This document shows, one piece after another, positions 1-64,000 of a stretch of DNA of 64,000 bases. The number at the start of each line of letters is the position of its first letter. The stretch's first letter is position 1. Below the pieces are notes generated by a model. The model was not told the origin of the DNA and made no database searches. It saw only the letters and a program-made list of their open reading frames with translations. The position numbers were made by a program, and so were the translations under genes. The stretch is from Aureisphaera galaxeae (lineage in GTDB: Bacteria > Bacteroidota > Bacteroidia > Flavobacteriales > Flavobacteriaceae): contig NZ_JAQQTF010000010.1 in NCBI RefSeq assembly GCF_028561275.1, positions 1-64,000 on the forward strand. Reading direction: 5' to 3'.

Positions 1-1337
1 AAACCGTCCTGCGTGCCGTCCTCGTCGCACAATCGCAAAGGCTCCGAAGGAACCGTCGCAACAGGACTGTCGCGAACCTCTAAAAATAGCTCTACCACCT
101 GATAGCAACTTGTGGTCATACTTTCAACCCTTGCCCATACGCTATCGTTATAGGCTGTATCGTTTGTATATGGGTCTGGCAAGGGCAGTTGGTTCAAATC
201 CGCATCGATCATTGTACCATGGTAAGAAACAATAAGATCAGGATCTCCGCCCGTAATATCTAAATCGGCGTCCGTCAATGTAAAATCCGTGAATCCATCA
301 TTATCGGGATCACACTTCACTAATGGCTGTGTTGGGCCAGGAAATGTTGGTGGATCTGCCACAAAAACAGTTACCGTATCTGAAATGGTAGTCGTGGTAC
401 CATTCGGCAATTCGAAAGTAAATTCAACCAAATAGGTCGTATCTACCGTAGGAGAAACTGTAGCCGGAATGGCCGTAGCCACTACCAACCCTGTATTTTG
501 ATCGGTAACGGTAAAGGTTGAATTTGTATTGGAAAGACCATCTGGAATGAAGTACCAAGTTTCTGCGGTATCTACACTCCATACCCCTGTGTTTCTTCCG
601 GGAGGAACCGCGAATTCCGTAACGTCATTTCCTTGGATCCCTAGGGTCGCTAAACCTCCATTCCAAGTATCGCATACAGGCTTATTGAAAATATTCACCT
701 GGATCATGTTCGTAGATTCGTACAGGATAATTTGCTGGTTCGTGATAAGATCGTTACAGCTAAACTGCGGGATCATATTGTAATTTACAACTAGGGCCCT
801 TTCTGGTGCTGTTCCTGAAATGAAAAAGTTGATATCTCCTCCAACACCGGGGTCAATATCATGATAGGCTCCAAAAATGGTATTGGCTGGAAATCCTGTT
901 CCATCAATTATGGGAAGCAACTCCCCTGCCGCTATGGTCCAATCATCCGGACCATTAGCTAAACTAGTATCAAATGAAATTTTACCATTGGCCCCAACCA
1001 CAAACTGAGTATAATTCACACCAAAAAAACTGAATTCGAACAATAAGTTTTGCACATCCGAATACATATCATCCGCAGACAAATCGATCGGCGTACCCGT
1101 TAATGGAGGTAGCGGGCATGGTGGTACCGCAATTCTATAACTATCGGTTCCCGTTTGCGGAATAATCAATTCTGGGATTCCGTTAATGAGAATATCCAGT
1201 GTCACCGGATCTGGTGGACTGGAACAAATAAACTTATCGTCACCTGCCTCAAGCAAAGGACATTGCCCATAAGAAGTAGTAAATACAGACAATAGGAATA
1301 GCAGGCTAAGTAGCGATTTAGGGTATAACTTTTTCAT
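1..1337 (-). CDS. Secreted surface protein, T9SS/gliding-associated type, N-terminal part (runs off left edge)
   Basis: The frame is open from the ATG at 1337 to the window edge, giving about 445 residues with no stop, so the gene is incomplete. It begins with a clear signal peptide (MKKLYPKSLLSLLFLL... ending SYGQ). The mature part is rich in Asp, Thr, Pro and Gly and contains repeated beta-sandwich-like phrases such as CDPDNDGFTDF and LCDEDGTQDG. These calcium-binding-like DxDxDG stretches are typical of very long flavobacterial extracellular proteins that end in a type B T9SS sorting domain. That C-terminus lies outside the window, so export by T9SS is inferred from this resemblance. A role in adhesion or gliding is possible but not shown. 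The gene is divergent from folE. Confidence 0.75.
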   Translation of the reverse strand, partial: MKKLYPKSLLSLLFLLSVFTTSYGQCPLLEAGDDKFICSSPPDPVTLDILINGIPELIIPQTGTDSYRIAVPPCPLPPLTGTPIDLSADDMYSDVQNLLFEFSFFGVNYTQFVVGANGKISFDTSLANGPDDWTIAAGELLPIIDGTGFPANTIFGAYHDIDPGVGGDINFFISGTAPERALVVNYNMIPQFSCNDLITNQQIILYESTNMIQVNIFNKPVCDTWNGGLATLGIQGNDVTEFAVPPGRNTGVWSVDTAETWYFIPDGLSNTNSTFTVTDQNTGLVVATAIPATVSPTVDTTYLVEFTFELPNGTTTTISDTVTVFVADPPTFPGPTQPLVKCDPDNDGFTDFTLTDADLDITGGDPDLIVSYHGTMIDADLNQLPLPDPYTNDTAYNDSVWARVESMTTSCYQVVELFLEVRDSPVATVPSEPLRLCDEDGTQDG

Positions 1338-1445
1338 ATTCAATTAGGGTATAATTCGCGAAAATTAAGAAATTTTTATGAAAACAGGCGGTCTTGAAAG
1401 CTTCAAAAAGCATTTGTTAGTTTTTTATGAGTTATTGCAATCATG

Positions 1446-1453
1446 TATCTTTG
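1446..1453 (+). promoter_or_regulatory. Candidate -7 promoter box (TATCTTTG) for folE
   Basis: TATCTTTG matches the Bacteroidota primary sigma factor -7 consensus TAnnTTTG and lies 36 bases ahead of the folE ATG. No convincing -33 TTG at the usual spacing was found. Confidence 0.5.
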
Positions 1454-1488
1454 CACTCTGTATTAAAAATACGTCCTAAAAAAATCGC

Positions 1489-2166
1489 ATGGATTTAGAA
1501 AAACAGCTAAAGGAAATTGAAGCACTTGGAAATGATCATGTAGGCACTTCTTCGGACACCCCGTTACGTCCGGATGCCTTCGAAATGAGCGATATAGAGA
1601 AAATTGCTGCCATTAAGAAAGATGTGGAGAATATCCTCAATACTTTAGGTATGGACCTTTCCGATGACAGCCTCAAAGGAACGCCCAGCAGGGTCGCCAA
1701 AATGTTCGTTCAGGAACTTTTTGGAGGGTTACACCCAGACCGCAAACCGAAAGCTTCAACTTTTGAGAATAAATACAAGTATGGGGAAATGTTGGTAGAA
1801 AAAAATATCACCCTTTATTCTACCTGCGAACATCACCTTCTCCCTATCGTAGGAAAGGCTCATATTGCCTATATCTCCAATGGAACGGTGGTTGGCTTGT
1901 CTAAAATGAATCGTATTGTTGACTATTACGCAAAACGCCCACAGGTTCAGGAGCGACTTACCATGCAAATCGTAAAGGAACTTCAAGAAATACTGAACAC
2001 TGAAGATGTGGCCTGCGTTATCGACGCCAAACACTTATGTGTGAATTCTAGAGGAATTCGGGACATAGATAGCAGTACCGTAACCAGTGAATTTGGTGGG
2101 GTTTTCAAAAATCCGGATACCAAACGTGAATTTTTGGATTACATCAAGCTGGAAACCGAATTTTAA
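1489..2166 (+). CDS. folE: GTP cyclohydrolase I
   Basis: Converts GTP to 7,8-dihydroneopterin triphosphate, the first step of folate/pterin synthesis, and also feeds queuosine synthesis. The 225-aa length is normal for bacterial FolE. The zinc-binding residues are visible as Cys113 and His116 in STCEHH and Cys184 in KHLC. The substrate-loop segment RPQVQERLT (about 150-158) and the C-terminal TSEFGGVF-type strand are present. The N-terminal 35 residues are a variable extension. The ATG at 1489 is the first in frame after a TATCTTTG box. cysS follows on the same strand after about 55 bases and may be cotranscribed. The queuosine-pathway gene queE is also in this window (15031-15660) but is not adjacent. 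Confidence 0.95.
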   Translation: MDLEKQLKEIEALGNDHVGTSSDTPLRPDAFEMSDIEKIAAIKKDVENILNTLGMDLSDDSLKGTPSRVAKMFVQELFGGLHPDRKPKASTFENKYKYGEMLVEKNITLYSTCEHHLLPIVGKAHIAYISNGTVVGLSKMNRIVDYYAKRPQVQERLTMQIVKELQEILNTEDVACVIDAKHLCVNSRGIRDIDSSTVTSEFGGVFKNPDTKREFLDYIKLETEF

Positions 2167-2221
2167 AATACCTTTACATTTCGTTTAAAACATCACTAAT
2201 CTTAAGCTCGAAGTGTCATCC

Positions 2222-3706
2222 ATGAAACTATTCGAACAACAGGAATTGTCGCTATACAATTCCCTTAGCAAGAAGAAAGAAAAGTTCCAACCCATCCATG
2301 AAGGAGCTGTAGGAATGTATGTCTGTGGACCTACCGTATACAGCAACGTTCACTTGGGGAATTGTCGTACTTTCTTATCGTTCGATTTGGTTTTCAGATA
2401 TCTAAAACACCTAGGGTACAAAGTACGCTATGTTCGAAACATTACCGATGCGGGACACTTGGAAAACGATGGTGAAAGTGGTGACGATCCTATCCTTAAA
2501 AAGGCAAGGATTGAGCAATTGGAGCCTATGGAAGTGGTTCAGAAATACTCTGTGGACTTTCATAACGTCATGGCCCAATTCAATGCATTACCACCCAGCA
2601 TTGAACCTACGGCGACGGGTCATATTATTGAGCAGATCAAGATTGTTGAAGATATTATTGAAAAAAGCTATGCTTACGAAAAGAACGGTTCGGTCTATTT
2701 CGATGTGGTAAAATTCAACGAAGATCACGAATATGGAAAGTTGAGTGGACGACAGTTGGAAGATATGATCGCCAACACCCGTGAACTCGCAGCACAATCT
2801 GAGAAGAAAAACCCACAGGACTTTGCCCTATGGAAAAAGGCAGAACCACAACACATCATGCGTTGGCCTTCTCCTTGGAGTGATGGATTCCCAGGCTGGC
2901 ATTTGGAGTGTACTGCAATGAGTACCAAATATTTGGGAAATCACTTCGATATTCACGGTGGTGGAATGGATCTCAAATTTCCGCACCACGAATGTGAAAT
3001 TGCTCAAGCAGAGGCTTGCAATAATGAATCACCGGTAAATTATTGGATGCATGCCAATATGCTTACCCTGAACGGTAAGAAAATGGCGAAGTCTACAGGA
3101 AACAATATTCTTCCGCATGAATTGTTCAGTGGTGAGAATGATATCCTTAGCAAAGCTTTTGCTCCTACAGTAGCTAAGTTTTTCATGTATCAAGCACACT
3201 ACCGAAGTATTTTAGACTTCTCTAAAGACGCATTGGAAGCCAGTGAAAAAGGATATTTCCGACTTATGGATGCCTATCGTGTTTTGGGAGATATAGAAGG
3301 TGGTTCTGATAGCAGTTTTAATGTAGCCGAATGGCGACAGTCCTGCTACGATGCCATGAATGATGACTTTAACAGTCCCATTTTAATCGCTCAGCTTTTC
3401 GAAGCCGCCAAGTTCATAAATGGCCTTAAGGAAGGGAACGCCTCTATTACCGAAGAGGATTTGAACTTGCTTAAGAAAACTATGCACGATTTCCTATTCG
3501 ATGTGTTGGGATTGATCGATGCGGCTGCCGAAGGAAATGCAGACTCCAATAAATTATCTGGAGTTATCGATTTATTGATTTCGTTGCGAAATGAAGCACG
3601 TGCCAATAGGGATTTTGCTACAAGTGATAAAATTCGGGATCAATTACTGGAAATGGGCATACAACTTAAGGACGGGAAGGACGGAACGACCTATTCCTTA
3701 AGCTAA
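2222..3706 (+). CDS. cysS: Cysteine--tRNA ligase
   Basis: Class I aminoacyl-tRNA synthetase that charges tRNA-Cys. The HIGH-type motif is HLGN (His44-Asn47), just after the zinc-ligand Cys35 in VCGPTVY. The KMSKS motif is KMAKS (Lys287-Ser291). The conserved GWHLEC and [10 protein letters not shown] zinc-binding segments are present in the middle. The C-terminal DALR-like helical region ends with [18 protein letters not shown], typical of CysRS. A GTG at 2213 is also in frame, but the ATG at 2222 gives the usual N-terminus ([13 protein letters not shown]). It is followed after 17 bases by yidD. Confidence 0.96.
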
Positions 3707-3723
3707 GCCGTTAACGTAACGTC

Positions 3724-3972
3724 ATGAAGAAGATCCTTATTTTCCCTTTTATAGTGCTCATAAGGTTCTACCAAAAGGTCATCTCCCCTATTTTCCCATC
3801 TACCTGTAGGTATCAACCTACCTGCTCCCATTATGCTGTAGAAGCCTTAGAAACACATGGGTTATGGAAAGGAATGCGGCTGGCAACCAAACGCATTTTC
3901 AGTTGCCATCCTTGGGGAGGATCGGGTTACGATCCAGTTCCGCCCAAAGGCGAAAAAGAAGGGAATAATTGA
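3724..3972 (+). CDS. yidD: Membrane protein insertion efficiency factor YidD
   Basis: A small 82-aa protein of the YidD/DUF37 family, thought to help YidC insert membrane proteins at the inner membrane. The signature is strong: amphipathic N-terminus [21 protein letters not shown], then the three-cysteine core [15 protein letters not shown] and [14 protein letters not shown]. Length and ending are normal. It sits 17 bases after cysS and 48 bases before lgt, so this looks like one plus-strand unit. Confidence 0.93.
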
Positions 3973-4020
3973 TCAATTATCTTTAGTCCTTTCCTATCTT
4001 TACATGAGAAAAAACACCCA

Positions 4021-4959
4021 ATGATGCACTTCTTAAGTTTTACGTGGAATCCTTCAACAGGACTCGATCTTGGATTTTATACCATTCAATACTACAGCCT
4101 CATGTTCGTCATTTCCTTTATTGTGGGCTGGTTCCTTATGAAGCGCATTTACAAAAAGGAAGGGGAAGCTTTAGAAAAACTGGACAGCCTTTTCATTTAT
4201 ATGGTGTTAGCCATTTTAATTGGAGCGCGACTAGGGCATGTTATTTTCTATCAACCCGAACTATTCGAACAGGATTTCTGGTCGGTTTTCCTTCCCTTCG
4301 AAACCAAACCCGAATTCAGGTTTACCGGTTTTAGGGGATTGGCCAGTCATGGAGCAGGGATAGGAGTGGTTATAGCGCTGTTCATGTATAACAGAAAGGT
4401 ATTGAAGAAACCTATTCTTTGGATTTTTGACCGCATCGTGATACCCGTATCCTTTGGGGCCATATTGGTTCGCTTAGGAAATTTTATCAACTCAGAGATT
4501 ATTGGAAAAGAAACCAACGAGTCTTTTCCGTTTGCTGTACGATTCATTAGAAATTATTATAACGAAGGTAAGGCCATGAGCATCACAAACACCAAAAGTC
4601 CCGATGCTGCCTACAACGCTATTGAAAACAATCCGCAATTCGCGCAATATTTACAGGAAGTCCCCTGGACGCACCCCGCCCAATTGTATGAGGCATTTGG
4701 GTACATTTTTGTCTTTCTGATCCTTTGGTATATTTATGAAAAAACCGAGAAGAAAAAGCACTTGGGGTTTCTGTTCGGGCTATTCCTTATTCTACTTTGG
4801 ACCGTTCGTTTTATTGCCGAAATCTTCAAAAAGAGCCAAGATGGGTTTGCCGATGGCGCCAACGCGCTCCTATCTACAGGACAATGGCTAAGTATCCCAT
4901 TCATCATAGCAGGAATTTATTTGATGTTAAGATCTAAAAAGAAAACAGAAACCACATGA
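4021..4959 (+). CDS. lgt: Prolipoprotein diacylglyceryl transferase
   Basis: Transfers the diacylglyceryl group from phosphatidylglycerol to the lipobox cysteine of prolipoproteins in the inner membrane, the first step of lipoprotein maturation. This fits the many lipoproteins in the window. The 312-aa protein shows about seven hydrophobic segments. It carries the Lgt signature region around VRLGNFINSEIIGKET (starting near residue 143), the GARLGHVIFYQP loop, and the HPAQLYEA segment holding the conserved His. About 40 residues (near 185-225) form a longer periplasmic loop than in E. coli Lgt. Two tandem ATGs occur at the start, 4021 and 4024. The stop overlaps the next gene's start as ATGA. 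Confidence 0.95.
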   Translation: MMHFLSFTWNPSTGLDLGFYTIQYYSLMFVISFIVGWFLMKRIYKKEGEALEKLDSLFIYMVLAILIGARLGHVIFYQPELFEQDFWSVFLPFETKPEFRFTGFRGLASHGAGIGVVIALFMYNRKVLKKPILWIFDRIVIPVSFGAILVRLGNFINSEIIGKETNESFPFAVRFIRNYYNEGKAMSITNTKSPDAAYNAIENNPQFAQYLQEVPWTHPAQLYEAFGYIFVFLILWYIYEKTEKKKHLGFLFGLFLILLWTVRFIAEIFKKSQDGFADGANALLSTGQWLSIPFIIAGIYLMLRSKKKTETT

Positions 4960-5450
4960 AACGAAGATGGATTGCCGCAATACTAGTGGGCATGTTACTT
5001 CAGTCTTACAGCTGTAAAGACAATAAGGAGAAGAAAGTACTCACACGGGAAGTGACCTTCAAAAAAGAGGGTGCACTAACCTTAATGAAAAAGGAGACGG
5101 ATTCTGTATTGGCCCAATTGGATATTGAAATTGCCGAATCGGATTACGAAACGCAAATAGGGCTTATGTACCGTAAAAGTATGCAAGACGACCGCGGTAT
5201 GCTTTTTATCTTCAAAAAAGAGGAACCCAAGTACTTCTACATGAAGAATACCGAATTCTCTATAGATATCATCTATTTGAACAGTAAGAAGGAAGTGGTA
5301 AGCATTGCCAAGAACGCAAAACCTTTCGACAACACTTCTTTGCCTTCAGAAGGACCCGCACAATATGTATTGGAAGTGAACGCAGGCCTTAGCGATCGAT
5401 GGGGCTTGGAGGCTGGAGACAAATTTGACTATACCCGAGATCCCAACTAA
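4956..5450 (+). CDS. DUF192 family lipoprotein
   Basis: A 164-aa protein with a lipoprotein-type signal (LLQSYSC, Cys20), so probably membrane-anchored on the periplasmic side. The mature part matches the DUF192 pattern: an N-terminal strand with VLAQLDIEIAES, then QIGLMYRKSMQDDRGMLFIF, YFYMKNTEFSIDIIYL and VLEVNAGLSDRWGLEAGD. DUF192 is a small beta-rich domain of unknown biochemical role. The start overlaps the lgt stop by four bases (ATGA), implying translational coupling. A strong hairpin terminator follows. Confidence 0.9.
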   Translation: MKRRWIAAILVGMLLQSYSCKDNKEKKVLTREVTFKKEGALTLMKKETDSVLAQLDIEIAESDYETQIGLMYRKSMQDDRGMLFIFKKEEPKYFYMKNTEFSIDIIYLNSKKEVVSIAKNAKPFDNTSLPSEGPAQYVLEVNAGLSDRWGLEAGDKFDYTRDPN

Positions 5451-5480
5451 AAGCAAAAAATTAATCACTTCATAAAAAAA

Positions 5481-5501
5481 GCCCTGTTCGTTGAACAGGG
5501 C
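5481..5501. terminator. Bidirectional terminator between the lgt unit and secDF
   Basis: GCCCTGTTC-gtt-GAACAGGGC is a perfect 9-bp stem with a 3-nt loop, preceded by an A-run and followed by a T-run. It can therefore stop transcription from both converging genes. Confidence 0.9.
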
Positions 5502-5527
5502 TTTTTTCAGTATCTATCAGAGAAATA

Positions 5528-8500
5528 TTAGGCAGCAGCAGCTTCCTCTTCTTCCTCATCTTTCTTATCGCTTAAATCGATTCCTCGCTTCTTAACAGTA
5601 TCGTAGAATACTGGAGTTGCGATGAACAACGATGAATAGGTACCTACCAACACCCCAATGATCAAGGCGAAAATCAATCCTCGGATGGATTCTGCCCCTA
5701 GGGTAAAGATGGTAAGAAGTACGATCAACGTGGTCATGGACGTATTCAACGTACGGCTCAATGTACTGTTCAAAGCAGAGTTGATGATTCGGTTCATCTT
5801 CCAACTTTGATGCTCATTGAAGAACTCACGAATACGGTCGAACACAACCACCGTATCGTTCAGCGAGTATCCAATTACCGTTAGGATTGCCGCAATGAAC
5901 GATTGGTCGATCTCCATGTTAAATGGCATGATCCTATAGGTAAGGGAGAAGATCCCCAATACGATCAATACATCGTGGAATACCGCAGCAACAGCACCTA
6001 AACTGAACTGCCATCTTCTAAATCGTAAAAGGATGTATAAGAACACCACTACCAACGATCCCAGTACAGCCCAGAACGATGATTTCTTGATATCATCTGC
6101 AATGGTCGGACTTACTTTATAATATTCCATACGACCGGCAACTTTATTATCATCATCTGCCACGAATTGATCATACGTCATTCCAGCAGGCAAATATGAA
6201 GTAAGTGAGTTGAATAAGGTAGTTTCGATTTCCTTGTCTACTTCCGTTCCTGTTTCGTCTACTTTAAATTTCGTAGTAATCTTTAACTGGTTGTCCCCTC
6301 CATAGGTTTTTGCTTCCGCACTTCCGAAAGCAGCGACCAAATCATCCTGCACATCAATCGCATTTACATCCTTATCGAAACGAACGGTATAGGTGCGCCC
6401 TCCTACGAAGTCGATCCCTTGGTTAAGCCCTACAGTGAATAGAGAACCTAGACTCACCAAAATCAAAATACCAGAAATCACGTAGGCAATCTTTCTCTTT
6501 CCAAGGAAGTCTACATTTACGTTCTTCAAGAAATTCTTGGTCATTGGTGTAGAACAGGTCAACGACTTTCCGTTCTTCGTATAACCGTCGATAAACAAAC
6601 GCGTGATGAAGATCGCAGTAAACAATGAAGTCGCAATACCAATTAACAAGGTAGTGGCGAAACCTTTAATAGGTCCTGTACCAAATACCAAAAGGATTAG
6701 ACCCGTAAGTCCTGTTGTAATGTTCGCATCCAAAATGGAAGACAATGCATTGCTGAAACCATCGTTAATGGAATCCCTTTGCGATTTCCCCTTGGCTAGC
6801 TCTTCACGAATACGTTCGAATATAAGTACGTTCGCATCTACCGAGATACCAATCGTTAATACAATACCCGCAATACCAGGTAAGGTAAGTACCGCCCCAG
6901 GAATACCTGCCAGCATACCGAAGATGAACAGGATGTTTACCAACAAAGCAACGTCGGCAAAAGCTCCCGCTTTTCCATAGTAGAAAATCATCCAAAGCAA
7001 TACAATAACCAAGGCAATAATGAAGGAAATAAGACCACTACTAATGGCTTCCTGTCCTAACGTAGGACCTACTACTTCTGCCTGAATAATGTCTGCAGAC
7101 GCAGGAAGTTTACCTGCACGTAATACGTTTGCCAAGTCTTGCCCTTCGTTGATGGTGAAATCTCCTGTGATCTCACTTCTACCACCAGAAATTTTACCAC
7201 TGCTTACACCTGGCGCAGAGTATACTACATCATCAAGAACCACCGCGATTTGGGTTCCATCTGTATAAGCAGTCTCTGTCATACTCTCCCATATCTTAGC
7301 TCCAGCACCGTTCATCTGCATGTTTACAGATACATTACCCGCAGGGGTATACGATTGCTGTGCATCGGTAATTACACCTCCACTTAGAGGAGCTGTATCA
7401 TTTCTATCGGCTTTAATGGCATATAGACTTACTAAGTCCTCACCCAGATCCTCATCGTATTCTGGTTTGCTCCAGAAGAATTTTGTGAATTTAAGGTCGT
7501 TGCTTAAAAGTGCACGAACCTCAGGCATATTTAGATATTCGTTAATTACACCTGTATCGGATTTTTTGAAGGTATAAATTCCAGGGTTTCCAATTCTAAC
7601 GGGAACAATTCTGGAAAGGATAGGATTGGTTACCGCTTCGTCTGCAGTGGCATCCTCTACCTCTTCTCCACCCAATAGGTCTTCAATAGATTCTTCCTCG
7701 GCAGTTTGTGTAGTATCTGTGGAAGCTTCAGCCTCTTCCTTCTCTTCCTTAGGCTTAATGATTTGAGCCACTTTAGTATCGGCTTGCTCTAGGAAAGGAA
7801 TGATTTGCTGGGCATTGATCACTTCCCAAAACTCAAGCTGCGCTTTTCTAGATACCAATTCGGTAACACGCTCTACGTCTTTAGCTCCAGGTAATTCTAC
7901 TAAAATCCTTCCTGAGTTTCCTAAACGCTGAAGGTTAGGTTGGGTTACTCCAAACTGGTCGGTACGCTTACGCAATACTTCGAAAGCGGAAGCAATCCCC
8001 TCTTCTACCTTACGCTCGATAACAGGCTTCACATCATCATTGCTCCATTCGCTACTCTTAATATCGTCTTGAAGATCTCTATTGAAGAATATTTCTGGGG
8101 ATGCCAATCTGTTTTCTCCCGGAAGTGCATCGAACGCACGGAAGAAAGATTCTACATACGTTTCCTGGGCATCTTTCTGAAGCTCATCAGCATCGGTCAA
8201 AGCTTGCAAGAAAGCTCCGTTCTTACTGTTGTTGGCAAGGTCAATTAAAATGTCCTTTACCGAAATTTGAAGGATTACGTTTACCCCTCCTTTAAGATCG
8301 AGCCCCTTCTTAAGTTGCTTTTCGTTGGCTGTCTTATAATCGATTCCCAACATTTGGGTCTCCGTTGAAACGGAATCCAAATAATTGGCTTCCGCAGCGC
8401 TACGCTCATCGGGTTGATCCGCACCAAATAGGCTTTGGGCGTATTCTTTTGCATTGTTTTCCGTATTGCTTGCAATGAAGGTATAGGAAAGCTGGTACAA

Positions 8501-8554
8501 ACTCACCAATCCAAACACAATAGCAAATACAGTAACTAGTCCTTTATTTTGCAT
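5528..8554 (-). CDS. secDF: Fused protein translocase subunit SecD-SecF
   Basis: Proton-driven auxiliary subunit of the Sec translocon that helps pull exported proteins across the inner membrane. The protein is 1008 aa, the fused SecDF form. The SecD half starts with a membrane segment (VFAIVFGLVSLYQ) and the signature LDLKGGVNVILQI. It has a large P1 periplasmic domain containing VLRKRTDQFGV and ILVELPGAKDVERV, with a Glu-rich insertion (about residues 265-310). The SecD membrane bundle follows, including VLIFERIREELAKG. The SecF half begins around GQGIDFVGGRTYTV-like sequence (LNQGIDFVGGR) and contains VVVFDRIREFF. The C-terminus is an acidic Glu/Ala tail. The ATG at 8554 gives a plausible first membrane helix. 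Confidence 0.96.
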   Translation of the reverse strand: MQNKGLVTVFAIVFGLVSLYQLSYTFIASNTENNAKEYAQSLFGADQPDERSAAEANYLDSVSTETQMLGIDYKTANEKQLKKGLDLKGGVNVILQISVKDILIDLANNSKNGAFLQALTDADELQKDAQETYVESFFRAFDALPGENRLASPEIFFNRDLQDDIKSSEWSNDDVKPVIERKVEEGIASAFEVLRKRTDQFGVTQPNLQRLGNSGRILVELPGAKDVERVTELVSRKAQLEFWEVINAQQIIPFLEQADTKVAQIIKPKEEKEEAEASTDTTQTAEEESIEDLLGGEEVEDATADEAVTNPILSRIVPVRIGNPGIYTFKKSDTGVINEYLNMPEVRALLSNDLKFTKFFWSKPEYDEDLGEDLVSLYAIKADRNDTAPLSGGVITDAQQSYTPAGNVSVNMQMNGAGAKIWESMTETAYTDGTQIAVVLDDVVYSAPGVSSGKISGGRSEITGDFTINEGQDLANVLRAGKLPASADIIQAEVVGPTLGQEAISSGLISFIIALVIVLLWMIFYYGKAGAFADVALLVNILFIFGMLAGIPGAVLTLPGIAGIVLTIGISVDANVLIFERIREELAKGKSQRDSINDGFSNALSSILDANITTGLTGLILLVFGTGPIKGFATTLLIGIATSLFTAIFITRLFIDGYTKNGKSLTCSTPMTKNFLKNVNVDFLGKRKIAYVISGILILVSLGSLFTVGLNQGIDFVGGRTYTVRFDKDVNAIDVQDDLVAAFGSAEAKTYGGDNQLKITTKFKVDETGTEVDKEIETTLFNSLTSYLPAGMTYDQFVADDDNKVAGRMEYYKVSPTIADDIKKSSFWAVLGSLVVVFLYILLRFRRWQFSLGAVAAVFHDVLIVLGIFSLTYRIMPFNMEIDQSFIAAILTVIGYSLNDTVVVFDRIREFFNEHQSWKMNRIINSALNSTLSRTLNTSMTTLIVLLTIFTLGAESIRGLIFALIIGVLVGTYSSLFIATPVFYDTVKKRGIDLSDKKDEEEEEAAAA

Positions 8555-8778
8555 TTTTCTGTTTTTTATGTCAGACTTTTTAAAATGGGCATACTTAAAT
8601 TACCCACGAATCCGACAATGATAATTATAGATTAATAATGATTATGGCCTTGGTATCCCTACCAAAAACCTGGGTTGTATAATGTTGATTTAAGAATGGG
8701 AAGGATATTTTGGCAAGGTATTCTCGTTCTGAAAACGCCTCATTCATACGTTCCAAATGTATCCATAAAAATGGTCCC

Positions 8779-9393
8779 TTACGCTATAGGGCCTGCTCTC
8801 ACTTCGGGAATATTGTGAGAAGAATTATCTATGAGGAGTGCATTATTGCTATGCACCTCATAAGCAGTTTTGTATACCCGATTTTTAGATCGGAAGTCTA
8901 TCTCTTCCTTCGAGAAATAGATATCTATATGATAGTATCGGGTCTTACTGGATTTGAACTCTACCAAATACCCTTCATAATCCGAATCGAAATTCGAGCT
9001 TTTCTGAATCTCGCTTACATTGAGCTGATAGCTTTGTATATCATATCCGAAAGGCACATTAGAATCGCTCTCGTGATCGGAATACGAAACATAGCCTAGT
9101 TCGAGATTATTATCGGAAGAAAGTATATTCTGAATACTGGCAACATCGACTTCACTGTAGTAGGTAATTTTTAATTTACCGTTTGCCGATGTACTTACTT
9201 GAATATTCTCGACCCCAATGTTCTGCAATTGGGCCTTTACAACAGCGATTGCCTTCTGGGCTTCGTCGAAAGTAACTTCGTCGCTATTAAACTGAACCAG
9301 AATTTCCTGATTAGGGGAAGTCGTCCTATCCAGACTTATCCCTAATACCGTAAGGATTATAAATAAAGTACTTAAGTACCATTTCGAGTTCAT
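8779..9393 (-). CDS. Unknown 204-aa envelope protein with a SecD P1-like segment
   Basis: The protein starts with a hydrophobic N-terminal helix (WYLSTLFIILTVLGI), a signal peptide or anchor, then about 185 polar residues, so it probably faces the periplasm. Residues near 45-100 (AIAVVKAQLQNIGVENIQV, then GKLKITYYSEVDVASIQNIL and LELGYV) follow the same pattern as the P1 region of the SecDF encoded next door (VLRKRTDQFGV, ILVELPGAKDVERV, LEFWEV). The rest is not recognised. It lies 224 bases upstream of secDF on the same strand, with no identifiable terminator between them. The similarity was judged by eye, and the function is unknown. Confidence 0.7.
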   Translation of the reverse strand: MNSKWYLSTLFIILTVLGISLDRTTSPNQEILVQFNSDEVTFDEAQKAIAVVKAQLQNIGVENIQVSTSANGKLKITYYSEVDVASIQNILSSDNNLELGYVSYSDHESDSNVPFGYDIQSYQLNVSEIQKSSNFDSDYEGYLVEFKSSKTRYYHIDIYFSKEEIDFRSKNRVYKTAYEVHSNNALLIDNSSHNIPEVRAGPIA

Positions 9394-9464
9394 CCGCCAA
9401 AGATAAAAAATTAAGACTGTTTTTCAACAGTCTTAACAAATACATATTTTATCATTTCAAATTT

Positions 9465-9995
9465 CTAAAACACACATAATGAAAGCACAAAACTTCCATC
9501 GATCATACTCCCCAACTGACCTTCGGCTATGACGGTACCTCGAAGCTCTCCTGCTGTTGCATCATAAGAGGTAATTTCCAGCACACCACATTCTGCCAAT
9601 TCAACACTTGTTGTGCCATCGGCAATACGATTAAAATTCAAGGTATCCGACCCTGCCAACTCAGACAATATTAGCGTTTGAGGCTCAAGCGCATCGATTG
9701 AAAAAAGGATGGTATCTTGGGTACCTTCAAAGGTTGGGAACACACAATCGGTATTGGTAGGAGACTTCACATAGATGGTACAAATGAATCCCGTGCCACT
9801 ACCAGGCGCTTCAATATATTTCCCACCAGTAGCAACAAAAGCAGTCTCCCTAAAATTACCCTGCGCGGTCTGGCTCGAAGCTTCCGCGCAAGTCGCTGCC
9901 TCTTCTCCTCCACCGCCATCGCCGTCATCGGATTTACAGGAAATTAAGGATACACTAACGATGAATGCAAGGGCTATGTACTTAGTTATTTTCAT
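9465..9995 (-). CDS. Hypothetical lipoprotein, 176 aa
   Basis: It begins with a signal peptide and lipobox (VSVSLISC, Cys20), followed by a linker SDDGDGGGGEE typical of lipoproteins anchored at a distance from the membrane in Bacteroidota. The mature domain appears beta-rich and has four further Cys (for example TCAEAS, FICTIYV, TDCVFP, AECGV), so disulfides are possible. No family was recognised. It lies 71 bases upstream of the SecD-P1-like gene and 170 bases downstream of mdh on the same strand. Confidence 0.75.
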   Translation of the reverse strand: MKITKYIALAFIVSVSLISCKSDDGDGGGGEEAATCAEASSQTAQGNFRETAFVATGGKYIEAPGSGTGFICTIYVKSPTNTDCVFPTFEGTQDTILFSIDALEPQTLILSELAGSDTLNFNRIADGTTSVELAECGVLEITSYDATAGELRGTVIAEGQLGSMIDGSFVLSLCVF

Positions 9996-10117
9996 AGTTT
10001 TTTATTAATTGATAGACTTCATTTTTCAATATAGGGCGTAAATATATACCTATTATTCCTAGCAAACTACCCAAAATCACGGTTCCACTCTGCTTTCGTG
10101 AAAATGGGTACAAAAAA

Positions 10118-10136
10118 GTCCCGCACAAAGCGGGAC
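10118..10136 (-). terminator. Rho-independent terminator after mdh
   Basis: GTCCCGC-acaaa-GCGGGAC is a perfect 7-bp GC-rich stem. On the minus strand it is followed by a run of six T, placing it about 30 bases beyond the mdh stop. Confidence 0.9.
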
Positions 10137-10165
10137 CAATCTTATACTTTTTCAAATTGTCTGGA

Positions 10166-11092
10166 TTATAGTTCCAGCAATCCGTTAGTTTTGCTTACAC
10201 CAGCAGCACTTTCTTCCATGTGCTGTTTTTCGGCATCGCTAAGTTCTAACTCAACGATTTCCTCGATTCCGTTTCTTCCCAATACAACAGGTACTCCTAT
10301 ACAAAGATCGTTTAGTCCGTACTGTCCGTCTAAATATGTAGAACAAGGGAATATCTTTTTCTGATCACAGGCAATGGCTTGCACCAATCCGGATACCGCT
10401 GCTCCAGGAGCATACCAAGCAGAAGTACCTAACAATTTGGTAAGAGTAGCTCCTCCCACTTTGGTATCTTCTTTTACCTGATTTAGGCGCTCTTCAGAAA
10501 TAAAGGCAGATACAGGTACACTGTTACGGGTTGCCAAACGGGTTAGTGGGACCATTCCTTTATCACTATGACCTCCAATTACCATTCCGTCTACATCGCT
10601 AATAGGAGCTCCCAAAGCTTCCGCCAATCGGTACTTGAAACGTGCACTATCCAATGCTCCTCCCATTCCGATGATACGGTTTTTAGGAAGGTCTGTAGTC
10701 TTATGTACCAAGTAGGTCATGGTGTCCATAGGGTTACTTACAACGATCATAATAGTGTTAGGTGAGTGCTCGATCAAACTTGAAGATACGGATTTTACGA
10801 TGCCCGCATTGATTCCGATAAGTTCTTCCCTAGTCATTCCTGGCTTTCTAGGAATTCCTGAAGTAATTACACAAATATCACTTCCAGCAGTTTTTGTGTA
10901 GTCGTTGGTCGTACCGGTTATTTTGGTATCGAAACCATTCAGGGAAGCAGTTTGCATAAGGTCCATGGCCTTACCTTCGGCATACCCTTCTTTAATGTCC
11001 AACAACACAACTTCGCTAGCGAAATTTTTAATGGCAATGTACTCGGCACAACTGGCTCCTACGGCTCCTGCACCTACTACTGTTACTTTCAT
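10166..11092 (-). CDS. mdh: Malate dehydrogenase
   Basis: NAD-dependent oxidation of malate to oxaloacetate in the TCA cycle. The 308-aa length fits the LDH-like bacterial MDH type. The Rossmann motif GAGAVG is at 7-12 and Asp32 indicates NAD preference. The substrate loop has Arg82 in PRKPGMTR, which marks a malate rather than lactate enzyme. Asn120, Arg151 and the catalytic His175 (GGHSDKGMVP) are present. It is monocistronic in appearance, with a TACTTTTG promoter box upstream and a strong terminator downstream. Confidence 0.96.
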   Translation of the reverse strand: MKVTVVGAGAVGASCAEYIAIKNFASEVVLLDIKEGYAEGKAMDLMQTASLNGFDTKITGTTNDYTKTAGSDICVITSGIPRKPGMTREELIGINAGIVKSVSSSLIEHSPNTIMIVVSNPMDTMTYLVHKTTDLPKNRIIGMGGALDSARFKYRLAEALGAPISDVDGMVIGGHSDKGMVPLTRLATRNSVPVSAFISEERLNQVKEDTKVGGATLTKLLGTSAWYAPGAAVSGLVQAIACDQKKIFPCSTYLDGQYGLNDLCIGVPVVLGRNGIEEIVELELSDAEKQHMEESAAGVSKTNGLLEL

Positions 11093-11127
11093 ATGATCAA
11101 TTTTGTAAGGATTATTTTAAAGCGGTA

Positions 11128-11135
11128 CAAAAGTA
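11128..11135 (-). promoter_or_regulatory. Candidate -7 promoter box (TACTTTTG) for mdh
   Basis: Read on the minus strand, TACTTTTG matches TAnnTTTG and lies about 36 bases ahead of the mdh ATG. The surrounding 19 bases (11117-11135) are identical to those before ctlX (60877-60895). Confidence 0.6.
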
Positions 11136-11178
11136 CCATTTTCTAAAGTATTTTTAGCATGGATGTTAGAAAAAGAAA

Positions 11179-11203
11179 AGCCCGATTCGTTAGGAATCGG
11201 GCT
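11179..11203 (-). terminator. Rho-independent terminator after gyrB
   Basis: AGCCCGATTC-gttag-GAATCGGGCT is a perfect 10-bp stem. On the minus strand it is followed by a T-rich tract, just beyond the gyrB stop. Confidence 0.9.
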
Positions 11204-11225
11204 TTCTTACTATAACGATAAATGA

Positions 11226-13190
<1,965 letters not shown>

Positions 13191-13201
13191 TCAATAACAA
13201 A

Positions 13202-13209
13202 CAAATATA
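13202..13209 (-). promoter_or_regulatory. Candidate -7 promoter box (TATATTTG) for gyrB
   Basis: It matches TAnnTTTG on the minus strand, 39 bases ahead of the gyrB ATG. The -33 element is not clear. The rest of the gyrB/DUF2911 divergent gap is AT-rich without other recognisable elements. Confidence 0.45.
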
Positions 13210-13440
13210 ACGATATCCCCAATAAAATCAGTAGTTTTGGCCATTTTCCACTCTTAAGTTATTAACAATTTTTGTGAAAAAATACTTTCACAAAAAATGT
13301 AAGTATCCATCCCCCAAAACGTACCAATAATGGCCACAAAAAAACAGGCCAATTTTTTCATTTATGCAACAAAAATTTCACATAACATTATCATTTAGCC
13401 ATAAGGAAAACAACTACTTTTAATCCATAAACAAAATCTC

Positions 13441-13986
13441 ATGAAAAAATCAACAATCATCACTACTCTTTTACTTGCGCTTATGTTCGTTTTTAGCAAC
13501 GATGCACAGGCTCAAAAATTCAGCAAATTGGATGTAAGTCCTATGGATGCCGCTGCGTATCCCAGTGACTATAGAAACTCCGATAAGCTTATTAAAATTG
13601 TGTACAGCCGTCCGCAATTGAAAGGACGTTCCCTGGACAAATTGGCTCCCAATGGAAAAGTATGGCGTACCGGAGCTAATGAAGCTGCCGAAATTACCCT
13701 GTACACCGACATGAAATTAGGAGGCACTACTGTGAAGGCTGGAACCTATACGTTCTATACTATTCCTGGAGACAACGAATGGACTGCCATTATTAGCAAA
13801 GACCTCAACACTTGGGGATCTTATTTCTACGATGAGTCCAAGGATGTGGCACGATTAAGCGTACCTACCACCAACGCAGACGATTCTGTAGAGGCATTTT
13901 CTATTGCTTTTAGCGAAGGTGATAACGGAGTAGACATGCACTTGGCATGGGGGAACTGTCGTGTAACGGTTCCTTTTACAAAATAA
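13441..13986 (+). CDS. Secreted DUF2911 protein
   Basis: A 181-aa protein with a signal peptide ending NDAQAQ, so exported. The mature part is a full DUF2911 domain: KIVYSRPQLKGRSLDKLAPNG-type strand, WRTGANEAAEITLYTD, GTYTFYTIPGDNEWTAIISKD and LNTWGSYFYD. The family is common in Bacteroidota and has no established function. It stands alone, divergent from gyrB. A long hairpin lies between it and the convergent AraC gene. Confidence 0.9.
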   Translation: MKKSTIITTLLLALMFVFSNDAQAQKFSKLDVSPMDAAAYPSDYRNSDKLIKIVYSRPQLKGRSLDKLAPNGKVWRTGANEAAEITLYTDMKLGGTTVKAGTYTFYTIPGDNEWTAIISKDLNTWGSYFYDESKDVARLSVPTTNADDSVEAFSIAFSEGDNGVDMHLAWGNCRVTVPFTK

Positions 13987-14042
13987 TCGGTTTTTAGTTA
14001 AACACGGCCCAAGTTTTATTGAACAATAAGAGTTGGGTATTG

Positions 14043-14092
14043 CGCCGGACCTGCGACACATTTCCTTATGGAAGTCGATCCAAGGTCCGGCG
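14043..14092. repeat. Long perfect-stem inverted repeat between convergent genes
   Basis: CGCCGGACCT (14043-14052) pairs perfectly with AGGTCCGGCG (14083-14092). The 30-nt loop contains a nested CGAC/GTCG and TTCC/GGAA pairing. There is no T-run directly after it, so it may be a processed or bidirectional 3' end structure or a palindromic repeat rather than a classical terminator. Confidence 0.7.
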
Positions 14093-14119
14093 TGATTTAT
14101 TTGTGAACTAAGGGCTTTA

Positions 14120-15031
14120 TTAAACCACAGGAATGCAAAAGTCTACAATGCATTTCTTCTCCGGATGCTCTTCAAAATTATTATGGTAGATCTCAAATGG
14201 GTTACGATCCGCTTTTTCATACCCATTTTCATTCATCCAAACGAATAAACCACTCCACGACTTTTCAAACTCGCACAAACCTATCTCAAAACGCCCTACG
14301 ATACACTTTCCCGCCTTTACGGTAGTTATCCCTACCTCACCCTCGGCTTGCACATTTTCGTTCAATATAAGACCCGCACTCATGCGAACCTTGTTCGGCG
14401 CGGTTACCTTAAAGCTATCGTGATAGACCGTGATCATTTGGGCATCCTTCAACAATCCCAAAGGTTCTGCCCATTGCATGAGCCTTCCGTAAGCACTGGT
14501 TATATTCTGCACCCCAATACTGGTAACATAGGCCAGTTGCATCTTGGGCATTTCCTTAATTTCAATAGTTCCATTCATAACAATCCAATGTTTTAATTCG
14601 GTGAGGCTACAAATGTAATTTTCGAATTTGGGAAACACTTGACCATTCTTGCTATCTTTTTGAATGATCTTACCTATTTTCTGTGCATTGCTTTTTCGGA
14701 ATTCTGAGGGGCTTAACCCGTATTCTTTTTTGAAAGCCCTTGCAAACGAAGTATTACTAGCAAAACCCACTTCCCATGCTATTTCCCCAATTCGGAAATC
14801 CAGTTTATGCATAAGCAATGAAGCCGCCTTTTCTACCCGACGGCGAACAATATACGCATTGAGGGCTTCTCCGGTAATGGTTTTAAAAACCCTATGAAAA
14901 TGGAAGGGTGAAAAATGTCCTACTTCAGAAATTTCCTCCAGCGACAAGGGAGCCTTAAGATGATCATCTATGTACTGAAATACCTTGTTTACCCGTTTTA
15001 CATAGTCCGTTTTCGTTGGGGAATCCTGCAT
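14120..15031 (-). CDS. AraC family regulator with GyrI-like effector domain
   Basis: A 303-aa transcription regulator. The N-terminal AraC double helix-turn-helix (about 8-110) is clear: LSLEEISEVGHFSPFHFHRVFK and IGEIAWEVGFASNTSFARAFKKEYG. The C-terminal half (about 150-303) resembles the GyrI/effector-binding fold, with PKMQLAYVTSIG and a final FEIYHNNFEEHPEKKCIVDFCIPV. These proteins resemble the Rob/SoxS-plus-BmrR effector type, sensing small molecules. Its start shares one base with the queE stop (TAATG on the minus strand), so translation is probably coupled to queE. Confidence 0.9.
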   Translation of the reverse strand: MQDSPTKTDYVKRVNKVFQYIDDHLKAPLSLEEISEVGHFSPFHFHRVFKTITGEALNAYIVRRRVEKAASLLMHKLDFRIGEIAWEVGFASNTSFARAFKKEYGLSPSEFRKSNAQKIGKIIQKDSKNGQVFPKFENYICSLTELKHWIVMNGTIEIKEMPKMQLAYVTSIGVQNITSAYGRLMQWAEPLGLLKDAQMITVYHDSFKVTAPNKVRMSAGLILNENVQAEGEVGITTVKAGKCIVGRFEIGLCEFEKSWSGLFVWMNENGYEKADRNPFEIYHNNFEEHPEKKCIVDFCIPVV

Positions 15032-15660
15032 TAAGGAATGTTCAGGTATTTATGGGTTTGTAAAGATACCACCCATTTGGGGTTCTCCATGACGTAGTCT
15101 ACAATCTGGGGAACCATCTTGTCCCGCTTACTCCATTCTGGCTGTAAATACAGCTTGCATTCCGAGGATACCTTTGCAGCTTGTTCTTCGGCAAAACGGA
15201 AATCATCTTTATTATAAACAATCACTTTTAGTTCATCTGCTGCCTGATATACTTCTGGGGTAGGTAATTTCAATTTCTTGGGCGATAGGCAAATCCAATC
15301 CCAAGTTCCAGTCAACGGATAAGCCCCTGAGGTTTCTATATGGGTATCCAACCCCTTCTCCTTTAAAAGTTGTGTAAGCGGACCCATATCCCACGTTAAG
15401 GGTTCTCCTCCTGTGACCACAATGGTTTTGGAATATCTTGCGGCATTTTCTGCAATGGATTCGATTTCCGTAGGTGGGTGCACATTGGGATTCCAGCTCT
15501 CCTTCACATCGCACCAATGACAACCTACATCGCATCCACCCACACGAATGAAGTAGGCAGCGGTACCTTTGTGATATCCCTCTCCCTGTATGGTATAAAA
15601 CTCCTCCATTAGAGGCAAAAGTTGCCCCTTATCGACCAATGTCTGAATTTCTCCTTGCAT
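15031..15660 (-). CDS. queE: 7-carboxy-7-deazaguanine synthase
   Basis: Radical SAM enzyme that forms 7-carboxy-7-deazaguanine from 6-carboxytetrahydropterin in queuosine biosynthesis. The cluster-binding CxxxCxxC is Cys43, Cys47 and Cys50 (GGCDVGCHWCD), preceded by FYTIQGEG, the QueE signature. Downstream are VVTGGEPL and ETSGAYPL. The frame is open further upstream to 15786, but the ATG at 15660 gives the normal 209-aa protein and a promoter-like TACCTTTG lies just before it. The queuosine precursor originates from GTP cyclohydrolase I, also present here (1489-2166). Confidence 0.93.
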   Translation of the reverse strand: MQGEIQTLVDKGQLLPLMEEFYTIQGEGYHKGTAAYFIRVGGCDVGCHWCDVKESWNPNVHPPTEIESIAENAARYSKTIVVTGGEPLTWDMGPLTQLLKEKGLDTHIETSGAYPLTGTWDWICLSPKKLKLPTPEVYQAADELKVIVYNKDDFRFAEEQAAKVSSECKLYLQPEWSKRDKMVPQIVDYVMENPKWVVSLQTHKYLNIP

Positions 15661-15666
15661 AGGCTG

Positions 15667-15674
15667 CAAAGGTA
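15667..15674 (-). promoter_or_regulatory. Candidate -7 promoter box (TACCTTTG) for queE
   Basis: It matches TAnnTTTG on the minus strand only seven bases before the chosen ATG. If used, the transcript would be nearly leaderless. It also argues against the longer upstream frame. Confidence 0.4.
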
Positions 15675-15844
15675 GAAATATATTGTTTAGCCCGCTAAAA
15701 ACAGATGCTTTAAACCCATGCCCATTGCGGCAAAACCACAATTGCTCGTTAATAGGCCTAAAATACCTTCCATTAACCGAAAACACATATTTCAGGGTTT
15801 TCTTTTCGTAGGGCGCGAGGTATCTTCAACAAAAAGTTCGCAAG

Positions 15845-16570
15845 ATGATGAAGCTAGTATTATTCTTTTTATTTATCTCCCTAACCAGTTTCGCCCAGGT
15901 AGGAATTGGCACCACGAGCCCGGATCCTTCCTCAATTTTAGATATCACAGCTACGGACAAAGGAGTGCTTATCCCAAGAATGACCACCGCCCAGAGGGAC
16001 GCCATTACCAATCCTGTGAATGGACTAATGGTCTACAATACGGATTCTGATGAAATTCAATTGAATTCCAACAGCCCATCAACCCCAATTTGGAGAGCAT
16101 TGAGCCTAACTTCTACGGGAACCGCACCGGGAGCTTCCGTGAAATATTCGAATACCGATACGACCACGGACGTAAATGTGACCCCAGCCATTTCTTTACC
16201 CGTTTTTGGAACCCAAGAATGGAACGACAATGCCACGCTATACAATGTGTCTGGAAACCAAGTAACCATCACAGAAACTGGCCGCTACGAAGTAATTGTG
16301 AATGTTTCCCTTATCAATGTAGGCGGAAACGACAGGAACGCACCAGAAATTAGGATTGCACTAGACGGCACAGAAATAGGCTCCTATGGTTCCACAGGAT
16401 ACATAAGAAGTAACAATGGGCACGAAGAATCCTCCCTACATATTCGGGAAGTGGTTGAAGTCGCAGCCAATCAAGTTTTAACCGTGAACATTGTGCGATC
16501 GGCCAATAGCAATACCGTGAATTTACGATCTGCAGGATCCTCGAATATCTATATTGAAAAAATCATGTGA
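15845..16570 (+). CDS. Secreted tail-fibre-like protein with C1q/TNF-like C-terminal domain (copy 1)
   Basis: A 241-aa protein with a signal peptide (LFFLFISLTSFAQ). The mature N-terminus VGIGTTSPDPSSILDI with GVLIPRMTTAQRDAI and NGLMVYNTDS is the widespread Bacteroidota 'GIGT' surface-protein motif. The C-terminal 130 residues look like a C1q/TNF-like jelly roll: alternating beta strands such as GRYEVIVNVSLINVGG, IRIALDGTEIGSYGSTGYIR, SSLHIREVVEVAANQVLTV and the closing YIEKI. A role in surface display is inferred, and the function is unknown. ATGs occur at 15845 and 15848. The stop overlaps the start of the paralogue that follows (TGATG). Confidence 0.8.
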   Translation: MMKLVLFFLFISLTSFAQVGIGTTSPDPSSILDITATDKGVLIPRMTTAQRDAITNPVNGLMVYNTDSDEIQLNSNSPSTPIWRALSLTSTGTAPGASVKYSNTDTTTDVNVTPAISLPVFGTQEWNDNATLYNVSGNQVTITETGRYEVIVNVSLINVGGNDRNAPEIRIALDGTEIGSYGSTGYIRSNNGHEESSLHIREVVEVAANQVLTVNIVRSANSNTVNLRSAGSSNIYIEKIM

Positions 16571-17301
16571 TGAAAAAGATACTCGCCTTATTATTGGTAG
16601 TGACTCCTATTTTGGCGTTCGCACAGGTCGGGATGGGCACCTTGGTAGTTGATGAAAGTGCCCAACTGGAAATCTTTTCGGAAGATCAAGGAATACTTTT
16701 ACCACGACTCACCAATGCGGATCGAAATGCCCTCGTAAATCCTGCTTATGGATTACTCATTTACAACAGTGACACCAACACCTGGGAACATAACAGGGGT
16801 ACAGCTGCAGCACCTGTTTGGAATACCATAAACACGGAAAGTGCTTCTACCTCCTATGTTTCGCAGTCGGCCAAATTTTCGAATACCGATACAAGCACCA
16901 ACGTAAATAATGCTACTGCCATCGATCTTCCCGTCTTTGGAACGGAAGAATGGAACGACAATTCGTCCCTATTTGTAGTTTCCAGCAATTCCTTACAGGT
17001 AACCGAAGCAGGAAGATTCAAAATCAACATCAATGTTTCTTTGCTTAGCAATTCGAGCAGTTCGAGAAAGGCTCCGGAAATCTACATAACGGTGAACGAT
17101 GTGCAAGTGGGTAGCTACGCTTCTTCTTCCTACATAAGAAGAAACAGCGGTCATGAAGAAGGTTCCCTTCACTTAAATGAGGTGTTGAATTTGAATGCCA
17201 ATGATATGGTTAAAGTACAAATTGTACGGGCTGCGAATGGCAATACAGCTGTACTACGATCTGCCGGTTCCACCAACCTCTACATAGAAAAGGTGAACTA
17301 G
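16570..17301 (+). CDS. Secreted tail-fibre-like protein with C1q/TNF-like C-terminal domain (copy 2)
   Basis: A paralogue of the preceding gene, 243 aa, with a signal peptide (ILALLLVVTPILAFAQ). It keeps GMGTLVVDESAQLEI, GILLPRLTNADRNALVNPAYGLL-type N-terminal sequence and a closely matching C-terminal half (SNTDTSTNVNNATAIDLPVFG, EEWNDNSSL, SYIRRNSGHEEGSLHLNEV, STNLYIEKV). The ATG at 16570 shares a base with the upstream TGA, so the pair is translationally coupled and probably arose by tandem duplication. The two proteins may form a heteromeric trimer, as C1q-like domains trimerise, but this is inference. Confidence 0.8.
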   Translation: MKKILALLLVVTPILAFAQVGMGTLVVDESAQLEIFSEDQGILLPRLTNADRNALVNPAYGLLIYNSDTNTWEHNRGTAAAPVWNTINTESASTSYVSQSAKFSNTDTSTNVNNATAIDLPVFGTEEWNDNSSLFVVSSNSLQVTEAGRFKININVSLLSNSSSSRKAPEIYITVNDVQVGSYASSSYIRRNSGHEEGSLHLNEVLNLNANDMVKVQIVRAANGNTAVLRSAGSTNLYIEKVN

Positions 17302-17302
17302 G

Positions 17303-17797
17303 TTATTCTGAACGTTGTTTATACGCTACCACCTCTATTTCGATCTTAGCTCCTGCCGCTAAAGCTTCTGCCGCATAAGTTGTACGTGCCGGCTTCTGCG
17401 GAAAATACTGTGTATAGATTTTATTGAAGGCTCCAAAGTCTGAAATATCGTCCAACACCACCATCGCCTTGACCACATCTTTCATTTCCAGATCGTGTTG
17501 TGCCAAAACAGCTTTGATATTTTCCAGAGTCTGACGGGTTTCTGCTTCGATACCTCCTTCAACCAATGTACGAACGGAATGATCCATCCCAATTTGTCCG
17601 GCCAAATAATACGTATCCCCTACCTGAACCACATCGCTAAAAGGGGCATTTTGCTTTTTGGGTTCATGGGAAGCATGAAAAATAGGGGTGATTTTTTCAG
17701 GGGTTGTTTGTGCTGGTGCGGGTTCTTCTTTGGCTCTATCGGAACAGCCCAAAAGCACTGCAAATAGGGCGCTGAGCAACAGGTATCTGGATTTCAT
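17303..17797 (-). CDS. RidA/YjgF family lipoprotein
   Basis: A 164-aa protein with a lipobox (FAVLLGC, Cys18) followed by a Rid domain (about 40-160). RidA proteins hydrolyse reactive enamine/imine intermediates. The family core is visible: PFSDVVQVGDTYYLAGQIG, TRQTLENIKAVL, and PARTTYAAEALAAGAKIEIEVVA, where the Arg is the residue that binds the substrate carboxylate. Most Rid proteins are cytosolic, so an exported, lipid-anchored form is unusual and its substrate is unknown. It converges on the C1q-like pair with only one base between stops. Confidence 0.88.
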   Translation of the reverse strand: MKSRYLLLSALFAVLLGCSDRAKEEPAPAQTTPEKITPIFHASHEPKKQNAPFSDVVQVGDTYYLAGQIGMDHSVRTLVEGGIEAETRQTLENIKAVLAQHDLEMKDVVKAMVVLDDISDFGAFNKIYTQYFPQKPARTTYAAEALAAGAKIEIEVVAYKQRSE

Positions 17798-17878
17798 ATT
17801 TTAGTTTTATGGAAAAGTAAATTACGGAATATTTCAGTAGCAACGGCACAATTGCTATTTTTATCAAAATTTTTTAGG

Positions 17879-19414
17879 ATGTCCGACCAAAATGTTTTTT
17901 TCGATTACATCAATGAAGGTTACAAGACCAAAGGCGATGCCTTAACCATGGGTGCTGCCATGTTAGATGGTACCACCGTAACCAATGCCCTAGTAAGGGT
18001 ACCTCTTAAAACCATGAACCGTCATGGGCTTATCGCGGGTGCTACGGGAACCGGAAAAACGAAGACACTTCAAGTATTGGCCGAGAATCTATCAGATGCA
18101 GGAGTCCCTGTACTTCTTATGGATATGAAAGGGGATTTGAGTGGAATTGCACAACCCAGTCCGGGCCACCCTAAAATCGATGAACGCCACGAGGCTATCG
18201 GAATACCCTTCGAACCCAAGAAATTTCCAGTAGAAATCCTTTCCCTTTCGGAACAGGATGGGGTACGGCTACGAGCCACCGTAAGTGAATTCGGCCCTGT
18301 TTTAATTTCGCGAATCTTAGGAGTTTCTGAAACTCAGGCGGGTATTATTTCCATCCTTTTTAAATATTGCGACGATAATAAATTACCACTATTGGATCTT
18401 AAGGATTTCAAGAAGATCCTTCAATATGCCATGGAAGAAGGTAAAGCGGAAATTGCTAAAGAATACGGACGTATTTCGCCAGCATCGGCAGGAGCCATTC
18501 TTCGAAAAATAGTGGAATTGGAACAGCAAGGAGGAGACCTTTTCTTTGGTGAAAAATCCTTCGACACAGACGATTTACTTCGCGTGGATGAGAATGGACG
18601 TGGATATATTAATATTGTTCGTCTTACCGACATACAGGATAAACCAAAACTATTCTCAACCTTCATGCTTTGCTTGTTAGCAGAAATATATTCCACCTTC
18701 CCAGAACAAGGAGATAGTGGCCGCCCAGAACTGATTATATTTATAGACGAGGCCCACTTAATTTTTAAAGAAGCCAGTGATGCGCTGTTGGATCAGATTG
18801 AGGCTATTGTAAAGCTCATTCGTTCCAAAGGTGTTGGACTCTATTTTGTAACCCAAAACCCAACCGATGTACCGGATGCGGTTTTGAGTCAATTGGGACT
18901 TAAAGTACAACACGCCCTTCGTGCATTTACGGCCAAAGACAGAAAGGCTATTAAATTGACCGCAGAAAACTATCCGCTTTCCGATTATTACAAAACCGAC
19001 GAAGTACTTACATCGCTCGGAATTGGAGAGGCTTTGATTTCTGCCCTGAACGAAAAGGGGATTCCTACTCCGTTGGCGGCAACATTGCTAAGAGCTCCTA
19101 TGAGCCGAATGGATGTTTTGGAAGATCATGAATTGGAAGACCTCATCGGTGCCTCCAAACTCATTAAAAAATACAATAAAGAGGTAGACAGAGAGAGTGC
19201 CTACGAATTGTTGAATGAAAAAATAGAAAAGGCTAATGCAGAAGAGGCCAAGGAGAAGGCCCGAAAGGAGCGAGAGGAAACAAAGCGTTCTTCTTCACGG
19301 AGAAGATCCTCGTCCCGCAGTAGAAGATCGAGTCGAAGTCCTATAGAAAAAGTATTGACCAGCCCTACTGTAATACGCAGTGTATTGGGCATCCTTACCA
19401 AACTCATAAAATAA
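17879..19414 (+). CDS. HerA-like helicase/ATPase, DUF853 (YjgR) family
   Basis: A 511-aa cytosolic P-loop ATPase of the HerA/FtsK superfamily. The Walker A is GATGTGKTKTLQ and the Walker B is LIIFIDEAHLIF. An arginine-finger-like segment and VTQNPTDVPDAVLSQLG follow, as in E. coli YjgR. The N-terminus DYINEGY plus RHGLIAGATG is typical of DUF853. The C-terminal 60 residues are a highly charged linker with Arg/Ser repeats (KRSSSRRRSSSRSRRSSR), then a short hydrophobic end. The frame is open from 17852, but the ATG at 17879 (MSDQNVFFDY) fits the family. The physiological role is not established. Confidence 0.9.
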   Translation: MSDQNVFFDYINEGYKTKGDALTMGAAMLDGTTVTNALVRVPLKTMNRHGLIAGATGTGKTKTLQVLAENLSDAGVPVLLMDMKGDLSGIAQPSPGHPKIDERHEAIGIPFEPKKFPVEILSLSEQDGVRLRATVSEFGPVLISRILGVSETQAGIISILFKYCDDNKLPLLDLKDFKKILQYAMEEGKAEIAKEYGRISPASAGAILRKIVELEQQGGDLFFGEKSFDTDDLLRVDENGRGYINIVRLTDIQDKPKLFSTFMLCLLAEIYSTFPEQGDSGRPELIIFIDEAHLIFKEASDALLDQIEAIVKLIRSKGVGLYFVTQNPTDVPDAVLSQLGLKVQHALRAFTAKDRKAIKLTAENYPLSDYYKTDEVLTSLGIGEALISALNEKGIPTPLAATLLRAPMSRMDVLEDHELEDLIGASKLIKKYNKEVDRESAYELLNEKIEKANAEEAKEKARKEREETKRSSSRRRSSSRSRRSSRSPIEKVLTSPTVIRSVLGILTKLIK

Positions 19415-19442
19415 CCTATATTATACTACTGAACGAAAACGA

Positions 19443-20039
19443 ATGAAAAAGACTTTGTTATTAAGCGCCTTAGCGGCCCTGTTATTTATACAATGTGGAC
19501 AAGAAAAGGATCCTTATCTCATTAAGAAAGGTGAGGTGGGCCATTTAACTACTACCGTTACCATGAAGCAAGTGGATTCTATATTCGCCCAAGACTCATT
19601 GGTATGGCTTAACCCTGTACAGGATGCTTTGGGAACCCAAGGCGAAGTGGAAATCTATGAAAAAGGCGGGAAGAAACTTTTGATGCTTTCCCCACATTCT
19701 GAAACAGATCCCGATTCTAACATTGGTAATGTACAGGTGTTCGACGAGCGTTTCATTACCGAAACTGGCTTGAACATAAACAGCACCTTTGGAGATCTTA
19801 AGGCAAACTACGAAATTGAAAGTGTAGAAACCACTTTGAATGCCGTAGTAATATTTATTAAGGATAGTGATATTTTCATCACCATAGATAAGCGGGAACT
19901 ACCGGAGAACGTTCGGTATACCCTGGACAAGAAAGTAGAGCTGACCCAAATCCCAGACAGCGCCAAGTTTAAGTACTTTATGATTGGCTGGGACGAAGAA
20001 GTCGAAAAAGAAGAGACAGAAACAGAAACCGAAGAATAA
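19443..20039 (+). CDS. Hypothetical lipoprotein, 198 aa
   Basis: The lipobox signal peptide is AALLFIQC (Cys18). The mature protein has a mixed alpha/beta look (KKGEVGHLTTTVTMKQVDSIF, GEVEIYEKGGKKLLML) and an acidic Glu-rich tail (EVEKEETETETEE). No family was recognised. It starts 28 bases after the HerA-like gene, so it is probably cotranscribed, and a strong hairpin terminator follows immediately. Confidence 0.75.
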   Translation: MKKTLLLSALAALLFIQCGQEKDPYLIKKGEVGHLTTTVTMKQVDSIFAQDSLVWLNPVQDALGTQGEVEIYEKGGKKLLMLSPHSETDPDSNIGNVQVFDERFITETGLNINSTFGDLKANYEIESVETTLNAVVIFIKDSDIFITIDKRELPENVRYTLDKKVELTQIPDSAKFKYFMIGWDEEVEKEETETETEE

Positions 20040-20045
20040 ACAAAG

Positions 20046-20062
20046 GCCTCCCACTGGGAGGC
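20046..20062 (+). terminator. Rho-independent terminator
   Basis: GCCTCCC-act-GGGAGGC is a perfect 7-bp stem followed by TTTTTT. It lies 7 bases after the lipoprotein stop. Confidence 0.9.
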
Positions 20063-20091
20063 TTTTTTCTTTATAAAAAATTGTGACCGTT

Positions 20092-20952
20092 ATGAGCATT
20101 TCCAATTCTAAAAAGATCATTTTAATCATTATTTCACTTTTAATTGTTGCGATCACTTTCGAAACTTTCCAACAATTATATTTCATTAGACGTTACGACA
20201 TTGTTCCGAACATCACCTTTCTCGATGTGCTGCAAGGCCAATCCTTTGAATGGATTATATGGATGCTGTCCGCGATTGTACTTTTCTGGTTTTCGAAAAG
20301 GAATTTTTCCGAAACACCCTTACAACTCTCCTATTTGGCCCGTTTCACTTTTTGGATTTTATCGCTAACATTTGTCACTATTGTTACCATTTCTATTGTC
20401 TCACTTCTTCGGAATGACATGACCATTTCCTTCACTCCGCTTGTTGAAGAATTCATGCCATTTTACACCTATCGAAAAGGACCCATTTTCGTCTTGGGGT
20501 ATAGTGCATTGGCCATAATCTTCCATTTGTTCTTTTTGAATGAACAACTTCAGATACAGGTACAGGAACTTTCGGAATTGAAAGAGGTAAATCTTCAATT
20601 ATACAATTCGTTGAAAAATGAAATTAATGACCAAACCACCATTTTGAATATAAAAATTGGAAATAAAAGAAAAATCATTCCTATTGAAGACATCCTATGG
20701 ATTGAAGCCGATGACTACTGTGTAAAAGTGCATTTACAAGATGGTTCCAATTATACGATGCGAAGTAGTTTGAAAACTTTGGAAACCAAATTGCCCACCA
20801 ACTATTTGCGGGTACATAGAAAGGCAATCGTAAATATGAAAATGGCCAAAGAACTAAATACTGCCGCTGCAGCCAAACTCATCTTGAACAACCAAGCCGA
20901 GGTCCCGGTTTCCAAAAGCAACCTGAAAACAGTGATGGATTTCATTTCCTAA
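20092..20952 (+). CDS. Membrane-anchored LytTR-domain transcription regulator
   Basis: A 286-aa protein with four predicted membrane helices in the N-terminal half (about 7-26, 52-66, 85-108 and 132-148). A short coiled segment follows (QVQELSELKEVNLQL), then a LytTR DNA-binding domain (about 185-283) with KIIPIEDILWIEADDYCVKVHL and LRVHRKAIVNMKMA. There is no receiver domain or kinase. The layout suggests a membrane-tethered regulator that senses something in or at the membrane and binds DNA directly. A GTG at 20083 is in frame, but the ATG at 20092 follows the preceding terminator more naturally. LytTR-like direct repeats lie immediately downstream (20964-21058). Confidence 0.9.
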   Translation: MSISNSKKIILIIISLLIVAITFETFQQLYFIRRYDIVPNITFLDVLQGQSFEWIIWMLSAIVLFWFSKRNFSETPLQLSYLARFTFWILSLTFVTIVTISIVSLLRNDMTISFTPLVEEFMPFYTYRKGPIFVLGYSALAIIFHLFFLNEQLQIQVQELSELKEVNLQLYNSLKNEINDQTTILNIKIGNKRKIIPIEDILWIEADDYCVKVHLQDGSNYTMRSSLKTLETKLPTNYLRVHRKAIVNMKMAKELNTAAAAKLILNNQAEVPVSKSNLKTVMDFIS

Positions 20953-20963
20953 TTCCCTTTTTC

Positions 20964-21058
20964 CCGTTTACTGCAAAAATTTGACCGTTTACTGCAGCCT
21001 ACACTGCTGCCGATCGGTATTTATCTTTCCTACTGCAAAAGAATTCTGGCTCTCTGCA
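20964..21058 (+). promoter_or_regulatory. Candidate LytTR operator: four CTGCA repeats with 21-bp spacing
   Basis: CCGTTTACTGCA occurs twice, at 20964-20975 and 20985-20996, exactly 21 bp apart. Two further partial copies ending ACTGCA (21032-21037) and TCTGCA (21053-21058) are again 21 bp apart. The ACCGTTTAC core is close to the known LytTR site, a 9-bp direct repeat separated by about 12 bp. The site lies between the LytTR gene and the downstream secreted-protein gene. Confidence 0.6.
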
Positions 21059-21122
21059 ATACTTTCGGAATTCATTTAGGCAATGCCGTGCTTTATGTTG
21101 TTAATCATTAAAAAATTGACTT

Positions 21123-22253
21123 ATGAGAACAACTAAAACACTTCTAGCATTCTGTTTCATTCTTCTATCGGTACACCTGTACGCACAAGACGTTAGATAC
21201 TTTGCTCCTAACAGAGTATTTAACGCCATAAACGAGTATCAGGAAGACGGCACCTATATAGAAGAATTCATTGCAGCAGATTCTGGCGGGTTGAGCAATC
21301 CGCAAGACATGGTCCTCCACCCGAATGGATTTCTATTGGTAACAGGCACCAATAACCCCCAAATTAAAAGTTACGACGCACTTACTGGGGATTATATTGG
21401 GGATTGGAGTGACAGTACTTTCGACCTAAGTGTCCCTTCCAAAATGGAATGGGGCCCCGACGGCAATCTGTACGTAACCCAATGGGGAACTACGCAGGAA
21501 ACCTCCAAAATCGTAAGCTTTGCGCCCGATGGGACTTTTTTAGGCCCCTTTACGCCCTCAGCACCACAAGGATTAGGATTAACTTGGGATGAGAACGATT
21601 TCCTCTATATTTCCTTATTCGGTATTACCCCCGGGTCTGGTACCGTAAGAAGATACGATACCGACGGTAACTTTGCGGGGATTTTTGTTGATAGCGTCAT
21701 TTTAGAAAGCCCTGCTTCCATTTGGTTCGATAGCAATGGCGATTTCTTCGTTCAGGATTTTTCCTTAGGAAAGGTAATGCGCTTTGATAGCAATGGCGAT
21801 TACATCGACGACTTCATTATCGATCTTATGAATCCAGAAGGGCATGCCTTTCTACCCAATGGCAATATCTTGATTTGTGAACGTGGAGCCAATAAAATCA
21901 CTGAATTCAATCCCGATGGAAGCGTTATTGGTCGTTGGGACGATGGCGGTCTTTTAGGAGCCCCCAGTTTTGTTAGAGCCATCGATTTTTCTACAGCTAG
22001 TGTGAACGATCATACTACTAGCGCTGTGTTGGTAACCCCAACCCTAGGAACAAAATTCAATTTAAACCCTATCTTGTTATCACAATACAGTACTATCGAG
22101 GTATTTGACACTTTAGGACGATTGGTCGCTTCCTTGCAAATGGACGAAACCACAGTCTTGGATTTAAGCGCTCATGCAACCGGAACTTATTACATCCAGG
22201 CCCGAGGAAATGATGGGCAAAAGGCTACTCAAAAAATAATGATCGAGAAATAA
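21123..22253 (+). CDS. Secreted NHL/beta-propeller protein with T9SS type A sorting domain
   Basis: A 376-aa protein with a signal peptide (FCFILLSVHLYAQ). Residues about 30-290 contain NHL-like repeats (LSNPQDMVLHPNGFLLVTG, KMEWGPDGNLYVTQWG, ASIWFDSNGDFFVQDF, EGHAFLPNGNILICERG), suggesting a six-bladed beta-propeller. The last 70 residues look like a T9SS C-terminal sorting domain (STIEVFDTLGRLVASLQM, LDLSAHATGTYYIQAR, KATQKIMIEK), which predicts secretion and surface attachment. The ligand or enzymatic role is unknown. The LytTR-type repeats upstream suggest regulation by the neighbouring membrane regulator. Confidence 0.88.
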   Translation: MRTTKTLLAFCFILLSVHLYAQDVRYFAPNRVFNAINEYQEDGTYIEEFIAADSGGLSNPQDMVLHPNGFLLVTGTNNPQIKSYDALTGDYIGDWSDSTFDLSVPSKMEWGPDGNLYVTQWGTTQETSKIVSFAPDGTFLGPFTPSAPQGLGLTWDENDFLYISLFGITPGSGTVRRYDTDGNFAGIFVDSVILESPASIWFDSNGDFFVQDFSLGKVMRFDSNGDYIDDFIIDLMNPEGHAFLPNGNILICERGANKITEFNPDGSVIGRWDDGGLLGAPSFVRAIDFSTASVNDHTTSAVLVTPTLGTKFNLNPILLSQYSTIEVFDTLGRLVASLQMDETTVLDLSAHATGTYYIQARGNDGQKATQKIMIEK

Positions 22254-22308
22254 ATATACACCACAATCCTGTTCAAGTGGCTTTGGGCAGGATTTTATTT
22301 TTATTATT

Positions 22309-22887
22309 ATGAAATCAACTTTTTTAACCACCCTACTCTTATTCATTGCCCTTGCCATAAGCGCACAGGATGAATACAATGCGTCTGCAAAATATCCTTA
22401 CGGGCGACTGAATCCGGAAGCGTCGAAACAAACGGGCGACTATGCGCATTTAATCGGCACGAACACTTGTAAATCGACCCAACGCAACCCAGATGGTTCT
22501 TGGCAAAAAACGCAGGACATGAAATGGATCTTTAAATATATCCTAAACGGTTATGCGGTGCAGGACGAAGCCATTAAGGCCGATGGAAATATTGGGGGCA
22601 GCATTAGACAGTTCATTGCCGATAGCAGCAAGTGGTATGTACACTATTACAACAATCAGTTCCCAACACCCACCTTACCTGCTTGGGCAGGAGAAAAGAA
22701 AGGGGACAGCATGGTATTGTACAATAAGCAGAAGGCCCCGAATGGCATGGATGGCTATTATCGCATTACTTTCGGAAAAATATCCAAAGAAGGATTTGAA
22801 TGGAAAGGCGAATGGGTAGACCTCACCGAAAAGATTGTGTATCCTACATGGAATATCTCCTGTACCCGGGAAGAATCTGATGAATAA
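22309..22887 (+). CDS. Hypothetical secreted protein, 192 aa
   Basis: The signal peptide ends IALAISAQ. The mature part contains SKQTGDYAHLIGTNTCKST, WQKTQDMKWIFKYILNGYAVQDEA, FIADSSKWYVHYYN and EGFEWKGEWVDLTE. The alternating strands with aromatic residues resemble the small beta-barrel proteins sometimes annotated as DUF1579-like lipocalin folds, but I do not recognise the family with confidence. It follows the NHL protein by 55 bases on the same strand. Confidence 0.7.
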   Translation: MKSTFLTTLLLFIALAISAQDEYNASAKYPYGRLNPEASKQTGDYAHLIGTNTCKSTQRNPDGSWQKTQDMKWIFKYILNGYAVQDEAIKADGNIGGSIRQFIADSSKWYVHYYNNQFPTPTLPAWAGEKKGDSMVLYNKQKAPNGMDGYYRITFGKISKEGFEWKGEWVDLTEKIVYPTWNISCTREESDE

Positions 22888-22941
22888 TATCGGACAAACG
22901 ACTTCGAAATAAATAGTATCTTAGGGGGAAACATACAAACT

Positions 22942-23358
22942 ATGCTTTCCCCCTTTCATTTGGCCATTCCCGTAGATGATATTCCTGCTAACCGCACCTT
23001 CTACCGAGAGGTGTTAGGTTGTGAAGAAGGAAGAAGTAGCGACCACTGGGTCGACTTTAATTTTTATGGGCACCAATTGGTTATTCACTACAAAGAACCT
23101 GCCACTGAAAAGGCCCACCATAATCCTGTGGATGGAAAGGAAGTTCCCGTACCTCATTTTGGAGTCGTACTGCCCATGGACACCTTTTGGGAATTGGCCA
23201 AAAAATTGGAAGAACGTAACATTTCCTTCATTATAGAGCCTTATATACGGTTCGAGGGTCAAACAGGAGAGCAAGCCACTATGTTTTTTAGAGATCCTTC
23301 GGGCAATGCCTTGGAATTTAAGGCTTTCAAAAACATAGATCAACTATTCGCCAAATAA
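22942..23358 (+). CDS. VOC family (glyoxalase/bleomycin-resistance-like) protein
   Basis: A 138-aa cytosolic protein of the vicinal-oxygen-chelate fold. [23 protein letters not shown] is the N-terminal betaalphabeta module with a metal-ligand His (His6). [16 protein letters not shown] and [19 protein letters not shown] supply further candidate ligands, and [14 protein letters not shown] near the end carries the conserved Glu. The substrate cannot be told from sequence; related proteins include dioxygenases and isomerases. Its stop is one base before the AI-2E transporter-family gene, so both are probably one operon. Confidence 0.88.
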
Positions 23359-23359
23359 T

Positions 23360-24373
23360 ATGAAAACCATCCCACAGAACATTATCCGCCAAATTTTTAT
23401 CCTCATCATTATGCTCATTATGGGAGGACTCATCTTTAGGGAGCTTCTACCCTACTTCTCCGGGGTTTTGGGAGCCATTACCATATATGTGTTGATGCGT
23501 GGATGGATGATCCGTCTGGTGAGAAAGGGATGGAATCCTAATCTAGCCGCAACCTTGCTCTGCGTACTATCCTTTGTAGGGATACTCCTCCCCGTTTCGG
23601 GGGTAATCCTAATGTTGGGGAACAAGATTGGGAATGCCGTTCAGAATTCGGAAAAGGTAATAACCGCCTTGAAAACACAACTCGGCGAATGGGAAGCAGA
23701 ATTGGGTTACGACCTTGCCTCAGAAATTGACGTAGGTGCTATTTCGACCTGGCTATCTAATAATCTACAAAGCTTTGCGGGAAGTACCTTTAATGTCTTC
23801 ATTGCCGTCGGACTCATGTATTTCATATTGTTCTACATGTTCACGGATCGAAGAATGATTACTGATTCCGTAGGGGACTATGTTCCTGTTCGCAGAGAAA
23901 ATCTAAAGGTAATTGGCAAGGAAATCCTGGCTATGGTACGCTCTAATGCACTCGGTATTCCATTGGTAGCTATTGTACAGGGTATTGTGGCCCTTATCGG
24001 TTTCCTCATTTTTGGAGTACAGGATCCTTTCTTTTGGTTTGTTATCGTCGCTGTAGGTTCTATGATTCCGTTCGTTGGAACTTTGATTGGAATTGTCCCT
24101 GTATTCATCTTGGAACTCTCTACGGGAAATACCTTTCAGGCATGGGGAATCCTTATCTATGGGTTGGTCGTTGTAGGTTCGGCAGATAATATTATTCGAC
24201 TCTATGTTCTGAAGAAACTGGACAACGTGCATCCATTAATCACTTTGGTGGGTGTTATCGTTGGGGTGCCTCTCTTCGGATTTATAGGCTTGATCTTCGG
24301 ACCGCTCCTTATTAGTCTGTTTTTGGTGCTGCTAAGCATTTATCGAAAGGAATACCAAAGCCCACAGGGGTAG
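23360..24373 (+). CDS. AI-2E family transporter (PerM/YdiK type)
   Basis: A 337-aa inner-membrane protein with about eight hydrophobic segments arranged as in the TqsA/PerM family: two helices at the N-terminus, a soluble stretch (about 90-140) and a C-terminal bundle. The family signature LGIPLVAIVQGIVALIGFLIFG and SMIPFVGTLIGIVPVF is clear, followed by DNIIRLYVLKK and HPLITLVGVIVGVPLFGFIGLIFGP. Members export autoinducer-2 or act as sodium/proton antiporters, and the substrate here is unknown. Confidence 0.92.
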   Translation: MKTIPQNIIRQIFILIIMLIMGGLIFRELLPYFSGVLGAITIYVLMRGWMIRLVRKGWNPNLAATLLCVLSFVGILLPVSGVILMLGNKIGNAVQNSEKVITALKTQLGEWEAELGYDLASEIDVGAISTWLSNNLQSFAGSTFNVFIAVGLMYFILFYMFTDRRMITDSVGDYVPVRRENLKVIGKEILAMVRSNALGIPLVAIVQGIVALIGFLIFGVQDPFFWFVIVAVGSMIPFVGTLIGIVPVFILELSTGNTFQAWGILIYGLVVVGSADNIIRLYVLKKLDNVHPLITLVGVIVGVPLFGFIGLIFGPLLISLFLVLLSIYRKEYQSPQG

Positions 24374-24382
24374 CTACCCTAG

Positions 24383-25078
24383 TTACAACCCTTTCAATTT
24401 CTCCATGACTTCTTCCCTGTAGCTTCTACTAATGGGCACAGCCACTCGGTTTATGGTAATTACTTCGGGAGTGTAACTATCTATTTTGGACAAGGAAACC
24501 ACATAAGAGCGATGTACCCGAATAAAGGAATGATTGGGTAATTTCTGAAGCACATGACTCATGGTTTCGCGGGTGACCAAGGTTTCTTCTGGCATGTGCA
24601 ATTTCACGTAATCGCCATAACTTTCAATATGGGTAATATCGTTGAAGGCAACCTTCTTCATTTGTCGGTCGCACCGAAAGAAGGTAAAATCGTTTTGTGG
24701 TGTTTCGACCGTGTTAGATTTTGAATCGATAAACTTCTGAACCCCTTTCATTAATCGCTCTAAAGAAATAGGCTTCAACAGATAGTCTACAGCACTTAGG
24801 TTAAAGCCTTCTACCGCATACTCACGATAGGCAGTGGTAAAAATGACATCCATCTTGCCTTGTATGGCATTGGCAAACATAAGACCATCGATTTCGGGCA
24901 TATTAATATCTAAGAAAATCAAATCGATCGATTCCTGATTAATCGCCGAAAACGCCTCTGCCGCACTTTTACAACTGGCTACCATCTCAATCTGATCCAA
25001 TTTGGAAAGATGGGTTTCCAGTATTTCCCGGGCTACAGGTTCATCGTCTACGATAATTGCCTTATACGTCTCCTTCAT
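24383..25078 (-). CDS. LytTR-type response regulator
   Basis: A 231-aa response regulator. The receiver domain (about 1-120) has the acidic pair in IVDDEP, the phospho-acceptor Asp in LIFLDINMPE and the Lys in YLLKPIS. A LytTR DNA-binding domain (about 135-230) follows, with KVAFNDITHIESYGDYVKLHM and IRVHRSYVVSLSKIDSY. The ATG at 25078 (MKETYKAIIVDDE) is preferred over the upstream TTG at 25087. It overlaps the end of the sensor kinase gene by 17 bases, forming a two-gene LytS/LytR-like operon on the minus strand. Confidence 0.93.
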   Translation of the reverse strand: MKETYKAIIVDDEPVAREILETHLSKLDQIEMVASCKSAAEAFSAINQESIDLIFLDINMPEIDGLMFANAIQGKMDVIFTTAYREYAVEGFNLSAVDYLLKPISLERLMKGVQKFIDSKSNTVETPQNDFTFFRCDRQMKKVAFNDITHIESYGDYVKLHMPEETLVTRETMSHVLQKLPNHSFIRVHRSYVVSLSKIDSYTPEVITINRVAVPISRSYREEVMEKLKGL

Positions 25079-26129
25079 AGTTTTCAAAATTTATCGATAA
25101 TGTCACTTGGTGCCATTGGGTGTCTTTTTCAATCTCCAACGTATATCCATCTGGATAGAGGGCTTCCAATCGTTCTTTGCTATTCTTTATCCCCAAGCCA
25201 TGTCCTTTTTCTGAAATACGCTCGGCAGAAATGGTATTATTTATCTGAAAGGTTAAGCGTTCTTCATTGGCCTTAACGGAAAGCATTACCGTTAACATCC
25301 CATCAACTGCCATACCATGTTTGAAAGCATTTTCTACAAAGGGCATTAATAGCATGGGCGGAATCTCGGCTTGCCCCTTTATGTCTTTTTCAAAAATCAC
25401 ATTCAAGGTATCCTGAAACCGTACTTCTTCCAATCCTAAGTACGATTCTATATGCTTCACCTCCTCTTCGATCGGCACTAAGGGTTTGTCTATCTGATTT
25501 AAAATATAATCCAACAAATTGGACAGTTTCAGGATAATATCGGGAGTTTCCTTAGAACCTTTTAGAGCGAATCCATAGACCGTATTCAGGGTATTGAAAA
25601 GGAAATGTGGATGAATTTGTTGTTTCAGATATAAGAGTTCTTTTTGTTTCAACATCAACTTTCCTTCCAATAATTTTGTGGCCAGTTCACTGTTTAATTG
25701 AGCCGTTCTATTACTATGACGGATCAATGTCCATAGGGAGACGAAAGTGACGACCAAATAGATCAAGATGAAAATGAAGGACACATTTCGTGTGGGTATG
25801 GGCATTTTATTAATATCGAAGTCGAAAAGGAATACGAAATTGATGAACGTTAACAACAATACCGCGAACACTGAGCATATCACCACATAGATTGCATACA
25901 GGGTAAATGTCCCGTATCTTCTTGGAAAGAGATACCTCGGGATTAAATAATAGGCAAACACATAGGAAACCACCGCAGTAATGGGAAGCATGGTGGTAGC
26001 AAAGCGAAATACAAATTCCCAGTTCTCGGTTCCATAACTGAAGAAATAAACGAAAAACAGCCACACCAAAAACCAAAAAAGTAAATGAAGCGGAAGTGCT
26101 TTCAGAAAATCGAGCATCATTTTTCGCAT
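25062..26129 (-). CDS. LytS-like sensor histidine kinase
   Basis: A 355-aa kinase with four N-terminal membrane helices (about 8-135). A linker leads to the His_kinase (LytS/YehU) domain with the phospho-acceptor in QIHPHFLFNTLNTVYGF and EEVKHIESYLGLEEVRF. The HATPase domain follows, with MLLMPFVENAFKHGM as the N box and GHGLGIKNSKERLEALY as the G box. The frame is open up to a GTG at 26216, but the ATG at 26129 (MRKMMLDFLKAL) starts directly before the first membrane helix. The signal sensed is unknown. Confidence 0.92.
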   Translation of the reverse strand: MRKMMLDFLKALPLHLLFWFLVWLFFVYFFSYGTENWEFVFRFATTMLPITAVVSYVFAYYLIPRYLFPRRYGTFTLYAIYVVICSVFAVLLLTFINFVFLFDFDINKMPIPTRNVSFIFILIYLVVTFVSLWTLIRHSNRTAQLNSELATKLLEGKLMLKQKELLYLKQQIHPHFLFNTLNTVYGFALKGSKETPDIILKLSNLLDYILNQIDKPLVPIEEEVKHIESYLGLEEVRFQDTLNVIFEKDIKGQAEIPPMLLMPFVENAFKHGMAVDGMLTVMLSVKANEERLTFQINNTISAERISEKGHGLGIKNSKERLEALYPDGYTLEIEKDTQWHQVTLSINFENYEGDV

Positions 26130-26340
26130 AGCACAAAAGTGCATAATTTTTGACTGTTCTACCCAGTTTTGAGATGGATAACCTCTTTTTAAAGACGAAT
26201 TACTTTTCTCTCGCACTTTTTGTCATACACCTATCCCATTTTGCTATAGTGGGTGAAATTTGGGTCGTTAGTCTCATTCTTTAATTTTGAATGGTCGCCA
26301 AGGTTAGTTTTGACCTCAATAATTATTAATTTTAAACACT

Positions 26341-26694
26341 ATGTCACAACTATTTGATCGTATTTCTGAAGGAGGACCGGTTTTTATGATTCCCTTGGTT
26401 CTTATTATCCTATTCATTGTTGGATTGCTTATTTACACCCTAGTTCTTAAGCGAAACAAAGAAAAAGTCTCCCGACTCATTGGACATATAAGTCTATTCG
26501 GTATGATGTGGGGATTTTTGGGTTCTTCCATAGGACTCATCTCGGCCTTCGATGCCATTGATGCTTCGGGGACTGTTTCCCAACCCATGATGGCTGGAGG
26601 TCTTAAGGTTGCCCTATTGGCCACAGTCTTTGGCCTAGTCACCTTTTTGATCGGAAGGTTATCCATGATCGTGCTTCATATTACTTCGGAATAA
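26341..26694 (+). CDS. Short MotA/TolQ/ExbB-like channel protein
   Basis: A 117-aa protein with three membrane helices (about 15-35, 45-68 and 83-112), matching the core of the MotA/TolQ/ExbB family: GGPVFMIPLVLIILFIVGLL at the start and MAGGLKVALLATVFGLVTFLIGRLSMI near the end. It is shorter than classical ExbB (about 230 aa) and lacks the cytoplasmic domains. No partner ExbD/TolR gene is nearby, so it may be a degenerate or stand-alone member of this proton-channel family. It is divergent from the LytS-like kinase. Confidence 0.82.
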   Translation: MSQLFDRISEGGPVFMIPLVLIILFIVGLLIYTLVLKRNKEKVSRLIGHISLFGMMWGFLGSSIGLISAFDAIDASGTVSQPMMAGGLKVALLATVFGLVTFLIGRLSMIVLHITSE

Positions 26695-26707
26695 AGCCCA
26701 TAAAAAA

Positions 26708-26733
26708 TCCCTTTCTTCATTCGAGGAAAGGGA
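26708..26733. terminator. Terminator between ExbB-like gene and folD
   Basis: TCCCTTTC-(10 nt)-GAAAGGGA is an 8-bp stem with flanking A and T runs, placed between two convergent genes, so it can act on both strands. Confidence 0.8.
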
Positions 26734-26756
26734 CTTTTCTTTTATAATATCTTTTC

Positions 26757-27638
26757 TTAGTTCGCTTGGCGCTGTTCTCTTGCCAACAAGGTATTTTTAA
26801 GTAGCATCGCGATAGTCATAGGTCCTACTCCACCGGGAACCGGAGTAATGAAAGAGGCTTTCTTACTTACATTCTCAAAATCTACATCTCCCTTAATTAC
26901 ATATCCCTTAGGATGGGACTCGTCCGGCACACGTGTAATCCCAACATCGATCACTACAACACCTTCCTTTACCATATCTGCTTTCAAAAATTCTGGAACT
27001 CCCAATGCCGAAATAATAATATCTGCTTCGCGCGTAATTTCCTCAATATTTTTGGTTCGACTATGCGTAAGCGTCACCGTACTGTTTCCCGGATTTCCTT
27101 TGCGACTCATTAAAATACTCATAGGACGCCCAACAATATGGCTTCTGCCAATAACCACAGTATGTTTTCCTTGGGTTTCCACTTGGTAACGATCCAGTAG
27201 CTCCATAATTCCGTAAGGTGTAGCGGGAATGAATGCAGGCATATCCAAGGCCATTTTCCCGAAGTTTTCCGGATGGAAGCCATCCACATCTTTTAGGGAA
27301 TCGACCGCCAATAATACTTTTTGCTCATCGATGTGCTTTGGCAATGGCAATTGAACAATATAACCATCGATATCGTCATTTTCATTCAGTTCCTTTACTT
27401 TGGCCAATAATTCCTCTTCTGTAGTGCTTTCTGGCATTTTGACCAGTGTAGAATCGAAACCAATACGTTCGCAAGCTCTCACTTTACTACCCACATAGGT
27501 TAGACTGGCACCATCTTCCCCGACAAGAACCGCAGCCAAATGCGGAACTTTTTCTCCGCGTTCTTTCATTGCGCTTACTTCTACAGCAATTTCGTCTTTA
27601 ATGTCGTTTGAGGTTTTTTTGCCGTCTAATAATGTCAT
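26757..27638 (-). CDS. folD: Bifunctional methylenetetrahydrofolate dehydrogenase/cyclohydrolase
   Basis: Interconverts 5,10-methylene-, methenyl- and 10-formyl-tetrahydrofolate. The 293-aa length is normal. The catalytic Lys lies in [22 protein letters not shown] and [14 protein letters not shown] follow, then the NADP site [21 protein letters not shown]. The C-terminal [19 protein letters not shown] is the FolD signature. The ATG at 27638 is the only sensible start. Directly upstream lies a repeat array and the four-helix-bundle gene. Confidence 0.96.
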
Positions 27639-27649
27639 AGTGTGTGGTT

Positions 27650-27696
27650 TTCAGTTTACAGTTTCAGTACGCAGTCTCAGTTTGCAGTTGACAGTC
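27650..27696. repeat. CAGT array, 7 copies at 6/7-nt period (left flank)
   Basis: CAGT occurs at 27652, 27659, 27665, 27672, 27678, 27685 and 27692, with intervals 7, 6, 7, 6, 7 and 7. The array ends exactly at the stop of the four-helix-bundle gene and is the inverse of the ACTG array on its other side. Confidence 0.8.
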
Positions 27697-28071
27697 TCAA
27701 CGCACATTGCTTACTCCGAACTTGTACGGATTATTAATCATGTAATTAATTAACTTTCCTACTTCTCGACTCTCTTCTGATAATCGTTCTTCCTCTTCTT
27801 TCGAAATATAATCGCAAGCTCTTGCAAAACTTAACCAAGTTTGTGTTTCCGCATTTTCTGCATCACTATCCGTTAACTTGCTTATAAAATGTTTTTCATA
27901 CCTCCTTTTGCGATAGGCTTCGGAAATATTTGCACAAACCGAACGTGAACTCCTTCTTATTTGATCTGTTAGCGAATACCTTTCTTCCTTAGGAAAAGAT
28001 TTTGATATCTCGAAAACTCGCATGGCCAAACCAAACGACTTCTGATAAGCCAACAATTCCTTAAACCCCAT
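27697..28071 (-). CDS. Four-helix-bundle protein (S23/23S rRNA intervening-sequence family)
   Basis: A 124-aa, highly charged, all-helical protein. FKELLAYQKSFGLAMRVFEIS, the basic SLTDQIRRSSRSVCANISEAY motif, and SDAENAETQTWLSFARACDYIS are characteristic of the S23 family. This family was first seen encoded inside 23S rRNA intervening sequences, and related proteins include Avd of diversity-generating retroelements. The function is unresolved; nucleic-acid binding has been suggested for Avd-like members. The gene is bracketed by inverted short-repeat arrays and inserted between ffh and folD, which are otherwise adjacent housekeeping genes. Confidence 0.9.
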   Translation of the reverse strand: MGFKELLAYQKSFGLAMRVFEISKSFPKEERYSLTDQIRRSSRSVCANISEAYRKRRYEKHFISKLTDSDAENAETQTWLSFARACDYISKEEEERLSEESREVGKLINYMINNPYKFGVSNVR

Positions 28072-28106
28072 ACTGCTAACTGCTACTGCCTACCGCCAAC
28101 TAAAAA
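28072..28106. repeat. ACTG array, at least 3 copies at 6/7-nt period (right flank)
   Basis: ACTG occurs at 28072, 28079 and 28085, then a degenerate ACCG at 28092, with intervals 7, 6 and 7. It begins directly at the gene's start side and is the reverse complement of the left-flank CAGT array. Confidence 0.75.
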
Positions 28107-28113
28107 AGGTATT

Positions 28114-29442
28114 TTATCTCATTTTGCCCATCATCTGCATCATCTGTCTTCCACGGCCACCTTGCATCATCTTCATCATCTTGCTCATTTGGTCAAATTG
28201 TTTCAGCAATTGGTTTACTTGCTGTACCGAAGTTCCGCTTCCCTTGGCTATGCGCTTCTTTCTGCTTGCATTGATTATAGCTGGTTTGCTTCGCTCCCCA
28301 GGAGTCATGGAGTGTATAATGGCTTCAATATGTTTAAAGGCATCATCGTCAATATCCATTCCTTTCAAGGCCTTTCCAGCACCGGGAATCATTCCAATGA
28401 GATCTTTCATGCTTCCCATTTTCTTTACCTGCTGAATCTGTTTTAGGAAATCGTCGAAACCAAACTGGTTTTTCGCAATCTTTTTCTGAAGTTTTCTTGC
28501 CTCCTCTTCATCGAACTGCTCTTGGGCCCTCTCTACAAGGGAAACCACATCTCCCATCCCCAAAATACGATCGGCCATACGGGAAGGGTGGAATACATCA
28601 ATGGCATCCATCTTTTCACCCGTACCGATGAATTTAATAGGCTTGTTTACGACACTTTTAATGGAAATGGCGGCACCCCCTCGGGTATCACCATCCAACT
28701 TGGTCAAAACAACCCCTTCGAAATTAAGTCGGTCGTTGAAAGCTTTGGCCGTGTTCACCGCATCCTGACCCGTCATGGAATCTACCACAAACAGGGTTTC
28801 TTGAGGAGAGATCGCTTTGTGGATATTGGCAATCTCGGTCATCATCTCCTCGTCTACAGCTAGACGACCTGCTGTATCGACGATCACTACATTATGTCCG
28901 TTTTGCTTGGCATGGGCAATCGCATTCTTGGCGATCGCTACCGGATCCATATTGCCTTCTTCGCTATATACGTCTACTTTGATCTGCTCTCCGACTACAT
29001 GCAACTGATTAATCGCAGCAGGGCGGTACACATCACAAGCTACCAATAAAGGTTTCTTGGTTTTTTTGGTTTTGAGGAAGTTCGCAAGCTTACCGGAGAA
29101 AGTAGTTTTACCACTACCCTGTAAACCTGACATAAGGATAATTGTTGGCGTGCCACTTAAATTGATGCCCTCGGTCTCTCCACCCATGAGTTCGGTAAGT
29201 TCGTCCTTTACGATCTTCACCATTAACTGCCCCGGTTGAAGGGTAGTCAATACATTCTCCCCAATGGCCTTCTCCTTCACACGATTGGTGAATTCTTTGG
29301 CAATTTTAAAGTTAACATCCGCATCTAAAAGGGCACGACGTACCTCTTTAAGGGTCTCGGCTACGTTAACTTCGGTAATACTTCCATGTCCTTTGAGGAC
29401 GTGGAGGGCTTTATCCAGCTTATCGCTTAAATTATCGAACAT
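28114..29442 (-). CDS. ffh: Signal recognition particle protein
   Basis: GTPase subunit of the bacterial SRP that targets nascent membrane proteins to the Sec translocon. The 442-aa length is normal. N domain at about 1-90, then the G domain with the P-loop GLQGSGKT at 106-113, the DTAGRLAVDEEMM motif and TKLDGDTRGGAA. The methionine-rich M domain ends in MMKMMQGGRGRQMMQMM, which binds 4.5S RNA and signal sequences. The frame extends upstream to 29508 but the ATG at 29442 (MFDNLSDKL) is the normal Ffh start, 27 bases after a TATCTTTG box. Confidence 0.96.
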   Translation of the reverse strand: MFDNLSDKLDKALHVLKGHGSITEVNVAETLKEVRRALLDADVNFKIAKEFTNRVKEKAIGENVLTTLQPGQLMVKIVKDELTELMGGETEGINLSGTPTIILMSGLQGSGKTTFSGKLANFLKTKKTKKPLLVACDVYRPAAINQLHVVGEQIKVDVYSEEGNMDPVAIAKNAIAHAKQNGHNVVIVDTAGRLAVDEEMMTEIANIHKAISPQETLFVVDSMTGQDAVNTAKAFNDRLNFEGVVLTKLDGDTRGGAAISIKSVVNKPIKFIGTGEKMDAIDVFHPSRMADRILGMGDVVSLVERAQEQFDEEEARKLQKKIAKNQFGFDDFLKQIQQVKKMGSMKDLIGMIPGAGKALKGMDIDDDAFKHIEAIIHSMTPGERSKPAIINASRKKRIAKGSGTSVQQVNQLLKQFDQMSKMMKMMQGGRGRQMMQMMGKMR

Positions 29443-29468
29443 ATGCTTACTTCCATTTTTAAGAACCG

Positions 29469-29476
29469 CAAAGATA
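29469..29476 (-). promoter_or_regulatory. Candidate -7 promoter box (TATCTTTG) for ffh
   Basis: It matches TAnnTTTG on the minus strand, 27 bases ahead of the ffh ATG. It lies inside the longer upstream open frame, supporting the shorter protein. Confidence 0.5.
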
Positions 29477-29538
29477 CAAATTGAGCAGGGAGTGGCAAAG
29501 GGTAACAATTTATTAGTTTCTTAGACCCATAATTTACT

Positions 29539-30174
29539 ATGAGCTCTTTCGGATCTATAAATCATATGATAATTACCCTGCGCAATAATGCCAAATTATT
29601 GTACAAAAAGAACGTCTTTAAGAAAGGTGCCGACTTTTTCAAACCAAATAGCGCTGATTATCGATCTAGTGAGACGGGAATTGCTTCAGAGCCTATTTCG
29701 AAAGCAAAACTTCAGGAAATTCGTGAGAAAATACAGGAACAAAACCGCAGGCGAAGAAAGCGCTTGGCGCTATTCCTCTTGATTGCCTTTCCCATTTCGG
29801 TGGCATTGATCTATTACACTTTCAAAGATTTTGAATTTGGTTTCGCAGGAATCTCGAATACAAAGATGGAAAGTGCCAACCTAGAAAAGCTGAAAGAGGA
29901 CAAATTTCTTTTTTATCTGAAAGACGGCGATGCATGGTTGAAGAAAGGTAGTTATCACAACGCCATTTTTCAGTATACCCGAGCTACAGAATTATTCCCA
30001 TCGGAATACAGTGGGCATTATCGCTTGGTGCTGGCCTATAGCTATCAATGCCAATATGAATTTGAAGGTTGTGAAGAAGGGAAAAGACTTCTCGAAAAGT
30101 TAGAAAAACAGTATCCAAATGACGAGGGATTGCAAAAAACAAAAGCTGTATTCGATCATTGGGGTACTCCATAA
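29539..30174 (+). CDS. Hypothetical single-pass membrane protein with TPR-like domain
   Basis: A 211-aa protein. The N-terminal 75 residues are basic and cytosolic (KLQEIREKIQEQNRRRRKRL). One membrane helix follows (about 75-95, LALFLLIAFPISVALIYY), then a periplasmic part with TPR-like helices: DGDAWLKKGSYHNAIFQYTRATELFP and GHYRLVLAYSYQCQYEFEGCEEGKRLLEKLEKQYP. TPR regions mediate protein-protein contacts; no more specific family is recognised. An alternative start is the ATG at 29566 (MIITLRNN). It is divergent from ffh. Confidence 0.75.
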   Translation: MSSFGSINHMIITLRNNAKLLYKKNVFKKGADFFKPNSADYRSSETGIASEPISKAKLQEIREKIQEQNRRRRKRLALFLLIAFPISVALIYYTFKDFEFGFAGISNTKMESANLEKLKEDKFLFYLKDGDAWLKKGSYHNAIFQYTRATELFPSEYSGHYRLVLAYSYQCQYEFEGCEEGKRLLEKLEKQYPNDEGLQKTKAVFDHWGTP

Positions 30175-30179
30175 AAAAA

Positions 30180-30209
30180 CCGCCTCGGTTCCCAAGGGTT
30201 CCAAGGCGG
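30180..30209 (-). terminator. Rho-independent terminator after the 319-aa FAS1 gene
   Basis: CCGCCT pairs with AGGCGG around an inner CCC/GGG hairpin. On the minus strand it is followed by seven T. It lies about 45 bases past the FAS1 gene's stop, in the gap between convergent genes. Confidence 0.85.
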
Positions 30210-30252
30210 CCTAACAACTAACTAAACAACCAAACTATCTATAGCCAGTTTG

Positions 30253-31212
30253 CTATAAAGTAGGTAAAATCACTTTGTGGATGGCGTGTATTACTCCATT
30301 GATCGATTGTACGTCTGTAACAATTATATTGCTTACGCGCCCATTTGTATCTGTAATGGTAGCGTTTGTGGCATCTATGGTAATCTCACCTCCCAAGGTC
30401 GTCACGGGACCATCGGTAAGATCGGCGGCTCGTACATTATTTTCGGCAATAACATGCGTATTTAATGTGGCCGTTAAGGTAGCCGTGTCTATATCATCTA
30501 GACTACCTACACCCAATTCGGTTAATAGGTCTCCAAAAGCATCATTGGTGGGTGCAAATACTGTGAATGGTGCTGGAGAAGTTCCGTCTGGCGTACTTAA
30601 TACACTTACAAAATCCGGCTGATCCGAACGGGTAAGTGCAGCTACCAAAGTAGAGAAGGTAGGATCGGCCGTAGCGAAGGTCACTACATTCGGCAATCCA
30701 ATTACCGCATCTACTGCATGGATAACACCATTATCTACTTCTACGTCTGCAGTGGCCACGGAAGCCTCTCCGTTTAGGGTAACCCCAGAAGAGGTATCCA
30801 CATACATACTAAGATTAAATCCGTTTATGGCAACTCCTAGTGTATTTATATAGCCAGTATTTAGCTGTGTAGAAAGTACGGAACCGCTTACAACGTGATT
30901 TAACAACACATTGGTGAGTACATCGGTAGGAACATCGTCTAAGGATGTAAAATTATTAGCCGTTAAGAAAGCATCGAAAGCGGCATTGTTTGGGGCGAAA
31001 ACTGTAAATTCTATGGTTCCATCTAAGGTAGTTACCAATCCTGCTCTATCCAGGGCAGCCAAAAGGGTCGAGTAATCCGCATTATCCGATACAAAATCGG
31101 CAATGGTTTGACTACCAGGATCCATTACATTACCGTTGTCGTCATCATCGCTACATGATACTATGGACAACGCTAAAAAAAGTGTCAAAGTTAATTTTAA
31201 GAGGTTTTTCAT
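30253..31212 (-). CDS. Lipoprotein with two FAS1 (fasciclin) domains
   Basis: A 319-aa lipoprotein (lipobox ALSIVSC, Cys20, then DDDDNGN). Two FAS1 domains follow. Domain 1 (about 35-170) has TIADFVSDNADYSTLLAAL, FTVFAPNNAAFDAFL, LLNHVV and NGVIHAVDAVI. Domain 2 (about 172-318) has FATADPTFSTLVAALTR, FTVFAPTNDAFGDLL and NGVIHAIHKVI. FAS1 domains are extracellular adhesion modules, so a surface adhesion or matrix role is likely. Both domains closely match the last two of the four-domain gene upstream. The genes are on the same strand, separated by a terminator and 174 bases. Confidence 0.93.
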   Translation of the reverse strand: MKNLLKLTLTLFLALSIVSCSDDDDNGNVMDPGSQTIADFVSDNADYSTLLAALDRAGLVTTLDGTIEFTVFAPNNAAFDAFLTANNFTSLDDVPTDVLTNVLLNHVVSGSVLSTQLNTGYINTLGVAINGFNLSMYVDTSSGVTLNGEASVATADVEVDNGVIHAVDAVIGLPNVVTFATADPTFSTLVAALTRSDQPDFVSVLSTPDGTSPAPFTVFAPTNDAFGDLLTELGVGSLDDIDTATLTATLNTHVIAENNVRAADLTDGPVTTLGGEITIDATNATITDTNGRVSNIIVTDVQSINGVIHAIHKVILPTL

Positions 31213-31334
31213 TTCAATTTTTTGTTTAAGATTTGTTTGTATAGATAAAACAATTTCATTTTGAAAATTACTACCCCTTTGTAGTGTTTTTATTACTTTT
31301 TTAACGTTTTCAGAAAAGGCAGAAAAGCAAAAAA

Positions 31335-31351
31335 CCCGCTATAGAAGCGGG
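31335..31351 (-). terminator. Rho-independent terminator after the four-FAS1 gene
   Basis: CCCGCT-ataga-AGCGGG is a 6-bp GC-rich stem followed on the minus strand by a T-rich tract. Confidence 0.8.
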
Positions 31352-31386
31352 CCTTATATATTATTGGTAAGCAGCTAAAATACTGA

Positions 31387-33213
31387 CTATTGAGGAAGCA
31401 AAACGATATCTATGAAATGAAGAACCCCATTGGAAGCTTGAATATTCACCTCTTGAATATTGCTTGTTCTTCCATTGCCATCAGTAAGGGTTGCATTGTC
31501 GGCATCGACGGTAATTTCATCCCCTAAAGTGGCGAGCGGTCCACTTACCAAATCCTCTGCTCTTAGATTGGATTGAGCTACTACATGCGTATTCAAAGTG
31601 GCAGTTAACGTTGCTCCATCAATTTCGGAAAGATCTCCTAGTCCTAATTCCAAAAGCAATGCATCGAATGCGGCATTGTTTGGTGCCCATAACGTAAAAG
31701 GAGTATCTCCAGATCCCATTTCGGTGCTTAATGTACTTACGTAATCGGGTTGATCGTCCCGCGTCAATGCTGCTGTCAATGTGGATAAATTCGGATCGGC
31801 CGTAACAAAAGTGACCAAAGTGGGATGTGTAATAACAGCATCTACTACATGGATCACTCCATTGGCTAGGCTTACATCTGCTTGGGATACTGTAGACATC
31901 CCATTAAACTGTACCCCATTGGTTGTATCCACATACATGCTTAGCAAATCGGAACCTCCATTAAACGTAGCCTGGGTATTCACATATCCATTAGATAAGT
32001 CTCCGGACATCACACCACCGGCAATAACATGATTCAGTAATAGAGAAGTGAGTTCATCTACGGGCAAATCATCCACATCTTCCCCTTGCAAAAAGCTTGA
32101 AAAAGCTGCGTTGTTCGGTGCCAAAAGCGTATATTCAGAATTCCTATCATCCAGCACGGCATCAAGTCCAGTTACCTGCAGTGCAGTTTCCAAAATGGAA
32201 AAATCCGGGTCTACCTGAACCCATCTTGTAATGGTTGGGTCTAGGGTTTCTAATGTAGACTGCGACCACAATACTCTGTCTATCTTATGCATCACACCAT
32301 TAAGAGTCTGTACATCGGCCGTAACAACTCCAGCAGGGTTCCCTGTGGCGTCTACAAAACCAATGGATTCCCCAATAGTTACCACAAGGTCTTCGCCAGT
32401 ATTCGTTGTGATTGCCTGATTTTGCTCTAAACCATCGCTGCGTAAATTCTCACCTACTATAATATGATGATCTAGGATATCGCGAAGTACTTTGGCAGGG
32501 ATTTCATCGAACCCAGACACTCCCATTAAAGAGAACAGGTCCTGAAATGCTTGATTGGATGGCACCATTACGGTGTAGGTAATCTTTTCGAAAGATAACA
32601 ATTCAATATAATCGGTTCCGTTTTGGGAAGCTGCATTCAGCAACTCCTCGAATCGACTGAATTCTGAACTTGCCTGGGCCATTCCACTGGTAGTTAGAAC
32701 GTCTATTAACGCATTCACTTCATGAATTACCCCATTACTTCGAGTGATATCCGCATTTACTACAGTGGCATTTCCATTGACAGTAATTCCATTATTATTG
32801 GAAGCGAACAAGGATAAAGGATAATCCAATGCCTCTGAAAATGTATTTCGGAATCCTTGAAGGTTCGACGCCTGAAGGTTCCCAGCCAACAAATGGTTCA
32901 ATAGAACTTGTTGCAGCGTCTCGATAGGAATTTCAGAAACGCTTTCATATTCATTAGCTGTCAGAAAGTTCTCGAAAGCTGCATTATTGGGAGCGAACAG
33001 GGTATAATCATCGGTGCCGTCCAACGAAGTGTCCAGACCTACACGAAGTATAGCTTCGTTTAAAAGTGACAATTCTGCAGTGTTGGCAATATAATCGGCA
33101 ATGGTTTCCGGATTATCGGGGGTTTGTCCATTAGAGGTGTCATCCTCGCTACAACCAGCGATAAAGAACAATGAAACGATACTAAGGACAAGGAGTAGGT
33201 TATTATTTCTCAT
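31387..33213 (-). CDS. Lipoprotein with four FAS1 (fasciclin) domains
   Basis: A 608-aa lipoprotein (lipobox FFIAGC, then SEDDTSNGQ). Four FAS1 domains run in tandem; each has the H1 pattern TLFAPNNAAF or similar and ends in an H2 motif (SNGVIHEVNALI, LNGVMHKIDRVL, ANGVIHVVDAVI, SNGVLHFIDIVL). Domains 3 and 4 closely match the two domains of the neighbouring 319-aa protein, pointing to segmental duplication. The ATG at 33213 (MRNNNLLLVLS) is preferred over a TTG at 33225. A surface adhesin is likely. Confidence 0.93.
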   Translation of the reverse strand: MRNNNLLLVLSIVSLFFIAGCSEDDTSNGQTPDNPETIADYIANTAELSLLNEAILRVGLDTSLDGTDDYTLFAPNNAAFENFLTANEYESVSEIPIETLQQVLLNHLLAGNLQASNLQGFRNTFSEALDYPLSLFASNNNGITVNGNATVVNADITRSNGVIHEVNALIDVLTTSGMAQASSEFSRFEELLNAASQNGTDYIELLSFEKITYTVMVPSNQAFQDLFSLMGVSGFDEIPAKVLRDILDHHIIVGENLRSDGLEQNQAITTNTGEDLVVTIGESIGFVDATGNPAGVVTADVQTLNGVMHKIDRVLWSQSTLETLDPTITRWVQVDPDFSILETALQVTGLDAVLDDRNSEYTLLAPNNAAFSSFLQGEDVDDLPVDELTSLLLNHVIAGGVMSGDLSNGYVNTQATFNGGSDLLSMYVDTTNGVQFNGMSTVSQADVSLANGVIHVVDAVITHPTLVTFVTADPNLSTLTAALTRDDQPDYVSTLSTEMGSGDTPFTLWAPNNAAFDALLLELGLGDLSEIDGATLTATLNTHVVAQSNLRAEDLVSGPLATLGDEITVDADNATLTDGNGRTSNIQEVNIQASNGVLHFIDIVLLPQ

Positions 33214-33299
33214 AACGTATTTCAAAGTAGCGCAATTTAAAAAAATGAAATCACTACGCTAGGACAAATCCGAAATAAGTTTGAGAGAATGAAACAACC

Positions 33300-33953
33300 T
33301 TAGTCGCAAATGGAAATGTAGGCTAGAATATGGAACTTCAACTCTTCATTGGAAGTTATCTGAACCTCTCCTCCATTTTCCAGTCGGATGATAATAGGGT
33401 AACTGATATTGGCAATCCAATCTTCATTCAACAATTCAATGCCCGTAAACGTATCCCTATCGTGGTTAAATGTGCGGGTTTCAAAATTTGTGGTTACCGG
33501 ATCGTAAATTGAAAGTTGTACGGGATATTGTAGGTCAACGCAGGTAATACGCTCATCGAAAATGTCGCCATTGGCACACTGAGCGATTAAGTTCTTGAAA
33601 GCAGCATAGGTAGGCACTTCCAACTCTAAGTAATTCGCAAAGGTAACGGTTACCGGAAAGGTGGGGACTAATTTGTCATACATATCGAAGGGCTCTAAAT
33701 CCTCTGCCTTGGTCACCACATATTCTTTACCGTTGGCGGTACATTCGTAAGGGAAATTTATACTAAAACATGATGACTCGTCAACGACGTCATCGAAGGT
33801 TCCGTCATGGGTAGCTACCGTTTTCACCAAATTGAGCAATTCATCGTCTTGGGACAACTGTTGCTCCTCATCCTGACTCTCCACTACTTGAAACTCTTCT
33901 TGTTGGCATGCAACCAATAATAAAAGCGCCAATACCCAGTAATAATTTTTCAT
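33300..33953 (-). CDS. Hypothetical lipoprotein, 217 aa
   Basis: The lipobox is LLLLVAC, followed by an acidic linker QQEEFQVVESQDEEQQLSQD. The mature part includes SSCFSINFPYECTANGKEYVV, VPTYAAFKNLIAQCANGD and ITCVDLQYPVQLSIYD, with four Cys. The FSINFPYxxxxNGK pattern is seen in other Bacteroidota lipoproteins of unknown function. The ATG at 33953 is preferred over a TTG at 33968. It is divergent from the ECF sigma gene and about 75 bases upstream of the four-FAS1 gene, so it may head that unit. Confidence 0.78.
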   Translation of the reverse strand: MKNYYWVLALLLLVACQQEEFQVVESQDEEQQLSQDDELLNLVKTVATHDGTFDDVVDESSCFSINFPYECTANGKEYVVTKAEDLEPFDMYDKLVPTFPVTVTFANYLELEVPTYAAFKNLIAQCANGDIFDERITCVDLQYPVQLSIYDPVTTNFETRTFNHDRDTFTGIELLNEDWIANISYPIIIRLENGGEVQITSNEELKFHILAYISICD

Positions 33954-34039
33954 ATCAACATTTTTCAACTGTTAATATAACAACTTAACCATAAAAATTC
34001 CTACTTTCGAAACCATAATATTATATACCTCCAATTTCT

Positions 34040-34555
34040 ATGGCCAAACCGCTCTTCCAAAATGTATGCAACGAGCAGGTCTTTTCGCAATTATACAAAA
34101 AATGGTCGAAGGACCTGTATAATTTTATCTATTATCGTTATGGTGAGAAGATTGGACCGGAGGATAAAGTACAAGAAGCCTTTGTAAAATTATGGAAGCA
34201 TTGTAAGGAGACTCCACCGGAAAAGGCCAAGAGTTTTTTGTTTACAATTGCGAATAATTTGAGCCTTAACGACCTGAAGCATCAAAAAGTAGTATTGAAG
34301 TACCAGGAGCGAAAACCCAGGGAGCATACCAACGAAAGTCCACATTTTCTTTTGGAGGAAAAGGAATACATGCAAAAATTTGAGAAAGCACTGGCCAATT
34401 TATCCGATGGACAACGCGAAGCTTTCCTTTTAAACCGTGTTGAAGGGAAGCGACATAAAGAAATTGCAGAACTTTTAGGTATTAGCAGAAAGGCCGTTGA
34501 GAAGCGTATTTACGCGGCTTTAGACAATTTGAGAAAAGAAATTGAAGGAATTTAG
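34040..34555 (+). CDS. ECF RNA polymerase sigma factor
   Basis: A 171-aa sigma-70 family protein of the ECF group. Region 2 (about 10-80) has QLYKKWSKDLYNFIYYRYG and DKVQEAFVKLWKHC. Region 4 (about 110-168) has ALANLSDGQREAFLLNRVEGKRHKEIAELLGISRKAVEKRIYAAL. It is followed by a FecR-type anti-sigma factor and a TonB-dependent receptor, the standard Bacteroidota surface-signalling cassette. In such cassettes ligand binding at the receptor releases the sigma factor through the anti-sigma factor. Confidence 0.95.
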   Translation: MAKPLFQNVCNEQVFSQLYKKWSKDLYNFIYYRYGEKIGPEDKVQEAFVKLWKHCKETPPEKAKSFLFTIANNLSLNDLKHQKVVLKYQERKPREHTNESPHFLLEEKEYMQKFEKALANLSDGQREAFLLNRVEGKRHKEIAELLGISRKAVEKRIYAALDNLRKEIEGI

Positions 34556-34607
34556 TAAAATCTAGGTAGGAATTTTTTCAGTTCGATTGTTATATAAGTG
34601 AATTGAC

Positions 34608-35501
34608 ATGAAAAAGGAAGATTTAATTATTAAGTGGTTGGATAACAACCTCAATGAAGAAGAGCTAAGGGCGTTCAAGAAATTGGACGCCTCTAGTGCT
34701 TTTATGAAAATAGACGAGGCTGCCCATCGTTTTGGAGCTCCTTCCTTTGATGAAGCGCGAGTTTTTGAGCAAATTCAACAAGAAAAAGGAAAGGCCGAAA
34801 CCAAGACTCCATGGACGCGTTATGTAAGTGGAATCGCCGCGGCCATTGTTGTTTCTTTAGGACTTTATTTCGCATTTTTTAATACTACAGATGTAACGTA
34901 CATCGCAGAAAATGCAACCCGTACCGAATTTACCTTACCCGATCAATCTGAAGTAATTTTGAATGCAGGATCCAGAATCGTCGTCGATGAGGATGATTGG
35001 TCATCGCAACGGGAATTACAATTAAACGGAGAGGCCTATTTTAAAGTGGCTACTGGAACTACATTCAATGTAATCACAGATCACGGAATCGTTTCTGTTC
35101 TCGGCACAGAGTTTACGGTGAATGCGCGTGACAACTATTTTGAAGTGACCTGTTTTGAAGGGGTTGTACAAGTACGAACCGATGACACTACAGTACGCTT
35201 GCCCGCCGGTAAAAACTTTAAAATATTTAATGGCCAGGTGTTCGATGGGTCTGTAACCATAAGCCAACCCTCTTGGGTCAATGCTAAAACTACTTTTAAA
35301 AGTGTGCCTTATTACGAGGCCATTAGCGAATTAGAAAGGCAATATGATATTGAGATCACCTTCGATCCCGTTTTAAATAATACTCTCTACACGGGAAGTT
35401 TTACTCATGAAAATTTGGAGACAGCTTTGGAAGCTATCACAATTCCCCTTAACTTGTCATACGATATGAAAGGAAAGAATGTGGTGCTAAAATCCAACTA
35501 G
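34608..35501 (+). CDS. FecR-family anti-sigma factor
   Basis: A 297-aa inner-membrane regulator. The cytosolic N-terminus (about 1-65, LIIKWLDNNLNEEELRAFKKL) should bind the sigma factor. A membrane helix lies at about 72-90 (YVSGIAAAIVVSLGLYFAFF). The periplasmic FecR domain (about 95-195) has ATRTEFTLPDQSEVILNAGSR, ELQLNGEAYFKVA and VLGTEFTVNA. The C-terminal DUF4974/STN-like domain (about 225-296) has VPYYEAISELERQYDIEI and NLETALEAITIPLNL. It starts 52 bases after the sigma gene and ends two bases before the receptor gene. Confidence 0.94.
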   Translation: MKKEDLIIKWLDNNLNEEELRAFKKLDASSAFMKIDEAAHRFGAPSFDEARVFEQIQQEKGKAETKTPWTRYVSGIAAAIVVSLGLYFAFFNTTDVTYIAENATRTEFTLPDQSEVILNAGSRIVVDEDDWSSQRELQLNGEAYFKVATGTTFNVITDHGIVSVLGTEFTVNARDNYFEVTCFEGVVQVRTDDTTVRLPAGKNFKIFNGQVFDGSVTISQPSWVNAKTTFKSVPYYEAISELERQYDIEITFDPVLNNTLYTGSFTHENLETALEAITIPLNLSYDMKGKNVVLKSN

Positions 35502-35503
35502 CT

Positions 35504-38005
35504 GTGACCCAACCCAAAAGGTTAACCTTACTTTTTACCCTTTTTATTTCTTGTTTTGCTATGGCGCAAAACACTGTGGGGCTTCGAGACTATCTAGAAA
35601 ATCTAGAAAGCAGCTACCCCTATACCTTTTCTTTTAAGGACGAAGATATTTCCAGTCATTATGTTACCAATCCCAATGCCAGTTCTTTTGAAAATGCATT
35701 GGATTTTTTAGGTAAAAACACCTTATTTCAATACAGAGTTTTACCCGACAATACCATTACCATTAGCCGGAAGGAAAACCTAGTTAGCATCTGCGGAAAG
35801 GTATTTAATGATGTTGATGGACTTCCCTTTACCAGTGTAGCGGTGATGTCTCCCTACCAGCAAGTACTTACCGATGCCGAAGGGTTATTCTCTATGGACA
35901 TACTCAATCTTGGCGATGCCATTAACTTCCAGTATACCGGATATGAAAAAGTGACGCGTTCGGCTTCCGATTTTACGGGCCCAAGCTGTGGTCAAATCAC
36001 ATTGTCACCACGGATTGAAGTACTTAATCCTGTAAACTTGACCAATTATTTTGCCAAGGGTATTTCTAAAAACAATGACGGGACCCTCACGGTAAATTAT
36101 GACGAGTTCGATATTCTACCAGGGCTCATTGAACCCGACGTATTGCTCACCATACAGGCACTTCCGGGGATACAAAGTGTAAATGAGTCGGTTTCCTTCC
36201 TCAATATCCGTGGAGGAACCAATGACCAAAACCTTATTCTATGGGATGGCATTAAAATGTACCAAAACGGTCATTTCTTCGGTCTGATCTCGGCCTTCAA
36301 TCCTTTCCTGACCGAAAACGTAACCGTTACCAAAAACGGAACCTCAGCTTTGTTTGGCGATGGTGTTTCTGGTGTAATTTCGATGGAAGGTGATGACGAA
36401 ATTACTTCAAAAGTGAAAGGAAGCCTAGGGCTTAATCTTATTAGTGCAGATGCCTTTGTAGACGTTCCTTTGGGTAAAATAGGCTCGGTACAGGTTTCGG
36501 GACGTAAGAGCATTAACAATATTGTAGAAACACCAACCTATACGTCCTATTTTGAAAGGGCTTTTCAGAATACAGAGGTAACCTCTATGGGGGGTGACGT
36601 ATTACCCAATAGTGATGATGATTTCAGTTTTCTCGATACAAGCTTTAGGGTGTTACTGAAACCTACCGAAAAAGATTTGTTCCGTTTCAATTTTATGGTA
36701 CTGGCCAATGAATTGGAATTTTTGGAAAATGCCCGTATCGATGGCGAATTTCAATCCTTACGAAGCGATTTGTTGCAGAACAATGTTTCTGGTGGATTCT
36801 ACTACCAAAGACAATGGAACGATCGGTGGAATACCGACTTCCAATTTTACGGAACCGCTTATGAATTACAGGCTTCCAACCAGGATGTGGTGAACAATCA
36901 GCGATTGTTTCAGGAAAATGATGTGCTGGAATCTGGTGCGCGATTGACCACCGATCATCGATTTTCGGATAAAATCATGGGACGGTTGGGATATCAGTTC
37001 AATGAAACAGGGATCACCAATTTCGAGCAAATTAATAATCCGTTCTTCGAACGCACCGATAAGCAAGTAATAAGAACCCATAGTTTCTTTGCAGAATCGA
37101 ACATACAAGCACTTAAGAATACCGCTATTAATGCTGGGCTACGACTGAATCATGTAGGGAAATTCAATGAGCTCCTATGGGAACCGCGATTGAGCTTAAC
37201 CCATAGATTCCTCAATTATTTCACTTTTGAATTATTGGGAGAATTGAAAAGCCAAACCACTTCCCAAATTATTGACTTTCAGAATGATTTCCTAGGGGTC
37301 GAAAATCGCCGTTGGGTATTGTCGCGACCCAATGATATTCCTATTATTAAAAGCCAACAAGTGTCGGCCGGTCTTACCTTCAGCAGAAAAGGTTGGCTCG
37401 TTAATGTAGAACCTTATCTGAAAAAAGTGGAGGGTATTACCTCCCAAAGCCAAGGATTTCAGAACCAATTTGTGAACGAGCGATCGCACGGGAGTTATAT
37501 TGCCAAGGGAATTGATGTCCTTCTGAATAAAAATTTCAAAAGCATTACCACTTGGTTGAGCTATTCCTATGCCAAGAATGACTATGAATTCGAGGATTTT
37601 ATCCCCTCTGAATTCCCCAACAACCTAGACATTAGACATACCCTTTCCTACGGTATCAATTATTCTTTTAAAAACTTCAATCTTTCTGGCGGTTTCAACT
37701 GGCATACAGGAAAACCCACTACCCTTTTGGCCCGTGGCGAAGAGATTGTAGACGGGGCACTAAATTTTGCACGGCCCAATGGAGAAAATATCAAGGATTA
37801 TTTCCGAGTCGATATTTCGGGTACCTACGAATTCAAATTGAGCAATAGCTTCGATGCCTTCGTGGGTGCTTCTATTTGGAATCTACTGGATACGGATAAT
37901 GTGGTGAATCATTTCTTTAGACTTAGTGACGATATGGAAGTGGAAGAAATTGACGAATTTGCCCTGGGCTTTACGCCCAACTTCTCTTTTAGGATTATTT
38001 TCTGA
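35504..38005 (+). CDS. TonB-dependent outer-membrane receptor with STN and carboxypeptidase-like N-terminal domains
   Basis: An 833-aa receptor. It starts with a GTG at 35504 and has a signal peptide (LLFTLFISCFAMAQ). A secretin/TonB short N-terminal domain (about 25-85) is the part that contacts a FecR-type regulator. A CarboxypepD_reg-like domain (about 90-165, GKVFNDVDGLPFTSVAVM) and a plug (about 205-300, LNIRGGTNDQNLILWDGIKMY) follow. The C-terminal beta-barrel ends in FTPNFSFRIIF. There is no SusD partner nearby, so it is not a canonical polysaccharide-utilisation locus, and the ligand is unknown. A very short gap to fecR implies coupled translation. Confidence 0.93.
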   Translation: MTQPKRLTLLFTLFISCFAMAQNTVGLRDYLENLESSYPYTFSFKDEDISSHYVTNPNASSFENALDFLGKNTLFQYRVLPDNTITISRKENLVSICGKVFNDVDGLPFTSVAVMSPYQQVLTDAEGLFSMDILNLGDAINFQYTGYEKVTRSASDFTGPSCGQITLSPRIEVLNPVNLTNYFAKGISKNNDGTLTVNYDEFDILPGLIEPDVLLTIQALPGIQSVNESVSFLNIRGGTNDQNLILWDGIKMYQNGHFFGLISAFNPFLTENVTVTKNGTSALFGDGVSGVISMEGDDEITSKVKGSLGLNLISADAFVDVPLGKIGSVQVSGRKSINNIVETPTYTSYFERAFQNTEVTSMGGDVLPNSDDDFSFLDTSFRVLLKPTEKDLFRFNFMVLANELEFLENARIDGEFQSLRSDLLQNNVSGGFYYQRQWNDRWNTDFQFYGTAYELQASNQDVVNNQRLFQENDVLESGARLTTDHRFSDKIMGRLGYQFNETGITNFEQINNPFFERTDKQVIRTHSFFAESNIQALKNTAINAGLRLNHVGKFNELLWEPRLSLTHRFLNYFTFELLGELKSQTTSQIIDFQNDFLGVENRRWVLSRPNDIPIIKSQQVSAGLTFSRKGWLVNVEPYLKKVEGITSQSQGFQNQFVNERSHGSYIAKGIDVLLNKNFKSITTWLSYSYAKNDYEFEDFIPSEFPNNLDIRHTLSYGINYSFKNFNLSGGFNWHTGKPTTLLARGEEIVDGALNFARPNGENIKDYFRVDISGTYEFKLSNSFDAFVGASIWNLLDTDNVVNHFFRLSDDMEVEEIDEFALGFTPNFSFRIIF

Positions 38006-38061
38006 TTCTTCCATCCTAAAAAAGGTATCTTTAGTCATGTCAATCATAAACTAATAAAACA

Positions 38062-39552
38062 ATGAAATTAAGATTACTCTTTCTTTTAGCATGTATGCTA
38101 TGCTCATTTTCTAGCTTTTCCCAATCGGAAAAGGAAAAGGTCATAGAGACCGTGAACAAAAGTGAAATAGAAGGCCATATCTACTTCTTGGCCGATGATT
38201 TATTAAAAGGAAGGGAAACTGGCACCCCCGAAAACAAAATTGCGGCCTCTTATTTGGCCAATATGTTTCGCACCTACGGTGTAAAACCCAATCCAAAAAC
38301 TGGGGATTATTATCAGAAGGTTCCATTAGAAAAGACTTCGCCGCCTTCTACATTAGAGTTGGAGATAGATGGTAATGAAATAAAGAACAAGGTGGCGCTC
38401 AATGCACAAGCCATGGAATCGAATGCTGATGCCATTTATTTGGGATATGGGTTGGAAGAAGACTACAAAGGCAAGGATGTTCACGGAAAAGTAATCCTTA
38501 TTAAAGCGGGAAGTTCGGAAACCAATGATGCAAGAGGGGCTTTCGGATTGAGAGGAACAAAAATGGAGTTGGCTCAAAAGGCTGGAGTAAAGGCTATCGT
38601 AGAATTTTTACAAGCCAAAAACAATATGTGGGGATTCATAGAACACAATTTTAATGAACCCAGCTTACGATTGGCCTCAGGCGAAGGTGATGAAAAAAGT
38701 GGACCTGCTTATATTTGGGTTCAGGATGCCAATGGAAGCCTTAGCGATAAAATAGCCACTGGAAAGCATGGAGTTTCCTTAAGCATGAGCGCACAGAAGA
38801 AAGAAAAGGTAATAAGTCAGAATGTAGTAGGTGTTATAGAAGGAACCGATCCGAAATTGAAAAACGAATATATTATTTACTCTGCTCATTACGATCACGT
38901 AGGTGTTGGTAAACCTGATGAAACGGGCGATACTATTTACAATGGTGCTCGAGACAATGCCGTTGGGGTAACGACGGTATTGAGCATGGCAGAAAATCTG
39001 GCCAAATACCCTACCAAACGATCGGCCCTTTTTATTCTATTTACTGCAGAAGAGAAAGGACTATTGGGTAGCCAGTACTATGTTGAAAACCCTGTATTGC
39101 CTTTAAATCAGATGGTATACTGCTTTAACAGCGATAATGGAGGATACAATGATACTTCTTTGGCCACCATTATCGGTTTGCCTAGAACCACCGCCGAACA
39201 GCATATTAAAGATGCGGCCAAAACCTTTGGTCTTACTGCTATAGATGACCCGGCTCCAGAGCAAGGTCTTTTCGATAGAAGTGACAATGTTCATTTTGCG
39301 GCCAAGGGAATTCCTGCACCTACTTTTTCCATGGGATTCACTTCCTTTAGTGGTGACGTAACAAAATACTACCACCAACCCAGAGATCATGCCGATAGTA
39401 TCGACTATGATTATATGGAAAAGTTCTTCAAGGCTTATGTAATGGCAGGAAGGAATATTGCCAACGATCCCCTTACTCCCTTTTGGACAGCTGGCGATAA
39501 ATACGAAGCAGCAGGTAAAGCACTATATAAACGGACCGACATTAAGGACTAA
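38062..39552 (+). CDS. Secreted M28-family zinc metallopeptidase with PA domain
   Basis: A 496-aa protein with a signal peptide (ACMLCSFSSFSQ). A protease-associated region (about 110-225) precedes the catalytic domain. The two-zinc site is visible: His276 (HYDHVG), bridging Asp298 (RDNAVGV), the Glu330-Glu331 pair (AEEKGLLGS), Asp358 (NSDNGG) and His438 (YHQPRDH). M28 enzymes are aminopeptidases or carboxypeptidases, and the exact specificity is unknown. A strong hairpin terminator follows the stop. Confidence 0.93.
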   Translation: MKLRLLFLLACMLCSFSSFSQSEKEKVIETVNKSEIEGHIYFLADDLLKGRETGTPENKIAASYLANMFRTYGVKPNPKTGDYYQKVPLEKTSPPSTLELEIDGNEIKNKVALNAQAMESNADAIYLGYGLEEDYKGKDVHGKVILIKAGSSETNDARGAFGLRGTKMELAQKAGVKAIVEFLQAKNNMWGFIEHNFNEPSLRLASGEGDEKSGPAYIWVQDANGSLSDKIATGKHGVSLSMSAQKKEKVISQNVVGVIEGTDPKLKNEYIIYSAHYDHVGVGKPDETGDTIYNGARDNAVGVTTVLSMAENLAKYPTKRSALFILFTAEEKGLLGSQYYVENPVLPLNQMVYCFNSDNGGYNDTSLATIIGLPRTTAEQHIKDAAKTFGLTAIDDPAPEQGLFDRSDNVHFAAKGIPAPTFSMGFTSFSGDVTKYYHQPRDHADSIDYDYMEKFFKAYVMAGRNIANDPLTPFWTAGDKYEAAGKALYKRTDIKD

Positions 39553-39559
39553 TCATAAC

Positions 39560-39578
39560 GCCTCGGGAAACCGGGGCT
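39560..39578 (+). terminator. Rho-independent terminator after the M28 peptidase
   Basis: GCCTCGGG-aaa-CCGGGGC forms an almost perfect GC-rich stem followed by eight T. Confidence 0.85.
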
Positions 39579-39691
39579 TTTTTTTGGAAATTATGGAGTG
39601 ATTTTAAAGTCATGCCAACCCCTTTTTCACCTCCCTCTATGAATTCATAGATTTTTTCTCGCTACAGGAATTCTTTGATAGCAATTCACTG

Positions 39692-39716
39692 GTTTACAGG
39701 TACTTTTGACCTGTAA
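39692..39716 (+). promoter_or_regulatory. Promoter -7 box (TACTTTTG) overlapped by an inverted repeat
   Basis: TACTTTTG (39701-39708) matches TAnnTTTG, with a TTTG 23 bases upstream as a possible -33 element. TTACAGGT and ACCTGTAA flank its core as an 8-bp perfect inverted repeat, so a dimeric regulator could block the promoter. Confidence 0.5.
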
Positions 39717-39736
39717 CCAAATTTAATTCTTGCATT

Positions 39737-40288
39737 ATGAGAAAATCAATTCTTGTCATTCTAGTGGCACTATTCGCTTTCGGATTCCAAGCCGAAGCAC
39801 AAAACTGTAATCAGGGGGAAAAACTAGCTCAGGACACTTGGGCAGAATGGGGTCCCTGGAAACCAAGTATTTCCTTAATTCCTTGGAAAAACAAAGTACA
39901 ACGTATTAAAAACGTATGGAACGCTATTGCTTCCAATGGTAGTGCTACCATCGGTCCACGATTTTTAGAATTGGACGGAGGTAACGAAACCGGAACTATT
40001 TTGGGCAAGACCAAGCGAACCTTTGTTACACCGCCTTCATTCGATAACCGTGTAGAAGTTACCATCAACAAATACGATGGAAAAGCCAAAACAGGGGTCG
40101 TTATCTGTACCATGGGTCGCAATGGAGTACTTCAACAAAAAGCAACTTATGAATTCCCAAATGACAGGAATGGAAAGGTAAAGAAGTTTACACTCAACAA
40201 CGTGAAAGGGAAGATCATCATCATCGCAATGAGAAATAAGTCGGTAGGAAATAAATTCAAGTACCGCATCAACGCAAAGAAGAAGTAA
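39737..40288 (+). CDS. Hypothetical secreted protein, 183 aa
   Basis: The signal peptide ends FQAEAQ. The mature protein is basic, especially at the end (KIIIIAMRNKSVGNKFKYRINAKKK), with WAEWGPWKPSISLIPWK near the start and beta-rich stretches such as GTILGKTKRTFVTP. It reads as a single small extracellular or periplasmic domain; no family was recognised. It has its own promoter with an overlapping palindrome and its own terminator, suggesting a regulated monocistronic gene. Confidence 0.75.
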   Translation: MRKSILVILVALFAFGFQAEAQNCNQGEKLAQDTWAEWGPWKPSISLIPWKNKVQRIKNVWNAIASNGSATIGPRFLELDGGNETGTILGKTKRTFVTPPSFDNRVEVTINKYDGKAKTGVVICTMGRNGVLQQKATYEFPNDRNGKVKKFTLNNVKGKIIIIAMRNKSVGNKFKYRINAKKK

Positions 40289-40304
40289 GTTAATTTTCAA
40301 TCGT

Positions 40305-40331
40305 ACCAGATACCCGTCCCAAGTATCTGGT
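40305..40331 (+). terminator. Hairpin terminator
   Basis: ACCAGATAC-(9 nt)-GTATCTGGT is a perfect 9-bp stem followed by CTTTATCT. It lies 16 bases after the preceding stop. Confidence 0.7.
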
Positions 40332-40350
40332 CTTTATCTCAATTTTAGTT

Positions 40351-40887
40351 ATGAAAACACTACTTTACGTCATTGTCTTTTTGCCACTAATCGCAATCGC
40401 ACAACCCAAAGTATACTCTGTAGAACCTGTCCCCAATAAAGAAGTGCTCTACGAAGGAAATCTCATTGAAGGAACCTTTTTACAAGACCTATCTTGGGCA
40501 TGGAACAGCAGCAATGCCTGTTTTCCCGAAACCCAAAAAACAAAATTCACAGGGAAGCATTTGTTCTTTACCGGAATCATTCCTAGATATAGCGAAATGA
40601 CGGTTACAGTCATCCCTAAAGATCCAAGTAAAAACTTCAGCATCTATGCTTATGAAATGGGTACAGGTAGTGATTACTTGGTTCCCAACTTACCCAGATG
40701 CATACGCTGTGAGGCCGATCATAAAAGAGACCGTGCTTTTGCTGGGAAAGCGCCGCAGGATCATACACGAACGGTAGAAAACTTGGTTGCCATAAACAAT
40801 CCTTACAGAGTAGTTATAGGTGTTACAGGGGCCGACGGATTGGAAGAAGGTGAATTTATATTAAAAATCAGCATGAAAACTAAGTGA
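40351..40887 (+). CDS. Hypothetical secreted protein, 178 aa
   Basis: The signal peptide is VIVFLPLIAIAQ. The mature protein contains VYSVEPVPNKEVLYEGNLIEG, LSWAWNSSNACFPETQ, KHLFFTGIIPRYSEMTVTVIP and LVPNLPRCIRCEADH. The CxxC-like CIRC plus another Cys could form disulfides or bind a metal. The organisation suggests a beta-sandwich similar to the pre-peptidase C-terminal (PPC) type, but this is tentative. No confident family or function. Confidence 0.7.
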   Translation: MKTLLYVIVFLPLIAIAQPKVYSVEPVPNKEVLYEGNLIEGTFLQDLSWAWNSSNACFPETQKTKFTGKHLFFTGIIPRYSEMTVTVIPKDPSKNFSIYAYEMGTGSDYLVPNLPRCIRCEADHKRDRAFAGKAPQDHTRTVENLVAINNPYRVVIGVTGADGLEEGEFILKISMKTK

Positions 40888-40927
40888 TTAATTCTTCGAG
40901 AAGGACTGGTTTTGGGAATAAATAACT

Positions 40928-40960
40928 AACTTGAAGACATATAACCTCGCAAGTTATATG
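40928..40960 (+). promoter_or_regulatory. Overlapping inverted repeats upstream of the NarL-type sensor gene
   Basis: CATATAAC (40938-40945) pairs perfectly with GTTATATG (40953-40960). AACTTG (40928-40933) pairs with CAAGTT (40950-40955). The two pairings share bases and are mutually exclusive, consistent with an operator or a switchable leader. It ends 26 bases before the kinase ATG. Confidence 0.5.
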
Positions 40961-40986
40961 AACACTATCCTCCAAAAAACAACGTA

Positions 40987-43005
40987 ATGGTTTTTCTAAA
41001 ATCGAAAAAAGCCTATTTATTTTTAATCTTAATTTTTATACCTCTGGGAACATTAAATTCCCAATCCAAAGGTTCGCCACCTTCTTTGGATGCTGATTCT
41101 ATTATCGCTATTACGGACACCCTCAAAACTGGACTGCAGAAGATAAAAATACTTACCTCCAATGCGGGTGCGAATAGATATGTTCCGGAAACTCGTAGGC
41201 TCATAAACAAAGCGTTGGAAATCTCCATTCGGGAAGAGAATCCGGAATTGCTCGCGAATGCGTATTATTCTTTGGGCAATTATTACTATTACAACGCTAA
41301 AACGGACTCCTGCCTATCCTCATTGAACAAGGCTCTTACATACCTTGAAGAGTATGACGACCCCTTATTGAATGCCTCTGTGCTCTCCTCTCAAGGAGGC
41401 GCCTATTCCAAATTGGGGGCTGTTATTCTGGCCATTTCTACTAATATAGAAGCTAAGAAAATATTGGATGGTATCGACAGCCTTACGTTGGATGAAGAAC
41501 AAATTCACAAACTAAAAGGGCGCACCTTAGTATTGAACAACAGTCTCGCCAACCTATATAGCCAAACAGAAGATTATGAAGCAGCCCTAAGCTACTATGA
41601 ACAGGCTTATGAAGCCGCATTGATTCTGGGATCTAAGCCTAATGCTGCTATCATTCTTAGTAACAAAGGAGACCTGCTCTTAAAAATGGACCGTTTGGAA
41701 GAAGGGTTGAAAGTATTGGAAGAATCTAAAGCAAAGAAAATGGCAGCTGGGCTTCCAAGTCGTTTTATTGCCGGTTCGGACCTCAATATAGGTATCGCTC
41801 ATTTCAAAATGGGTAATTTCGAACTGTCCTTACAAAGTTACAATAGCGCCCTGGAAAATAACCGGGCCAAAGGGAATACTACACAGCTAATGCAAGCGAT
41901 TACCGAACGGGGTATTCTGTACAATGCACTAGGTCGCTACGCGGAAGCGAAAGCAGATTGTGAAGAAGGAAAGGGCATCGCCAAGGAGATCAATAATTCA
42001 GAATACATCATCAAATCCTGTGAGTGCCTGCACAAATCATATCTGGAGCTTGGCGATTTTGAAAGGTCCTTAGACAATCATATACGCTACACGAAAACGA
42101 AAGATTCTGTTTTTAATGAGAAAAACATACGTAAAATTACCCAAGTTGGGATGCAATATGAATTTGATAAGAAAGAGGCCGAACAGCAGTTGCTACTCGC
42201 GAAAAAAAACCGTCAAAAAAATCAAATTCTCGCTGGGCTCATTACGCTTGGGATCTTTGCTCTTATGTTATTCATTTTTTTCAGAAAACGATTGAAATAC
42301 CAAAGAACAATTGCCTCCCAAAAAGATAGTATTCAACAACAAAAAATTGTTGAATTACAACAACATAATAAACTCACCGCCATGAGCAGCATGATCGAAG
42401 GGCAAGAAGCGGAACGTCTGCGTATTGCCAAAGACCTTCACGATAGCTTAGGAGGGTTACTGAGCACGGTAAAGGCGCATTTCACAAGTATTCAAAAGGA
42501 AATTACGCAATTGGCAAAGCTCAATATTACCGAAAAAACGAATGAACTCATAGATGAGGCCTGTATAGAAGTACGACGTATTTCCCACAATATGATGCCG
42601 CATGCCCTGAGTATCTCCGGACTCCCAGGAGCCGTAGAAGACATGGTAGAAAACCTCAAGGATCAAGGCTATGAAGTTACCCTAGAAATAAATAATATGC
42701 CCGAAGAAATGGACAATACCCGAAAGGTAATGCTGTACCGACTGTTACAGGAAATCATTTCCAATGTGCGCAAGCATGCAGAAGCTAAGTCCATTTTAAT
42801 TCAATTGCTGGGATATAAGAACGAAATCCATCTCATTGTAGAAGACGATGGGAAAGGTTTCGATCTGGATCAAGCCACAGGAAATGGCGGCTTAGGATTA
42901 AAGAGCATTAACAGCAGGGTAGAATTCTTGGACGGGAAGATACATTGGGATACCCAACCCGGACAAGGGACCACCCTTTCTATAAATATACCCTCAGGTT
43001 CATGA
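40987..43005 (+). CDS. TPR-containing sensor histidine kinase (HisKA_3 type)
   Basis: A 672-aa kinase. The signal peptide or first membrane segment is at about 8-24. A large periplasmic array of TPR repeats (about 75-385) includes ANAYYSLGNYYYYNAKTDSCLSS and DYEAALSYYEQAYEAAL. One membrane helix follows (about 415-435, ILAGLITLGIFALMLFIFF), then a dimerisation/phospho-acceptor helix with His485 (AKDLHDSLGG) and a HATPase domain with VEDDGKGFD and GGLGLKSINSRVEFL. Its stop overlaps the start of the LuxR regulator as ATGA, so the pair is cotranslated. Confidence 0.94.
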   Translation: MVFLKSKKAYLFLILIFIPLGTLNSQSKGSPPSLDADSIIAITDTLKTGLQKIKILTSNAGANRYVPETRRLINKALEISIREENPELLANAYYSLGNYYYYNAKTDSCLSSLNKALTYLEEYDDPLLNASVLSSQGGAYSKLGAVILAISTNIEAKKILDGIDSLTLDEEQIHKLKGRTLVLNNSLANLYSQTEDYEAALSYYEQAYEAALILGSKPNAAIILSNKGDLLLKMDRLEEGLKVLEESKAKKMAAGLPSRFIAGSDLNIGIAHFKMGNFELSLQSYNSALENNRAKGNTTQLMQAITERGILYNALGRYAEAKADCEEGKGIAKEINNSEYIIKSCECLHKSYLELGDFERSLDNHIRYTKTKDSVFNEKNIRKITQVGMQYEFDKKEAEQQLLLAKKNRQKNQILAGLITLGIFALMLFIFFRKRLKYQRTIASQKDSIQQQKIVELQQHNKLTAMSSMIEGQEAERLRIAKDLHDSLGGLLSTVKAHFTSIQKEITQLAKLNITEKTNELIDEACIEVRRISHNMMPHALSISGLPGAVEDMVENLKDQGYEVTLEINNMPEEMDNTRKVMLYRLLQEIISNVRKHAEAKSILIQLLGYKNEIHLIVEDDGKGFDLDQATGNGGLGLKSINSRVEFLDGKIHWDTQPGQGTTLSINIPSGS

Positions 43006-43643
43006 TACGTGTTTTCATTGTAGACGACCATAAAATGGTTATTGAAGGACTGGAACTACTGCTTCAAAACGAAGCGGAAATTGAAGTAGTAGGAACCGCT
43101 TTGAATGGTGAAGATGCCATACAACGCATTCCTGAAACACAGGCAGATGTTGTCTTGCTAGATATCAATATGCCCGGGCTGAATGGCATTGATACCTGCA
43201 AAAAATTACTGAAACAGCATCCTGAACTCAAGGTAATTGCTATTTCCATGCACAAAGAAAGCAGCCTTATAAAATTGATGCTGAGTAATGGGGCCAAAGG
43301 ATATGTCTTAAAGAATGCTGGACAAGAAGACGTTGTTAAAGCCATTACTAAGGTTTATGAAGGGAAAAGTTATTTGGATGCCGATGTGAACGAAATAGTC
43401 ATGAACAGCATCCTTCAACAACCCAGCAAGCAAAACTCTAACAACTTCCCGACCCTTTCCCGCAGGGAGAAGGAAGTGTTGATCTGTATTTTGGATGAAT
43501 TCACTACTCAGGAAATCGCTGATAAGCTGAATATCAGTTTCGGAACGGTAGAAACCCACCGAAGAAATATGCTTATTAAAACAGGGGCTAGAAATACTGC
43601 TGGTTTGGTACGTATTGCTCTAGAATACGAGCTCCACAAATAA
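43002..43643 (+). CDS. NarL/LuxR family response regulator
   Basis: A 213-aa regulator. The receiver domain (about 1-120) has IVDDHKMVIEGL, the phospho-acceptor Asp in VVLLDINMPGLNG and the Lys in GYVLKNAG. The C-terminal LuxR helix-turn-helix (about 145-210) is LSRREKEVLICILDEFTTQEIADKL and SFGTVETHRRNMLIKTGARN. The ATG at 43002 overlaps the kinase stop by four bases. It is the cognate regulator of the TPR kinase; targets are unknown. Confidence 0.95.
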   Translation: MIRVFIVDDHKMVIEGLELLLQNEAEIEVVGTALNGEDAIQRIPETQADVVLLDINMPGLNGIDTCKKLLKQHPELKVIAISMHKESSLIKLMLSNGAKGYVLKNAGQEDVVKAITKVYEGKSYLDADVNEIVMNSILQQPSKQNSNNFPTLSRREKEVLICILDEFTTQEIADKLNISFGTVETHRRNMLIKTGARNTAGLVRIALEYELHK

Positions 43644-45554
43644 TTACATACGCTCTGGCACCTGAATCCCAAGTAAAGCAAAAGCGGATTGAATGACCTT
43701 ACCTGTGGCCTTGGAAAGCTGCACCCTAAAGCTTTTCTGTTGCTCTGTATCTGCTCCTAAAATACTCACGTTCTGATAAAATGAATTAAAGTTCTTTACC
43801 AGATCGTAGGTATAATTTGCAATGATCGCTGGACTGTACTGACTCGCCGCCAATTGCAGGGTTTCTGGGAACATCTGAATTTGCTTAAGGACTTCTTTTT
43901 CCTTGGCGTGCAATTCCATGCCTGCAAAATCACTTACTTCTGCCAACCCTTCGGATTGACGTAAGATTGCTTGAATCCTAGCATAGGTATATTGAATGAA
44001 AGGTCCCGTATTGCCCTGGAAATCTACACTCTCTTCTGGGTCGAAAAGAATTCTTTTTTTAGGATCCACCTTCAAAATATAATATTTCAACGCTCCTAAT
44101 CCAATGGTCTGGTATAGTTGATCCTTTTCTTCTTCCGAAAAATCATCGATCTTTCCTAAGTCTTCAGAAATATCCCTTGCGGTATTGGCCATCTCAACAA
44201 TAAGGTCGTCGGCATCTACTACCGTACCTTCCCTACTCTTCATTTTTCCTGTTGGTAGGTCGACCATACCATAACTTAAATGGTGCAGATTCTCGGCCCA
44301 TTGATTGCCCAATTTCTTCAGAATAAGGAACAGCACTTTAAAGTGATAATCCTGCTCATTCCCCACGGTATAGATCATCCCGTTAATATCCGGTTTATCT
44401 TTTACACGTTGTATGGCTGTCCCAATGTCCTGGGTCATATATACAGCTGTACCATCACTCCTAAGGACCAATTTCTCGTCCAATCCTTCATCGGAAAGGT
44501 CGCACCACACCGAGCCGTCTTCTTTCTTAAAGAATACCCCACTCTCAAGGCCTTCCATAATATTATCCTTTCCTAACAAATAGGTATTGCTTTCATAGTA
44601 GTAACTGTCGAAATCGACTCCAATATCCTTATAGGTCACTTCAAAACCATCGTACACCCAGCCGTTCATCATCTTCCATAAAGCCACCGTTTCTTCGTCA
44701 CCTGCCTCCCACTTTCTCAACATTTCCTGGGCTTGACCTCCTATTTCACTTAACTCTGTGAAGTACTCATTTTTGAAATGCTTTCTAAATTCTGAAAAAA
44801 GTTCACTGCTTAAATCTTCATTATTCAATACTTTTTCTTCATACTTCTCTTTGAGCAATTTTTGAGTTTCCGGTTTCTGACCAAATTCTTCACATTTTTG
44901 TAAAGCTTCTTTAGATGTACTCAACCATTGGGAGTATTCTTCCTGAAAAACCTGTTCGAACTTCACATAATACTTACCAACTAAATGGTCACCTTTCAAC
45001 CCCGTACTTTCCGGAGTCTCTCCATTTCCGAAGGTCTTCCAAGCCAGCATGCTTTTACAGATGTGGATTCCCCTGTCGTTAATGATCTGGGTTTTGTAGA
45101 CCTTCTTACCTGCGGCCTTCAAAATTTCAGCCACGGAATACCCCAACAATACATTTCTAATATGTCCTAAGTGAAGCGGTTTGTTAGTGTTGGGCGAAGC
45201 ATATTCTACCATCATGGCATCCTCCCCTTGCGCTACTTTTCCATAGTTGGAAAAATCGGAAACGGAAGTGAAGAAATTCAAAAAGAAAGCATCGCTCAAG
45301 ACCAAATTTAAAAATCCTTTTACCACATTAAACCTGGAAACCTCCTCCACATGCTCCACCAAATAATTACCAATGCTTTCCCCAATCTGAACGGGATTTC
45401 CCTTCACAACTTTCAACATAGGAAAGACCACTACTGTAATATCGCCTTCGAACTCCTTGCGTGTGGCCTGAAATTCCACGCGCTCCAAAGATGCGCCGTA
45501 AAGGGATTGCACCGCTGCTTTGATTTTTTCTGAAAGGATATCTTGTAATGCCAT
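43644..45554 (-). CDS. argS: Arginine--tRNA ligase
   Basis: A 636-aa class I synthetase that charges tRNA-Arg. The N-terminal Arg_tRNA_synt_N domain (about 1-90) precedes the HIGH-type motif in SPNTNKPLHLGHIRN. The middle contains QTIGTAIQ-like VYMTQDIGTAIQR and GKMKSREGTVVDADDL, replacing the classical KMSKS. The C-terminal DALR anticodon domain ends FALLGIQVPERM. The stop lies one base beyond the end of the convergent response-regulator gene. The leader contains two mutually exclusive hairpins. Confidence 0.96.
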   Translation of the reverse strand: MALQDILSEKIKAAVQSLYGASLERVEFQATRKEFEGDITVVVFPMLKVVKGNPVQIGESIGNYLVEHVEEVSRFNVVKGFLNLVLSDAFFLNFFTSVSDFSNYGKVAQGEDAMMVEYASPNTNKPLHLGHIRNVLLGYSVAEILKAAGKKVYKTQIINDRGIHICKSMLAWKTFGNGETPESTGLKGDHLVGKYYVKFEQVFQEEYSQWLSTSKEALQKCEEFGQKPETQKLLKEKYEEKVLNNEDLSSELFSEFRKHFKNEYFTELSEIGGQAQEMLRKWEAGDEETVALWKMMNGWVYDGFEVTYKDIGVDFDSYYYESNTYLLGKDNIMEGLESGVFFKKEDGSVWCDLSDEGLDEKLVLRSDGTAVYMTQDIGTAIQRVKDKPDINGMIYTVGNEQDYHFKVLFLILKKLGNQWAENLHHLSYGMVDLPTGKMKSREGTVVDADDLIVEMANTARDISEDLGKIDDFSEEEKDQLYQTIGLGALKYYILKVDPKKRILFDPEESVDFQGNTGPFIQYTYARIQAILRQSEGLAEVSDFAGMELHAKEKEVLKQIQMFPETLQLAASQYSPAIIANYTYDLVKNFNSFYQNVSILGADTEQQKSFRVQLSKATGKVIQSAFALLGIQVPERM

Positions 45555-45598
45555 GATAACTATTGAAATGGTATTATAAATTAAAAAAGAACACCTAC

Positions 45599-45630
45599 GC
45601 TACTTTCTTCACCAAAGTAGCTTCTGCTAC
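45599..45630 (-). promoter_or_regulatory. Overlapping hairpins in the argS leader
   Basis: On the minus strand GTAGC-agaa-GCTAC (45630-45617) and GCTACTTT-ggtgaag-AAAGTAGC (45621-45599) share the central GCTAC, so only one can form. The second is followed by a T-run about ten bases later (45588-45583). It looks like an attenuator, but no T-box or leader peptide was identified. Confidence 0.45.
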
Positions 45631-45660
45631 AAAGACTTAAAAGCTTCGATGTTCAGGGGG

Positions 45661-45668
45661 CAAAGATA
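45661..45668 (-). promoter_or_regulatory. Candidate -7 promoter box (TATCTTTG) for argS
   Basis: It matches TAnnTTTG on the minus strand. It implies a leader of about 100 bases that includes the two overlapping hairpins. Confidence 0.5.
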
Positions 45669-45683
45669 AAGTTTTTATTTCAT

Positions 45684-45691
45684 TACTTTTG
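45684..45691 (+). promoter_or_regulatory. Candidate -7 promoter box (TACTTTTG) for the CpeT-like gene
   Basis: It matches TAnnTTTG on the plus strand, 33 bases ahead of the ATG at 45724, and is back-to-back with the argS box. Confidence 0.45.
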
Positions 45692-45723
45692 AGCAGAAAC
45701 CAACAACAATTACAACCTATCAC

Positions 45724-46356
45724 ATGAAGAAAATCGTATTATTCTTGTCTTTCATTACCGTTATTGCCTGTAAGAACAAAGAATCCCAACACGAAGAAAC
45801 GGTGGCTCCAGAGGCGCATCTAGAAGAATTGTATGCTTTGATGCAAGGCTCCTTCAATTCTGAAAAACAATCGGTTGCCGACTCTAGCTTTTACAATATT
45901 TCTTTGCATATGTATCCCATTTGGTCAGACAAAGGGCACTATTTATATGTAGAACAGGCGTTGAATAGCATGCAGGATAAACCGTACCGTCAACGCGTGT
46001 ACCAACTTACCCAATTGAATGATTCGATATATAGTTCTGCCGTTTATACGCTGCCCAATGATTCGCTTTGGATTGGAAAATGGAAAAATCCGACGGCCTT
46101 CGACAGTATTTCACCTACTGAATTGATTACCCGCGAAGGATGTGCTGTTTTGTTGAAGCGTTTGGGAGAAAACCACTATAAAGGTGCCACCGATACCGAT
46201 AAATGCAAAAGCTCGTTACGCGGAGCCAGTTATGCCACCTCCAAAGTTGAAATCACTCCTACAAAAATTGAATCTTGGGATCAAGGGTTCAATGCCGAGG
46301 GTGAGCAAGTTTGGGGTGCAGAGAAAGCTGGATATGTGTTCGATAAATTGGAATGA
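45724..46356 (+). CDS. CpcT/CpeT family lipoprotein
   Basis: A 210-aa lipoprotein (lipobox FITVIAC, Cys16). The mature part matches the CpcT/CpeT fold: LEELYALMQGSFNSEKQS, HMYPIWSDKGHYLYVEQALNSMQDKPYRQRVYQL, PTELITREGCAVLLKRLGE and GASYATSKVEITPTKIESWDQGFN. In cyanobacteria these are phycobiliprotein chromophore lyases. Flavobacteria lack phycobilisomes, so here only the calycin-like fold is probably conserved and the ligand is unknown. The neighbouring Crp-type regulator follows 33 bases later. Confidence 0.88.
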   Translation: MKKIVLFLSFITVIACKNKESQHEETVAPEAHLEELYALMQGSFNSEKQSVADSSFYNISLHMYPIWSDKGHYLYVEQALNSMQDKPYRQRVYQLTQLNDSIYSSAVYTLPNDSLWIGKWKNPTAFDSISPTELITREGCAVLLKRLGENHYKGATDTDKCKSSLRGASYATSKVEITPTKIESWDQGFNAEGEQVWGAEKAGYVFDKLE

Positions 46357-46389
46357 TAGGTGCTAAAAATCGGCATCTAAATAAATGCA

Positions 46390-47013
46390 ATGGTCAACTC
46401 AAAAATACACAAAGCCCTTTCGCATTTGCATCCCGATTTGGTTTCGGAAATCGAGGCTAAAGCACTGGTAAAGGAAATCCCTAAGAATACCGAGATCCTC
46501 CGTGAAGGGCAATATGTAAAGGTAATTCCCATAGTCATAGAGGGCCTTGTAAAGGTATTTACACGCCATGAGGACAGAGAGCTGCTATTGTATTATATCC
46601 GGCCCAATGAAAGCTGTATCATGTCTTTTGCGGCAAGTCTAAAGAATGACCCGAGTAAAGTATTTGCCATCACCGAAGAGGACACCAGTGCTTTGTTACT
46701 TCCAGTGGATAAGGTTTCCGATTGGATCAAGCAGTTCCCAGACATCAATACCCTATTCTTTCAACAATACAATTTGCGCTACAGTGAATTGCTCGAGACC
46801 ATTCACCATGTTCTTTTTGACCGAATGGACAAACGCCTGCTCTCTTATTTACAGGAAAAAGTGAGCCTTACACATCAAAATCCGTTGCGCTTATCCCACA
46901 AACAAATTGCCCAGGAGCTGGGAACCGCCCGTGAAGTGATAAGCCGAACCATGAAGAAATTGGAACGGGAACAACTTGTAAAGCAACATTCCAATAGTAT
47001 AGAATTATTGTAA
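46390..47013 (+). CDS. Crp/Fnr family transcription regulator
   Basis: A 207-aa regulator. The cyclic-nucleotide-binding-like beta barrel (about 15-115) includes ILREGQYVKVIPIVIEGLVKVF and LLYYIRPNESCIMSFAASL. A dimerisation helix and a winged HTH (about 145-205) follow, with LRLSHKQIAQELGTAREVISRTMKKLEREQLV. There is no Cys cluster, so it is not an FNR-type iron-sulfur sensor. It probably controls the two small membrane-protein genes that follow at short distance. Confidence 0.92.
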   Translation: MVNSKIHKALSHLHPDLVSEIEAKALVKEIPKNTEILREGQYVKVIPIVIEGLVKVFTRHEDRELLLYYIRPNESCIMSFAASLKNDPSKVFAITEEDTSALLLPVDKVSDWIKQFPDINTLFFQQYNLRYSELLETIHHVLFDRMDKRLLSYLQEKVSLTHQNPLRLSHKQIAQELGTAREVISRTMKKLEREQLVKQHSNSIELL

Positions 47014-47070
47014 TGGTGACCAAAGTCACTGCATAGCTAAAATTCCATCGATACTTTTACGGAAAGAATC

Positions 47071-47166
47071 ATGAAGAACAAAGTCATGAAATTCCTGCTT
47101 GTATGTGTAAGCTGCATTGCTTTGATTGTGATGATGGTTCTTTTAATTCAATATTTGTCGAACTAA
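47071..47166 (+). CDS. Small 31-aa single-helix membrane protein
   Basis: A short open frame starting MKNKVMKFLLVC and ending IQYLSN, almost entirely one hydrophobic helix (about 7-28) with two Cys. It sits between the Crp-family regulator and the DUF2892 gene on the same strand, 12 bases before the latter, which supports it being real. Function unknown. Confidence 0.55.
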   Translation: MKNKVMKFLLVCVSCIALIVMMVLLIQYLSN

Positions 47167-47178
47167 AAATGTACGATC

Positions 47179-47391
47179 ATGAAAAAGAATATGGGAACCA
47201 CAGACCGTGTTGTAAGGATCATTATTGCCGCGGTTATTGCACTGCTTTACTTTACCAATGTAATTACAGGAACCTTAGGGATAGTGCTACTTGTACTAGC
47301 AGGCGTATTCTTGCTTACTAGTTTTGTTAGCTTCTGCCCACTGTACGCACCCTTTGGACTAAGCACCTGTGCCGTGAAAAAACAGCCATAG
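47179..47391 (+). CDS. DUF2892 small inner-membrane protein
   Basis: A 70-aa protein with the DUF2892 (YgaP-like membrane region) pattern: NMGTTDRVVRIIIAAVIALLYF, two helices, and the C-terminal SFCPLYAPFGLSTC with Cys53 and Cys63. The family often accompanies sulfur-transfer or stress genes. It is probably cotranscribed with the 31-aa gene and perhaps the Crp-type regulator upstream. A small hairpin (47430-47447) lies between it and the convergent gene. Confidence 0.9.
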   Translation: MKKNMGTTDRVVRIIIAAVIALLYFTNVITGTLGIVLLVLAGVFLLTSFVSFCPLYAPFGLSTCAVKKQP

Positions 47392-47455
47392 CATAACTTT
47401 ACCTTATCGTTAGGAAAAGGGTTGAGAAAATCGAATATGTATTCGATACGTTAAA

Positions 47456-48139
47456 CTAGGGTATCCAACTGAATGCTCCTTCTTTATTGTCGAAGCGATA
47501 ATCAATTTCCAAGAATTCAATTTTTTTCTTTTTCATTCTAGTAATCAACTTGGGAGCTGAGACAATTCCCTGAAGTATCGTAAAGCCGTTGAAATCGATC
47601 ACTTTGTATTCCGATTCCCATCCAGAATCCTCTTTTATGGGTTTTATCTTGGACATTCCGTTCTCTTGGTAGGTGTATTGATATTCCTCTACACCCTCTA
47701 CCGATACGGTTACCGGGGCTTCCATCAATGCCGTCTTAAATTTTTCGACGTCAACCTTATTGCGTTTGGTAGACAATTTCACATAGGGAAAGACGTACTC
47801 ATTAAACTGAATGGTGATGGAGTCTTTAGAATGGACTGTAAGTACCTCTTTCTCGCTTATTTTGAATGATTTTTCTTCGATCAGTTCGAGGTTTAGGGTA
47901 TCACGGTACACAAAAATCTTGGTTTCCCCGGTTTCGTTGTTCAACTTATCCTGGGTCCTAAGTCTATAAATTTGATCTGATTTCGAAGCACATAGAAAAC
48001 TTTGAATTTTGGCTCGCTCTATGAAGTTTCCAGAAGTATCATAAACTCCTTTTGTTCTCCATAGTGATCCTTTTTCAATTTTCTGTCCGTAAGTAAGTGC
48101 AAAAGCGAAGATTGCAAGCAGCAGGCATGTGTTTTTCAT
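47456..48139 (-). CDS. Hypothetical secreted protein, 227 aa
   Basis: The N-terminus is a signal peptide (CLLLAIFAFALTYGQ). The mature protein is beta-rich (LWRTKGVYDTSGNFIERAKI, SITIQFNEYVFPYVKLSTKR, GFTILQGIVSAPKLITRMKKK) without a recognised domain. The end FDNKEGAFSWIP does not look like a sorting domain. The neighbour upstream (48191-48580) is on the same strand 51 bases away. Function unknown. Confidence 0.7.
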   Translation of the reverse strand: MKNTCLLLAIFAFALTYGQKIEKGSLWRTKGVYDTSGNFIERAKIQSFLCASKSDQIYRLRTQDKLNNETGETKIFVYRDTLNLELIEEKSFKISEKEVLTVHSKDSITIQFNEYVFPYVKLSTKRNKVDVEKFKTALMEAPVTVSVEGVEEYQYTYQENGMSKIKPIKEDSGWESEYKVIDFNGFTILQGIVSAPKLITRMKKKKIEFLEIDYRFDNKEGAFSWIP

Positions 48140-48190
48140 AAGTTTGGTGGGGCAATTTAGTTGTTAGATTCATTGTAAATTCGGAATACA

Positions 48191-48580
48191 TTATTGCGAA
48201 TTCGAGGTTGTTAATTTACTATATTTTATTTTAAATAACGAATCCCGTTCTCCCTTATAGTCTTCCTTCCATCCTTCTCCATTAATTCGATTCAAATGTT
48301 TTTCTATCTCAGCATTATAAGCATCGATTAATTCCATTTCTACCGGATTTCCAACGACACAGCCGTAGAAGGAATGTTGAAATCCATACTTCTTGGTAAG
48401 GGTATGGGAATCCTCACCCGCTAGTATGGGAAGGCCTACCACAACTAACTTTGGGCTGTTTCTAAGGATGTCGAATTTTGCCGTGTAGTAGTTGTATCGT
48501 CCAAAGATTCCAAGGTTTAGAAGCATGAAAACAAGAAATAAAATGGTCCATCCAATTACTTTCACTTTTGTCATAATCAC
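48191..48580 (-). CDS. Hypothetical membrane-anchored protein, 129 aa
   Basis: The N-terminal helix (about 9-27, VIGWTILFLVFMLLNLGIF) could be an anchor or uncleaved signal. The remaining 100 residues are polar (FDILRNSPKLVVVGLPILAGE, AYNAEIEKHLNRINGEGWKEDYKGE) with one Cys in YGCVVG. No family was recognised. A second ATG at 48574 is an alternative start. It lies 51 bases upstream of the 227-aa secreted protein gene. Confidence 0.65.
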   Translation of the reverse strand: MIMTKVKVIGWTILFLVFMLLNLGIFGRYNYYTAKFDILRNSPKLVVVGLPILAGEDSHTLTKKYGFQHSFYGCVVGNPVEMELIDAYNAEIEKHLNRINGEGWKEDYKGERDSLFKIKYSKLTTSNSQ

Positions 48581-48627
48581 CTTGGTTCTAAAACCAAATA
48601 TAAAATATTTACAGCAACCTAAATCCC

Positions 48628-50856
48628 TTAGGCAGATATCTCCAATTGCTTATTCCGTATTAAGAGATTATCGACGAGTGTTTTGTGAAAATCTGATACG
48701 TTATAAGGCTTTAGTACGATATCGTTCATGCCTGAATTTAGGATCTGACCGGTCATTTCTTTTAGGTCTACTGCGGTAAGGGCTATGATGGGAATGAACT
48801 TGTCGAATTCCCTAATTTCGCGCGTTGCTTGTATACCATCCTTTACCGGCATGTTTACATCCATTAAAACCAAGTCGTAGTAGCGCTTGCTCACTTTTTG
48901 TACCGCTTCCTCACCATTTACGGCCTGATCGCAGACCGTGTTTTCCTTTTCTAAGATCTTTTGGGTAACCACGCGATTAATCGCATTGTCATCTACGATA
49001 AGAATACTTTTATCCTTTAACACGGAAGTATCGGTAAAGGAGATAGGAGCTTCGAAGGCTTCGGTCACTTTTTGTTGAATTAACACAAAGGGAAGTACAA
49101 AACTAAAACTGGAGCCCTTGCCCAATTCACTTTCTACCACCACTTCGGCATTCGATTTTTCCAGTAGTTTTTTCACTATGGAAAGTCCTAAACCTGTACC
49201 TTGACTATTGATCTCCGCTTCGGATACCTGAGCAAACTCATCGAATATAAGCGCTAATTTGTCTTTGGCAATCCCGATTCCGGTATCTTCAACCGTGAAC
49301 TGAACATCTAGGCTATGCGCCATCTTATTCAATGGTTTTACGCGAACGAATATATCTCCATCCTTAGTAAACTTATACGCATTCCCAAGAATATTCATGA
49401 GCACTTGCGACAATTGGGCATCATTCCCCGCAACGAGATCTGGAGTATCTTCATGAATCTCCAAATGGACTTTATTCCCATTCTGTATCCTCTTGTATTC
49501 AAAAGAAGAGATCATGGTTTCCAGTAATTGCCGAACACAGAAAGTGGTTCTCACATCTTGATCTACGGTATCTATCTTATTAATATTCAGCACATCATTA
49601 ATGAGCGCCATGAGATAATCGGCCGAAAACTTCAGGGACTTAAGATTTTCCCTCTGATGCGTTAAGGCTTTGTCTTCCATAAGAATGGAACTAATCCCAA
49701 CAACCCCATAGAGTGGCGTTCGCAATTCGTGACTTACCGTAGACAGGAACTTACTTTTGGCTTTAGACAACAACTCGGCATTCTTCCTAGCTTCTGCGTA
49801 TTTAACGTTCTTCTCTTTTAGTCGTAATACCAATTGCTTCCGTTTTCGCAATACTTTCAGCAAGTAAATAAATACTCCTACTAAAGCTACAGTCAAAACC
49901 ATGAGCCACATATTTCGTTGACTTTCGCTTCGGGCTATCTGATTTAAATACTCTTTTTCGCTTTTGGCATCCAAAGCTTCCTTCTTGTATTTCTCTAATT
50001 CGAATCGGGCCGCAAGTGCTTTATTCTCCTCCGATCTAAGCAATTCTTCATTTTTCTTGAAATAGACTATGTACTCCTGTTGGGCCTTGTAAGCCTCCCT
50101 TAATCTACCTTGTTCGTAGAGACTCTTACTGTAATTGGCATAGGTATCCTCTAATTGCTTCCAAAATTCATTCTTCTTGGAATCCTCTATGACCATAGCA
50201 TAGCATTTATCTGCCATAGCGTAGTTGCCCTTTCGGGTATAGTAATCGGCCATCTGACTGTGCACACTTATCTGACAGAAGCTATTGTCTTCTATATGCC
50301 CCATATAATCACTTATCTTCATGATATGGTGATAGGCTTTGTTGTAGTTTTCGGCTTTCATAGCAGCTACAATGGTGTAGTAGTGGGCCATCGCCAGACT
50401 TGTAGAATCCTGCACCTTATCAAAAAGCATAATGGCTTTGTCAAAGTATTTAAAACTGCCATTTAGGTATGCCGAATGTGCGGCATAGAAATTGGCGATA
50501 TCCAAATAGGTTCTTCCTGTAGCGGTATCGTTTTTGGACAACGCGGCATATTCTTCTGATTTCTTGAAACTCTCTTTTGCCTTAAGGGTATCCCGTTGGG
50601 TAAGGTAGTTATATCCCAGAATGCTGTACCCTTTGTGCAAATAATACATATTATTGAATTCCTTGGCTAGTTTGAGCAGGGCAAGGTTGCTCCTTACCGC
50701 CCGATCGTAATCACCGTTGAAATTGGCAACAAAAGAAGAATCTGCCAGTTTCTTTAAGGCGCGTTCCTGTTTCGCTTTAACAGGATCATTTTTTTCCTGA
50801 CCATAACCAAAAAGGAAAAAGGACAGGCAGATAGTGAAGAGTAGGTTTGTTCTCAC
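48628..50856 (-). CDS. Hybrid sensor histidine kinase with TPR sensor and receiver domain
   Basis: A 742-aa hybrid kinase. It starts with a GTG (no in-frame ATG just upstream) and a signal peptide (TICLSFFLFGYGQ). TPR-like helices occupy about 30-305, then a membrane helix at 316-334. The HisKA domain has His376 in VSHELRTPLYG, the HATPase domain has NILGNAYKFTKDG and VEDTGIGIAKDK, and the C-terminal receiver domain has IVDDNAINRVV, VLMDVNMPVKDG and ALTAVDL. No separate regulator lies next to it, so it is probably part of a phosphorelay. Confidence 0.94.
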   Translation of the reverse strand: MRTNLLFTICLSFFLFGYGQEKNDPVKAKQERALKKLADSSFVANFNGDYDRAVRSNLALLKLAKEFNNMYYLHKGYSILGYNYLTQRDTLKAKESFKKSEEYAALSKNDTATGRTYLDIANFYAAHSAYLNGSFKYFDKAIMLFDKVQDSTSLAMAHYYTIVAAMKAENYNKAYHHIMKISDYMGHIEDNSFCQISVHSQMADYYTRKGNYAMADKCYAMVIEDSKKNEFWKQLEDTYANYSKSLYEQGRLREAYKAQQEYIVYFKKNEELLRSEENKALAARFELEKYKKEALDAKSEKEYLNQIARSESQRNMWLMVLTVALVGVFIYLLKVLRKRKQLVLRLKEKNVKYAEARKNAELLSKAKSKFLSTVSHELRTPLYGVVGISSILMEDKALTHQRENLKSLKFSADYLMALINDVLNINKIDTVDQDVRTTFCVRQLLETMISSFEYKRIQNGNKVHLEIHEDTPDLVAGNDAQLSQVLMNILGNAYKFTKDGDIFVRVKPLNKMAHSLDVQFTVEDTGIGIAKDKLALIFDEFAQVSEAEINSQGTGLGLSIVKKLLEKSNAEVVVESELGKGSSFSFVLPFVLIQQKVTEAFEAPISFTDTSVLKDKSILIVDDNAINRVVTQKILEKENTVCDQAVNGEEAVQKVSKRYYDLVLMDVNMPVKDGIQATREIREFDKFIPIIALTAVDLKEMTGQILNSGMNDIVLKPYNVSDFHKTLVDNLLIRNKQLEISA

Positions 50857-51114
50857 AGTATGTTTTTTGGGTAGCGGAATATACCCAATTGCCTATACAA
50901 CCTCACAATTAGCCACTTACTGTTTTCTTAACGTTCCATAAATTTAACAATAGGAAAATATGACGCAAACGCAATGAATTAAGGCAAGGAGACCCATTTA
51001 AAGTTTTTTCTTTCGCTTAGCTATTAGCCCCTTTTACAAGGCAATAAACTTGACACTTTCACAACCCTTTCCTAATTCCTGAGTTGTAGTAGTTGTTAAT
51101 TTTTGAAGTTGCAA

Positions 51115-51279
51115 CTACCTTCTGGACTTTGCCAAAAAAGCCATGACAAATGCAGAAGCTCCCAGTAAAATCTTAGCCAGGGCCTGCGAATTCTCGGGAT
51201 CATCGTCTACATAATCAACGATACCCCAAGCAACTAGGGCAAGACCTCCTAACATAAGTACGAAACGAAGTATTTTCAT
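51115..51279 (-). CDS. Small 54-aa two-helix membrane protein
   Basis: The frame begins MKILRFVLMLGGLALVAWGI and ends AFLAKSRR. Two hydrophobic helices (about 4-22 and 35-50) are joined by an acidic loop DYVDDDPENSQ, giving a hairpin with both ends inside by the positive-inside rule. Its length, start codon and amino-acid composition look genuine. It lies between the hybrid kinase and the 148-aa membrane protein, 21 bases downstream of the latter. Function unknown. Confidence 0.6.
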   Translation of the reverse strand: MKILRFVLMLGGLALVAWGIVDYVDDDPENSQALAKILLGASAFVMAFLAKSRR

Positions 51280-51300
51280 AGTTCGAAAATACAAAAGGTT

Positions 51301-51747
51301 TTAAAAAGTACGCACACCGAAACGACTTTCCCTTTTCGGAAATTTTAAATTGCTCAACAACATAAGAGCCGCAATAGTGTAGACCCACCATGTCTGACTC
51401 AAATTCAGATAGTAGGTGGTCATGAGCAGGACAATTCCTAAGGTGTAGATGGTAATATTAATCCAGGACTTGTTCTTATAGTGCTTCCAGAGCAAAACCG
51501 CACTTCCCAAAATGAAAATACCAAGAATCACATATTTCCATTCCGAGCGATAGGAAACATTTTCCAATCCCAGAAAACTGAAAAAAGAAGCATAGGCCGC
51601 CCAGCAAATGGGACATTTGGGAAACAAAAAGAACAATACCCCTGTTACGATATTCAGGAGGTTTGTCTTTCTCGTCTTCTTGGGCTTCGATTCATTTTCG
51701 GAACCGCACCCACAATCGCACGCTATGCCTTTTTTCTGTGTGTTCAT
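51301..51747 (-). CDS. Cys-rich membrane protein, 148 aa (MerC-like hydrophobicity)
   Basis: The N-terminal motif ACDCGCGSEN is cysteine-rich and cytosolic, followed by a basic stretch (KPKKTRKTN). About four membrane helices follow, the first containing LFPKCPICWAAYASFFSFLG with a CxxC. This Cys arrangement (CxCxC plus a membrane CxxC) resembles heavy-metal transport or sensing proteins such as MerC, but the match is by eye only. The 54-aa gene follows 21 bases later on the same strand. Confidence 0.7.
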   Translation of the reverse strand: MNTQKKGIACDCGCGSENESKPKKTRKTNLLNIVTGVLFFLFPKCPICWAAYASFFSFLGLENVSYRSEWKYVILGIFILGSAVLLWKHYKNKSWINITIYTLGIVLLMTTYYLNLSQTWWVYTIAALMLLSNLKFPKRESRFGVRTF

Positions 51748-51755
51748 ACTATTAT

Positions 51756-51894
51756 TTAAAAGGATGTTTAACTCGTCAAACTGAGCATGTCGAAGTTTGT
51801 GCTCGACTTTTCTAAACCATCCTTCGACAAGCTCAGGATGACACTCGACAAGCTCAGTTTTACAAATAGTCTAGGTGTTAAACATCCCCTTTTC
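51756..51894. repeat. Nested inverted-repeat element, intergenic
   Basis: GGATGTTTAAC (51762-51772) pairs perfectly with GTTAAACATCC (51877-51887). Inside it, 51778-51793 pairs with 51845-51860 with one mismatch. TCGACAAGCTCAG occurs twice in direct orientation (51824 and 51845). The 'TCCTTCGACAAGCTCAGGATGA' core is a motif seen as a dispersed repeat in many Bacteroidota genomes. Confidence 0.75.
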
Positions 51895-51902
51895 TTTCAT
51901 AC

Positions 51903-53537
51903 TTAGTTATTATTCGGAATGGAATCCTGGTTCCATTGTGCTTTCTGAAGCAGCCAACTAAAGTCTCCAGACAACTGTCCCGAAGTCTGTGGCCCTTTAT
52001 CGTTTACATAGCTATAAATTCCAGCACTGGAGTGACATCCCATACAGCTTTCTGTTCCGTAAATGGTTCTCGGCTCCCCTTTAGCACTCCCATTTTCAAT
52101 AAGATTACCCGCTGCTTGGTTTCCTTTTTGGAAAAAGGTTTCCATCGTCATATTCGTCATTAAAGGAATATTAGGGTCCCCTCCTGGTTTGTTGGTCACC
52201 GATTCTGGCAGGATATAATTGCTGGATAAATTAGGTGCTGGAGGCACGTCCTGATTCAATGGATATTGTGTGTCAATCAATTCATAATACTGCCAAACAC
52301 TTCCTACCGACTTAAAGTACTCTTGCATGGTCTTGTTTATTTGCTCCACGCGAACAGGAATCGGTAGCATACGCATGGCCTGTGTTTTCATCACATTGCT
52401 ACTTGCGTAGTACTTTGCATCCGTACTATCGGTTGTATTTGGAATTTGTGTACGTACCAACCAGTAAGGCCCATGCTCATCTTCTTTGTAGTAGTAGCGC
52501 GAATTATGAGTTACGTCCACATTGGCAGGGCAAATATCACAGTTGGGATCTCGTAAGGTCGGTGGAATAAGCATCGTCTTTCCGTCTTTTTCAATTACAT
52601 TTTGGTCCAGATTATCAACGTGTTCGAAAGTAGACCATACCCATTGCTTTCCGGTTGGGGTTTTCTGGCTGATGTGCATCCCAATCATTCCCAAGGTCTT
52701 TGGAACCAATGTACTATCTGGCCCAATGATGTATCCTTGATCTGTGAAATAACGCTCTTTGAAATCGGTATCTTCCAAAATCTTCCAAGCGAATTTAATC
52801 TCCACTGCTCCTAAAGAATCCTTTTCGTAGTTCCCCTTTGGGAAATTGGCCAAAGAATCGTTCTTTTTCGAATAATTAAGCTGTCCGTTAATGTTGTACA
52901 AGGACTTGCCCATGATGTAATCGAATTCTACTTCGTTCATCAAAACCTCATACACGACCACATTTCCATTCTGATCGAATAATTGCCCAGCAAACGCCTG
53001 ATCTACCTCATCGGCAATATTGAAATTACCCGGGTGTGTAGGCGTGTTAGAAGACAAAATAACTCGTGAATCCGAATCGGAAAGGACATTAGTAGGTAAG
53101 TTTAATCCCGAAGCCGTTCTTGGACTTCCCCAAGGCGCGGGTTTCCTTCCATCGGCACGATATACCTGAAAGGCTTCTTTCCATCCCAACCATGTTGGGG
53201 TTCCGTCGTCCGTGAAGTTAGGCATAGGATTTCCTTCCCCATTTCTAGGCCATTGTATGGCCACAAAAGCTTCCCAACTGTATTTGTTGAACACTTGATT
53301 TAATTGATAGATATCTCCCTGCGACTTCAGTTTCTGCTGAATGGCAGGATCTACATCCACAGGAATGTTATACGTAAAATGAATAGGCTCTGGAACTTTG
53401 TCATAGCCTCCATTAGATGCCGTACCCCCTTTGTCTTCGCAAGCCGCAAAGAGAAATACCGCGAGGGCCGTGCATAAAGCAAAGGCTCCTAGTTTTTTCA
53501 ATAAAGTAATGCCGCTAGATGGCAATAGATGTTTCAT
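51903..53537 (-). CDS. Monohaem cytochrome c-like lipoprotein in the CTQ/tyrosinase operon
   Basis: A 544-aa protein with a lipobox (VFLFAAC, then EDKGG), so probably anchored in the envelope. The only haem-binding CxxCH is CMGCHSSAG at 498-502 near the C-terminus. The preceding 450 residues contain a large unknown domain with NKYSWEAFVAIQWP, WLGWKEAFQVYRADGRKP and PNCDICPANVDVTHNSRYY. No Met follows the CxxCH, so the distal haem ligand must lie elsewhere. It overlaps the LodB-like gene by 23 bases and ends the operon. A role as electron acceptor for the quinoprotein is plausible but unproven. Confidence 0.82.
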   Translation of the reverse strand: MKHLLPSSGITLLKKLGAFALCTALAVFLFAACEDKGGTASNGGYDKVPEPIHFTYNIPVDVDPAIQQKLKSQGDIYQLNQVFNKYSWEAFVAIQWPRNGEGNPMPNFTDDGTPTWLGWKEAFQVYRADGRKPAPWGSPRTASGLNLPTNVLSDSDSRVILSSNTPTHPGNFNIADEVDQAFAGQLFDQNGNVVVYEVLMNEVEFDYIMGKSLYNINGQLNYSKKNDSLANFPKGNYEKDSLGAVEIKFAWKILEDTDFKERYFTDQGYIIGPDSTLVPKTLGMIGMHISQKTPTGKQWVWSTFEHVDNLDQNVIEKDGKTMLIPPTLRDPNCDICPANVDVTHNSRYYYKEDEHGPYWLVRTQIPNTTDSTDAKYYASSNVMKTQAMRMLPIPVRVEQINKTMQEYFKSVGSVWQYYELIDTQYPLNQDVPPAPNLSSNYILPESVTNKPGGDPNIPLMTNMTMETFFQKGNQAAGNLIENGSAKGEPRTIYGTESCMGCHSSAGIYSYVNDKGPQTSGQLSGDFSWLLQKAQWNQDSIPNNN

Positions 53538-54705
53538 GATGGTTTGGTTTATGTAGTTGATTATTTATGGTATCATCTTGCAATACAGAAGCCCTTCTTT
53601 GCCAAAAGGGACTTTCTGGAAATCTTGTTTCTTCGTTGTAGTAGGACGTTCGCTTTTCTGAATAGGACGTCCATTGGGAATGCATAAGTCTTTCGTATTT
53701 CTGAATACCTCCGGATACACCTTTCAATACATCCATGACCGCATACGCACCAAAAAGACCAGAAGAAAGCCCTTTGAACATCCCAAGAGATGACAAAGGA
53801 TCATAGCTCATTACGGCATCCCCAACGGCCAACCAATTACGGCTTGCCATAGGTTCTAGATATTGACTGTGTGCTGCGCCCAAAGCCACACTGCCCAAAG
53901 GCTTGGCTCCAAAGAGGCGCAGACAGGTATGGCGGGTCACGTTTATATGCTCTTCGAATACGATATCTTCTTTCAAATTGTGATTTCTGGCCATATCTGC
54001 ATCTGTCATATACGCTACCAAAAACCGCCCTTTAGAAAGATGGGTACTGTACCACCAGCCCTTCTCATCCGATTCAATCAAAATCCCTTGACTGGTTTTT
54101 GCATGACCTAACGGGAATTCATAAAAGCGAAAGACACCAACCAGATTATCAACCTTGTGTTTCGTCGCTCCCTGAGCGCTCGCAAAGGCTGCTTTTTTCC
54201 CGGTAGCATCAATGATAAATTTTGTTTGAAGGGTCTCTCTATGATCTCCTTTTTGAAGCTGCACTTCCCATCCTTCATCCACTTCCTTAGAACTTTTCAA
54301 ATACGTCTTGAAGGTTATGTCCACCTCTCGTTCTATGGCCTCACGGATCATAAAGTCATCGAAAGCTGCACGATCCAAATTCCAACCGTATCCAAAAGGA
54401 GAGAAAAGGAATTCATTGTGATGCATTTGCGAATTTCCCCAAGCCGCCGAAGTACCGAAGGAATGATCGAAACCTTCTTTTTGGAAGGCGTCCCATACTC
54501 CCAATTCCTGAAGGTATCGGAACGAATGGGCCGAAAGGGATTCCCCAATACGAAGCGCATCCTTGCCGCGCTTAACCCTGGGTTTTCGCTCTACAAGCAA
54601 TACCTTAAGATCTGGCGCATTGTTCTTAAGGGCGATGGCGGCCGAACAGGCTGCAATACCGCCCCCAAGAATCAGGACATCGTATGTGTTATGCTTCAAA
54701 TTCAT
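53515..54705 (-). CDS. LodB-like FAD-dependent maturation protein
   Basis: A 396-aa flavoprotein. The FAD-binding start is VLILGGGIAACSAAIAL, then ERKPR. A later GDAVMSYDPLSSLGMFKGLSSG is the third FAD motif. It resembles the flavin-dependent halogenase/LodB group but lacks the WxWxIP motif of halogenases. LodB and GoxB proteins are needed for the post-translational formation of CTQ in LodA and GoxA. Its place two genes downstream of a LodA-type gene strongly supports that role. It starts within the stop of the 148-aa gene (ATGA overlap) and overlaps the cytochrome gene at its end. Confidence 0.87.
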   Translation of the reverse strand: MNLKHNTYDVLILGGGIAACSAAIALKNNAPDLKVLLVERKPRVKRGKDALRIGESLSAHSFRYLQELGVWDAFQKEGFDHSFGTSAAWGNSQMHHNEFLFSPFGYGWNLDRAAFDDFMIREAIEREVDITFKTYLKSSKEVDEGWEVQLQKGDHRETLQTKFIIDATGKKAAFASAQGATKHKVDNLVGVFRFYEFPLGHAKTSQGILIESDEKGWWYSTHLSKGRFLVAYMTDADMARNHNLKEDIVFEEHINVTRHTCLRLFGAKPLGSVALGAAHSQYLEPMASRNWLAVGDAVMSYDPLSSLGMFKGLSSGLFGAYAVMDVLKGVSGGIQKYERLMHSQWTSYSEKRTSYYNEETRFPESPFWQRRASVLQDDTINNQLHKPNHHETSIAI

Positions 54706-55148
54706 TCTGGGCTATCTTGTTTCACTGCGATCCATTGGGCCACCACTCCAGCCGGAGCGGTAGATTTTCCATTGGGTCCCGTAGGGTGGGGTATCGCGCG
54801 TACGATACTACCTACTAGGGCGGGACGTTGATCCAATCCATTCATCCATTCGGGCACATAGTACCCCAGATAATTGTAGATCCATTCGGCACCGCCTACC
54901 AATCCTTTTCCTTGAAACTGAAGAGTAAATGGATTTCCATACCCAATGGAACCTTTCAATTCCAATTCCCATCCCGGGCCATAGATTTTACCATCTAGGG
55001 TTTGCATGGGTGCTTCATTGATTTGAATGTTCCCACGACCGAATTCCAACGAGTCGAAATCAGCATTGACATCGGGATTGCTTAAAAAACTTCTATAGGT
55101 CCATGTGCCGGTTAATATAGGAGGCACGCCTGTTTGTATATTTTCCAT
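54702..55148 (-). CDS. Unknown 148-aa protein of the CTQ operon
   Basis: A soluble protein with no signal peptide or membrane helix. It begins MENIQTGVPPILTGTWTYRSF and continues with SNPDVNADFDSLEFGRG, GWELELKGSIGYGNPFTLQFQG and GAEWIYNYLGYYVPEW, ending AQWIAVKQDSPE. The pattern of strands with GTWTYRS suggests a lipocalin-like barrel or beta-sandwich. No family is recognised. The 5-base gap to the upstream LodA-like gene and the 4-base overlap with the LodB-like gene imply a tight functional link, perhaps as a small subunit or maturation helper. Confidence 0.78.
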   Translation of the reverse strand: MENIQTGVPPILTGTWTYRSFLSNPDVNADFDSLEFGRGNIQINEAPMQTLDGKIYGPGWELELKGSIGYGNPFTLQFQGKGLVGGAEWIYNYLGYYVPEWMNGLDQRPALVGSIVRAIPHPTGPNGKSTAPAGVVAQWIAVKQDSPE

Positions 55149-55153
55149 AATGA

Positions 55154-57367
55154 TTAGTTGTTATTGGTTTCTTGGGTCGACTTTCCAATAGACTGTCCCA
55201 ATACTCTATCGCCCGGAGTTACAGGATCCCCTAGGGCGTCATTATTACGCTCTTGTTGATAGAAGGCTTTGTGAATTCCTTCGCCTGTAGCCAGTAGAAA
55301 GCCTAAATCCTTCCAAGCTTCAACCATCTGCAAGTCTCCCGCATTATTTGCCGGAATTCCAGAGGCCCAATACACTTGAGGAGAATTAGGCCCTTCGCTC
55401 ACAACAATAGGTCTATGAGCAGGCCACCAAGGAATGTCATAGGCAATATCTTGTTGTGCCGGATCGCCATCGGAATCCAAATAAATGTTGTTCCAACCTC
55501 TGTAGGTTACATCCAAATCCTGAGTAGTACACTCATGGAAATCGGCTTGCCATGGAATCCCAATAAACTTGGTCATATCTCCCGGTTCCATTCCTTCGGC
55601 CAGATTAGGCGCATTAGATCCGTCAATGTCGGCTATGGGTTTCGGGATGCTTAAGGCACCCGCTAAATAGGTCGCATGCTTTATACGATACGGTTCCGAA
55701 TATATGGCCGGATTGTTTACGATCCAGGAGATTTCCCCTCCTGGGCAGAATGCTCCACCCAAGATATTGCTCAGAACCCCACGGTCAATTCCAACACCCG
55801 TTGTCGGGGGATTCGCCCAAGGGTTTTTACAATTCTTATCACCGTCATTCCATTCCTCACATTCGTTCACAAATTTTCCTTTCATCCATTGTTTCAGGAA
55901 AAACAATTGGGTTTCGGTCATGGAAAGGAACTTGTCTGGCGAAACATTGCTCAAAGGATTGTTCCCGCACAACATAGGCATGAGTCGTGGCTTGGCATTG
56001 GTAGGCCAGTCGTCATTTGTAACTACATAGTCATTCCTCTCATCGGTTTGACGCATAATCATATAAATGAACTGTCGCATTCTGAAATACGGATCTTCCC
56101 CGTTCTTCGGAACTTGAGACAGGGCATTCTCGTCTAAATTCCCTCCCGTACCGCGATTGTGCGGATCGGAACCAGCGAAATAGTCGAAATCATAACTATA
56201 TCGGTACGAATCGGGTCGGTGCAGCATGGTCCAGATTTCCTTATAGAATTTTGGATAGTAATCTGGGTTATAATCCGCATCATTGCGCCAAGTTTCCCAC
56301 TCGGCCTCCGTTTGAGGGCTATTGCTTGCTTTATCGTAAGGCGCTACCCCAAATACCTGCGGATCGTAGGCGAACTTCCGTACAAATAGGTCGTACATCT
56401 TTTCATCCATGGTAATCATATCTTGCATTTGTGGTGCATACCGTGGATAGCCCACGACCACCCACGCAGGTACTTGCACGTCCATGGAAGAGTTAATCGT
56501 AACCATTTTCTCTTTCTTCCCGTCGTACTGCTTTTGCTTAAAACTAAATTGTATGGTCGCCGTTACTGGACCATCAGAAATATCGTCGAACCAACCATTG
56601 TTGTTCACGAAATTGGAGATCACCGGAGTTTTTGTAGATCCTGAGTTTCCATTTCCGCCGAGCACAATCAGACGACAGTGCTTGTCTTGCTCATTTACGA
56701 TGAGGCTTCCCAAGGTATCTATGGGATTCGGTTTTATGTCCGATGGTGGAAAGGTCTGCGGATAGGAAACCTTTTGAAATTTACTAGTATCCCGCTTTTT
56801 GGAATCGGTACCGAACTTGGCGAATTCACCGCGACTGTGCTTCAAACTAACGGTAAGCGGGCCTGGATCTATGATCAATTGCCTGCGTAAATCGGGTTGG
56901 GTCACCTCCGGATTCCGAAGGGGATGACTGGGCTCGTACCCGTGCATTCCATTGGTTTCCTGAAACTCGTACCAAGAGGCCTTCTTATTGGCCAAATGTA
57001 CCGTCCAATCGATATCGGTTACTTTCCCTTTTACAATGGTGGGTGCCGTTACCGCGGTTTCATAAATGAAATCATAGGTTCCCCCGATTTTGATCTCTTC
57101 ACCTACTTCGTCCTCTTTATCAGAGTACGCAAATATCTTAAAGCGTGCTGCTTGTTTCTTTATTTTAGAAAGGTCATTACTGTCCTTAAATTGGGAAACC
57201 CGTACCAGATTTCCGTTGGCGTCTACTTTTTCCTGTCCCAATTCGTTACATGCAATGGGTAGCTCACCCAATTGCTCAGGACATAGATAAAAGTCATCCT
57301 CGGTATTTCCCAATCGGGCAAATCCGATACCCGGATGTATTTTGAATGTTGTATATGCTTTGCTCAT
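55154..57367 (-). CDS. LodA/GoxA-type CTQ-dependent oxidase
   Basis: A 737-aa protein close in length to Marinomonas LodA (L-lysine epsilon-oxidase). The family start FKIHPGIGFARLGN is present. CTQ should form between Cys541 (GGAFCPGGE) and Trp606 (GIPWQADFHEC). They are 65 residues apart, the same spacing as Cys516 and Trp581 in LodA. Conserved family phrases DPQVFGVAP-like and PAWVVVGYPRYAP are seen. There is no signal peptide, as in LodA. Such enzymes oxidise primary amines, releasing ammonia and hydrogen peroxide. The substrate is unknown here. The gene starts 20 bases after the tyrosinase stop, with the LodB-like gene downstream. Confidence 0.88.
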   Translation of the reverse strand: MSKAYTTFKIHPGIGFARLGNTEDDFYLCPEQLGELPIACNELGQEKVDANGNLVRVSQFKDSNDLSKIKKQAARFKIFAYSDKEDEVGEEIKIGGTYDFIYETAVTAPTIVKGKVTDIDWTVHLANKKASWYEFQETNGMHGYEPSHPLRNPEVTQPDLRRQLIIDPGPLTVSLKHSRGEFAKFGTDSKKRDTSKFQKVSYPQTFPPSDIKPNPIDTLGSLIVNEQDKHCRLIVLGGNGNSGSTKTPVISNFVNNNGWFDDISDGPVTATIQFSFKQKQYDGKKEKMVTINSSMDVQVPAWVVVGYPRYAPQMQDMITMDEKMYDLFVRKFAYDPQVFGVAPYDKASNSPQTEAEWETWRNDADYNPDYYPKFYKEIWTMLHRPDSYRYSYDFDYFAGSDPHNRGTGGNLDENALSQVPKNGEDPYFRMRQFIYMIMRQTDERNDYVVTNDDWPTNAKPRLMPMLCGNNPLSNVSPDKFLSMTETQLFFLKQWMKGKFVNECEEWNDGDKNCKNPWANPPTTGVGIDRGVLSNILGGAFCPGGEISWIVNNPAIYSEPYRIKHATYLAGALSIPKPIADIDGSNAPNLAEGMEPGDMTKFIGIPWQADFHECTTQDLDVTYRGWNNIYLDSDGDPAQQDIAYDIPWWPAHRPIVVSEGPNSPQVYWASGIPANNAGDLQMVEAWKDLGFLLATGEGIHKAFYQQERNNDALGDPVTPGDRVLGQSIGKSTQETNNN

Positions 57368-57387
57368 TGTCTTGGTCGTTGAAATGG

Positions 57388-59622
57388 TTAGTCTAAAAAG
57401 TTGAGTGAAACGCCTTCTATGAATACCGCGTTGTCTATTGGTTTCCCGTGTATTCCCACGGTCACCAATTGAACCGTTAAGTCTTTGGCTCCATCGTTCA
57501 GTAGTTTCTGAGCCGTTTTCGTGGCATCTATGATGTAGTTACGCGGTTCGTGGTGGTGAATATTTCTGTGATCGTTCAATCGGGTTTTATCCAAAGGCAG
57601 ATTACAATGCCCAGGGCCTCCATAACAGGATCCGTGGAATAAGGAAACTTCTTCCACAAAGTGCTCGTTGCCTTGCGTAGGCGTATCGATATTGGCATTC
57701 GGATCGTTCAAAAATACCCGAATGGACGCATTAGGCAGATTGCCCCGCTGTACACGGTGAATCTTAATTTCCAGTTTTTTGTGATGCTCAAGGGTGCTTT
57801 TGGACACCTTGATCTTTTCACTGTTAAATTTCACCAGTCCGAAATCGGTCGATACTTGATGGTGTACATAGTGACGTACGTATTTGTATCCCAATTTTTT
57901 GATGCTCATGGCATCCCCTACTGTCATACTCCATGGAGCAAGTACTCCATTCAGTTCTTCTGGCTGTCCGTTGTGCAATTCCTGCCATTTAGCCCATATT
58001 CGATCTACGTTAGAATGGTGCGACCAGAACAAAGGATCGAAAGCCGTTACCCGGTTATCGGTCATCCAACCGTACTGCGGATTTTCTTGACTTTGCATAT
58101 CGGGCGTTAGACCCAAATCGGCATAAATCTTTTCCCATTTCTTATTGTTCGCTGGGTAGTTAGGATTGGTCCCTCCAGAGAAGTTATGCATTCCGTTATG
58201 CACTTTTTCCAAAGAACCAAAATGGTGATCGTAGGAAGGTCCTCCCCCGAAGTCACTCCAAGTTTCGAGCGATAACAGGTTTTTAATATCCGCTTTGGTG
58301 GGATAGGTCGTTGGGTTCCCCATGGCACCTGGCCATCGATTAGGGAACCACAGGGCATTGTCCTTGCGAAGCACGTTGTAGACCGTACGCACTTTTTCTG
58401 CCCATGCAGCCTCCCCATTATTATTTATGATTTCGTAAGGTATGCCAGCAGCTTTCAGGAAACGCAATCCACTGTTATAGATGGTTCCCTTTTTCTGAAT
58501 GCTCTCCAATTTGGAAATTTGAGAAGCACTGTACAGACTTTTTCCATTGGCTCCTTTCGCTTCTTTTAGCGTGATCAATCCCTCTGCAGTTAAAAAACAG
58601 CCTACGGCGTCGGGCAATACCCCTAAATCGTATTGGGTATTGTTGAATGTCGTTTTGTTGGCATCGGCATACTCCGACCATGACCAATACGGTATGGTAA
58701 TGCTATCGTCATAATCCTGAAGCTTCTGCTCGAAGAAATACAGGTACAGTCTGTGCCAAGGGCCAAACTGTTCCCAACCGTGCTGACAGGAATTCGTGTG
58801 AATCCTTGCCCAGAAATCGAAACTGCGTTCGTCTTGCCAAAAGTCGTTGTAGGTGTACATACAACTTAGGGCATCGCGATAGGTTTTCAACTCCTCGGGA
58901 GTGAGGTTACTTATCTCTTTCCGAATATGAAGTGCTTTGCTTTTTTTGGTGGTATGATTGGTCTTGGCATCGGATGCTTTATGCAATTTTTCACCATGGG
59001 CCAGGGCCAGCATGTCGTTTCTTACTTCGACCAAGCTTTTGGCTCCTGAATGAGCATCGTCCTCTTCGGCTATAGTAAGTGGGCATCCCGCATCGATCCA
59101 ACCTGCAATCAGTTCTATTTGCTGGGTCGTGGCTTTCTTATCGGTATCCCAAAGAAGGGGTGGAAATATACTTCCATCGAAAGGGTATTGCCCTTTCAAT
59201 CCGATAATAATGGCCGATGCAGCACTTCGTTGATTAGTGGAACCTCCACCACCGCTTCCGCCACCACTTCCACCGGAAGGCCAGCAATCGCCAATAAAGG
59301 TTTCGGTAGGGGGTTGCATAACCGCTGCTACGGCAGGGTTGGTTACTGGGTTTTCATCGTTAGCGGAATCCGCAGCGGGTTTGGCACCGCCTCCACAGCA
59401 ACTACCGCCGTTGGACGTAGCACCGTGGGAACCGCTTCCAGAACTTTCGTTCGGATCGGGAGCTATGAGTCGCTGTCCGTATAGGGACGCATTTAGAAAC
59501 ACCTCGGGATCCAACCAAAAAGCATGCAATCCCTGATAACTGGGAACGGTACTTCCTTGAATCTCATTAAGGGTGTTTTTTACCTGATCGTAGAGGGAAA
59601 CTCTCTTTTTTCTGGCAGACAT
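57388..59622 (-). CDS. Tyrosinase-like type 3 copper protein with an unusual N-terminal extension
   Basis: A 744-aa protein. The dinuclear copper site is complete: CuA has His275, His281 and His290 (FGPWHRLYLYF), with Cys279-x-His281 matching the Cys-His thioether pattern of tyrosinases. CuB has His475 and His479 (HNGMHN) and the DPLFWSHHSNVDRIW motif (His535/536). Residues about 57-130 are an unusual Gly/Ser-rich linker with GSCCGGG. Residues 145-182 (YPFDGSIFPPLLW, IELIAGWIDAGCPL) resemble the C-terminal end of a cytochrome c domain but have no CxxCH. The C-terminal 170 residues are a beta-rich domain. Monophenol or catechol oxidase activity is inferred. It heads the CTQ operon. Confidence 0.9.
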   Translation of the reverse strand: MSARKKRVSLYDQVKNTLNEIQGSTVPSYQGLHAFWLDPEVFLNASLYGQRLIAPDPNESSGSGSHGATSNGGSCCGGGAKPAADSANDENPVTNPAVAAVMQPPTETFIGDCWPSGGSGGGSGGGGSTNQRSAASAIIIGLKGQYPFDGSIFPPLLWDTDKKATTQQIELIAGWIDAGCPLTIAEEDDAHSGAKSLVEVRNDMLALAHGEKLHKASDAKTNHTTKKSKALHIRKEISNLTPEELKTYRDALSCMYTYNDFWQDERSFDFWARIHTNSCQHGWEQFGPWHRLYLYFFEQKLQDYDDSITIPYWSWSEYADANKTTFNNTQYDLGVLPDAVGCFLTAEGLITLKEAKGANGKSLYSASQISKLESIQKKGTIYNSGLRFLKAAGIPYEIINNNGEAAWAEKVRTVYNVLRKDNALWFPNRWPGAMGNPTTYPTKADIKNLLSLETWSDFGGGPSYDHHFGSLEKVHNGMHNFSGGTNPNYPANNKKWEKIYADLGLTPDMQSQENPQYGWMTDNRVTAFDPLFWSHHSNVDRIWAKWQELHNGQPEELNGVLAPWSMTVGDAMSIKKLGYKYVRHYVHHQVSTDFGLVKFNSEKIKVSKSTLEHHKKLEIKIHRVQRGNLPNASIRVFLNDPNANIDTPTQGNEHFVEEVSLFHGSCYGGPGHCNLPLDKTRLNDHRNIHHHEPRNYIIDATKTAQKLLNDGAKDLTVQLVTVGIHGKPIDNAVFIEGVSLNFLD

Positions 59623-59933
59623 AATTGGTTAGTTTGAATTTGCCTACCAAAGCTACCGACAAACGCTTGCTAACTCAATACGTAGAAATACTTAATATGT
59701 GTATGGAAAGACCGTAATGACCTTAAGAAGAGCGTCCTATTTTGGGGTAAAATTAGGTCTCACGGTGTTCGAGTGATTATAGATTTTTGAGTTCCTCAAA
59801 ATCTAAAATTGTATCGAGAACCCTATCATCAGAGGAATCGAAAAACAGAATTAGTGGTTCGAATTCAAAACCACGGGACCTCGATACAATTTTCGTTTGG
59901 TGCCAAACGAAAATCACTCGGCCGCCTACTTCC
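59623..59933. other. Structured intergenic region before ctlX and the tyrosinase operon
   Basis: This 311-base gap contains the tyrosinase operon promoter box near 59648 and a dense group of inverted repeats at 59781-59914. AGATTTTtGAG pairs with CTCAAAATCT (59781-59804), and AAAATTGTATCGAG (59805-59818) pairs perfectly with 59880-59893. GTGGTT (59854-59859) pairs with AACCAC (59869-59874), and ATTTTCGTTTGG (59889-59900) pairs with 59903-59914. No open reading frame of note. Some of these hairpins may serve as the ctlX terminator. Confidence 0.7.
59648..59678 (-). promoter_or_regulatory. Candidate promoter for the tyrosinase/CTQ operon
   Basis: On the minus strand TTG (59678-59676) is followed 20 bases later by TAGCTTTG (59655-59648), matching TTG and TAnnTTTG at the expected spacing. 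It lies 26 bases before the tyrosinase ATG. Confidence 0.5.
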
Positions 59934-60866
59934 TTATGCCTTCGGAAGAAACACCTCAGCCATCATGCAACGGGCACTTCCACCACCACAGGTTTCGATG
60001 GTTTCGAGGTCGCTGCTCAAGATTTCGCAGTGCTTTTCTATTTGGGCAACTTGTTCTGGGGTAAGACTTTTATGAGCGGCCAAACTCATAACCATGTACT
60101 TCTTGCCTTCGGCACCACGGACTTGTAGCATATTCCCTGCAAATTGGTGCATTTGAGCTTCGGTAATGTTTACTACTTCTTTGCCATTCTCCTTTAAATG
60201 TTTCAGTACATTTTTCCTTTCGTGTTTGTCATCGATCGTGTCCAAACAGATCACCGCGAAGTTTTCGGCCAAGGCCATCATTACGTTGGTATGATAGATA
60301 GGCAAACGTTGTCCTTTCACCGTTTGGTTGGCAGTAAAAACGACAGGATCGCATTCAAAATCTTCGCAAAATTCTATGAATAGGGATTCATGGGCACGTG
60401 GGGATAGGGCACAATAGGCCTTTTGGTTCACACGGTCCATTAAAATACTCCCTGTTCCTTCTAGGAAGACATCTTCTTCCTCTGCAGCTGTATAATCAAC
60501 AATATTCTCGATCTTGAAGCCTTCTGCCTCCAGTCGGTTAATGGTGCTTTCGCGACGCTCACGACGGCGATTTTCAGCAAACATGGGATATAATCCAACA
60601 GTTCCATTTCGGTGAAAACTTACCCAGTTATTAGGAAAGATGGAATCGGGGGTATCGTCTTCCAATACATCATTTTCTACGATCACGTTTACGCCTACAT
60701 CACGAAGTTTTCGTACAAAGACATCGAACTCATTCTGTGCCTGGGTATTGACCTCTCCATTTTTAAGGTCGAGTTCTTCCTGAAAGTAGTTGTTCACAGC
60801 GGTTTCTTCGTTCATACGGAAGGCCACCGGACGGATCATAAGGATGGTATTGGTGATTTGTCGCAT
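59934..60866 (-). CDS. ctlX: Amidinotransferase-fold hydrolase, CtlX (citrulline utilisation) type
   Basis: A 310-aa enzyme of the guanidino-group-modifying superfamily (arginine deiminase/DDAH fold). The catalytic Cys300 is in GGGSARCMMAE, His192 in IYHTNVMMA, and acidic residues are Asp74 (DSIFPNNW) and Glu136 (FLEGTGS). The start MRQITNTILMIRPVAFRMNEET matches the CtlX group in Bacteroidota, which hydrolyses citrulline or arginine-like substrates. The ATG at 60866 is preferred over a TTG at 60890. Its promoter region contains a 19-base sequence identical to that of mdh. Confidence 0.9.
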   Translation of the reverse strand: MRQITNTILMIRPVAFRMNEETAVNNYFQEELDLKNGEVNTQAQNEFDVFVRKLRDVGVNVIVENDVLEDDTPDSIFPNNWVSFHRNGTVGLYPMFAENRRRERRESTINRLEAEGFKIENIVDYTAAEEEDVFLEGTGSILMDRVNQKAYCALSPRAHESLFIEFCEDFECDPVVFTANQTVKGQRLPIYHTNVMMALAENFAVICLDTIDDKHERKNVLKHLKENGKEVVNITEAQMHQFAGNMLQVRGAEGKKYMVMSLAAHKSLTPEQVAQIEKHCEILSSDLETIETCGGGSARCMMAEVFLPKA

Positions 60867-61197
60867 ATATGGGGTATTAAAGCGGTACAAAAGTAATAGA
60901 AATGCGGCATAAAAAAATAAAGATGATACTCAATATTATCCTATTCTATGAATCCGTAAAAACACTCAACATCTTGACAATTATTTTACCAATGAAGGCT
61001 TTTTGAAAATAATTTTGTCGTTGGGTGAGATTGCGGGAAAACCGCAATGAAACATAGAGAATTTGGTCGTAATTTGTGATAGCAAATATGGATAAGTAAA
61101 CGAACTTTCTTTAATAGATAAAATGTTTGCTCCAGTTAAAGCATTTAACTTCATACCAATTAAAGAGATTGTTAAACCAAATATATAATTGTTTATT
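60867..61197. other. Intergenic region between ctlX and the DUF262 gene
   Basis: A 331-base AT-rich divergent gap. It holds the ctlX -7 box TACTTTTG (60888-60895, minus) and a hairpin ATTGCGG-gaaaa-CCGCAAT (61030-61048). Nothing else recognisable was seen. A minus-strand frame at 60981-61352 overlaps the DUF262 start and appears spurious. Confidence 0.6.
60888..60895 (-). promoter_or_regulatory. Candidate -7 promoter box (TACTTTTG) for ctlX
   Basis: It matches TAnnTTTG on the minus strand, 22 bases ahead of the ctlX ATG, inside a 19-base stretch shared with the mdh promoter. Confidence 0.55.
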
Positions 61198-62301
61198 ATG
61201 TCAAATGAACATTTAGAATTAGATGAAGAATTAGAGAAGCTTGAGGAAATACAAGAAGAAACGGATGATTTCAATGAAGTACCTCCTAACGATATAGTGG
61301 CGTTTAATGAATTAAGGTCTTGTGCGGACCTATTAAGGATGTACAATGACAATCAGTTAGATATTCAGCCAGATTTCCAAAGGGAAATTGTATGGTCAAA
61401 CACAATGCAAACAAGACTAATAGACTCATTAGTAAAACAACTACCAATACCGAGTCTGTGTATCAGTTTAGACTACAAAACACAGGAAAGATTTGTAATA
61501 GATGGTTTGCAGAGAATAGCAAGTATTATTAAGTTTCTTGATGTTGAACCAACGAATGAATGGAAGCTATCACGCTTATCCGATATTGACACTCGAATAT
61601 CGGGTAAAACTAATATAACAATAAAGTCAAAGTATAAAGATCTATTTGATAAAGTGCAAAATACCGTATTACCTATTACAGTTCTTCGATGCGACTATTC
61701 AAAGAAAAGTCATATGCACTACCTTTTTACAATATTTCATAGGCTAAATACGGGTGGTAGTAAACTCTCAAATCAGGAAATTCGAAATTGTATTTTCAAT
61801 GGTACATTTAACACTTTGCTAAAAATGTCCGTTGAATATGAAAACTATATTAAATTGTTCAATGTTAATCCTGAAAAAATTGATCGTTTCTCGAATGAAG
61901 AAATGGTATTAAGATTCCTGTCATTTACTTTTAACAAGGAAAATTATTCAGGTCAACTTGCTAGATTTCTTAATGAATTCATGGACAAATTCCAAAATGC
62001 AAGTGAAGAAAATTTAGCGAAATTTGATAATATTTTTAAAAGGACTATCGACCTTATTTACAGAAAAATTCTGAATTCTTCACCCCTCCCTAAATTAAGT
62101 AAGGCGACTACAGAAGCTTTGTTCGTTGGTGTTGCATACAATATCGATGATTTAGAGAAAAAGGAGCATAATGATTTGCATAGTTACTATACGGCACTTA
62201 GAAATCATGAACTATTCTCGGTTGAAAATCTTAAGGAGGGACTTGCTCAAAAGGAAAGGGTTCTTAATCGCTTGGATAAATCAATTGAGATATTTGGATA
62301 A
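61198..62301 (+). CDS. DUF262 domain protein (GmrSD/ParB-like defence family)
   Basis: A 367-aa cytosolic protein. The DUF262 core has LLRMYNDNQLDIQPDFQREIVW, RFVIDGLQRIASII (the DGQQR-type motif, here DGLQR) and HRLNTGGSKLSNQEIRN. DUF262 proteins are related to the GmrS component of the GmrSD type IV restriction system and to ParB-like NTPases. The N-terminus is acidic (EELEKLEEIQEETDD). The ATG at 61198 is preferred over a TTG at 61189. The HEPN-like gene starts two bases after its stop, so they are one operon. Codon use is distinctly AT-rich compared with the rest of the window. Confidence 0.9.
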   Translation: MSNEHLELDEELEKLEEIQEETDDFNEVPPNDIVAFNELRSCADLLRMYNDNQLDIQPDFQREIVWSNTMQTRLIDSLVKQLPIPSLCISLDYKTQERFVIDGLQRIASIIKFLDVEPTNEWKLSRLSDIDTRISGKTNITIKSKYKDLFDKVQNTVLPITVLRCDYSKKSHMHYLFTIFHRLNTGGSKLSNQEIRNCIFNGTFNTLLKMSVEYENYIKLFNVNPEKIDRFSNEEMVLRFLSFTFNKENYSGQLARFLNEFMDKFQNASEENLAKFDNIFKRTIDLIYRKILNSSPLPKLSKATTEALFVGVAYNIDDLEKKEHNDLHSYYTALRNHELFSVENLKEGLAQKERVLNRLDKSIEIFG

Positions 62302-62303
62302 TT

Positions 62304-62804
62304 ATGATAGCTAAATCATATATCAGGAATACTCTAGAAGAGTTGAATAAGCTATATAATAATTCACAAAGTCAAAAGAAGGCAATTTATTTCTCAAAAT
62401 TAGCACTTATTGAGTTATGCGGTTGGATAGAAGAAACCGTGGATGATATTGTAATTAAGCACGCAAATCGGAAATTAAATGATTCTTCTAATAAGGATTA
62501 CTGTAGAAAGAATATTGTCAAACCCAATTATGGCTTTCAATACAATAGAAATATAAGGCCTATGTTAATAAGTACAATTGGCTTAATTGAAGTTGAGAAA
62601 TTAGAGAGGGAACTGGAAAGAACCGGGAAAATCACACTACTTAAAGGATATCTAGCAAACATAAAGGATAGCAGGAATTCAGCTGCTCACACTCACCTTA
62701 AAGGAACTACAAGAACTTATAATGCACCTTCCAGAACAATTGGAGATTTTAATAAAATTGGTCCAATTTTAGAAAAAATCGATCAAAAGCTAAGGAGTTT
62801 CTAG
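62304..62804 (+). CDS. HEPN-like putative ribonuclease partner of the DUF262 protein
   Basis: A 166-aa helical protein. SRNSAAHTH holds the R-x4-H motif that forms the RNase active site of HEPN domains. The surrounding helices (KAIYFSKLALIELCGWIEETV at about 26-46 and LLKGYLANIKDSRNSAAH at about 112-129) fit the MAE_28990/RiboL-PSP-type HEPN families that often occur next to DUF262 genes. Such proteins act in phage defence or toxin-antitoxin systems by cleaving RNA. The exact family and target here are inferred. Confidence 0.8.
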   Translation: MIAKSYIRNTLEELNKLYNNSQSQKKAIYFSKLALIELCGWIEETVDDIVIKHANRKLNDSSNKDYCRKNIVKPNYGFQYNRNIRPMLISTIGLIEVEKLERELERTGKITLLKGYLANIKDSRNSAAHTHLKGTTRTYNAPSRTIGDFNKIGPILEKIDQKLRSF

Positions 62805-63050
62805 TCAGCTTTGAAGAAACTTGACAAAAAAACGGTAATTCTCGTAATCTTATAATTTTCATATTGTGATGAAATCTATCCAAAACAATTTAATTCAAAA
62901 GGATATTTCAGTTATACCGAGAACTCAACACTAATTGTTGAAAAACCATTTCAATCAGCTTCAAAAATTAAGCACTAAATCGGTAACTTCGCTTAATTGA
63001 TCTTATACCCCCAGAACCAAGGTTATTTAAATAAATTATTGATTGACTTA
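62805..63050. other. AT-rich intergenic region before the methyltransferase
   Basis: A 246-base gap containing only a 21-codon frame (from 62869), too short to support as a gene. No clear promoter or terminator was recognised. Confidence 0.6.
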
Positions 63051-64000
63051 ATGGCGACAGAAATTACCCACATTGATTGTTTTTCAGGTCCAGGAGGAAT
63101 TTGTACAGGATTTAAGGCCGCCGGAATTTCGACCAAAATTGCAATAGAGAAAGTAGAAAGTTGTGTAGATACATATAGTTTTAATCATCCGGAAGTGGAA
63201 ATTATCCACAAGGACATTCGTCAGGTTACTAAAGAAGATATAAAATCGAAATATGCGGATAAAATTGATGTACTTACCTCAGGAATGCCATGTGAGACCT
63301 TTAGTACGGCTGGAGCTACTTCAAGAAGTTCATATGATTTTCGTCAACAACTGTATTCAGAAGCTATTCGGATTGCAAAAATTGTCGATGCTAAAATTAT
63401 ATTATTTGAAAATGTACCTGGGATACTAAGCAAAAAAGTGGAAAAAGGTGGAGATAGGTTAATAATTGAAGATTTATTGGATGAACTCTCTACAAACGGT
63501 TATAAATATTACATTCAAACGACGTTAAAAGCTAACGACTTTCTGGTCCCTCAAAAAAGAGAAAGATATTTTATTATAGCTACAAATGAAGAGGGGTTAG
63601 AATTATCAATTCCCATTGCTAAACATAATGGCATTACAACTGTTAAGGATGCCTTTCAGGGACTACCTAAAATATTAGCTAATGATAAAGTAGAAAAACA
63701 TAGGTATAACGGCGGTGAGAATATATATACCAAATTATTAAAGAATAATAATTTCTGGAAATTAGGAGAAGGAACTAACACGAAATTAACCTATCATGTT
63801 GCTCCTAAGCACAGAGAACCTACAATTAAAAGGTTTGAATTGTTGGAACCTGGAGAAAACCTAAGAGACCTATTCTTCAAATATCCGGAGGAGTATATTA
63901 AGGAACTACAACAAAAGAAAATACTTCCTAAGAAATGGTATATACAAAGAAATAAGAGGCTTAAATTTAATGAAGTGAGCAAAACTGTCACCTCTCATTG
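63051..64000 (+). CDS. DNA (cytosine-5-)-methyltransferase, N-terminal part (runs off right edge)
   Basis: The frame is open from the ATG at 63051 to the window edge, 316 complete codons, so the protein is truncated by the window. C5-methyltransferase motifs are in order: I FSGPGGICTGF, IV with the catalytic Cys in SGMPCETFS, VI ENVPG and VIII QKRERYF. The target recognition region begins after about residue 200. It adds 5-methylcytosine at a specific site. Placed next to DUF262 and HEPN genes and likewise AT-rich, it is probably part of a restriction-modification or defence locus whose partner lies beyond the window. Confidence 0.93.
   Translation, partial: MATEITHIDCFSGPGGICTGFKAAGISTKIAIEKVESCVDTYSFNHPEVEIIHKDIRQVTKEDIKSKYADKIDVLTSGMPCETFSTAGATSRSSYDFRQQLYSEAIRIAKIVDAKIILFENVPGILSKKVEKGGDRLIIEDLLDELSTNGYKYYIQTTLKANDFLVPQKRERYFIIATNEEGLELSIPIAKHNGITTVKDAFQGLPKILANDKVEKHRYNGGENIYTKLLKNNNFWKLGEGTNTKLTYHVAPKHREPTIKRFELLEPGENLRDLFFKYPEEYIKELQQKKILPKKWYIQRNKRLKFNEVSKTVTSH

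Follow-up and report, generated by a model that had tools for sequence, protein, structure and literature searches.

The window analysed here, a 64,000-nucleotide stretch of an Aureisphaera galaxeae contig, carries five tightly packed ORFs, all of them intact, on the minus strand from 59622 to 51903. In 5' to 3' order the genes encode a tyrosinase-like protein, a LodA-like protein, a small protein of 148 aa (SML), a LodB-like protein and a lipoprotein with a haem c motif (CYT). These genes, the residues discussed below and a sixth gene lie as follows:

57388..59622, minus strand: tyrosinase-like (type-3 copper) protein, 744 aa (Pfam PF00264)
55154..57367, minus strand: LodA-like CTQ quinoprotein, 737 aa (LodA_N/LodA_C; aligned to 2ymw)
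55529..55531, minus strand: codon of Cys613, the predicted CTQ cysteine (alignment to LodA and sequence)
55424..55426, minus strand: codon of Trp648, the predicted CTQ tryptophan (alignment to LodA and sequence)
54702..55148, minus strand: SML, small conserved protein, 148 aa (predicted avidin-like beta-barrel)
53515..54705, minus strand: LodB-like FAD protein of 396 aa, presumed to mature CTQ (NCBIfam LodB, below the curated cut-off)
51903..53537, minus strand: CYT, 544-aa lipoprotein with a single C-terminal CxxCH (no Pfam entry for its family)
52032..52046, minus strand: CMGCH haem c motif of CYT (sequence)
51301..51747, minus strand: MerC-like small membrane protein, the sixth gene (conserved beside some relatives' operons)

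The tyrosinase and LodA genes are separated by 20 bp and the LodA and SML genes by 5 bp, SML and LodB overlap by 4 bp, and LodB and CYT overlap by 23 bp. The first-pass annotation had described a five-gene operon, and its ORFs, their positions, their single strand and their small gaps or overlaps were all confirmed; its end, however, had been set one gene too early, as the MerC-like gene follows. PADLOC defence models gave no match to the five operon proteins at E 0.01. A promoter and terminator scan was dropped, since it gave 10 versus 15.0 and 12 versus 9.9 in shuffles.

The 737-aa protein matches LodA_N (E 3.2e-53) and LodA_C (E 1.3e-39), both above the Pfam cut-off, and scores 304.8 bits on the NCBIfam LodA model, for which the curated cut-off is 600. 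The 396-aa protein scores 272.9 bits on NCBIfam LodB (E 4.1e-81; cut-off 400), and its match to the QhpG model, at E 3.7e-49, is likewise below the cut-off. Because the NCBIfam scores fall below the curated cut-offs, the two proteins are classed by sequence similarity as LodA-like and LodB-like and are not called lysine oxidase. In an alignment to 2ymw, with a 20-residue chain offset allowed for, C613 and W648 align with the LodA CTQ residues C516 and W581, as these are named in the main text of PMC4417212. C613, W648 and D609 are present in 117 of 120 LodA rows, in which some genomes are represented twice, and the other 3 rows have gaps. With both LodA domains, the CTQ Cys and Trp, and a lodB-like gene close by, the protein has the marks of a LodA-like CTQ quinoprotein. 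It is the sole LodA found in its own genome.

The tyrosinase-like protein matches the Tyrosinase family PF00264 at E 1.5e-31, above the Pfam cut-off. Its six copper-site histidines, H275, H281, H290, H475, H479 and H536, are the six His ligands that define the type-3 copper (tyrosinase) family, and they are kept in every gap-free row of 71 aligned tyrosinase ORFs, some genomes being represented twice. Cys279 lies two residues ahead of H281, a CYGGPGHC motif stands in the C-terminal part, and there is an extra N-terminal region, which had no Pfam match in the 8 sequences examined. The idea that this region is the relic of a haem-less cytochrome was dropped, as nothing supports it. The operon copy is again the only tyrosinase found in the genome.

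Conservation within the operon is highest for SML, at 73-97% identity in 20 of the 22 loci compared, and 27 members of its family gave no Pfam match. Its AF2 model has a pLDDT of 88, and the top 50 Foldseek matches are mostly avidins and streptavidin (probability 0.94-1.00, TM up to 0.57/0.73), although the avidin matches have E 0.027 or more, none reaching 0.001, and the three best by E are non-avidins. An avidin-like barrel is a prediction from modelled structure. SML and tyrosinase also occur together on plasmids without any called LodA, and for this reason the likely partners of SML are the copper enzymes, so that both a fold and a partner can now be proposed for a small protein unexplained in 2015. 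The MerC-like protein, with its motifs CDCGCG and FPKCPICWAAY, has homologues, within the stretches retrieved, at 17 of 59 tyrosinase-LodA loci versus 0 of 17 other loci, the profiles for neighbour genes having been built from some of the loci later scored with them. Its match to MerC PF03203 (E 0.024) is below the cut-off, as is that of a relative from locus L143 (E 0.0012, 19.9 of 27.6 bits). It probably handles metal, namely copper.

CYT has a single CxxCH, from C498 to H502, and, by eye, a lipobox-like start, FLFAAC. C498, C501, H502, H288 and K248 are invariant in 19 of 19 CYT sequences, and exactly one CxxCH is found in 53 of 54 CYT ORFs, duplicate genomes included. The N-termini of 14 CYT proteins and of 6 multicopper oxidases (MCOs) were mostly signal-peptide-like by eye, and a cytochrome c assembly gene was found in the window's own genome. 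On its CxxCH, its predicted export and this assembly gene, CYT is assigned as a putative c-type cytochrome. One copy was found in the genome, and only 17 of 375 genomes of the phylum have CYT, a rarity that makes its adjacency to the block more than background. The AF2 model, built with 19 sequences, has a mean pLDDT of 66, falling below 50 around the haem; it returned nothing useful in Foldseek, and a CYT profile search of the PDB gave nothing credible.

Against cytochrome P460, the full CYT profile aligns by its haem block alone, with a score of 35.1, E 0.00098 and a probability of 21.8%. CYT shares with cytochrome P460/c'-beta a C-terminal CxxCH followed by D-[FY] and a collinear FP-G ... 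K ... W-x-W pattern, but is about three times longer, and outside the haem block its scores are near those of unrelated families. The middle block of CYT scored 22.1 versus 14.8 or less in 30 column shuffles (probability 4.2%), but the scores of five unrelated families on the same P460 profile were 11.9 to 23.2, so the middle block alone proves little. Membership in the P460 family was rejected, the Pfam PF16694 cut-off being reached by none of 19 members, and a weak resemblance is kept. On this resemblance the haem could be catalytic just as well as electron-carrying.

The neighbourhood comparison proposed in the first-pass annotation was made over 76 loci, obtained with a LodA query of this type, from the best 80 of 329 candidates, and biased to this group. 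Tyrosinase stands beside LodA in 59 of the 76, a fraction that is not the tyrosinase share among all LodA loci; of these 59, SML is present in 52 and LodB in 55. The linkage is therefore conserved, and the refuting condition set in the first-pass annotation, adjacency in a single genome, does not hold. The full five-gene order recurs, beyond chance, in Aquimarina, Flavobacterium, Lacihabitans and the window's own genus, and in those 17 loci identity to the window is 53-97% for four proteins and 39-78% for LodB. In a quick LodA tree, whose root was not inferred and from which a LodA piece of less than 450 aa was left out (L212), all 60 tyrosinase-linked LodAs lie on one side of a single starred branch, with 3 cut-contig rows. 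Two single-query surveys were less biased. That of the family found LodA in 14 of 397 genomes; apart from the window there were 17 LodA loci or pieces, 0 with tyrosinase and 4 with CYT. In Flavobacterium, LodA was found in 19 of 299 genomes; among 20 LodA loci there, the 3 that belong to the tyrosinase type all carry CYT, which in 1 further locus lies about 1.8 kb off. Some genomes are represented twice (L048/L165, L049/L150, L122/L142, L123/L163 and L124/L149); this leaves the counts over L142-L217 unaffected but makes those of conserved residues and of CxxCH motifs too high.

What accompanies the block differs between phyla, the phylum of each locus being taken from its record title. Among the Bacteroidota block loci CYT is present in 19 of 22 and MCO in 2, and one contig is cut; outside Bacteroidota, MCO is present in 21 of 37 and CYT in 5 of 37, one locus being counted in both. 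When genes within 6.5 kb of LodA on either strand were counted in 38 long-flank loci, 22 had CYT only, 13 had MCO only, 3 had neither and 0 had both; L168, a single short contig, has both. The window's own genome gave no match to the multicopper oxidase domain PF07731. CYT and MCO thus alternate, but their mutual exclusivity is only suggestive because independent transitions are few: the tree gives 4 independent pairs, with p 0.25 or more. The CYT label itself changes 4 times over the 39 rows with full flanks, or 6 times of necessity if cut contigs are included. Its placement varies: CYT may follow LodB, stand between the LodA and LodB genes, or lie upstream of MCO or of tyrosinase, in the last case on either strand. 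The CYT gene is present in another LodA clade of the same family as well.

The tyrosinase-LodA-small gene-LodB block, with MCO, is the "group ID" of Campillo-Brocal et al. 2015 (PMC4417212), whose main text reports ten genomes with tyrosinase, LodA/LodB and an extra small gene, and the text of PMC2855505 reports tyrosinase with LodA/LodB in Saccharophagus degradans. The idea that tyrosinase and LodA/LodB in a shared operon are undescribed is accordingly not supported. What survives of it concerns the haem c lipoprotein: the word "cytochrome" occurs 0 times in the main text of PMC4417212, to which this comparison was confined (the supplement lists a Bacteroidete member), and a literature search of main texts, few of them from subscription journals, found no LodA plus cytochrome c operon. 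Group ID operons of the Bradyrhizobium japonicum USDA6 type share with the window the tyrosinase, lodA-like, small and lodB-like genes and the CTQ Cys and Trp. Group ID small genes lie between lodA and lodB and have more than 50% identity; SML lies there too and has 53% identity to Rhizobium L070 and 58% to Methylococcaceae L181, which stood in for the paper's sequences. The small protein is 138-142 aa in group ID versus 148 aa in the window, and the MCO of group ID is absent from the window operon, which instead has the haem c lipoprotein and the MerC-like gene. The window LodA falls in the starred set with that of Rhizobium L070, which has the published layout, in a tree without the members named in the paper. 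The Marinomonas mediterranea lodAB operon (L-lysine 6-oxidase) shares the LodA/LodB pair and the CTQ residues, but there tyrosinase and MCO lie outside the operon (main text of PMC4417212), whereas tyrosinase is inside it in the window, and the window protein is below the curated LodA cut-off. The window operon is best read as a Bacteroidota version of the LodA operon published as group ID. Quinohemoprotein amine dehydrogenase (QHNDH) is a system in which a CTQ enzyme and haem c occur together. The window operon shares CTQ, haem c and a flavoprotein of a related family with QHNDH, but has LodA domains and a separate mono-haem protein, and, unlike the QHNDH system, no radical SAM protein was found among the six window proteins scanned.

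We favor the reading, with a probability of about 40%, that an exported haem c protein replaces MCO as the redox partner in a variant of this known module. The LodB-like flavoprotein would form CTQ within the LodA-like protein; a second oxidising enzyme would be the tyrosinase-like protein, which would have SML for a small partner, the MerC-like protein serving copper; and CYT, an exported mono-haem c lipoprotein, would sit where other phyla mostly have MCO. CYT would most likely be a one-electron redox partner outside the cytoplasm, with the LodA-like CTQ as its likeliest donor, and the amine enzyme need then not depend on O2 alone. The genes present and their order, their conservation, the intact cofactor and metal residues and the alternation of CYT with MCO are observed; we infer LodA export, electron transfer, the substrates and the partner assignments. 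Marinomonas LodA is extracellular (text of PMC2855505); because inspection by eye gives no clear signal peptide for LodA, tyrosinase or SML, contact with exported CYT would need a further export route. The first-pass proposal that an oxidase may have turned dehydrogenase fits the MCO/cytochrome alternation, and its companion, that the quinoprotein's product is the substrate of the copper enzyme, found no direct support. The exchange of MCO for a cytochrome in an otherwise common operon is a direct, testable clue to redox chemistry, and if electrons do reach the cytochrome, LodA-type enzymes would widen from H2O2-making oxidases to respiratory dehydrogenases. A bolder form is doubtful: that this is a new CTQ amine dehydrogenase system, in which a LodA-fold quinoprotein, from a family whose characterised members use O2 as oxidases, passes electrons in Bacteroidota to a mono-haem c lipoprotein that is dedicated to it and belongs to an unnamed family, while other phyla use MCO in the same module, and in which the quinoprotein forms with tyrosinase and the avidin-like small subunit an extracytoplasmic amine-and-phenol oxidising complex.

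Characterised LodA-type enzymes are described as H2O2-making oxidases (main text of PMC4417212), which speaks against CYT as a carrier; the same text records oxidase activity for none of the group ID proteins, nor towards lysine in S. degradans cultures. The LodA-like protein might be an ordinary H2O2-making oxidase and CYT a catalytic haem protein, resembling a peroxidase or P460, which would consume or clear H2O2 or react with what tyrosinase makes. The P460 likeness is consistent with this, but the scores of unrelated families and the Pfam cut-off weaken it, around the haem the model is of low confidence, and we consider this account doubtful as well. It is unlikely that CYT and MCO serve tyrosinase rather than LodA, with phenol or quinone intermediates of pigment formation or cross-linking as the source of the electrons that they accept or recycle. 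A Paracoccus tyrosinase-family gene and CYT do lie one gene apart without LodA, a Sinorhizobium plasmid has MCO, SML and tyrosinase without LodA, and the same trio occurs in Mesorhizobium AR10, with a divergent LodA_C-like ORF, below the cut-off, about 5 kb off; CYT, however, adjoins LodA/LodB without tyrosinase in four Flavobacteriaceae loci (L061-L064) and in L213.

That tyrosinase, SML or CYT are extra CTQ maturation factors beside LodB in this LodA clade is improbable. Tyrosinase and SML do accompany one LodA clade, and LodB is the least conserved protein, with 39-45% identity to the Aquimarina and Flavobacterium operons, where SML has 79-91%; but LodB is the factor described for CTQ formation in LodA, the Marinomonas lod operon is without tyrosinase (both from the main text of PMC4417212), and there are plasmids with SML and tyrosinase but no LodA call. 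A single clade of related flavobacteria holds most of the CYT loci, as it would if CYT were an accidental or locally inherited neighbour in Bacteroidota that plays no part in the module. The repeated changes of the CYT label on the tree, its varied placement and its overlap with LodB in the window argue against this account, which we hold to be improbable as well.

CYT homologues were also found near GMC oxidoreductases in two plasmids, which counts for the favored reading; against it, CYT adjoins a third, unrelated protein family without LodA.

The first-pass annotation had proposed a five-gene operon at 51903-59622, and its reading of the ORFs, spacing and families was confirmed. In the window sequence the genes are those for a tyrosinase-like protein (TYR), a LodA-like CTQ quinoprotein (LODA), a 148-aa small protein (SML), a LodB-like flavoprotein (LODB) and a CxxCH haem c lipoprotein (CYT). 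In gene order, they are separated by gaps of 20 bp and 5 bp, and then overlap by 4 bp and 23 bp.

59622 to 51903, minus strand: five ORFs, TYR, LODA, SML, LODB, CYT
51760-51887, between CYT and the MerC-like gene: palindromic repeat, unit TTCGACAAGCTCAGNNTGAC
51301-51747, downstream of CYT: MerC-like gene, encoding a small Cys-motif-containing membrane protein

TYR matched Pfam Tyrosinase (E 1.5e-31) and LODA matched LodA_N and LodA_C; the Pfam scan assigned SML and CYT to no family. The NCBIfam LodA and LodB models matched LODA (304.8 bits) and LODB (272.9 bits) well but below their curated cut-offs of 600 and 400, so lysine is not to be assumed as the substrate. By alignment, C613 and W648 of LODA fall on the CTQ Cys and Trp of the solved LodA 2ymw, and both are kept in 117 of 120 LodA rows, the remaining 3 having gaps. 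The six His ligands of TYR are kept in all gap-free rows of 71 aligned. CYT has a lipoprotein-like N-terminus and a single CxxCH close to its C-terminal end. A search of the organism's own genome found one LodA, one tyrosinase, one CYT and a cytochrome c assembly gene, with no match to the multicopper oxidase (MCO) domain PF07731. The repeat unit had 18 genome matches at ≤2 mismatches, versus 0 for the reversed control, and is a dispersed repeat.

Linkage of tyrosinase and LodA proved to be conserved across genomes. Contigs were scanned with the LodA alignment, and the best 80 of 329 candidates gave 76 loci, a sample biased toward the window's LodA type, in 59 of which the profile scan placed TYR beside LODA. 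SML was found at 52 and LODB at 55 of these 59, some of the 7 loci without SML and 4 without LODB being on cut contigs. In an unrooted LodA tree of 82 rows, made by a quick method and with several long branches flagged, a starred branch sets apart all 60 tyrosinase-linked rows together with 3 cut-contig rows. The linked set spans Flavobacteriaceae, Saprospiraceae, Nitrosomonas, Methylococcaceae, Acidobacteriota, Planctomycetota and Rhizobium; in less biased, single-query surveys of the family and Flavobacterium it is rare. The TYR-LODA linkage is real and old. In Lacihabitans (L152, 15933-18930) the five-gene operon is immediately adjoined by one more LodA-LodB pair, encoded on the other strand.

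The accompanying claim, that no description was known of these genes together, held only for the haem protein, as judged from the main text of Campillo-Brocal et al. 2015 (PMC4417212) and the literature searched. The block of TYR, LODA, SML and LODB is already in print there, with an MCO, as 'group ID', a passage of a 2010 review (PMC2855505) notes that in Saccharophagus degradans the three oxidase genes are consecutive, and plasmid p4 of Rhizobium ruizarguesonis has the layout MCO, TYR, LODA, small gene, LODB. The cytochrome-bearing operon is a variant of a published LodA-type core, and the variant appears to be undescribed in the literature searched.

In Bacteroidota, CYT accompanies the block at 19 of 22 loci and MCO at 2, the last contig ending after LODA; outside Bacteroidota, CYT is present at 5 and MCO at 21 of 37 loci, L168 being in both counts. 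Among 38 loci with flanks of at least 4.5 kb on each side, genes being counted on either strand up to 6.5 kb from LODA, 22 had only CYT, 13 had only MCO, 3 had neither, and no locus had both. On the tree the CYT label changes 4 times among 39 full-flank rows, but the CYT/MCO test had only 4 independent pairs (p 0.25 or more), so this exclusivity could reflect ancestry. The position of CYT varies: it follows LODB, separates LODA from LODB (L177), or lies upstream of MCO (L168) or, facing either way, of TYR (L188, L217, L194; L180, L186). Distantly related LodAs of the family, forming a second clade (L061-L064), have CYT immediately upstream of LODA and LODB and no TYR; L213 has the same arrangement. 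At the remaining LodA loci of the family and Flavobacterium, CYT was found only at L138, ~1.8 kb off.

C498, C501, H502, K248 and H288 of CYT are invariant in 19 aligned members, and 53 of 54 CYT ORFs, duplicates included, have exactly one CxxCH. That the haem is catalytic is possible. CYT resembles cytochrome P460 weakly and collinearly, below the Pfam cut-off. With the full profile the haem block alone aligns (score 35.1, E 0.00098, probability 21.8%), five unrelated families scoring 11.9 to 23.2; the middle block alone scored 22.1 (probability 4.2%), and 30 shuffles gave no more than 14.8. Around the haem the AF2 model is poor. Homologues of CYT also occur without LodA, near GMC oxidoreductases on two plasmids, near tyrosinase in Paracoccus and, at four loci in three Bacteroidota genomes and Paracoccus, directly beside a 606-709-aa family with the motif GPRGWQDEYCEW and no Pfam match:

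L051, 9058-11163
L053, 4785-6914
L054, 10791-12611
L072, 5957-7777

Because of these neighbours, a redox partner common to several enzymes fits CYT best. On the Azospirillum (L077) and Bradyrhizobium (L080) plasmids the CYT homologue and a GMC oxidoreductase gene are separated by one gene (annotation in L077: sorbitol dehydrogenase).

SML is the best conserved operon protein, with 86-91% identity to Aquimarina (LODA 73-74%, TYR 64-65%, CYT 60-64%, LODB 43-45%). Its AF2 model is good (pLDDT 88). The three best Foldseek matches by E (0.017-0.023) were a cathepsin C domain and polyisoprenoid-binding protein, not avidins; the top 50 were mostly avidins/streptavidin (probability 0.94-1.00, TM at most 0.57 by query and 0.73 by target), at E 0.027 or more and none at 0.001. 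Plasmid records with an SML homologue number 107, chiefly from rhizobia. In four examined, SML adjoins TYR in 3 and MCO in 3, with LodA called in none, so SML seems to go with copper enzymes rather than with LodA; one of the four, Mesorhizobium AR10, has a divergent LodA_C-like ORF, below cut-off, ~5 kb off. These four plasmids, L066-L069, are from rhizobia and Burkholderia, their SML homologues being accompanied by MCO and/or tyrosinase. SML might be a caddie or a light subunit. LodA-linked TYRs have a C-terminal C-x-G-x-x-G-H-C motif, missing in only 4 of 71 ORFs, which are exactly those at loci where no LodA was called; this region may be a LodA-specific docking part.

From the observed gene set, order, conserved residues and CYT/MCO alternation, a scheme can be drawn whose chemistry we infer throughout. 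LODB would make CTQ in LODA in the cytoplasm, and SML and the MerC-like protein would help to load TYR with copper. LODA, possibly accompanied by TYR and SML, would then leave the cytoplasm by some route and convert amine to aldehyde and ammonia, with CYT, outside, taking the electrons and MCO being used in other phyla. That the MerC-like protein supplies copper to TYR is a fair guess, since a Marinomonas tyrosinase has the transmembrane copper-transfer protein PpoB2, according to the same 2010 review (PMC2855505); MerC-like homologues were in the fetched stretch at 17 of 59 TYR loci versus 0 of 17 others. A DJ-1/PfpI-family gene, which at a guess would suit aldehyde handling, is near 10 of 59 tyrosinase-LodA loci (e.g., L154, L168, L199) and also at L070. 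At three loci divergent or split LodA-like genes lie next to genes for a radical SAM protein and for a flavoprotein of LodB/halogenase-like type, which looks like a cross of LodA/LodB with the QHNDH maturation scheme:

L069, 2626-7683, Mesorhizobium AR10
L078, 12729-17104, Bradyrhizobium barranii
L128, 14637-19810, from the Flavobacterium genus search
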